From Burkholderiales bacterium (GTDB lineage Bacteria > Pseudomonadota > Gammaproteobacteria > Burkholderiales > CAIKXV01), in NCBI GenBank assembly GCA_014379045.1, contig JACMMK010000128.1:1-33039 (forward strand): a DNA stretch of 33,039 nt, in the 5' to 3' direction. Positions 1 through 33,039 of this stretch are shown in pieces. The position numbers and the translations under genes are program-made. The notes below the pieces were generated by a model. The model had not been told where the DNA came from and ran no database searches. It saw only the letters and a program-made list of their open reading frames with translations. Each line of letters begins with the position of its first letter. Position 1 is the first letter of the stretch.

Positions 1-6
1 AGCATC

Positions 7-660
7 GTGCGGGCCGGCCGGGAAGGGGGCGACAGCGTGCGCCGCGTAGCTGACGCGGGCGCCGAACTCGTGGCGGGCGTCGGCATCGTGCTGCCGGCCA
101 CGTCGGCGATCGCCGCCGGTCTGGACCTCGGCGCTCAGATCTACAGGCAGCTCGCCGCTGTACGTGCGGCGCGGGCGCTCGATGAATCGCTGGAACGAAT
201 GCAGCCGGTGGTCGATCGCGTCACCGAACTGATCGCAGCACAGCTCGACGAGGCACGCGTGATACTCGTCGCGGCGACGCGCATCGGCGAGGTGAAGCTG
301 CGTTCGCAGTTCGCCGACGAGACCGGCTATCTGCTCGCGCTGCGCAAGGAGCGCGTGGCGCTGTATGCACTGACGCCGCTCACATCGGCAAACGTCGAGC
401 GCCTGCTGCAGATCGAGCGCGTCGAGCGCGCGGTACTCGCGCGTCTGGCACCGATGAACACGGAACTGCGCGCCGGCAACCTGCGCCTGCAATCGGCGCT
501 GCAGCTGACCGCCAGCACACGGCAGGCACTCGCCGACTGGTCGCTGGCCCATCGACAACTGCTCGCCTCGGTGCGCGACGGCACGCCGCTCGATCCGCAG
601 GCGCTCACGCAATCGGTGATCGAACTGCGCGAACTCGTGCAGAGGCTGCGAACGCGGTGA
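7..660 (+). CDS. Hypothetical alpha-helical protein, possibly 5'-truncated by the window edge
   Basis: ORF with GTG at 7; the frame stays open to base 1, so the true start may lie upstream. Hydrophobic segment (AELVAGVGIVLPATSAIAAGLDLGAQIY) followed by long predicted helices. Confidence 0.6.
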   Translation: MRAGREGGDSVRRVADAGAELVAGVGIVLPATSAIAAGLDLGAQIYRQLAAVRAARALDESLERMQPVVDRVTELIAAQLDEARVILVAATRIGEVKLRSQFADETGYLLALRKERVALYALTPLTSANVERLLQIERVERAVLARLAPMNTELRAGNLRLQSALQLTASTRQALADWSLAHRQLLASVRDGTPLDPQALTQSVIELRELVQRLRTR

Positions 661-794
661 GCGGTTCAGACACGACGACGTCGATGACGCGCGCACACGG
701 CCTGGTCGAACCAGGCAAGACGAACTGAGATGAGCGCGCCGGCGGGGCTGCAGCCATCGGCACCGGTGAACCCTAACGACTGGCGAGGTATCGA

Positions 795-1334
795 ATGAGC
801 CAAGACACGCGGCAGAGCGCGACCGACGACTGGGACCGCATCGAAGGCATCGAGGGCTGGACGCGCAAGCTGCGCTCGCTGTTGCAGGAAGACGCCGCGC
901 TCGCGGCAAAGGCGAGCGATACCTCGGCTCGGCTCGCGATGAGCGAACGGCTGACGCAGTTCGTCGAGCATTCGTTTCCGAACACCGACGCGATCAAGGC
1001 GCTCGACGCGATCGCGACCCGCGCTGCCATCGGCATGCTCGAACAGACGATTGACGAACGTCTGCGCAGCCTGGTCACGCGCAATCTCGAACTGGCGACG
1101 CTGACCAAGCAGCTCGAAGTCGGCACCGACGACGCGCACACGGCCGCAGCGAGCATCCGCCTGGCGCGCGCAGAGAAGACGCTCACCGCGCTGAACGAGG
1201 GCGTGACGATGCTGCGCGAACTGCGCACCAGTCTGAAGCCGGAGGACGATCGACAACTCGTGGCCAGCATCGACAGGGCGATGCTCGCGACGCAGGCGGT
1301 GCGCGCACTGCTTGAGCGCACCCGGGTCGGGTGA
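795..1334 (+). CDS. Hypothetical all-helical protein
   Basis: ATG start with GAGG-like RBS just upstream (ctggcgaggtatcgaatg). Leu/Ala/Arg-rich helical sequence. Stop overlaps the next start (GTGA). Confidence 0.65.
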   Translation: MSQDTRQSATDDWDRIEGIEGWTRKLRSLLQEDAALAAKASDTSARLAMSERLTQFVEHSFPNTDAIKALDAIATRAAIGMLEQTIDERLRSLVTRNLELATLTKQLEVGTDDAHTAAASIRLARAEKTLTALNEGVTMLRELRTSLKPEDDRQLVASIDRAMLATQAVRALLERTRVG

Positions 1335-2233
1335 CGCGCGACATCGCCCGGTCGAACGCCGTGCCCGGCCCCGCCATCTTCCTGAGCTACCGTCGCGCCG
1401 ACACCGGCGGGTACGCGGGTCGACTCGCGGCGTCGCTCGAACAGCGCTTCGGTCCGGGCAGTGTTTTTCATGACGTGGTGACGATCGCCCCGGGCAAGGA
1501 TTTCGTCCAGGCGATCGAGGGCGCGATCGAACACGCGCAGGTGGTCCTGGTAGTGATCGGCGACACCTGGCTCGACGCCCGGCATGCCGACGGCGGGCCG
1601 CTCCTCGAACGCCCGGACGATTTCGTGCGCATCGAGGCGGCGACCGCGCTTGCTCTCTCGAAACCGGTGTTGCCGCTGCTCGTCGAAGGGGCGAAGATGC
1701 CCGATGAGAAGCGGCTACCCGACAATCTGAAGGCGCTGGCGCGGCAACAAGCGCTCGAGCTCTCCGACAGCCGCTGGGACTACGACTTCGAACGGCTGGT
1801 CGATTCGCTGCGCACCTTGACTGCGCTAACCGGTCCGACGGACGCCGCCGCGCCGCCCAGGCGACGGACGACGCTGCTCGCACTGGCCGCCGGTGCGGCG
1901 CTCACCGTCGCCGCAGCCGTGTACTTCCTGCAACCCGCACGCCCCCCTGACATTACCGGACGCTGGGATTTGCCCACCGGCAGTTTCTGGATCATCGTGC
2001 AGCAGGGCGATCGCTTCACGATCGAGGAAACGCATTACCAGTCCAGGGAGATATGGAAACGCGGAACCGGTACGATCGCCTCCGGACGCTTTGACTTCAC
2101 GCTCGCCTTGGTGTTCGAGCGCCGGGCGCCCGAAACCGGCAGTCTGCGTCTGTCGACCGATGCGCGCACGCTGGCAGGCGAACTGCGCCGCAGCGACGGC
2201 CGGTCCACCCCGATCGCGTTGACTCGTCACTGA
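1331..2233 (+). CDS. TIR domain protein with one TM helix and a C-terminal beta-rich (lipocalin-like) domain
   Basis: N-terminal FLSYRRADTGGYAGRLAASLEQRFG...VFHDVVTIAPGKDF...VVLVVIGDTWL...DDFVRIEAATAL is TIR-like. TM: TTLLALAAGAALTVAAAVYFL. C-terminal DITGRWDLPTGSFWIIVQQGDRFTIEE. Confidence 0.88.
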   Translation: MTRDIARSNAVPGPAIFLSYRRADTGGYAGRLAASLEQRFGPGSVFHDVVTIAPGKDFVQAIEGAIEHAQVVLVVIGDTWLDARHADGGPLLERPDDFVRIEAATALALSKPVLPLLVEGAKMPDEKRLPDNLKALARQQALELSDSRWDYDFERLVDSLRTLTALTGPTDAAAPPRRRTTLLALAAGAALTVAAAVYFLQPARPPDITGRWDLPTGSFWIIVQQGDRFTIEETHYQSREIWKRGTGTIASGRFDFTLALVFERRAPETGSLRLSTDARTLAGELRRSDGRSTPIALTRH

Positions 2234-2296
2234 AATGGCCCAGCCACGCAATGCGCGTTTGACCGTCCGCATTACCCACCCGGCGGATCGAAGCCG

Positions 2297-4288
2297 ATGA
2301 AACCGCACGCGTTCGTCGCGATGCCGTTCGGCATCAAGCCCGGCCACGACGGCATCCCGATCGATTTCAACCGGGTGTTCAGCGAACTGATCCGTCCCGC
2401 GCTGGAACAGGCTGGCTGCGTCGTCTTCCGCGCCGATGAAGAGACGCGCGCCGGCGACATCCGCACCGACATGTTCCAGGAACTGCTGGTGGCGGACCTG
2501 GTGCTCGCCGATCTGACGCTCGACAACCCGAACGTGTGGTACGAACTCGGCGTGCGCCATGCGCTGCGCGCACGCGGCGTGGTGTTGATTCAGGGCCCGC
2601 GACCCACGCAACCGTTCGATATCTACACCGATCGTAAACTGCGCTATTCGGTCAAGGACGGCGGGCCCGACCCGGCAACCGTCGAGACGGATCGGGCGCG
2701 TCTGTCGACGATGGCGCGCGAGACGATCGATGCGAACAGCGCGCGCAAAGTCAGCCCGGTCTACACGCTACTCGATCACCTGCGCGAACCCGAGTGGCGC
2801 GACCTGCTGCTGTCGGAGGACAACGAGTTCAGCCGCGCCTACGAGGCCTGGCGCTCCCGGATGGAAGTCGCGCGTCAGAAGAATCGGGCCGGCGACATTC
2901 TCGTCCTGGCCGAGGAAACACCGACGCAGGCCCTGCAACTCGAAGCGCGGCGCGCGGCGGGCGATTGCCTGATCAAGTTGCGGCACTTCGATTTCGCGCT
3001 CGAACAGTTCGAGGCCGCCCTCGCGCTGGACGATCAGGATCGCAGTGCGCGCCTGAAACGCGCGCTGTGCCTCGCCCGGCTCGGACGCTTCGAAGAGGCG
3101 CGCGAAGAGGTGCGCAGGTTGCGTGACCAGCGCCCGGGCGATCCCGAGATCTGCACCCTGCTCGGACGCATCGAAATGGAGAGCTGGATTCAGCGCTGGC
3201 AGCAGCCCGACCCCGGCGGCGGCGCAACGCCCTCGGGATCGGGTGCCGGCAGCACCACTGCGTCGCTGCGGGCGGCCGCCGCCGCCGAAGAAGCGAGCCT
3301 GTCCGACGCGATCGAACCCTATCGCACCGCGTTCACCCTGCAACCCGCGAACTACTATGCCGGCGTTGCCTGGCTCACCCTTGCGACACTGCATGTGCAC
3401 CTGACCGAACGCGCCGACCCGGCGTTGATCGAACAGGTGCTGGGCGGTGTGCACTGGTCATGCCTGAGCGCGCTCGAGCGCAGTCCGCGCGACTACACGT
3501 CGCGCGCGAGCTACGCGGAGATGTGCCTGCTCTGCTTCGACGCGGGGCGCGTTCGGGAGTCCTGGAGCACCGCGGTCGCCGCCGCCAACCGTGACTGGTT
3601 CGCGCTCGACTCGTCCCGGCAGACGCTTGCGATGTTAAGAGACCTCGAGTTCCGACCGACGGAAACGGCGCTCGCGCTGTCGATCGTCGAGCGCGAGATC
3701 GCGCGTGCGGCACCGCCGTTCCAGCCCCGCCAGGTGTTCGTGTTCAGCGGACACATGATCGATCAGCCGACGCGACCGATACCGAGATTTCCGATGGAAA
3801 AGTCCACTGGGGCGGCCGCACGCATCGGTTCGGCACTCGATCAGTTAAGTGCGGGGCCCGGCGATCTGGCGCTCTGCCAGGCTGCCGCCGGCGGCGATCT
3901 GCTGTTCCTCGAAGCGTGTCAGCAGCGCAGCGTACGCTGCCAGATGATGTTGCCGTTTCCCGAGCCCGATTATATCGAGCGCTCGGTGTTGCCGGCCCAG
4001 GAAGGGGAGTCGTGGCGCGAACGCTACTACGCGGCCAAGCAGAAACTGACCGACCCGCCGAGAATCATGACGGTAGAGATCGGGCCGCTGCCACGAGGCG
4101 CGAACGCGTATGAACGCTGCAATCTCTGGTCGTTGAACACCGCGCTCGCGTGGGGCGTCGAACGCGTGCGTTTCGTCTGCCTGTGGAACGGTATCGGCGG
4201 CGATGGTCCCGGCGGCACCGCCCACATGTACAACGAGGTCAAGCGGCGTACCGGCCGCGTGACCTGGATCGACGTGCGCTCGTTGTGA
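2297..4288 (+). CDS. TPR scaffold protein with N-terminal nucleosidase/TIR-like domain and C-terminal Rossmann-like domain (DUF4071/ASK TRAFs-binding-like)
   Basis: N-term HAFVAMPFGIKPG...ADLVLADLTLDNPNVWYELGVRHALR (nucleoside 2-deoxyribosyltransferase/TIR-like). Middle TPR-like helices (CLIKLRHFDFALEQFEAALALDDQDRSARLKRALCLARLGRFEEA). C-term VFVFSGHMID...GDLALCQAAAGGDLLFLEAC...MMLPFPEPDYIERSV. Confidence 0.8.
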   Translation: MKPHAFVAMPFGIKPGHDGIPIDFNRVFSELIRPALEQAGCVVFRADEETRAGDIRTDMFQELLVADLVLADLTLDNPNVWYELGVRHALRARGVVLIQGPRPTQPFDIYTDRKLRYSVKDGGPDPATVETDRARLSTMARETIDANSARKVSPVYTLLDHLREPEWRDLLLSEDNEFSRAYEAWRSRMEVARQKNRAGDILVLAEETPTQALQLEARRAAGDCLIKLRHFDFALEQFEAALALDDQDRSARLKRALCLARLGRFEEAREEVRRLRDQRPGDPEICTLLGRIEMESWIQRWQQPDPGGGATPSGSGAGSTTASLRAAAAAEEASLSDAIEPYRTAFTLQPANYYAGVAWLTLATLHVHLTERADPALIEQVLGGVHWSCLSALERSPRDYTSRASYAEMCLLCFDAGRVRESWSTAVAAANRDWFALDSSRQTLAMLRDLEFRPTETALALSIVEREIARAAPPFQPRQVFVFSGHMIDQPTRPIPRFPMEKSTGAAARIGSALDQLSAGPGDLALCQAAAGGDLLFLEACQQRSVRCQMMLPFPEPDYIERSVLPAQEGESWRERYYAAKQKLTDPPRIMTVEIGPLPRGANAYERCNLWSLNTALAWGVERVRFVCLWNGIGGDGPGGTAHMYNEVKRRTGRVTWIDVRSL

Positions 4289-4415
4289 GCGCGCCGAGCA
4301 CTACCGGCACGGCGCCCGGTGCGCGTCGCGCCTGCCCTGCTGTCCTGCCGCCCCGCCATCCCGGTCGTAGCCGACCACCCCTGCATCCCTGAACCCCCGC
4401 GAAAAGGAGTCTTCG

Positions 4416-5588
4416 ATGAGCGCAGCCCTGATCGAACGTATTGCAAGTCCCGGCCCGAAGAAGATCCTCGCCTGCGACGGCGGCGGCATTCTCGGCCTGA
4501 TGTCGGTCGAAGTGCTGGCCAAGCTCGAAGCCGACCTGCGCGTCGCACGCGGCGACCCGACCCTCGTTCTTTCGGATTTCTTCGATTTCTGCTGCGGCAC
4601 CAGCACCGGCGCGATCATCGCCACCTGCCTCTCGGCCGGCATGTCGATCGACGAGATCCGCGCGTTCTACGTGGGCAGCGGCAAGCAGATGTTCGACAAG
4701 GCTTCGCTGTTCAAGCGCCTTCGCTTCAACTACAACGACGAACCGCTTGCCCAGAAACTGCGCGTCGAACTCAACCGTGCACTCGGACGCAGCGAAGGTC
4801 CGCCCTTTGCTTCACTCGGCGACGAGAACCTGCGCACGCTGCTGATGATGGTGATGCGCAATCACACCACCGACTCGCCGTGGCCGGTGTCGAACAATCC
4901 CCACGCGCGTTACAACGCAGCGCAACGCGGTGACTGCAACCTCAATCTCCCGCTGTGGAAACTCGTGCGTGCGAGTACCGCTGCGCCGACGTTCTTTCCG
5001 CCCGAAGTCGTGCTTTTCGGGGAAGGTTCGCCCAAAGAGTATTCGTTCATCTTCGTCGATGGCGGCGTGACCACCTACAACAATCCCGCGTTCCTCGCCT
5101 TCCAGATGGCTACCGCCGCTCCCTACCAGGTGAACTGGAAAACCGGCGTCGACCAGATGTTGATCGTGTCGATCGGCACCGGCAGCGCGGCCAAGGCGCG
5201 GCCCGACCTGGCCACCGGTGACCTCAATCTGCTGCATTACGCGACGACGATACCCTCGGCGCTGATGAACGCCGCCTCCGCGGGTTGGGACATGGCCTGC
5301 CGCACGCTCGGCGCGTGCCGTTTCGGCCCGTCGATCGATCGCGAGGTCGGCGACATGACGCTCGCTGAAGGTTCTCCCTCTAACTGGACGGCCGAGAAGC
5401 TGTTCACCTACGTGCGCTACGATCCCGATGTCACCCAGCCCGGGCTCGACGCCCTCGGCCTCTCGTCGATCCAGGCGGCGAACGTGCAGGTGATGGATTC
5501 GGTCGAGTTCATTCCCGACATTCAAGCGGTCGGTAAAGCGTATGCCGAACACCATGTCACCCTCGAGCACGTTCGTCCGTTCGTCTGA
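4416..5588 (+). CDS. Patatin-like phospholipase
   Basis: Oxyanion-hole motif CDGGGILGL, nucleophile motif GTSTG (GxSxG), catalytic Asp motif FVDGGVTTYNNPA. Strong RBS aaaaggag. Confidence 0.93.
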   Translation: MSAALIERIASPGPKKILACDGGGILGLMSVEVLAKLEADLRVARGDPTLVLSDFFDFCCGTSTGAIIATCLSAGMSIDEIRAFYVGSGKQMFDKASLFKRLRFNYNDEPLAQKLRVELNRALGRSEGPPFASLGDENLRTLLMMVMRNHTTDSPWPVSNNPHARYNAAQRGDCNLNLPLWKLVRASTAAPTFFPPEVVLFGEGSPKEYSFIFVDGGVTTYNNPAFLAFQMATAAPYQVNWKTGVDQMLIVSIGTGSAAKARPDLATGDLNLLHYATTIPSALMNAASAGWDMACRTLGACRFGPSIDREVGDMTLAEGSPSNWTAEKLFTYVRYDPDVTQPGLDALGLSSIQAANVQVMDSVEFIPDIQAVGKAYAEHHVTLEHVRPFV

Positions 5589-7248
5589 GCCCGTGAACGT
5601 GCGCGCGACCGGAGTCCGGCGGCGCAGCGCCGAGCGCGACTTGAAGCAGGCGCTTGCGCAGGAGCGTGCGGGACGAGCGATCTTCGTGCGTCAGATCGAT
5701 CCACGACAGCACGCTCGCATCCGCGTCGGGCGCACGCGCCAGCGAACGTTCGGCCAGCGCCCGATCGGTGTTCTCGTCGGCAACGAATACGCAGTCGGCC
5801 ACCCGCCCGACGCCGGCCAGCTGCTGCAGCTCGAATACGCAACCGGCATTCGACGCGGTAAAGCCGCGCAGATCCATCAACACGACCCGGCTGCGCGCCA
5901 CCAGTGCCTGCAGTGTCGGGCGCCACGTGTCGTCGAAACAGAAAAACTCCTCGATGCGGTAACGCCCATCAGGATCGACGCGCGCCTGCTGCAACGCGTG
6001 CAGCCGGGCGGCAAGCCCTGCGCGGTCGGCGACATAGCTCGACTCGATCTCGCCGTGCGCGAACGCCAGTGCCTCGTCGACATCGACCGAGCGCAGCGCG
6101 AGATCGGCGCCGGCGATCATTGCCACCGGCCCGGTGAAGCGCCAGCGCGCGGCCACCGCGTCGAACAATCGCTCGGTACGCTGCTGATGCCCGAACACCC
6201 GCAACAGCAACAGCGCGGGTCCGTCGCCGCGGCGTCCCAGATCGAGCCGACGCAACAGAAGCCTCACCCCGAAGAAGTAGACGACGTACGCCCCTGCCGC
6301 GCACACCAGTGCAGTCGATGGACCGTAGCGCCACAGCGAGGTCAGCCCGAACGCGACGATGACGCCCCACCAGGCATCGGCGAGCAGTTGCATGTCGCTG
6401 AAGCGGCGGGCGCGGTAGCGCGCGGCCAGTGCCCCGGCTGCGCGCCACGCGAACCAGCCGACCGGCAGGCTCGCGCCAAGAATGATCGACGCGGGCCCCG
6501 TGTTCATCGCCAACAGGCGTATCGGCGTCAATTCGAGCGGCTCGGTCCCGGCGAACAGAAGCATGAAACCGTGATAGACGATTGCAATCACCAGCGACAG
6601 CGACATCACCATGACGAGGACGAGCGGCAGCACGTTGCGCAGGCGCGGGCGCCCGGTCAGGTAGACCAGCGCTGCGGGCACCGCGGCAGTCCAACCGAAG
6701 CCCGCGAGAAAATAGCCCGCATTGAGCAGCAGTTCGAGGGTGAGTTCGCGTCCGGTCGCCAGGCGCAGCAGTGCCGGCACCGCCACGGCGAGGACGGTGC
6801 CGATGGCACACACCAACGCGAACCCGAGCCAGGTCTGCCGGCGCTCCGCGTGTACCAGCGCTGCGATGATGAACAGCGCGGCGGCCCAGTTGGGATACCA
6901 CCAGATCGCCGCCCGCAACGCGCCCAGCCCGTCGCTCGACTCGCGCCACAATTCGAACATCGGCGGGGCATGAAGGACTGCTGCGGACAATCCGAACGCC
7001 ACCGCGTACGCGAACACGAGCCCTCGCCGGACCCGTACGTCGTCTTGCGCGTGGGTGGCAAACGCGCGCGCCGGGGGCGGCGGCGCCATCGGCTGCCCGG
7101 CGTCGAAGTCGCGCGCATTCGACACCATGCGCATCGTCCTGGCGAGCGCACGCCGATAGAAACCGAGAAACGCCCACGTGACGAGCAGCGAGACGAGCAA
7201 GCCGCTGGCAAGGGCGTAGAGAATTTCTCCCGACTGTATCGTGGACAT
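5557..7248 (-). CDS. Polytopic membrane protein (about 8 TM) with C-terminal conserved alpha/beta domain
   Basis: Many hydrophobic segments in the N-terminal ~340 aa. C-term RVFGHQQRTERLFDAVAARW...MIAGADLA...DPDGRYRIEEFFCFDDTW...VVLMDLRGFTASNAGCVFELQQL reads like a conserved folded domain. Confidence 0.8.
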   Translation of the reverse strand: MSTIQSGEILYALASGLLVSLLVTWAFLGFYRRALARTMRMVSNARDFDAGQPMAPPPPARAFATHAQDDVRVRRGLVFAYAVAFGLSAAVLHAPPMFELWRESSDGLGALRAAIWWYPNWAAALFIIAALVHAERRQTWLGFALVCAIGTVLAVAVPALLRLATGRELTLELLLNAGYFLAGFGWTAAVPAALVYLTGRPRLRNVLPLVLVMVMSLSLVIAIVYHGFMLLFAGTEPLELTPIRLLAMNTGPASIILGASLPVGWFAWRAAGALAARYRARRFSDMQLLADAWWGVIVAFGLTSLWRYGPSTALVCAAGAYVVYFFGVRLLLRRLDLGRRGDGPALLLLRVFGHQQRTERLFDAVAARWRFTGPVAMIAGADLALRSVDVDEALAFAHGEIESSYVADRAGLAARLHALQQARVDPDGRYRIEEFFCFDDTWRPTLQALVARSRVVLMDLRGFTASNAGCVFELQQLAGVGRVADCVFVADENTDRALAERSLARAPDADASVLSWIDLTHEDRSSRTLLRKRLLQVALGAAPPDSGRAHVHGLRRTDERARG

Positions 7249-7309
7249 CGGTGTCGTCCAGGCGCATAACTGCGCTGAGAGTTCCGCAAACTACCGCGCC
7301 CGAAGACCC

Positions 7310-7534
7310 ATGGCAACCGTCGAATCCAGCGACTCTGCGCCTTCTACAGCGCGACCCTCCGCGTCGGCCGCGGCGAGTGGTCAGGCGATCGCGGACAATG
7401 TCGCGCCGCGCATCCGCGCATCGCGCTGGCTCCCAGGTTGGGCACGCTTCATACTCGCGCTCTGGGCCGTGGTACTGCTTTTGCTCGCGTTTCAACATGT
7501 TTCGCTGATGCTGTTCACTGCATCTGTCGGCTGA
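7310..7534 (+). CDS. Small single-TM protein
   Basis: The ORF track starts at 7241, but an in-frame ATG at 7310 avoids overlap with the divergent gene. TM: WARFILALWAVVLLLLAFQHVSLMLF. Confidence 0.5.
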   Translation: MATVESSDSAPSTARPSASAAASGQAIADNVAPRIRASRWLPGWARFILALWAVVLLLLAFQHVSLMLFTASVG

Positions 7535-7588
7535 CACCCCGCGCTCGTCCCCATCACGGGCAGACCTGAACCGCACCGCACGCTTTCG

Positions 7589-9151
7589 ATGAGCTTCGAC
7601 CGTCACGCTTTCATCAGCTACGCGCACATCGACAATGAACCTCTCACCCCGGAACAGAAGGGGTGGGTGACGCGGTTTCATGCGACGCTTGGTACGATGC
7701 TCAGCCAGCGTATCGGGCAGAAGGCAGACATCTGGCGCGACGATAAGTTGGCCGGCAACGACGTCTTTTCCGAGGAGATCGTCGACCAGTTCGCGCGCAC
7801 GGCACTGCTGATCTCGGTATTGACGCCGCGCTACCTGAAGTCCGAATGGTGTACCCGCGAGATCCGCGAGTTCTGCGCGGCGGCGGAGCGAACCGGCGGC
7901 TTGCTCGTCGACAACAAATGCCGGGTGTTCAAGGTGATCAAGACCCCGGTCGACAGCGAAGCGTGCCTGCCCCCGGTGATCGGCCAGGTACTCGGTTATG
8001 AATTCTTCGCACTCGACGAGGACCAGACGCCCCGCGATCTCGATCCGGTATTCGGCGATGCCTCACGCCAGGAGTTCCTGCGCAAGTTGAACAAGCTCGC
8101 GTGGGACATCGCGCAGTTATGGGAGCAGCTCGACGAACGCAGGACCGCGACCGCGGACGAGGTCGTGACGAACGGTCGCACCGAGGCAGCCACCACGCAG
8201 GCGCCGCGGGGTGTGCGCAAGCCGGCCGTCTTCCTGGCGCAGGTCAGCCGCGATCAGCGCGCCGCGCGCGAGATGATCGAAGCCGGTCTGAAGCGCCACG
8301 GTTATGTCGTGCTGCCCGACCGCCAGTTGCCGCTCGACGAGGAAATGTTCGTCTGCGCAGTGGAGTCGTGTCTGGCGCAGTGTGCATTCTCGATCCACCT
8401 GATCGGCAACGGTTACGGGGTGGTGCCCGACGGCCCCAGCCAGCGCTCGCTCGTCGTGCTGCAGAACGAACTCGCGGCCGCCCACAGCCGCGATCGAGGG
8501 TTGAAACGGCTGATCTGGATCCCGCCGGGCACCGCCGGGGAGCAACCGGCACAGCGGGCATTCATCGCCACGTTGCTCTCCGACGCCAGCGCGCAACTGG
8601 GTGCAGACCTGCTCACCGGAGATATCGAAAGCGTAAAAGGCGCGGTTCATGCTGCGCTTACCCGAATTGAACTCGCGCAGACGACCGAGCGCGCACGTGC
8701 ACCGGCAAACGGCGCCACCGAGTCGCACAAGGCCGTCTACCTGCTGTGCGATGAGCGCGATCGACGCGACATCGTGCCGCTGATTCGTCATTTGCGCAGT
8801 GCCGGCCTGGAGGTGACCACGCCGGTGTTCACCGGCGACGCCGCCACCGTGCGCGAGGCGAATCAGCAACGGCTCGCGACCTGCGATGCGGTGATCCTTT
8901 TTTATGGAGCGGGTGACGAGGCCTGGAAGTATCACCAGGAGAACGAGCTTCGGAAGATGGCCGGCTTGCATGTGTCGCACTCGGCACCGCCGGTCCATCT
9001 TTACGTCTCGGCTCCGGCGAGTCCGGACAAGGAACTGTTGGTTTCGTTGCAGGAGCCGAATCTGATCGACGGGTCGGGCGGCCTGGCGGTCGAAGCCCTC
9101 GCGCCGTTCATCGCGGCATTGCGATCGGGCGACGCGCTTTCATGCCGGTAA
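7589..9151 (+). CDS. Multi-domain TIR protein (TIR plus two further TIR-like modules)
   Basis: TIR: HAFISYAHIDNEPLTPEQKGWVTRFHATL...IWRDDKLAGND...LLISVLTPRYLKSEWCTREIREF. Second module from PAVFLAQVSRDQRAAREMIEAGLKRHGYVVLPD. Third from KAVYLLCDERDRRDIVPLIRHLRSAGLEVTTPVF. Confidence 0.88.
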   Translation: MSFDRHAFISYAHIDNEPLTPEQKGWVTRFHATLGTMLSQRIGQKADIWRDDKLAGNDVFSEEIVDQFARTALLISVLTPRYLKSEWCTREIREFCAAAERTGGLLVDNKCRVFKVIKTPVDSEACLPPVIGQVLGYEFFALDEDQTPRDLDPVFGDASRQEFLRKLNKLAWDIAQLWEQLDERRTATADEVVTNGRTEAATTQAPRGVRKPAVFLAQVSRDQRAAREMIEAGLKRHGYVVLPDRQLPLDEEMFVCAVESCLAQCAFSIHLIGNGYGVVPDGPSQRSLVVLQNELAAAHSRDRGLKRLIWIPPGTAGEQPAQRAFIATLLSDASAQLGADLLTGDIESVKGAVHAALTRIELAQTTERARAPANGATESHKAVYLLCDERDRRDIVPLIRHLRSAGLEVTTPVFTGDAATVREANQQRLATCDAVILFYGAGDEAWKYHQENELRKMAGLHVSHSAPPVHLYVSAPASPDKELLVSLQEPNLIDGSGGLAVEALAPFIAALRSGDALSCR

Positions 9152-11307
9152 CCGGGTCTGAAGGCCTGCGCAGCGCCAGCGACCCGCGACATCAGCCCGG
9201 GTTCAATCCGTTTCCGGGGTTGCGACCGTTCCAGGAACACGAGGAGTATCTGTACTTCGGCCGCGAGCCGCAGGCCGATGCGCTGATCACGAGGCTCGCG
9301 GCAACGCACTTCCTCGCCGTGGTGGGCACGTCGGGGTCGGGCAAATCGTCGCTGGTCAACTGCGGACTGCGCCCTGCCCTCCACCGCGGCCTGATGACCA
9401 GCGCCGGCAGCGCGTGGCGCATGGCGTACCTGCGACCGGGCCTGGCACCGCTGACGTCGCTGGCCGAAGCGCTGGCGGCGCCCAACGTACTCTTTTCATC
9501 GGTCGACACGGGGGAGTTCAGCCAGGCCGAGCTGATCGAAAGCTCGTTGCGGGTGAGCAAACTAGGGCTGATCGATGCGTTCACCCAGGCGCGGCTGCCC
9601 GCGCACACGAACCTGCTGATCGTGGTCGACCAGTTCGAAGAGCTGTTCCGCTATCGCGCGCTGGCTAGCGCCGGCCGGGTCGATGAGGCACGCGTGCGCG
9701 AGGACGCGACCGCGTTCATGAATCTTCTGCTCGAGGTGCCGGAACATCCGAACCTGCCGATCTTCGTCGTGTTGACGATGCGCTCCGACTTTCTCGGCGA
9801 TTGCGCGCAGTTCTTCGGCCTTCCCGAGGCGATCAATCGCGGCCAGTATCTCGTACCCAGGATGACGCGCGAGGAGCGTCGCACCGCGATTTCCGGTCCG
9901 ATCGGTGTCGGCGGCGCGGAGATCGACCCGGTACTGTTGACGCGCCTGGTCAACGACGTCGGTGACAACCCTGATCAGTTGTCCCAACTGCAGCACGCGA
10001 TGAATCGTACGTGGGCCGGGTGGCGCGACGAGTGCGAGCGCGACGCCGGCACCGCCGTGCCAATCAGCCTGCGCCACTACGAGGCAATCGGCACCATCGC
10101 CCAGGCACTGAACCAGCATGCCGAAGAGGCTTTCGACGCGCTTCCGACCATCCGGGCGCAGATGCTGTGCGAAGCGCTGTTCCGGGCGATCACCGACCGT
10201 CGACTCGACGCACGCGGCACCCGTCGACCCACCCGGCTCGACACGCTCTGCGCGATCACCGAGGCCGATGCCGACACGTTGATCGAGGTGATCGACGTCT
10301 TTCGTGATCCGCGCTGTGCATTCCTGATGCCTCCGGCAGGCGAGCCGATCGATGCCGATACCGTGATCGACATCTCGCACGAAAGCCTGATGCGGGTGTG
10401 GACGCGTCTGCGCCAATGGGGCGAGGAGGAAGCGCTGTCGGCGCGCGTGCTACGACGTCTCGCGAAGACCGCGGAACTCAACGCGGCCGGCCAGGCGAAC
10501 CTGCTGCGTAATCCTGAGCTGCAGGTGGCGCTCGATTGGCGCCGCCAGGAAAAACCGAACGAGGCATGGGCCTCGCGCTATCACCCCGTATTGGACGATG
10601 CGCTGAAACTGATCGACGCGAGTCAGGCGATGGTCGAGCATGAAGAAGCGGAGGACGCGCGCAGGCGTGCCGAGGAAGCCCACCTGCGGGCGGAGATCGC
10701 GCATTCGGGTCGCCGCCGCCGCTTCTGGATGGGAGCAACGACGCTGTTCATTCTCGTCGTCACTATCGGCTCGTACTTCGTCTATCTGCAACAGAAGGCG
10801 ATCAGCGCCGAGCGGGCGGCGTTCGAAAGCGAAAAGACCGCCCTCGCCGCGAAGATTGCCTTCGAGGCGGAGCGCTCGCGCGTGAGAATCCTGGACGCCG
10901 AAAGCAGGGACGCCCAGAACCAGCTCGCCGCGGCATACCAAGCGGCGCCAAATCTGGTGAAAGGGGTGTCGGGCGCACCTGCCACCGCGACAGTGGTTTA
11001 TCTGCAAGTTCCTGCCGGACAGAATCGCGCTGAGGCGCAATCGGTGCAGAAACAATTGCAGGGCGCCGGGTACAAAGCGCCCGGCGTCGAGGGGGTGAGC
11101 GTCAGCCCACGAAATTTCGAGCTACGCTATTTCCGCGAAGAAGATGAGAACAGTGCGCGCAAGGTGGCCGAACTGGTGCGTAGATGGACTTCAAGCGACC
11201 TGCGTCTGGTCCGCGTTCCCGGCTTCGAGACGCGCTCGCGATTGCAGCAGTTCGAGCTCTGGTTTCCTGCGCAGGACGCCGCTGCGCCAGCGCGCACGCG
11301 GAACTGA
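9142..11307 (+). CDS. nSTAND1-type NTPase with TM helix and C-terminal LytR_C-like domain
   Basis: NPFPGLRPFQEHEEYLYFGREPQADALITRL preceding Walker A GTSGSGKSS; Walker B LLIVVDQFEELFR; TM FWMGATTLFILVVTIGSYFVYL; C-term VVYLQVPAGQNRAEAQSVQKQLQGAGYKA. Confidence 0.9.
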   Translation: MPVTGSEGLRSASDPRHQPGFNPFPGLRPFQEHEEYLYFGREPQADALITRLAATHFLAVVGTSGSGKSSLVNCGLRPALHRGLMTSAGSAWRMAYLRPGLAPLTSLAEALAAPNVLFSSVDTGEFSQAELIESSLRVSKLGLIDAFTQARLPAHTNLLIVVDQFEELFRYRALASAGRVDEARVREDATAFMNLLLEVPEHPNLPIFVVLTMRSDFLGDCAQFFGLPEAINRGQYLVPRMTREERRTAISGPIGVGGAEIDPVLLTRLVNDVGDNPDQLSQLQHAMNRTWAGWRDECERDAGTAVPISLRHYEAIGTIAQALNQHAEEAFDALPTIRAQMLCEALFRAITDRRLDARGTRRPTRLDTLCAITEADADTLIEVIDVFRDPRCAFLMPPAGEPIDADTVIDISHESLMRVWTRLRQWGEEEALSARVLRRLAKTAELNAAGQANLLRNPELQVALDWRRQEKPNEAWASRYHPVLDDALKLIDASQAMVEHEEAEDARRRAEEAHLRAEIAHSGRRRRFWMGATTLFILVVTIGSYFVYLQQKAISAERAAFESEKTALAAKIAFEAERSRVRILDAESRDAQNQLAAAYQAAPNLVKGVSGAPATATVVYLQVPAGQNRAEAQSVQKQLQGAGYKAPGVEGVSVSPRNFELRYFREEDENSARKVAELVRRWTSSDLRLVRVPGFETRSRLQQFELWFPAQDAAAPARTRN

Positions 11308-11345
11308 ACGCGGCGGCGGACTCAGCCAATGTCCGCGCGGCCCGG

Positions 11346-11783
11346 TCAGTGGTAAAGCGCCCGCTCGACCGTGGAGGCAACAGGACTCTCTTCCATCCCC
11401 AGCGAACGCCACCGCTTGATCCCACCCGACAGTTCCAGGACCTTCAATCCCCGCAACGACAGCAGATGGGCTGCGCGCGCCGACAACGTGCTCCATTCGT
11501 CCCAGCAATACACCACCATGGTCGCGTCCGAGGGCAATTGACGCCACCTGACCTCGAGTTCTTCGACCGACAGGATGCGCGCATCAGGCAACGTGCTGCG
11601 CAACATTTCCTTGGGGCTATTGCGCACATCGATGACGATCAGCTTGTCACCCAGGCGTTTTCGCAACCCCGCTAGGGCTGCGGGCTCGATCGTACTTATT
11701 TCGACGGACCGTTGGTCGGCGCGAACGCAACGCGGAGCCGAACCGCTCACCATTACTTCCAGACCCTTCCATGTGTCCATCAT
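11346..11783 (-). CDS. Rhodanese-like domain protein
   Basis: LIVIDVRNSPKEML...ARILSVEELEVRW...MVVYCWDEWSTLSARAAHLLSLRGLKVLELSGGIKRW. Confidence 0.85.
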   Translation of the reverse strand: MMDTWKGLEVMVSGSAPRCVRADQRSVEISTIEPAALAGLRKRLGDKLIVIDVRNSPKEMLRSTLPDARILSVEELEVRWRQLPSDATMVVYCWDEWSTLSARAAHLLSLRGLKVLELSGGIKRWRSLGMEESPVASTVERALYH

Positions 11784-11817
11784 TGTCAGCCTCGCGATCG
11801 AACCAGGTAAGAAAAGA

Positions 11818-11839
11818 CCGCTGCGGAAATCCGCAGCGG
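11818..11839 (-). terminator. Rho-independent terminator candidate downstream of the FAS1 gene
   Basis: Perfect stem CCGCTGCGG-AAAT-CCGCAGCGG. On the minus strand it is followed by T-rich GTCTTTTCTT. Confidence 0.7.
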
Positions 11840-11958
11840 CAAACGCACCGATTGATGAGGGGGGGTGATCTGCAGGCCATTACGCCGGTTCCCTGGCGCG
11901 GCTTGCCGGCGCGCCAAGGTGCAGATCATCGGTGCGGGAGGGAGCATTTAATTGATGA

Positions 11959-12459
11959 TTACTTCGGCAGAATGACGGAGTCGATCACGTGAATGACGCC
12001 ATTGCTGGCCATCACATCGGCGCTGATTACCTTGGCACCGTTGACGGTCACGCCGCCCGCGGTATCGAGCCTCACGTCCTGCCCGTTGACTGTCTTGACG
12101 CCGCCCGCCTTTACATCCTTCGCAAGCACTCGGCCCGGAACGACGTGATAGGTCAGTACGGCGGCCAACTTCTCTTTGTCTTTAGCCAGCCCATCCAGCG
12201 TGGCTTTCGGCACTTTTGCAAACGCCTCGTCGGTCGGGGCGAAGACCGTGAACGGGCCCTTGCCTTTGAGGGTGTCGACCAGGCCGGCCTGTTTGATCAG
12301 GCTGACAAGCGTCTTGAACGAGCCGTTCTTGGCCGCGGTGTCGACGATGTCCATGTTCGCCATATCGGCAGCGGAAGCCGTTGCAGCAGCAATACCCAGG
12401 GTCATTGCAGCACTCAGGTTGAGGGCGATTGAACGCAGTGATTTCATGATGTTCTCCAT
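11959..12459 (-). CDS. Fasciclin (FAS1) domain secreted protein
   Basis: Signal peptide, then [45 protein letters not shown]...[10 protein letters not shown]...[13 protein letters not shown]. Confidence 0.95.
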
Positions 12460-12537
12460 TTCTTCAGATACGGTTAAGGAAACGATTCGGTTGCGCGGAA
12501 GCCTTTTGTCCTAGCCAGAAACGCAACGGTCGAATTG

Positions 12538-12563
12538 TGACTCATTAGTCATTTTTTGTACAA
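12538..12563. promoter_or_regulatory. Candidate operator/promoter region between the FAS1 gene and tetR
   Basis: Near-palindrome TGACTCATTAGTCA (12538-12551) and perfect palindrome TTGTACAA (12556-12563) in an AT-rich patch between divergent genes. Confidence 0.45.
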
Positions 12564-12619
12564 TAAAGTTCTATGATCGAGGCATCCAGCCCAACAGGCA
12601 CTGAGCGGGCGCCATACAA

Positions 12620-13216
12620 ATGAGACTTTCATTTAAGAAACAGCAGTTTGAAGCCCGGGCCGATGCGATTCTCGACGCCGTGAACCTCCTTCTCGCGAAG
12701 AAGGGATTCGACTTGATGACGATGGACGACGTCGCCGCCGAAGTCGGCATCGCGAAGGGCAGCCTGTACAAACACTTCGCGTCGAAGGAGAGCCTTGCCG
12801 CCGCCGCGCTGTGTCGGATGACCCGCGAGACGATCGAGATCCTGGCGGGTCTAGCCTCCGATCTGACCCCGCTCGAGAAGCTGAAGGCGACGCTGCGCTG
12901 GGCACTCGAGCGCCGTCTGCAGGGCGCCGTGCCGCACCTGCCTTCGACCAGTGTCGCGCTGCAGCGCAGCCTCATGCTCAACATCAGCTACGTTCGATTG
13001 ATCATGAAACTCAACGCCGAACTGAAGCTGCTGGTGATCGCGGCGCAGAATGAAGGGTCGCTCGACCGCAGCCTGCCCCACGAAGTGATCCTCTATACGA
13101 TCTATGCGCGCTCTTGCGATCCGACGCTCGAGTTCCTGCGCACTACCGGCCGGTACAACGACGAGCAGACTGTCGCGTACCTCGTGCGTACCTGCTTCGA
13201 AGGGCTGAACGGCTAG
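12620..13216 (+). CDS. TetR family transcriptional regulator
   Basis: HTH: ILDAVNLLLAKKGFDLMTMDDVAAEVGIAKGSLYKHFASKESL. Confidence 0.95.
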   Translation: MRLSFKKQQFEARADAILDAVNLLLAKKGFDLMTMDDVAAEVGIAKGSLYKHFASKESLAAAALCRMTRETIEILAGLASDLTPLEKLKATLRWALERRLQGAVPHLPSTSVALQRSLMLNISYVRLIMKLNAELKLLVIAAQNEGSLDRSLPHEVILYTIYARSCDPTLEFLRTTGRYNDEQTVAYLVRTCFEGLNG

Positions 13217-13249
13217 GAGGTCGTCGGAACGCTTTGACGCGGGTGCGTA

Positions 13250-14245
13250 TCACGCCGGCGCGTCGGGCGCGGATTCGCGCGCACGCGCGCCATGGGCGGT
13301 AAATCGCGTCAGCAGGATGCCCGCGAAGATCAGCGCGATGCCGAACAGATGGAACGTCTCGACTGCTTCATCCAGCCACAGCCAGCCCATCAACGGCGTG
13401 TAGACCGGCATCAGGTACATGAACGGTCCGGCGCGGCTCGCGCCGAGAATCTGAACGCCCTTGTTCCAGCAGAAATAGGCGAGCACCGTCGCGCCGACAC
13501 TGATATACACGACCGCCGCCAGCAGCTGCGATGACCACACGAAGCGCGCACCCGACGCGAATTCTGCCGCAGCCAGCGGCAACGCGCACAGCGCGCCGAG
13601 CGTCGATATCGCACAGAGCAGGGTCGCCGCCGGCAATCCCGGCGGTCGCCAGCGCAGGCAGATCGTGTAGAACGCCAAGCTCACGGTGCCCAGCAGGATC
13701 CACATGTCGCCGACGTTCAGGGTCCAACCCGCGACAGCCTCAGGATGGCCGCGGGTGACGATCCACAATGCTCCGCTCAGCGCGATGACCACCCCGGCGA
13801 GCACCGCCTTAGTGAGTTTCTCGCCTATCACCAGCCACGCGATCAGGAGAATGAACACCGGCGTGGTGGCGTTGAGCAGCGATGCAGTCGTCGCGGTCGT
13901 CGTGCGCAGCCCGATGTATACCGGCAAGTGCTGCAGGACGCTCGCCAACAGCGCCAGGACGAGCAGGACACCCCATGACCGGCGCAGCAACGCCCAGTGC
14001 TGCACGATCGACCGTCGGCTGTAGACCAGCAGTATCACCGCCGAGATCGCCCAGCGCAGGAAGGTGATGCCCGCGGGCGGCGCATCGAAACGGATCATCC
14101 GCCCGATCACCCAGTTGCCGGCCCACGAGGCGACGGCCAGTGCGAGCAGGCCGGAGGCGATCCAGGCGCGCCCGTCTACCCGCGTGCTCGTCACCCCTGC
14201 GCAGCGCGGGGTACCCGCAGAGCCACGCAGCGCGCGCCGCAGCAC
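13250..14245 (-). CDS. EamA/DMT family transporter
   Basis: Ten hydrophobic segments. ASWAGNWVIGRMIRFDAPPAGITFLRWAISAVILL and internal repeat architecture. A GTG start at ~14194 is more likely than 14245. Confidence 0.9.
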   Translation of the reverse strand: MLRRALRGSAGTPRCAGVTSTRVDGRAWIASGLLALAVASWAGNWVIGRMIRFDAPPAGITFLRWAISAVILLVYSRRSIVQHWALLRRSWGVLLVLALLASVLQHLPVYIGLRTTTATTASLLNATTPVFILLIAWLVIGEKLTKAVLAGVVIALSGALWIVTRGHPEAVAGWTLNVGDMWILLGTVSLAFYTICLRWRPPGLPAATLLCAISTLGALCALPLAAAEFASGARFVWSSQLLAAVVYISVGATVLAYFCWNKGVQILGASRAGPFMYLMPVYTPLMGWLWLDEAVETFHLFGIALIFAGILLTRFTAHGARARESAPDAPA

Positions 14246-14266
14246 GCGCTGGGGCTCGCGGCGGAT

Positions 14267-15505
14267 TCAGCCGACACGAAAGAACCCGCGCGGTGAACGA
14301 TGCAGACTTTCGCAACCGGTCGCGGTGATGCGCACCAGCTCGCCGACCTGCACACCGGCCGGTCGCGCGCGGTCGATCACGTTCGGCTGCACCACCATCG
14401 TCATGTTCTCGGCAAGCACGAAGTCGGGAAGCGGCCCGGCGGGACGGCTGCGCGTGCCCAGGATCGGCGGAAAGTATCCGCCGCCGAACCCGTGGACCAG
14501 GTCATCGCAGATGGTGAAGCCCCGCTCCTCGATCACCGAGGTAGCGTCGACGATCTCCGCCATTGTGCATCTGGGGCGCATCACGCGCGTCACCGCATCG
14601 TAGGCCGCCTCCGCCGTGTCGAACAGATCGCGGTACAGCGCAGTCGGCTCGGCGCCGACCGCGAACGTGCGCAGCACCTGCCCGCCATAATCCCAGAACG
14701 CGCCGGTGATCTCGGTGAATACGCAGTCGCCGGCGCGCACGATGCGGTTCATTGGATGCTGCCGTGGCACGAAGCAGTCGGGGTCCGCCATCGCGGTGAC
14801 ACCGAAGTAATGGAGGAAGGTCGTGCCGCCGAACGGCACATAGGCGCGCTCGACGATGTCGCCGAGCTCGCGTTCGTTCAGCCCGGGTGCGAGCTGTTCG
14901 CGCAAGGCACCGATCGACGCATCGCAGAACGCCGCGCCGATGCGCAGCCAATCGAGCTCCTCCGCCGACTTGGTGAGGCGCAGCCGCCCGTACTCGGCGT
15001 TCAGGTCGACGATGTCGGGAAAGCTCGACGCGAGCTTGCGATACTTGCCGAAATTGAACACCCCGATGATGCCGATGCGACGCGCTGCGCGTCGCTTGAG
15101 TTCCGCGATCACCTTGTCGACGCTGCGGTGCTCGCTCCACTCGACATCGCAGTCCCACGCGATCTGCTTGGCGAGGGGCGCATGGTTCACCCACTCGACG
15201 AACATCTTCGGCCGCTCACGGGGGTCGACCACCACGATCTGCTCGGTGGTCGTGACCCACCCGGTGACCCAGGACACGCCGGTACCGGCGCGCTGTTCGC
15301 CGCAGACCAGCAGTTGGTCCACCTCGTGCTTGTGCATCAGCGCGCCGAGCGCGACGCGGCGGCGCGCGATTTCGGCGTCCGAGAAGCGCGGGAACGGTTG
15401 CTCGAGAATCGCACGCAGTCGCGATTCGAGATTCAGGCAGGCAGAATCGGCTGGAATGCGCGATGTCATGAAGTCTCCGGGCGCTGTCGCGTCGTGCGTG
15501 GACAT
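14267..15505 (-). CDS. M24 (creatinase/Xaa-Pro peptidase fold) family protein with degenerate metal ligands
   Basis: RAGDCVFTEITGAFWDYGGQVLRTFAVG, DLVHGFGGGYFPP, NMTMVVQPNV: pita-bread fold signatures. The ORF track extends to 15694; in-frame ATGs at 15505 or 15469 are more plausible. Confidence 0.85.
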   Translation of the reverse strand: MSTHDATAPGDFMTSRIPADSACLNLESRLRAILEQPFPRFSDAEIARRRVALGALMHKHEVDQLLVCGEQRAGTGVSWVTGWVTTTEQIVVVDPRERPKMFVEWVNHAPLAKQIAWDCDVEWSEHRSVDKVIAELKRRAARRIGIIGVFNFGKYRKLASSFPDIVDLNAEYGRLRLTKSAEELDWLRIGAAFCDASIGALREQLAPGLNERELGDIVERAYVPFGGTTFLHYFGVTAMADPDCFVPRQHPMNRIVRAGDCVFTEITGAFWDYGGQVLRTFAVGAEPTALYRDLFDTAEAAYDAVTRVMRPRCTMAEIVDATSVIEERGFTICDDLVHGFGGGYFPPILGTRSRPAGPLPDFVLAENMTMVVQPNVIDRARPAGVQVGELVRITATGCESLHRSPRGFFRVG

Positions 15506-15640
15506 GAAAAACCGTCGGGTGGACGCCAAACGCCGCCGGCCAGACATCGAAGGGCGTCCGTGTGAACAAACGTCGCCGGCTATTGAACAAACGCGGCTGC
15601 CTGGAACCGATGCCTCTGGAACAGACCCGATAGAATAGGA

Positions 15641-16666
15641 ATGATCATGCGATGTTACCGACCTTCGAAGCGTTCCGGCGTCCTGCGGCGTCATGCGCTG
15701 TCACTCGCAGGTCTCGCTGCAATGCTCGGGTCGGTCCTGCCCCGCGCCGGTCCGGTGTTTGCCCAAGCCTGGCCGTTGAAGCCCGTTCGCATCGTCCACG
15801 GCTTCGCGCCGGGCAGCGCGATCGACGTGTCGATCCGGCCTCTCGCCGCGCAACTTTCCGAACAGTTCGCGCAGACCTTCTCGGTGGAGCCGCGCCCGGG
15901 TGCGACGGGTCAGCTCGCCAACGAACTCGTATCGAAGTCGACCCCGGATGGTTATGTGCTGCTAGCTGCACCCGGCACCTCGCTCACTTCGGCGCCACAG
16001 TTGCAGAAGGCGCCTTACGATCCTCTGAAGGACTTCGCGCCGGTCGCGATGATTACCGCGTTCTCGTACCTGCTCGTCGCGCATCCCGCCGTTCCCGCGA
16101 AGAGCGCGCGCGAACTCGTCGCGCTCGCGCGTGCGAAGCCCGGCTACCTCACGTTCGGCTCCACTGGCATCGGCAGCGGCTTCCATCTGGCCGGTGAACT
16201 GTTCGCCTCGCTCGCCGGCGTCAAGCTCGTCCATGTCCCGTACCGGGGTGGAGGCAGCGCCGCGATGCCCGATCTGGTCAGTGGACGGGTCGACCTGATG
16301 TGGGACAGCTACGGCACCGTGCGCACGCAGGTATTGGCCGGCAAGCTGCGCGCGATCGGCGTGACCGGCGCGACCCGCATCGCGGCACTCGCCGACGTGC
16401 CGACGATCGCCGAGAGCGGGCTCCCGGGCTACGACCTGGTCGGCTGGCACGGAGTGCTCGCACCTGGCGGTGCCTCCCGAGAGGTCGTCGAGCGCCTGAA
16501 CACCACGATCAACCGAACACTCGATCGCGCCGATCTGCGCGCGCTCTGGACCCAGCAGGGTTTCGAGACGCCGCAGCTGACGCCCGAGCAGTTCGACCAG
16601 CGTATCCGCCGCGACTTCGAGTTGTACGGAAAGCTTATCAAGACGATCGGCCTGCGCGCCCAATGA
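15641..16666 (+). CDS. Bug/TctC family tripartite tricarboxylate transporter substrate-binding protein
   Basis: Signal peptide, WPLKPVRIVHGFAPGSAIDVSIRPLA, PYDPLKDFAPVAMI, VHVPYRGGGSAAMPDLVSGRVDLMWD. Confidence 0.93.
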   Translation: MIMRCYRPSKRSGVLRRHALSLAGLAAMLGSVLPRAGPVFAQAWPLKPVRIVHGFAPGSAIDVSIRPLAAQLSEQFAQTFSVEPRPGATGQLANELVSKSTPDGYVLLAAPGTSLTSAPQLQKAPYDPLKDFAPVAMITAFSYLLVAHPAVPAKSARELVALARAKPGYLTFGSTGIGSGFHLAGELFASLAGVKLVHVPYRGGGSAAMPDLVSGRVDLMWDSYGTVRTQVLAGKLRAIGVTGATRIAALADVPTIAESGLPGYDLVGWHGVLAPGGASREVVERLNTTINRTLDRADLRALWTQQGFETPQLTPEQFDQRIRRDFELYGKLIKTIGLRAQ

Positions 16667-16697
16667 CTGCAGTGCGCTTCACAGGCCAGCGCGCGCG

Positions 16698-18608
16698 ATG
16701 CTGATCGGGTTGAATCGTGTCGCCCTCGGATTCGGCGCGGGGTTATTGCTCGACTCGGCCGAGTTCACGCTGCGCGCCGGCGAACGCGTTGGCCTGATCG
16801 GTCGCAACGGCAGCGGCAAGTCGACGCTGCTGAAACTGATCGCAGGGCGGATCGACGCCGACAGCGGGGAAGTCGTGCGCAGCCCCGGCCTGCGCTGCAC
16901 CCTGCTCGATCAGGAGCCGGTGTTCGCGCCGGGCCTCACCGTCGAGCAGGTGATCGCAGGCGGCTTCGGCGAGATCGCCGACGTGTTCGCCGAACATCAC
17001 GCACTCGCGCACAACGATGCCGAAGCGGCCAGCGCGGCAGACTCCGCACGGTTGCACGATCTGCACGACCGACTCGACGCCGAGCGGGGCTGGGACCTCC
17101 CCGCGCGGATCGGCTCGTTGCTGCTCACGCACGGCTTCGACGGCGCGGCCGCGTTCGACGCGCTTTCGGGTGGCGGCCGGAAGCGCGTTGCCCTGGTGCG
17201 CGCGCTCGCCGGCGATCCCGACGTGTTATTGCTCGACGAGCCGACCAACCATCTCGATCTGGACGCGATCGAATGGCTCGAGAACACGCTGCTCGCGTTT
17301 CGCGGGGCGGTGATCGTGGTCAGCCACGACCGGCGTTTCCTCGATCGCGTGATCTCGCGCATCATCGAACTCGACCGCGGACAGCTGGCGAGCTATCCCG
17401 GATCGTTCCGCGACTACAAGACGCGCAAGGCGCAGCAACTCGCCGACGAATCGGTGTCGCAGGCGCGCTTCGACAAGCGCCTGGCCGAAGAGGAAGTCTG
17501 GATCCGCAAGGGTATCGAAGCGCGGCGCACGCGCAACGAGGGGCGCGTGCGCCGCCTCGAGCAGTTGCGTCGGGATCGCGCTGCGCGCCGCGATCGGATC
17601 GGCCAGGTCGGATTCCGTCTGAATTCGGGAGATGCGTCGGGCGAACTGGTGGCCGAGCTCGACCACGTTTCGATCGCGCTCGGCGGACGCACGTTGATTC
17701 GCGATTTCTCGACGCGCATCGTGCGCGGCGATCGGATCGGCCTGATCGGCCCGAATGGCGCGGGCAAGACCACGCTGCTGCGCATCCTGCTCGGCGAACT
17801 CGCTGTCGACACGGGTAGCGCACGGCTTGGCACACGGCTCGAGATTGCTTACTTCGACCAGTTTCGCGCACAACTCGACCCGCTGGCGCGCTTGACCGAC
17901 GTGGTCAGCCCCGGCTCGGACTTCGTCGAGATCGGGGGCGCGCGTCAGCACGTGATCGGGTATCTCGCCGAGTTCCTGTTCCCGCCCCAGCGCGCGCGCT
18001 CACCGGTGTCGGCGCTGTCCGGGGGCGAGCGCAACCGGCTGCTGCTCGCCCGACTGTTCGCGCGCCCTGCGAACCTGCTGGTGCTCGACGAGCCGACGAA
18101 CGATCTCGATATCGAGACCCTCGACCTGCTCGAAGCCCTGCTCGCGGAGTACCGCGGCACGGTGCTCGTGGTCAGTCACGATCGCGAGTTCCTCGACAAC
18201 GTGACGACCCAGGTGATTGCGTTCGCCGGGGCCGGCGAGCTGATCGAGATCGCCGGCGGGTACAGCGATTGGCAACGCTATCGTGCAGGTAAGGCGGGCG
18301 AGGACGCCGGCACCATCGGCGTCGAGCCGACCGGTTCATCGGTCGCGCCAGACGCGCCATCCAGACCGGCGCGCGCGCGGCTGAGCTTCAAGGAGTCGCG
18401 CGAACTCGACGCGATGCCATCGACGATCGAGGCGATCGAAGCGCAACTCGCGGGACTGAACCAGCGCCTTGCCGATCCTTCGGTCTACGCCGGCGATCCG
18501 AACGAGATCCGCACGCTCAGAGGACAGGTCGCGACATTCGAATCCCAGCTCGTCGGTGCCACCGAGCGCTGGGATCTGCTCGAGCGCAAGGCACGCGGCG
18601 CCGCGTGA
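16698..18608 (+). CDS. uup: ABC-F family ATPase (Uup-like)
   Basis: Two NBDs (GRNGSGKSTLL, GPNGAGKTTLL), LSGGERNRLLLARLFARPANLLVLDEPTNDLDIETLDLLE, and C-terminal coiled coil typical of Uup. Confidence 0.92.
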   Translation: MLIGLNRVALGFGAGLLLDSAEFTLRAGERVGLIGRNGSGKSTLLKLIAGRIDADSGEVVRSPGLRCTLLDQEPVFAPGLTVEQVIAGGFGEIADVFAEHHALAHNDAEAASAADSARLHDLHDRLDAERGWDLPARIGSLLLTHGFDGAAAFDALSGGGRKRVALVRALAGDPDVLLLDEPTNHLDLDAIEWLENTLLAFRGAVIVVSHDRRFLDRVISRIIELDRGQLASYPGSFRDYKTRKAQQLADESVSQARFDKRLAEEEVWIRKGIEARRTRNEGRVRRLEQLRRDRAARRDRIGQVGFRLNSGDASGELVAELDHVSIALGGRTLIRDFSTRIVRGDRIGLIGPNGAGKTTLLRILLGELAVDTGSARLGTRLEIAYFDQFRAQLDPLARLTDVVSPGSDFVEIGGARQHVIGYLAEFLFPPQRARSPVSALSGGERNRLLLARLFARPANLLVLDEPTNDLDIETLDLLEALLAEYRGTVLVVSHDREFLDNVTTQVIAFAGAGELIEIAGGYSDWQRYRAGKAGEDAGTIGVEPTGSSVAPDAPSRPARARLSFKESRELDAMPSTIEAIEAQLAGLNQRLADPSVYAGDPNEIRTLRGQVATFESQLVGATERWDLLERKARGAA

Positions 18609-18630
18609 GTCGATTCCGGGGGAATGACGC

Positions 18631-19104
18631 ATGGCCACCGATGCGATCGTTTCGATTCCGGTGACCGTGCTGTTTTCGATGCTGGCCGACCGTGTCGCGT
18701 GGGGCGCACTCGCCATCGCTGCGACACTCGGTGCGATGGTGTTCTTCTCGGCGTTCATCACGCCGTTGGTGTTCATCAGGCTCAACCCGCAGATCGCCGC
18801 ACGTTTCATTCGTGCGCTGTTCCCGTGGTACTACGCGTTCGGGGTAATCGGGAGCGGCAGCGCGGCGCTGCTTTGCGCAGCGCATGCACCGATCGCCTCC
18901 GCCTTGACGTTCGTCGTCTGCCTCGCGTTCATCGTGGCGAGGCAGGCGCTGCTCCCGGCCATTAACGCGGCGCGCGACGCGGCGATGAGCGATTCGACGA
19001 TCGCACGCCGCTTCGAACGCCTGCACCGCGCCAGCGTCGCGCTCAATGTCCTGCAGATGCTTCTGCTCGCGCTCGCTTTCGCATTTGCGTTCCATCGCGC
19101 CTGA
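18631..19104 (+). CDS. DUF4149-like small integral membrane protein
   Basis: Four hydrophobic segments. AAALFSAFITPLVF-type motif and FIRALFPWYYAFGVI. Confidence 0.65.
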   Translation: MATDAIVSIPVTVLFSMLADRVAWGALAIAATLGAMVFFSAFITPLVFIRLNPQIAARFIRALFPWYYAFGVIGSGSAALLCAAHAPIASALTFVVCLAFIVARQALLPAINAARDAAMSDSTIARRFERLHRASVALNVLQMLLLALAFAFAFHRA

Positions 19105-19137
19105 GGCCACGCCGCGTTTGGAGGACGCACGGGGACT

Positions 19138-19626
19138 TCAATACGTCTTGTACGGCAGAAACTTGCCGCTCAACACGACCTTCACCCGATCGCCCTTGGG
19201 ATCGGGCTCGCGCGTGATATCCATCGAGAAGTCGATCGCGCTCATGATGCCGTCGCCGAATTCCTCGTGGATCAGCTCCTTGATCGTCGTACCGTAGACG
19301 TTGACGATCTCGTACCAACGATAGATCAGGGGGTCGGTGGGTATGGCGCTCGGCAGCGATCCCTTGTACGGCACGACTTGCAGGAGCGTGATCGCCTCCT
19401 TCGACAACCCGAGCATGCGTCCGAGCGTATCGGCCTGCTTCTTCGTGAGCGTCATCTGTCCGAGGCAGGCGGCGGTGACCCATTCCTTGCTCTCGCCGAC
19501 GCGGCGCGCGATGTCGGCCCACTTGAGCGCCTTCTGGATCTTGATCGAGACGATCTGCGCGGTGACATCGTCGCGCGTCATCGGTCGCGGGTTGGTAAGC
19601 ATCGCGTCGTTCAGGTCTCGCTTCAT
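19138..19626 (-). CDS. cynS: Cyanate hydratase (cyanase)
   Basis: LIYRWYEIVNVYGTTIKELIHEEFGDGIMSAIDFSMDI contains the Arg/Glu/Ser catalytic positions of CynS. N-terminal HTH-like domain. Confidence 0.97.
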   Translation of the reverse strand: MKRDLNDAMLTNPRPMTRDDVTAQIVSIKIQKALKWADIARRVGESKEWVTAACLGQMTLTKKQADTLGRMLGLSKEAITLLQVVPYKGSLPSAIPTDPLIYRWYEIVNVYGTTIKELIHEEFGDGIMSAIDFSMDITREPDPKGDRVKVVLSGKFLPYKTY

Positions 19627-19701
19627 CGGTCATCTCCTTCGTCAGGGGTGGCTTCGTCTACGTCACGGATGCGTCGCTTCGCCGCGTAGCGCGCCGAGGC
19701 G

Positions 19702-20658
19702 TCACTTCGCCGCGTACAGCGCCGGGTTGTCCGGCGCGTGGGAAGGCCCGTGCGCCGAGAGCGCGTCGAGCCCTGCGGGGCCACCTTGCGGCATCGCGGG
19801 CGCGGGATCGTGCAGACCGGGGCGCAACACCGGCGGGCTCGCCGGATCGAAGCCGGCCAGCGTCTCGTCGCGGAACGTCTTGGAACGGTTCACCAGGAAG
19901 TCGACCAGATGATTGCGGATCCGGTAGAACTGCGGATCCTTGTGCAGCGTCGGCCGGCTGCGCGTACGCGGCATCGTGTTGACGACCACCTCGGCGATCC
20001 GCGCATCGGGCGCGTTCGTCATCAGCAGGATCCGGTCGGCCAGCAAGATCGCTTCGTCGACGTCGTGCGTGATCATGAACACGGTCTGGCGGGTCTGCGC
20101 GCAGATCTTCAGCAGTTCGTCCTGGATCACCCCGCGCGTAAGCGCATCGAGCGCGCCGAACGGTTCGTCGAGCAGCAGCATCTTCGGCTCGATCGCAAAG
20201 GCGCGCGCGATGCCGACGCGCTGCTTCATGCCACCGGAGAGTTCAGCCGGCCGCTTGTGCTCGGACCCGCACAGACCCACCATCGACAGATACTGGTCGC
20301 ACACCGCCTTCACCCGCCGCGCGTCGTACCCGGGCCAGCGCGAGCGCACCGCGAAGGCCACGTTCTTCTCCGCCGACAACCACGGCATCAGCGCGTGGCC
20401 CTGGAACACCACGCCCCGATCGAGGCTCGGGCCGCGCACTTCACGTCCGTCCATGAACACGTAACCACTGCTCGCGTGATCGAGGCCCGCCAGTACGTTC
20501 AGGATCGTCGACTTGCCACAGCCCGAGTGGCCGATGATGCAGACGAACTCGCCTTCGCCGACGGTGAAGTTGACTTGATCGAACACGGTGAGCGGTGGCG
20601 CCCCGCGCTGCGCGGCAAACACCTTGCGCAGGTTCTCGACGGTCAGGAAGGCACTCAC
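19702..20658 (-). CDS. cynD: Cyanate/nitrate-type ABC transporter ATP-binding protein (NrtD/CynD-like)
   Basis: GHSGCGKSTILNVLAGL, LSGGMKQRVGIARAFAIEPKMLLLDEPFGALDALTR. Located in an operon with cynS. Confidence 0.9.
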   Translation of the reverse strand: MSAFLTVENLRKVFAAQRGAPPLTVFDQVNFTVGEGEFVCIIGHSGCGKSTILNVLAGLDHASSGYVFMDGREVRGPSLDRGVVFQGHALMPWLSAEKNVAFAVRSRWPGYDARRVKAVCDQYLSMVGLCGSEHKRPAELSGGMKQRVGIARAFAIEPKMLLLDEPFGALDALTRGVIQDELLKICAQTRQTVFMITHDVDEAILLADRILLMTNAPDARIAEVVVNTMPRTRSRPTLHKDPQFYRIRNHLVDFLVNRSKTFRDETLAGFDPASPPVLRPGLHDPAPAMPQGGPAGLDALSAHGPSHAPDNPALYAAK

Positions 20659-20665
20659 GCGGCGC

Positions 20666-21523
20666 TCAATCCTGGTAGTCGACCAGGCGAGTCAACTGTC
20701 CGAACACCATGTCGAGGAGCATCCCGACGACGCCGATCATCAGGATCGCGAAGATCACGTTGGTCAACGACAGGTTGTTCCACTCGTTCCACACGAAGTA
20801 ACCGATACCGGTGCCGCCGACCAGCATCTCTGCGGCAACGATGACCAGCCAGGCGATACCCATCGATATCCGCATGCCGGTCAGGATCGTCGGCGCGGCC
20901 GCAGGCAGCACCACCCGCAACGCAGTGCGCCCCGGCCCGACTTCGAGGGTTTTCGCCACGTTCAGCCAGTCGCGCCGCACCGAGGCGACGCCATGCGCGG
21001 TGTTGAGCAACATCGGCCAGACCGAACAGATGAAGATCACGAAGATTGACGAGATCGTCGAATCCTTGATCGTGAACAGCGCGAGGGGCATCCAGGCCAG
21101 CGGCGAGATCGGCTTCAGGATCTGGATGAACGGATTCAGCGCGCGGTACAGCAACGGCGACATGCCGATCGCGAATCCGAGCGGGATCGCCACCAGCGCG
21201 GCGAGCGAGAAGCCGAGCATCACGCGCGCGATCGAGTACCCGACCTGGATCCCCACGCCCTTGTCGTTCGGGCCATTGTCGTAGAACGGATCGGACAGAT
21301 GCTTGAGGATCGCGGTACCCATCTGCTCGAGCGTGGGTAACCCCGACGTCGTCTGTCCCTTGCCGCCCATCAGGCGTGCGTATTCCGGATCGGCGAACTG
21401 CGGGGGCGCGACCGGTGCGGTGGCGTAGCGATACAGGAGCAACAGCAGCGCGAAGATCGCGATCGACAATAGCGCTGCGCGCAGCTGTTGCGACCGGACC
21501 GTGCTTTCCAGGAAACGAACCAC
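20666..21523 (-). CDS. cynB: ABC transporter permease (NrtB/CynB-like)
   Basis: Binding-protein-dependent permease loop (GPGRTALRVVLPAAAPTILTGMRISMGIAWLVIVAAEML). Confidence 0.9.
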   Translation of the reverse strand: MVRFLESTVRSQQLRAALLSIAIFALLLLLYRYATAPVAPPQFADPEYARLMGGKGQTTSGLPTLEQMGTAILKHLSDPFYDNGPNDKGVGIQVGYSIARVMLGFSLAALVAIPLGFAIGMSPLLYRALNPFIQILKPISPLAWMPLALFTIKDSTISSIFVIFICSVWPMLLNTAHGVASVRRDWLNVAKTLEVGPGRTALRVVLPAAAPTILTGMRISMGIAWLVIVAAEMLVGGTGIGYFVWNEWNNLSLTNVIFAILMIGVVGMLLDMVFGQLTRLVDYQD

Positions 21524-21528
21524 GCGAC

Positions 21529-22956
21529 TCAGGTGCGCCGAATCGCGAAGCTGTTGATGTACTGGTCAACGCCCTTGGTGGGGTCGAACTCCTTACCCAT
21601 GACCTTGATCCGCGGATAGGCGTCTTTCGGCGCGGTCATCTTCAGTTCGCCCATCGCCTTGCGGGCATCGGTGATCATGAACACTTCTTCGGCGATCTGC
21701 CGATAGTTGACGTCGCCCTTCACGTAACCCCAGCGCTTCATCTGGGAGAGGATCCACACCGCCATCGTGCCCCACGGGAACGGGTCGAAGTCCACGCGGT
21801 TCGGCTCCTTGCGCACGTTGCCCAGGCCGTCGGCGAAGGTGCCGGTCAACACCTGCTCGATCACTTCGTAGGGCTGGTTCAGATACTGCGCCGGGGCGAT
21901 CGCGTTGGCGATCAACGGACGATGTTTCGGATCGCGGGCCATCGCATGCGCGTTCAGGATCGCGCGATAGAGCGCGGCGAAGGTGTTCGGATGCTGGCGA
22001 ATCCAATCGTCGGACACGCCGAACGCGCAGCAGGGATGTCCGTCCCACAGTTCGCGGGTAAGCAGATGGATGAAGCCGATGCCGTCGTAGACCGCACGCT
22101 GGTTGAACGGTTCGGGTCCGAGAAAGCCGTCGATATTGCCTGCGCGCAGGTTCGCCACCATCTCCGGTGGCGGCGTCACGCGGATCTGGATGTCCTTGTC
22201 CGGGTCGAGTCCCGCTTCGGCGACGTAGTAGCGCAGCAGGAAGTTGTGGATCGAGTATTCGAACGGCACCGCGAAGCGCATCCCCTTCCAGGTCTTCGGA
22301 TCGCGTCGGTCCTTGAACTTCTGGTGCAGCGTGATCGCCTGCCCGTTGATGTTCTGGATCGTCGCCACGTTGATACCGGTTGCGACCGAGCCGAGCCCGA
22401 GCGAGATCGACAAGGGCATCGGCGAGAGCATGTGCGAGGCGTCGAACTCCTTGTTGATCATCTTGTCGCGCACCAGGGCCCAGCCGGCGGTGCGCTGCAA
22501 TTCGACGTTTAGCCCTTCGCGCTCGTAGAAGCGCAGCGGATGCGCCATGATCAACGGCGTCGCGCAGGTAATCGAGACGAAGCCGATCTGCAGCGATTTC
22601 TTCTCGAGCGCGAGCTTGGTGTCCTGGGCGATCGCCTGCATCGCGCCGATCGGCAGGACCGAGGCGATCGCGCTCATCGCCGTGCGTGCGCCTACCGCCT
22701 GCAGGAACCGACGCCGCACTTCATCGCGAGGGAAGAGCGCCCGCACGACCGTCTGTTCGATCACCCGATTGCCCGCCGACTCGGTCGCCGCGTTGCCGTC
22801 GAACCAGGTCTGCGGCGCGTCCGATGCATCTGCCGTCGCGCTGCGCGCGCCGAACCCGACCGCCTGTGCGTCATGCTCCGATTGCGTTGCGTGATGGCCG
22901 CACTCGCAGGCAGCAAGGGAGAGCGACGGGTCGAACGGGTTGTCGAAGGCAGGCAC
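21529..22956 (-). CDS. cynA: CmpA/NrtA-family substrate-binding protein with Tat-like signal (cyanate transporter)
   Basis: Twin-Arg RRRFLQAVGARTAM; LQIGFVSITCATPLIMAHPLRFYEREGLNVEL; DGFLGPEPFNQRAVYDGIGFIHLLTRELWDGHPCCAFGVS. Confidence 0.9.
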   Translation of the reverse strand: MPAFDNPFDPSLSLAACECGHHATQSEHDAQAVGFGARSATADASDAPQTWFDGNAATESAGNRVIEQTVVRALFPRDEVRRRFLQAVGARTAMSAIASVLPIGAMQAIAQDTKLALEKKSLQIGFVSITCATPLIMAHPLRFYEREGLNVELQRTAGWALVRDKMINKEFDASHMLSPMPLSISLGLGSVATGINVATIQNINGQAITLHQKFKDRRDPKTWKGMRFAVPFEYSIHNFLLRYYVAEAGLDPDKDIQIRVTPPPEMVANLRAGNIDGFLGPEPFNQRAVYDGIGFIHLLTRELWDGHPCCAFGVSDDWIRQHPNTFAALYRAILNAHAMARDPKHRPLIANAIAPAQYLNQPYEVIEQVLTGTFADGLGNVRKEPNRVDFDPFPWGTMAVWILSQMKRWGYVKGDVNYRQIAEEVFMITDARKAMGELKMTAPKDAYPRIKVMGKEFDPTKGVDQYINSFAIRRT

Positions 22957-23071
22957 TCGGAGCTCCGATCGGAGGGTGGGTCAGCCCCCGGAGGAAGCAG
23001 CAGTCATGCCAGCCGGGCAATGGTGGTGCGAAATGCCGTGCGCGCACGCTTCGCGTCGAGCCACCCCCGTT

Positions 23072-23105
23072 CGATGGTGCAACCCCGCGCACCCGCGCAC
23101 CATCG
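23072..23105. promoter_or_regulatory. Inverted repeat upstream of the cyn operon
   Basis: CGATGGTGC (23072-23080) and GCACCATCG (23097-23105): perfect 9-bp arms, 16-bp spacer, ~116 bp upstream of the cynA-like start. Confidence 0.45.
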
Positions 23106-23410
23106 TGCAGCGTGACGGTCGAGGGGGTGACGCCGTCATCTCGATCGACTAAATAGGGCTGCCCTATCGGTGAAGAACGTCTGCCTGCGTGCCTCTCGTA
23201 AGGGCCTGACCCTGAGCGCGCGCGCTCCGTCGTCGATGTCGCGGGAGGCGCCGCGATGCATGGACATCCAACAGGCGGAGTCGGTCGTATCGGCGATGCG
23301 CTGCGACTGCCGTACTTGCGGGAGTGGCTTCCGCGGGGTCTGTCCTCTTTCGCATCGTTCGCTCGGAGGCTTGCATGGGCTGCGCAACGTTTCGAACAAT
23401 CCATGCTTGC

Positions 23411-23424
23411 GCCTGATATCAGGC
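23411..23424. promoter_or_regulatory. Perfect 14-bp palindrome upstream of the DUF4394 gene
   Basis: GCCTGATATCAGGC, 69 bp upstream of the start codon at 23493. Confidence 0.4.
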
Positions 23425-23492
23425 CCTGAGCGCGCGCACCAGGCGGTTCCCGAATACTCGAAGTGATCCCGAACTACACATAGGAGACTGAG

Positions 23493-24389
23493 ATGATGGT
23501 TAAGCATGGCACGACCCGGTTCCTGGCCGGAGCGATTGCGCTGGCGCTGAGCGCGCAGGCGTCGGCGTTGACCCTCTACGGGATCACCGGTCCGAACAAT
23601 CTGATCAGCTTCGACAGCGCCACGCCAGGCATGACGAGTGCCCCGCTCGCGATCACCGGCCTTGCCGCGGGCGATTCCATCGTCGGCATCGATGTGCGTC
23701 CCGCCAATGGCGCGCTGTTCGGTCTGGGCAGCGGCAGCCGCATCTACTCGCTCAATCCGACCACCGGGGTCGCGACCCCGGTCGGCGCTGCCGGGGCCTT
23801 CGCGCTGTCCGGAACCTCGTTCGGGTTCGACTTCAACCCGGTACCCGATCGCATTCGCGTGACCAGCAACAACGACCAGAGCCTGCGCCTGAACCCGGAC
23901 ACCGGCGCGCTGGCCGCTACCGACAGCATGCTGGCATTCGCCGGGACCGATGTGAACGCGGGTACCAACCCGAACATCGTCGGCTCGGCCTACACCAACA
24001 GCATCGGTCCGTCGCCGCGCACCCCGCCGCCGGGTACGCTGCTGTACGGCATCGACTCGTCGCTCGACATTCTGGTCACGCAGGATCCGCCGAACGACGG
24101 CATATTGAATACGGTCGGCGCACTGGGCGTGAATACCAGTGACCAGGTGGGTTTCGACATTTTCGCCCCCGGCAATCTGGCATTCGCCTCCCTAACCGAC
24201 GGGACGTCGGGCTTCTCGAGCCTGTACAGCATCAATCTGACGACCGGCGCGGCGACGCTCATCGGCGGCATCGGCAGCGGCCTCGCGGTGCGCGACATCG
24301 CGGTGGCGCAGATTCCTCTACCTGGCTCGATGGCACTGTTGATTGCCGGATTGGCGGGCATGCTTGGCGTCTACCGCCGCAAAGCGTAG
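23493..24389 (+). CDS. DUF4394 domain protein with PEP-CTERM sorting signal
   Basis: Signal peptide; LYGITGPNNLISFDSATPG, FGFDFNPVPDRIRVTSNNDQSLRLNPDTGA; C-term IPLPGSMALLIAGLAGMLGVYRRKA. RBS aggaga. Confidence 0.92.
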   Translation: MMVKHGTTRFLAGAIALALSAQASALTLYGITGPNNLISFDSATPGMTSAPLAITGLAAGDSIVGIDVRPANGALFGLGSGSRIYSLNPTTGVATPVGAAGAFALSGTSFGFDFNPVPDRIRVTSNNDQSLRLNPDTGALAATDSMLAFAGTDVNAGTNPNIVGSAYTNSIGPSPRTPPPGTLLYGIDSSLDILVTQDPPNDGILNTVGALGVNTSDQVGFDIFAPGNLAFASLTDGTSGFSSLYSINLTTGAATLIGGIGSGLAVRDIAVAQIPLPGSMALLIAGLAGMLGVYRRKA

Positions 24390-24410
24390 TCGTCGTTTCA
24401 GCAAGTAGCG

Positions 24411-24434
24411 AACGGGCAGCCCAGGCTGCCCGTT
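24411..24434 (+). terminator. Stem-loop terminator candidate after the DUF4394 gene
   Basis: AACGGGCAGCC-CA-GGCTGCCCGTT: perfect 11-bp stem 21 bp after the stop. Only a weak T-rich tail. Confidence 0.65.
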
Positions 24435-24507
24435 CTCGTTGAAGGTCTCGTTCTGCGAGTTTGTGGCGTCCGCGGCGCGCGGGCCCGGCAATGATATAAA
24501 GCGTGCC

Positions 24508-25494
24508 ATGCCTGCCCTGCGCATCCTCGGCGAAGACGACGTCCGCGCGGTCATCGATACCGACCAGGCGCTCGACCTCGCCCGGCGCACGTTGCGCGAC
24601 CAGGCCGAAGGGCGCAGCTTTCTTTCAACCCCCTCGGCGATGACACTCGATGCCACGGCATTCGGGTCGGGGCGGTTCAAGTTCAAGGCGGCCAACGTCG
24701 GACATCTCGGCTTTGCCGGGATCCGTCTGATCTCACGGCGTTCCGCCACCGACACCCAGGCCTGCAACTACACCGCGCTCTATCGTCATGGCGGCCTCGA
24801 ACTGTCGGGCCTGGTTCCCGAGCGCTGGACCAGTCGAATCCGGACCGCGGCGTTCGGCGCCGCGACGATCGAGCGTCTGTGCGAGCGGCGTCCGCTGGTG
24901 GTGGCACTGTTCGGTACCGGCCACATTTCCCACGAGATCGTGCCGATGCTCGCGCGTACGCTGGATATCGCGGAGATGCGCGTGAGTTCGCTGCGCGCCG
25001 AAAGCATGGCCGCCTTCGTCGCGGCGCACGCCCCGCAGAACCCGTTCCGGTTGTACGCCGCACCCGACCGGGCGAGCGCCGTCGCGGATGCCGATCTGGT
25101 GATCACGCTCACCGACGCGGCAGAGCCGCTCGTCACACCCGGTCTGCTCAAGCCGGGCGCGGTCGTCTGCTCGATGGGCGGGCGTAACGAGGTCGACTAT
25201 GGCGTGATGCTAGAGAGCAGACGACTGATCGTCGACGATCCTGATTTCGCCGCCGAAGTCGGCGACGGGGGCGCCTGGATCAGACAAGGCCACCTGTCGC
25301 GCGCAGACTTTCTCGCCCGCATCGATGCGATCGCGTACGAGGTCGTCGCGGGCTTGAAGCCCGTCCGGCTGTCTGCCGACGATCGCGTGATCGCCATCGT
25401 CCAGGGCATGGCGATCGGCGATATCGCGTTTTCCGCATTCGCCTTGCAGCAGGCCGAAAGGCTCGGCCGGGGCGCGCTGATCGACCTTCCTTAA
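24508..25494 (+). CDS. Ornithine cyclodeaminase/mu-crystallin family protein
   Basis: FKFKAANVGHLGFAGIRLISRR, RTAAFGAATIERLCERRPLVVALFGTGHISHEIVPML, ADLVITLTDAAEPLVTPGLLKPGAVVCSMG. Track start is 24439; ATG at 24508 is more likely. Confidence 0.9.
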   Translation: MPALRILGEDDVRAVIDTDQALDLARRTLRDQAEGRSFLSTPSAMTLDATAFGSGRFKFKAANVGHLGFAGIRLISRRSATDTQACNYTALYRHGGLELSGLVPERWTSRIRTAAFGAATIERLCERRPLVVALFGTGHISHEIVPMLARTLDIAEMRVSSLRAESMAAFVAAHAPQNPFRLYAAPDRASAVADADLVITLTDAAEPLVTPGLLKPGAVVCSMGGRNEVDYGVMLESRRLIVDDPDFAAEVGDGGAWIRQGHLSRADFLARIDAIAYEVVAGLKPVRLSADDRVIAIVQGMAIGDIAFSAFALQQAERLGRGALIDLP

Positions 25495-25513
25495 CCACCG
25501 CCGGGTGCTCTCG

Positions 25514-26479
25514 ATGAACCGCCTTCTCGTCCTGCTTCTCGCCGCCCCGATCGCCACGGTCGCGACCTGCGCGCTCGCGCAAGGCTATCCCGCGAAACCT
25601 GTGCGTCTGATCCTCGCGTATCCGCCCGGGGGAGCCACCGACACGCTCGGCAGGATCATCGGCAAGGCGCTGTCGGAGACCTGGGGCCAAAGCGTCATTG
25701 CGGACAATCGCCCGGGCGCGAGTGGCAGCATCGGCACGACCCTGTGCGTGAAGTCTCCGCCCGACGGCTACACGATGTGCACGGTCTCGGTCGCTCAGAG
25801 CACCGCATCGCGTATGTCCGCCAACGCGGGCTTCGATTCGCTCAAGGACTTCTCGCATGTGTCGCTGATCGCCACGATGCCGATGATGCTGCTCGTGCAT
25901 CCGTCGCTGCCGGTGAAGAATGTCGCGCAGCTCGTCACGCTCGCGAGGAAGAACCCCGGCGCGCTCAGCTACGCCTCCAGTGGCGGCGGCGCCGGCCCTC
26001 ACCTGGCCGCGGAACTGTTCAAGCAGCTGGCGGGCATCGATATCCTGTCGGTCACGTACAAGGGCGCGGGCGCCCAGCTGACCGACCAGCTCGCCGGACG
26101 CGTCGAGGTCGCCTTCGCACCCGCCGTCGGCTTCGTGTCGTTCGTGAAGGAAGGCAAGCTGCGCGCGCTGGCGGTGTCGACCCGGCAACGTTTCCCGCTG
26201 TTTCCCGACGTGCCCTCGATCAGCGAGTCGGGAATTCCGAAGTACGACGCGAGTTCGTGGCAGGGACTGTCGATGCCCGCCGGCGTGCCACGCGATATCG
26301 TCAACCGGGTCAGTGCTGACGCCAATCGTGCGCTGAAGACGCCAGCGATCCGTGATCGCATCCTTGAACTGGGTGGCATCGCCGGCGGCAACACGCCGGA
26401 AGAGTTCTCCGCCTTCTTTCAGACGGAATCGGACAAGTGGTATCAGGTCGCCCGCGCCGCGAAGGTGGTGACCGAATGA
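25514..26479 (+). CDS. Bug/TctC family substrate-binding protein (paralog of the 30694 gene)
   Basis: YPAKPVRLILAYPPGGATDTLGRII, NRPGASGSIGTTL, LTDQLAGRVEVAF. GTG alternative start at 25505. Confidence 0.94.
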   Translation: MNRLLVLLLAAPIATVATCALAQGYPAKPVRLILAYPPGGATDTLGRIIGKALSETWGQSVIADNRPGASGSIGTTLCVKSPPDGYTMCTVSVAQSTASRMSANAGFDSLKDFSHVSLIATMPMMLLVHPSLPVKNVAQLVTLARKNPGALSYASSGGGAGPHLAAELFKQLAGIDILSVTYKGAGAQLTDQLAGRVEVAFAPAVGFVSFVKEGKLRALAVSTRQRFPLFPDVPSISESGIPKYDASSWQGLSMPAGVPRDIVNRVSADANRALKTPAIRDRILELGGIAGGNTPEEFSAFFQTESDKWYQVARAAKVVTE

Positions 26480-26480
26480 T

Positions 26481-27338
26481 TCAGGGTCGTCCCTCGTTCG
26501 GGAAGCGACGTTGCAGGAACGACATCGCGTCGCGTGCACAGCGATCGGGCAGATAGTCGCAGATGTTGTGATTGGCGCTTTCGTAGTCGAGCCGTTCGCT
26601 GCCGATGATCAGGCGCTGCATCTCGTCGTACGCGGAGGCATTGCCGATCGAGTCGCCGGCGGGCGCGACGATCAGCGTCGGGCAACGGATTCGTGCCAGG
26701 TCCGGCATCCAGTACTGCGTCGTCATGTACAGCACGAAGCGCCGGACGAACACCGGGTCGTTGCGTGCAATCTCGTCGAGGAACCAGTCGATGTGGGGCT
26801 GGCTCAGCTGCGCCGTCGGCAGGCGTTCATCGAGGGTCTCGGCGATGAAGGTGCGCAACCCCCGACGTTCCATCTCGGGAATCCAGGCCGCGCCGTTGCT
26901 GTCCTTGAATCCGGGGCGCGAGGCAAACAGCAGCAGGCTCGATACGCGCGCAGGGTCTTCGATCGCAAGCCGCTGCGCGAGATAACCGCCGCCCGAAACA
27001 CCGAGCAGATGGGCCGTCGTGATCCCGAGGTGGTCGAGCAACTCGACCAGATCCTGGGTGAGCCGGGCGAGGGTAAGCGGCGTGTCGGCTGGCGGCACTG
27101 CGGAACAGCCGTGTCCGCGCAGATCCATCCGCACCACCCGATACGTCCGCGCGAAGTACGGCACCAGCGCGTACAGCCGCCGCATGCTGCTCATAGCCGA
27201 ATGGAGCATCACCACCGTCGGTGCGCGGGCCCAGGGGTCGGTGAAATCGTCGATGCGGTAGGCGATGTCGATGCCGTCACTGGTGATCGTGTGCTGTACA
27301 TCGTCGCGGTGCGCGCGCATCGGCGCTCCTTTCGTCAT
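26481..27338 (-). CDS. Alpha/beta hydrolase
   Basis: VVMLHSAMSS, RMDLRGHG, LLGVSGGGYLAQRLAI (GxSxG), ANHNICDYLPD. Confidence 0.92.
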   Translation of the reverse strand: MTKGAPMRAHRDDVQHTITSDGIDIAYRIDDFTDPWARAPTVVMLHSAMSSMRRLYALVPYFARTYRVVRMDLRGHGCSAVPPADTPLTLARLTQDLVELLDHLGITTAHLLGVSGGGYLAQRLAIEDPARVSSLLLFASRPGFKDSNGAAWIPEMERRGLRTFIAETLDERLPTAQLSQPHIDWFLDEIARNDPVFVRRFVLYMTTQYWMPDLARIRCPTLIVAPAGDSIGNASAYDEMQRLIIGSERLDYESANHNICDYLPDRCARDAMSFLQRRFPNEGRP

Positions 27339-29629
27339 TGCCCGAGCCGCCGGGACGCGTCGATCATGTGCCAGAGGCGTGAAGGAGAGAGTGGCAATTC
27401 GCGCGGCTGGATGCCCAGCGGCGCGAGCGCCGCGGCGACGGCGTTGGCGATCACCCCGCCCACGGGAATGATGCCGCCTTCCCCCGCACCTTTGGCGCCG
27501 AGCGGATTATGCGGCGACGGATACTGCTCGAGCGACACCGCCCGGATGTTCGGAAACGACATCGCCGTCGGCAGCAGATAGTCGGCGAGCGTCCCGGTCA
27601 TCAGTTGTGCCTGATCGTCGTAGACGAGGTGCTCGAGTAGGGTCGCACCCAGGCCCTGCACGATGGCGCCGAGCACCTGCCCGTGCAAGGTCATCGGGTT
27701 GATGATGCGACCGACATCCTCGACGGCCACATAGTCGATCAGTTCCAGCGCCCCCGTGCGCGCGTCGATCGCGACATGCGCCGCATGCGCGCCGTAGCTG
27801 TAGGTGCGCCGATTACTGGCGAAGGTACCGTCGACGCTGAAGCCTTCGGCCGACAGCTCGGTGAGCGTGCGCAGCAGACCGCCCGCCGACACCGTCGACA
27901 GCCCGTCGCCCAGTTCCACGGCTTCGGGCGCACAACCGAACTGCGCTGCCGCGGCGCGCCGGATCGCCGCTTTCAGATTGCTCGCGGCATCGAGCAGCGC
28001 CGACCCACCCATCACCGTCGCGCGTGAGGCGTTCGATCCCCAACCTTCAGCGACGAGCGTCGTCGACCCGTGAAACACGTCGCGAATCCGGTTGATCGGA
28101 ACGCCCAACGCATCGGCGGTGATCTGCGCGAAGATCGTCTCGATCCCCTGCCCCACCGACGACGATCCGACGTAGACCGTGATCGCACCGTCGGGGGCCA
28201 TCGCGAGGCGCACGTTCTCGCGCGGCCCGGTTCCGCCACCCTCCAGATAGCAACCGATGCCGAGGCCATGATGTCGGCCATCGGCGCGGCGGCCCTGTTG
28301 CGGTGACTCGACCGCCCAGCCGATCTCGTCGAGGCAACGCTGCAAGGTCACCGAATAGTCGCCGCTGTCGGTTTCACCGCGGGTGCCGAGCGGATGCACG
28401 ATCGGCAATGCGTGCGGGATCTCCGCGGTCGACAGCAGATTGCGCTGGCGAAATGCGACCCGGTCCAGGCCCAGCTCGGCGGCAGCGATATCGAACAGCC
28501 GCTCGCGAAAGAAATCGCACTCGAAGCGGCCGGGGCCGCGATAGCTCGCAACCGGCGTCTTGGTCGTGAGCACCATCGAGACGTCCATGTGCAGATTTGG
28601 CACGCGGTACGGGCCACCGATCATCTGCGCAAGATTGCGCTGCGCGGTGATCGCGTTGGGGCGCAGGTATGCGCCCATGTCCGCCACCGCGATCCCGCGC
28701 AGCGCGAGGATCGTGCCATCGCGCCGGCACGCGATCTCCAGCTCGCACTCGACCTCGCGCGCCGGGCTGGTCGCCAGCAGATGCTCGCTGCGGTCCTCGA
28801 CCCACTTCACCGGTCGCCCGAGCAGGCGGGCCGCGTACGGCACCAGAAAATCTTCCGGATAGAACTCACCGCGTACACCGAAGCCGCCGCCCGCGTCGTT
28901 CTCGATGACCTCCACACAGGCTTCCGGAAGCTCCATCAGGCGCGCGAGGATGGCTCGGGTAGCGAACGGCACCTTGATCGCGCCGAACGCGCGCAGCCGT
29001 CCGGCCTGCGCATCCCAATGCGCGAGCACGCCGCGCGTCTCGAGCGGCACCGCGGCGTGGCGCTGCACCCGCATGCGTTCGCGGCGAACGAAGTCCGCAA
29101 CTTCGATCGCGGCACCTGCATCCCCGTGCAAGCCAGTCAGTGTGAAAGCGTGATTCGTACCCTCGTCCTCGAACAGCAACGCGCTCCCGGTCTGTGAAGC
29201 CAGCGCGTGCGGGACGGACGGCAGCGCATCGATCTCGACCGAGATGGCGGACAGCGCATCCTCGGCGAGCGCCGCGGTATCCGCAACCACCACGGCGATC
29301 GGCTCGCCGACGTAGCGGACCTTGCGGTCGGCAATCACCGGTTGCTCGAAACGCGTGAGTTCGCCGCGTGCCTCGATACGGACCGGAATCCTCGGCACCG
29401 CGGCGCCGAATTCGTCTGCCGTGAACACCGCGTGCACCCCGGGCATCGCCCGCGCCGCGGCGGTGGCGATCGACCGGATGCGACCGTGCGCGATCGCACT
29501 GCGATAGATCACCGCATGCAACACGCCGTCGGGCGCCAAGTCATCCACATAACAACCCTGTCCCCGAAGGAAGCGGGCGTCCTCGAGGCGCTCGACCGCG
29601 CGTCCGACGTACGGACCCTCAGCGTTCAT
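27335..29629 (-). CDS. Xanthine dehydrogenase/CoxL family molybdopterin-binding large subunit
   Basis: VGRAVERLEDARFLRGQGCYVDDL, GGGFGVRGEFYPEDFLVPYAARLLGRPVKWVEDRSEHLLAT, SYRGPGRFECDFF, GAKGAGEGG. Confidence 0.93.
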   Translation of the reverse strand: MNAEGPYVGRAVERLEDARFLRGQGCYVDDLAPDGVLHAVIYRSAIAHGRIRSIATAAARAMPGVHAVFTADEFGAAVPRIPVRIEARGELTRFEQPVIADRKVRYVGEPIAVVVADTAALAEDALSAISVEIDALPSVPHALASQTGSALLFEDEGTNHAFTLTGLHGDAGAAIEVADFVRRERMRVQRHAAVPLETRGVLAHWDAQAGRLRAFGAIKVPFATRAILARLMELPEACVEVIENDAGGGFGVRGEFYPEDFLVPYAARLLGRPVKWVEDRSEHLLATSPAREVECELEIACRRDGTILALRGIAVADMGAYLRPNAITAQRNLAQMIGGPYRVPNLHMDVSMVLTTKTPVASYRGPGRFECDFFRERLFDIAAAELGLDRVAFRQRNLLSTAEIPHALPIVHPLGTRGETDSGDYSVTLQRCLDEIGWAVESPQQGRRADGRHHGLGIGCYLEGGGTGPRENVRLAMAPDGAITVYVGSSSVGQGIETIFAQITADALGVPINRIRDVFHGSTTLVAEGWGSNASRATVMGGSALLDAASNLKAAIRRAAAAQFGCAPEAVELGDGLSTVSAGGLLRTLTELSAEGFSVDGTFASNRRTYSYGAHAAHVAIDARTGALELIDYVAVEDVGRIINPMTLHGQVLGAIVQGLGATLLEHLVYDDQAQLMTGTLADYLLPTAMSFPNIRAVSLEQYPSPHNPLGAKGAGEGGIIPVGGVIANAVAAALAPLGIQPRELPLSPSRLWHMIDASRRLGQ

Positions 29630-30677
29630 GCGCTGCGCCCCGCGCCGAATCGTCGTGCCGGCCGGGCGGAGCAGAAAACGCCATCGCGTTGGCGCGGATG
29701 CGCCCGACCACGGCGCCCGTGCTGTTCAGTACCGGCGGTTCTGCCAACGCCGCCAGGGCCTGCGCCTCGGATGCATCGAGCAGGCCCAGCGCAGACAGCA
29801 GCGCCAGCAGCGCCGGCACCCGCGCGCGCGCCTCCCCGTCGGTGATCTTCAACGCGAGGCCCAATCCCTGCCTCGGTACGAATGCGCATAGGAAGCCTTC
29901 CGCGCCCGTCTTCATAATGATGCGTCCCCGCGTCGCACGGACAAGCATCACCGCCGGTTGGTCGGTGCCGGACAGCAGGTGCGGATGCGCGCGCATCGCC
30001 TCCTGGATCGCGACGATCGCCGCACGGCGTCGCGGCGATGCAACGCGCGCGTCGGCGAACCGCGCCATCAGCACCGCCATCGTGGCGACCGGCAACGCAG
30101 CCGCCGGCAGCGCACACCCGTCCACACCGAACGGCAATGCGCTCGCATCGGCGCCGGTCAACTCGGAGAGGGCATCGAGATAGCGCTGCTGCGCGGGGTG
30201 CTGCAGTCGATCGTAGTCGTGCAGCGACCAGCCCTCGTGTTGGGCGACGGCAAGAAAGCCGCAGTGCTTGCCCGAACAATTGTGGAAGATTCGCTGGCGG
30301 GGACGGCCCGCGATGAGGGCCGCGGCTGCCGCCGCCTCATCGGCAGGACGGTCCTCACCGCAGACGAGCGCTTCCTGATCCAACCCCAGCACGTCCAGCC
30401 ACTCGGTGACCAGCGTGCTGTGAACGGGCTCGCCGCGATGCGAAGCACAGGCGATGGCAAGGTGTCGCGGGGTCAGCCCATCGTCCCGATACGCGCCCGA
30501 CTCGACCAGCGCGATCGCCTGGACCGGCTTCAGCGCAGAACGCGGATACGTGACCAGCGCGGTGTCGCCCCACCCGGCAATGATCTCGCCCTGGGCGTTG
30601 GCGACCGCAGCGACCCCCGCATGCGCGCTCTCGACCAGCGGGCCGCGCCAGACTTCGACCATCCTCGGCGACGACAT
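29619..30677 (-). CDS. Asparaginase II family protein
   Basis: MVEVWRGPLVESAHAGVAAVANAQGEIIAGWGD, RSALKPVQAIALVESGA, IACASHRGEPVHSTLV, HNCSGKHCGFLAVAQHEGW. Start trimmed from 30800. Confidence 0.93.
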   Translation of the reverse strand: MSSPRMVEVWRGPLVESAHAGVAAVANAQGEIIAGWGDTALVTYPRSALKPVQAIALVESGAYRDDGLTPRHLAIACASHRGEPVHSTLVTEWLDVLGLDQEALVCGEDRPADEAAAAAALIAGRPRQRIFHNCSGKHCGFLAVAQHEGWSLHDYDRLQHPAQQRYLDALSELTGADASALPFGVDGCALPAAALPVATMAVLMARFADARVASPRRRAAIVAIQEAMRAHPHLLSGTDQPAVMLVRATRGRIIMKTGAEGFLCAFVPRQGLGLALKITDGEARARVPALLALLSALGLLDASEAQALAALAEPPVLNSTGAVVGRIRANAMAFSAPPGRHDDSARGAAHER

Positions 30678-30693
30678 CGGCACCGTCTGCCCG

Positions 30694-31782
30694 TCAGTCG
30701 AGGGTGACATTGGCCGCGCGCGCCACCTTGAACCACTTGTCCGACTCCGCCTGGAAGAACGCGGCGAACTCCTCGGGCGTGCTGCCGACGACGATGCCAC
30801 CCATCTCGATGATCCGGTCGCGTACTTCGGGCGTCCTCAGTGCGCGCGTCATGTCCGCGTTGACGCGGTGGACGATGTCGCGCGGAACGCCCGCCGGCAT
30901 CGCGATGCCCTGCCAGGAACTGCCGACGACGCCTTTTTGCCCCGACTCGTCCAGCGTCGGGACGTTGGGCAGCGCGGGCAGGCGCTGCGCAGTCGAGACT
31001 GCGATAGGTCGCAGGCGGCCATCGCGCACATACGGCATCAGTCCAACGGACAGATTGAACGCAAGTTCGACCCGCCCCGCCAGCTGATCGGTCAATTGAC
31101 CGCCGCCGGTGCCTTTGTAGGTCATCAGCACGATATCGAGGCCGGCGCGTTGTTTCAGCATTTCCATCATCAGCTGCGGCGTGGCCCCGCCACCGCTCGA
31201 CGCGTAATTCAGCGCGCCGGGGCGTCGCTTGGCCAGCGCGACCAGATCGGCAACGCTCTTCACCGGAAGAGACGGGTGAACGAGCAGCAGCAGCGGCAGC
31301 TCAGTGACGAGCGTGACGTGCGAGAAGTCCTTCAGCGAATCGAAGCCGGCGTTGGACGACAGACGTGACGCCACCGACTGCGCCGGCGATACCGAACACA
31401 TCGTGTAACCGTCCGGCGCCGCGCGCACACACAGCGTGGTACCGATGTTGCCGCCCGCGCCGGGGCGGTTCTCGACGATCACCGGCACCGGCCACGTGTC
31501 GCTCAGGGTCTTGGCCATCATCCGTCCGAGTACGTCGGTCGAGCCCCCGGGCGGGTAGGAAAGAATCATCCGCGCGGGCTTCGACGGGTAGGCGACCTGC
31601 GCTTGCGCCCAGCCCGCCGGAATCGATGTCGAGAACACGAGCACCGAAAGCGCGCGCAATAGGCGCCTTGCCGCAAGCGACCGAACGCTCGGCCGCGCGT
31701 TCCTGCCAGGCGGGCGACGCGCGACGCCGCGCACGCGCAAACGCCGCGCGCAGTTTCCTTCGGTGCAGAACATCATTAGCAT
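30694..31782 (-). CDS. Bug/TctC family substrate-binding protein (paralog of the 25514 gene)
   Basis: YPSKPARMILSYPPGGSTDVLGRMMAKTLSDTW, NRPGAGGNIGTTL, TYKGTGGGQLTDQLAGRVELAF. Track extends to 32187; start trimmed to avoid the divergent hydantoinase gene. Confidence 0.92.
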   Translation of the reverse strand: MLMMFCTEGNCARRLRVRGVARRPPGRNARPSVRSLAARRLLRALSVLVFSTSIPAGWAQAQVAYPSKPARMILSYPPGGSTDVLGRMMAKTLSDTWPVPVIVENRPGAGGNIGTTLCVRAAPDGYTMCSVSPAQSVASRLSSNAGFDSLKDFSHVTLVTELPLLLLVHPSLPVKSVADLVALAKRRPGALNYASSGGGATPQLMMEMLKQRAGLDIVLMTYKGTGGGQLTDQLAGRVELAFNLSVGLMPYVRDGRLRPIAVSTAQRLPALPNVPTLDESGQKGVVGSSWQGIAMPAGVPRDIVHRVNADMTRALRTPEVRDRIIEMGGIVVGSTPEEFAAFFQAESDKWFKVARAANVTLD

Positions 31783-31840
31783 CCCTGATCTGCGCGCGCC
31801 TTCCGAAGACGCGCTCCATCGTTGAAAGAGAGCCCCACCG

Positions 31841-33039
31841 ATGCCCGCAACACACGCCGTCGCCGGCGCCCGGCTCGCCGTCGACATCGGCGGCACCTTC
31901 ACCGATATCGTACTGGAGGCGCGCGGCACGCGCTGGACCGGCAAGGTATTGACGACCCCGCGCGCGCCGGAAGAAGCCGTGGTGATCGCGATCGACGAGA
32001 TCCTCGCGCGCGCCTCGCTCGAGCCCGCGGCGCTCGGTTTGTTCATCCTCGGCACCACGCTCGCCACCAACGCGCTGATCGAACGCAAGGGGGCGAAGAC
32101 GGCGCTGGTGACGACGCAGGGCTTCCGCGATCTGGTCGAGATCGGCTGGGAGCACCGCTTCGCGCAGTACGACATCTTTCTGGACAAGCCGGCGCAATTG
32201 GTGCCGCGCTATCTGCGTCTGCCGGTTCCCGAACGCATCGACGCGCAGGGACGCGTGCTGCTGCCGCTCGACGAAGCCGCAGTGAACGCACTCGTGCCCG
32301 GGCTCGAGCGCGAGGGTGTGGAGAGCGTAGCGGTCGCCTTCCTGCAAAGCTTCGTCAATGCGGATCACGAGCGCCGCACCCGCGACCTGCTGCAGAAGGC
32401 GCTGCCGGACCTGTGGATCACGCTGTCCTCCGACGTCTGCCCCGAGATCCGTGAGTACGAGCGCATCTCGACGACCTGTGCGAACGCGTACGTCCAGCCG
32501 GTGATGGCCGGTTACCTCAACCGCCTCGGCGCGCGGCTGAAGGCGATGCACATCGATTGCCCGGTATTCCTGATGACCTCCGGCGGTGCGTTGTGCACGC
32601 TGGGGATGGGCGCCGCGGAGCCGGTGCGACTGGTCGAGTCGGGTCCGGCCGGCGGGGCGATCCTTGCGCGCACCGTCGCCGAGAGCGTCGGCGCAAAGCG
32701 TGCGCTGTCCTTCGACATGGGCGGCACCACGGCGAAAATCTGTTTCATCGACCACTACGAGCCTGAAATCTCGCGCAGTTTCGAGTTCGGACGGATGTAT
32801 CGCTTCATGAAGGGGAGCGGGCTGCCGATCCGTATCCCGGTCATCGAGATGGTCGAGATCGGTGCGGGGGGCGGCTCGATCGCGCGCGTCGACGACCTCG
32901 AACGCATCCAGGTCGGGCCCGACAGTGCCGGGTCGGAGCCGGGCCCGGCGTGCTATGCGCGCGGCGGCACGCATGCGACCGTGACCGACGCCGACTGTGC
33001 GATGGGCCTGCTCGATCCGCGACGATTCGCCGGCGGTCG
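31841..33039 (+). CDS. Hydantoinase A/5-oxoprolinase family protein, 3' end beyond window
   Basis: My translation from ATG 31841: MPATHAVAGARLAVDIGGTFTDIVLEARG...LGTTLATNALIERKGAKTALVTTQGFRDLVEIG...SGPAGGAILART...SFDMGGTTAKICFI. Not listed in the ORF track because it has no stop in the window. Confidence 0.93.
   Translation, partial: MPATHAVAGARLAVDIGGTFTDIVLEARGTRWTGKVLTTPRAPEEAVVIAIDEILARASLEPAALGLFILGTTLATNALIERKGAKTALVTTQGFRDLVEIGWEHRFAQYDIFLDKPAQLVPRYLRLPVPERIDAQGRVLLPLDEAAVNALVPGLEREGVESVAVAFLQSFVNADHERRTRDLLQKALPDLWITLSSDVCPEIREYERISTTCANAYVQPVMAGYLNRLGARLKAMHIDCPVFLMTSGGALCTLGMGAAEPVRLVESGPAGGAILARTVAESVGAKRALSFDMGGTTAKICFIDHYEPEISRSFEFGRMYRFMKGSGLPIRIPVIEMVEIGAGGGSIARVDDLERIQVGPDSAGSEPGPACYARGGTHATVTDADCAMGLLDPRRFAGG

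Follow-up and report, generated by a model that had tools for sequence, protein, structure and literature searches.

The window analysed here is a stretch of 33,039 nt which represents an entire contig (C273) of a 3.84-Mb draft genome (G000) of Burkholderiales type, and the carrier of the gene cluster is a freshwater-type bacterium. Its left 11.3 kb (1-11,307) is filled by eight genes (g1-g8; Table 1), whose domains were assigned using Pfam, PADLOC and NCBIfam. The eight proteins described for this region in the initial annotation were all present as described, and homologues were found elsewhere for every one of them. Both TIR proteins, the TPR scaffold (a TPR-S protein), the patatin and the nSTAND1 NTPase which had been named there were recovered by profile matches, and a C-terminal SPOR domain was added to the last. 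The two helical proteins are also there, but the first is a lipoprotein whose 5' end is missing at the contig start. To the right of 11.3 kb, the translations indicate ordinary metabolic, transport and regulatory genes. The translations also include three Bug/TctC-like solute receptors; several such receptors per contig are common in Burkholderiales. A 97-aa ORF with a hydrophobic segment is located between g6 and g7 and is divergent from g6. ARAGORN called a tRNA-Ala(cgc), which was judged probably a false positive because it lies inside the conserved gene g6.

Table 1 Features of the 33,039-nt window (residue ranges refer to the protein)
Feature	Position	Strand	Description
g1	1..660	+	Helical envelope lipoprotein, 5'-truncated by the contig start; homologues in L130 and L140
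g2	795..1334	+	Helical partner of g1; homologues in L130 and L140
g3	1331..2233	+	TIR domain (TIR_2, 8e-14), one TM helix (182-200) and predicted periplasmic C-terminal domain
g4 (hub)	2297..4288	+	DRHyd/TIR-like N domain (~1-120), TPR/TPR-S array (PF20308, 3.6e-16), C-terminal alpha/beta domain (~475-663)
g5	4416..5588	+	Patatin-like phospholipase (Pfam Patatin, 2.7e-22)
g6	5557..7248	-	Polytopic membrane protein with cytosolic TIR/DRHyd-like alpha/beta domain (~345-520); convergent with g5
tRNA-Ala(cgc)	6937..7022	-	ARAGORN call, probably a false positive
97-aa ORF	7241..7534		Hydrophobic segment
g7	7589..9151	+	TIR protein (TIR_2, 6e-10), apparently with three TIR-like domains; opens a separate two-gene module
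g8	9142..11307	+	nSTAND1 NTPase (1.7e-85, 288 bits), TM helix 531-549, C-terminal SPOR domain
Rhodanese gene	11346..11783	-	Bounds the variable site on the right; synteny conserved in congeners whether or not they have the cluster
Bug/TctC-like receptor	15641..16666
Bug/TctC-like receptor	25505..26479
Bug/TctC-like receptor	30694..31644

The g3 protein is a predicted NADase or signal maker. When its family profile was compared with the SARM1 NAD+ hydrolase, a match at 4e-13 was obtained with the catalytic Glu aligned; this residue (Glu102) is intact in g3 and aligns with the SARM1 Glu in D-W-V-x-K-E. The predicted executioner is g5, which matched a CBASS-effector profile at 8e-40 and CapV at 3.7e-11. 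Its Ser63 and Asp215 are intact, at least 95 % conserved over 30 relatives, and align with those of patatin-17 and CapV.

The TPR-S domain of the hub scored 60.1 bits against a cut-off of 27.6, and the N domain is DRHyd/TIR-like (PADLOC TIR effector profile, 1.9e-6), with E83 conserved at the DRHyd/TIR motif position. The AlphaFold model of the hub is confident (pLDDT 89, pTM 0.87) and shows a TPR array between two alpha/beta domains, one at either terminus. The C domain contains the motifs FSGH, GGDLLF and DGPGGT; as no solved relative of it was found by profile search, it is from these motifs and the predicted alpha/beta order that we infer a SLOG/LOG-like domain. Foldseek with the whole hub model returned TPR matches only, and searches with the C domain otherwise gave weak esterase matches.

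In the case of g6, homologues are found at 10 further loci with the hub, and E473, at the DRHyd/TIR motif position, is invariant. Its model is of low confidence (pLDDT 61) and has a Rossmann-like C domain. When this model was searched with Foldseek, no significant match was obtained and a plant TIR appeared at rank 20. When profiles of the C domain of g6, of both terminal hub domains (N and C) and of TIR were aligned with one another, nothing significant was obtained; the sole pair that aligned at the expected D..N..E motif was g6 and the hub N domain (E-value 0.0099, probability 4 %, not significant).

The second domain of g7 matched DUF4062 weakly and below threshold (0.0023; 18.5 bits against a cut-off of 24.7), and the third, apparently also TIR-like, was read by eye. 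Homologues of g7 in L138 (53 %) and L139 (29 %) each overlap an nSTAND1 gene, and these homologous g7-g8 pairs, from genomes G217 and G024, consist of overlapping genes with nSTAND1-TM-WD40-type partners. The SPOR domain of g8 (22.9 bits against the Pfam cut-off of 21) follows the TM helix at the place where the partners in L138 and L139 have WD40-type repeats. It is predicted to be periplasmic by the positive-inside rule, and TM plus SPOR in place of the sensor repeats suggests envelope sensing. The pair would constitute a second, separable sensor/NADase module.

We considered g1 a lipoprotein because its full-length homologues have a lipobox. These are encoded in L130 (65 % identity, lipobox LAAMTGC) and in L140 (35 %, LAGC), where the gene adjoins a TPR-S::patatin gene; no further g1 homologues were found at class level. 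The g2 homologue in L130 (63 %) immediately follows that of g1, and a 168-aa g2-like gene follows the g1 homologue in L140. Together, g1 and g2 may act as an envelope accessory pair.

When the site was compared among congeners, using orthologues of the flanking rhodanese/TetR genes and the genes on the opposite side, different contents were observed. The site is empty in G002 and G004, and contains g1-g2 alone in G008 (L130:8388-9632), the hub alone in G009, hub and g6 in G010, and TIR-TM, hub and g6 in G003. The hub adjoins the rhodanese gene in G006, and a short contig of G001 carries TIR-TM, hub and g6. The complete set g1-g8 is found in the studied stretch, as against sub-sets or nothing in the congeners, and these differing sub-sets at one site point to an island built from modules. 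The pair g7-g8 is missing from the congeneric loci and is a two-gene module of its own elsewhere. Thus, the earlier claim that all 11 kb form one system was dropped, an indivisible 11-kb system being ruled out by this comparison. The expected recurrence in unrelated genomes was borne out, as TIR, TPR-S hub, patatin and membrane protein are found together in L086 and L088. The core common to other genomes consists of g3 (TIR-TM), g4 (hub), g5 (patatin) and g6 (membrane protein).

Hub orthologues in five congeners are 72-76 % identical. A scan of GTDB genomes yielded 194 hub relatives, of which the best 80, nearly all full length, were retained (48-76 % in the best segment). These best 80 belong to Beta-/Gammaproteobacteria, Nitrospira, Synechococcus, Chlorobi and Acidobacteria. 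Within the order the hub is sporadic, with a match in 17 of 299 genomes, some to the C domain alone. No hub relatives were found in phages, and solely the C-domain part was found in plasmids, in Rhizobium. On a conjugative plasmid of Rhizobium leguminosarum, a single stretch (L159; CP050566.1, 26531-41256) contains genes for a CAP12-type TIR, the C domain of the hub, TPR-S proteins, SLATT, a muramidase, a patatin and DUF4071. Five genomes encode the C domain as a stand-alone protein (~190-210 aa), and most of these have caspase/CHAT-giant genes or a gene for TIR-TM or patatin nearby; in L036, a g3 homologue adjoins such a stand-alone domain, a caspase and a CHAT gene.

Gene calls around the hubs came from a simple ORF procedure. 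Among 84 hub loci, the recurring neighbours were patatin (30), a caspase of ~280 aa (24) and a CHAT giant (27), a DUF7379-hydrolase-CHAT-TPR-S protein of ~1860 aa; caspase and giant occurred together in 19. Other neighbours were the g6 family (11), nSTAND1-WD40 (7), TIR-TM (6, strict cluster) and SLATT/DUF4231 (5), and a TIR gene was detected by HMM at 16 of 80 hub loci. Around hubs, 30 patatin genes were counted in 1.46 Mb where 1.3 would be expected, an enrichment of ~22-fold; for nSTAND1 it was ~90- to 93-fold (8; 0.09 expected). These values are approximate as the background (187 patatins and 12 strong nSTAND1 matches in 205 Mb) is from one order and the loci are from several phyla. At 15 of the 27 patatin loci, the patatin gene is the immediate same-strand neighbour of the hub. 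On the hub tree, a quick tree with many open forks, the labels patatin and caspase/CHAT changed at least 15 times. Neither gene type was in reach at 26 of 80 hub loci, more than half of them with near-complete flanks and several at contig ends. Thus, the hub may work unaided or with partners encoded elsewhere in the genome.

At a single chromosomal site in Nitrospira, the hub is retained and the effector genes are swapped between species. Patatin is found in L104, TIR and patatin in L079, caspase and CHAT in L061 and L109, and TIR, caspase, patatin and DUF4062 in L085.

TPR-S is physically tied to both executioner types, as it is fused to patatin as well as to CHAT. Locus L140 (genome G176) encodes a 940-aa fusion of TPR-S (105-207) and patatin (352-624), and the CHAT giant of many hub loci has TPR-S at its end. 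The L140 operon (4142-10464) contains genes for DRHyd-TPR-S, the fusion, the g1-like lipoprotein and the g2-like protein, with a convergent M15 peptidase gene; homologues of g1-g2 are therefore found within a TPR-S/patatin operon of another family. Peptidoglycan hydrolase genes (M15-type, muramidase) were seen beside hub, TPR-S or patatin genes in L102 (18360-19205), L140 (9850-10464) and L159 (10269-11117), a pattern suggestive of a joint attack on wall and membrane.

We give somewhat better than even chances to the locus being a defence island that occupies a variable site, with a core, g3-g6, that is an abortive-infection system in which the signal passes from TIR to hub to patatin. The domains, intact catalytic residues, co-conservation, TPR-S fusions, effector exchange and site polymorphism come from the sequences; beyond these, we infer the trigger, the identity of the messenger, its binding by the hub, the contact between hub and patatin, and phage protection. 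Membrane-anchored g3 would react to an envelope-linked trigger and convert NAD+ into a messenger, perhaps joined in this by the DRHyd/TIR-like domains of g4 and g6. The hub would bind the messenger via TPR-S, via the SLOG-like domain at its C terminus or via both, and the messenger-bound hub would license the patatin to degrade the host membrane. If the DRHyd-like domain of the hub is itself an enzyme, which it could be, g3 would be dispensable. The co-conservation of effectors with the hub, their exchange and the TPR-S fusions support this order of a TIR signal, a TPR-S receptor and an interchangeable executioner. The alignment of the TIR Glu with SARM1, the gene combinations in L086, L088, L036 and the Rhizobium plasmid, and the polymorphism of the site also speak for it. 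The 26 hub loci lacking both executioner types, the detection of TIR at no more than 16 of 80 loci and the failure to find a solved relative of the C domain speak against it.

Nearly even chances are given to g1-g2, g3-g6 and g7-g8 being separate systems at a common integration site, with no cross-talk. The different sub-sets in the congeners, the site being empty in two of them, and the occurrence of g7-g8 alone elsewhere agree with this. However, nSTAND1 and TIR genes adjoin hubs generally, nSTAND1 far above background, and the g1-g2 homologues in L140 accompany TPR-S and patatin. Separate modules can be reconciled with the reading of g3-g6 given above, and the two confidences are not exclusive.

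It is unlikely, in our opinion, that the hub is a scaffold which, after a trigger, assembles TIR, membrane protein and patatin at the membrane by protein contacts, with NAD+ depletion and lysis in parallel and no diffusible messenger. TPR arrays are classical protein-binding scaffolds, the fold matches of the hub model were all TPR, and TIR homologues such as SARM1 and DUF4062 (Swarozyc; PMC13174449) act as NADase executioners. However, many hub loci have patatin or caspase and no TIR in reach, TPR-S is fused straight to effectors without TIR, and the hub has two additional alpha/beta domains of nucleotide-binding type. A regulated lysis or programmed-death cassette that serves a purpose other than phage defence, such as a response to predation or envelope damage or a role in kin discrimination, would fit the envelope theme (lipoprotein, TM-TIR, SPOR and the peptidoglycan hydrolases of related loci), but is improbable given that anti-phage islands are typically patchy, lie at variable sites and keep TIR/STAND/caspase/CHAT company (see PMC7159879, PMC8195603).

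Starting again from the TIR-hub-patatin reading, we tentatively propose, as a possibility on the doubtful side, a plug-in architecture. A DRHyd-like, TPR-S and SLOG-like receptor would read a TIR-made NAD+ derivative and drive either a membrane lipase or a caspase/CHAT cascade, with one executioner replacing the other at a given locus in the course of evolution. In the present island it would be coupled to a membrane-spanning STAND protein whose periplasmic SPOR domain senses denuded peptidoglycan. If true, bacteria would have a receptor of NAD+-derived signals which is separate from the executioner and common to lipases and caspase/CHAT proteases, and different death effectors could be tried in turn with a single messenger-receptor pair. 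One protein of L086 combines TPR-S with MAP3K_TRAF_bd, a Pfam region of animal ASK kinases, so the proposed bacterial origin of the ASK signalosome would also become testable. Sensing of infection from outside the cytoplasm through a peptidoglycan-binding domain that a STAND NTPase exposes to the periplasm would be unusual.

When the cluster was compared with known systems, PADLOC returned single-protein effector matches only, in agreement with the initial annotation, which had seen no CD-NTase, ThsA, Cas or REase component. The g5 protein resembles the effector of CapV-containing CBASS in its patatin fold, catalytic dyad and CapV-type profile matches. However, no CD-NTase (SMODS, PF18144) was found in the cluster or in genome G000 (~85 % complete), and CBASS was ruled out on this basis. 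No Cas protein was found among the eight proteins using PADLOC and NCBIfam.

In Thoeris types I-IV, a TIR-made messenger activates a SIR2-SLOG, TM-macro or caspase effector (PMC12847820). The cluster is similar in that a TIR NADase is the presumed messenger source for a nucleotide-gated effector, and the caspase option of related hub loci recalls type IV. It differs in that the receptor would be a separate TPR-S hub and the executioner a patatin; the eight proteins contain no ThsA-type effector (SIR2-SLOG, TM-macro) and no type IV caspase domain. With the TIR profiles ThsB and ThcB4, weak matches were obtained, that to ThcB4 being far below its curated cut-off.

DUF4062 (Swarozyc) is a TIR-like NADase in defence (PMC13174449). 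The NADase logic is shared, and a DUF4062-TPR gene is present in hub locus L085, whereas g7 has a sub-threshold DUF4062 match and is paired with an nSTAND1 NTPase. With the nSTAND1 conflict systems (domain defined in PMC8195603; see also PMC10907252), g7-g8 shares the nSTAND1 core, the N-side TIR partner and a C-terminal sensor, but g8 has TM and SPOR where those have WD40-type repeats or FGE-type lectin domains.

No description of this gene set was found in the literature that was searched. The label "undescribed" in the initial annotation is nevertheless right in part only, since TPR-S conflict systems were reportedly predicted by Burroughs and Aravind in 2020 (J Bacteriol 202:e00365-20), with TPR-S as a sensor of NAD+ signals. 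The cluster resembles these systems in TPR-S as predicted sensor, in TIR/DRHyd/SLOG-class domains and in threshold-activated effectors. It contains a TPR-S protein with linked TIR/DRHyd domains, namely the adjacent g3 and the N domain of the hub, and TIR, DRHyd and SLOG domains belong to one class which processes or senses nucleotides (PMC9503650).
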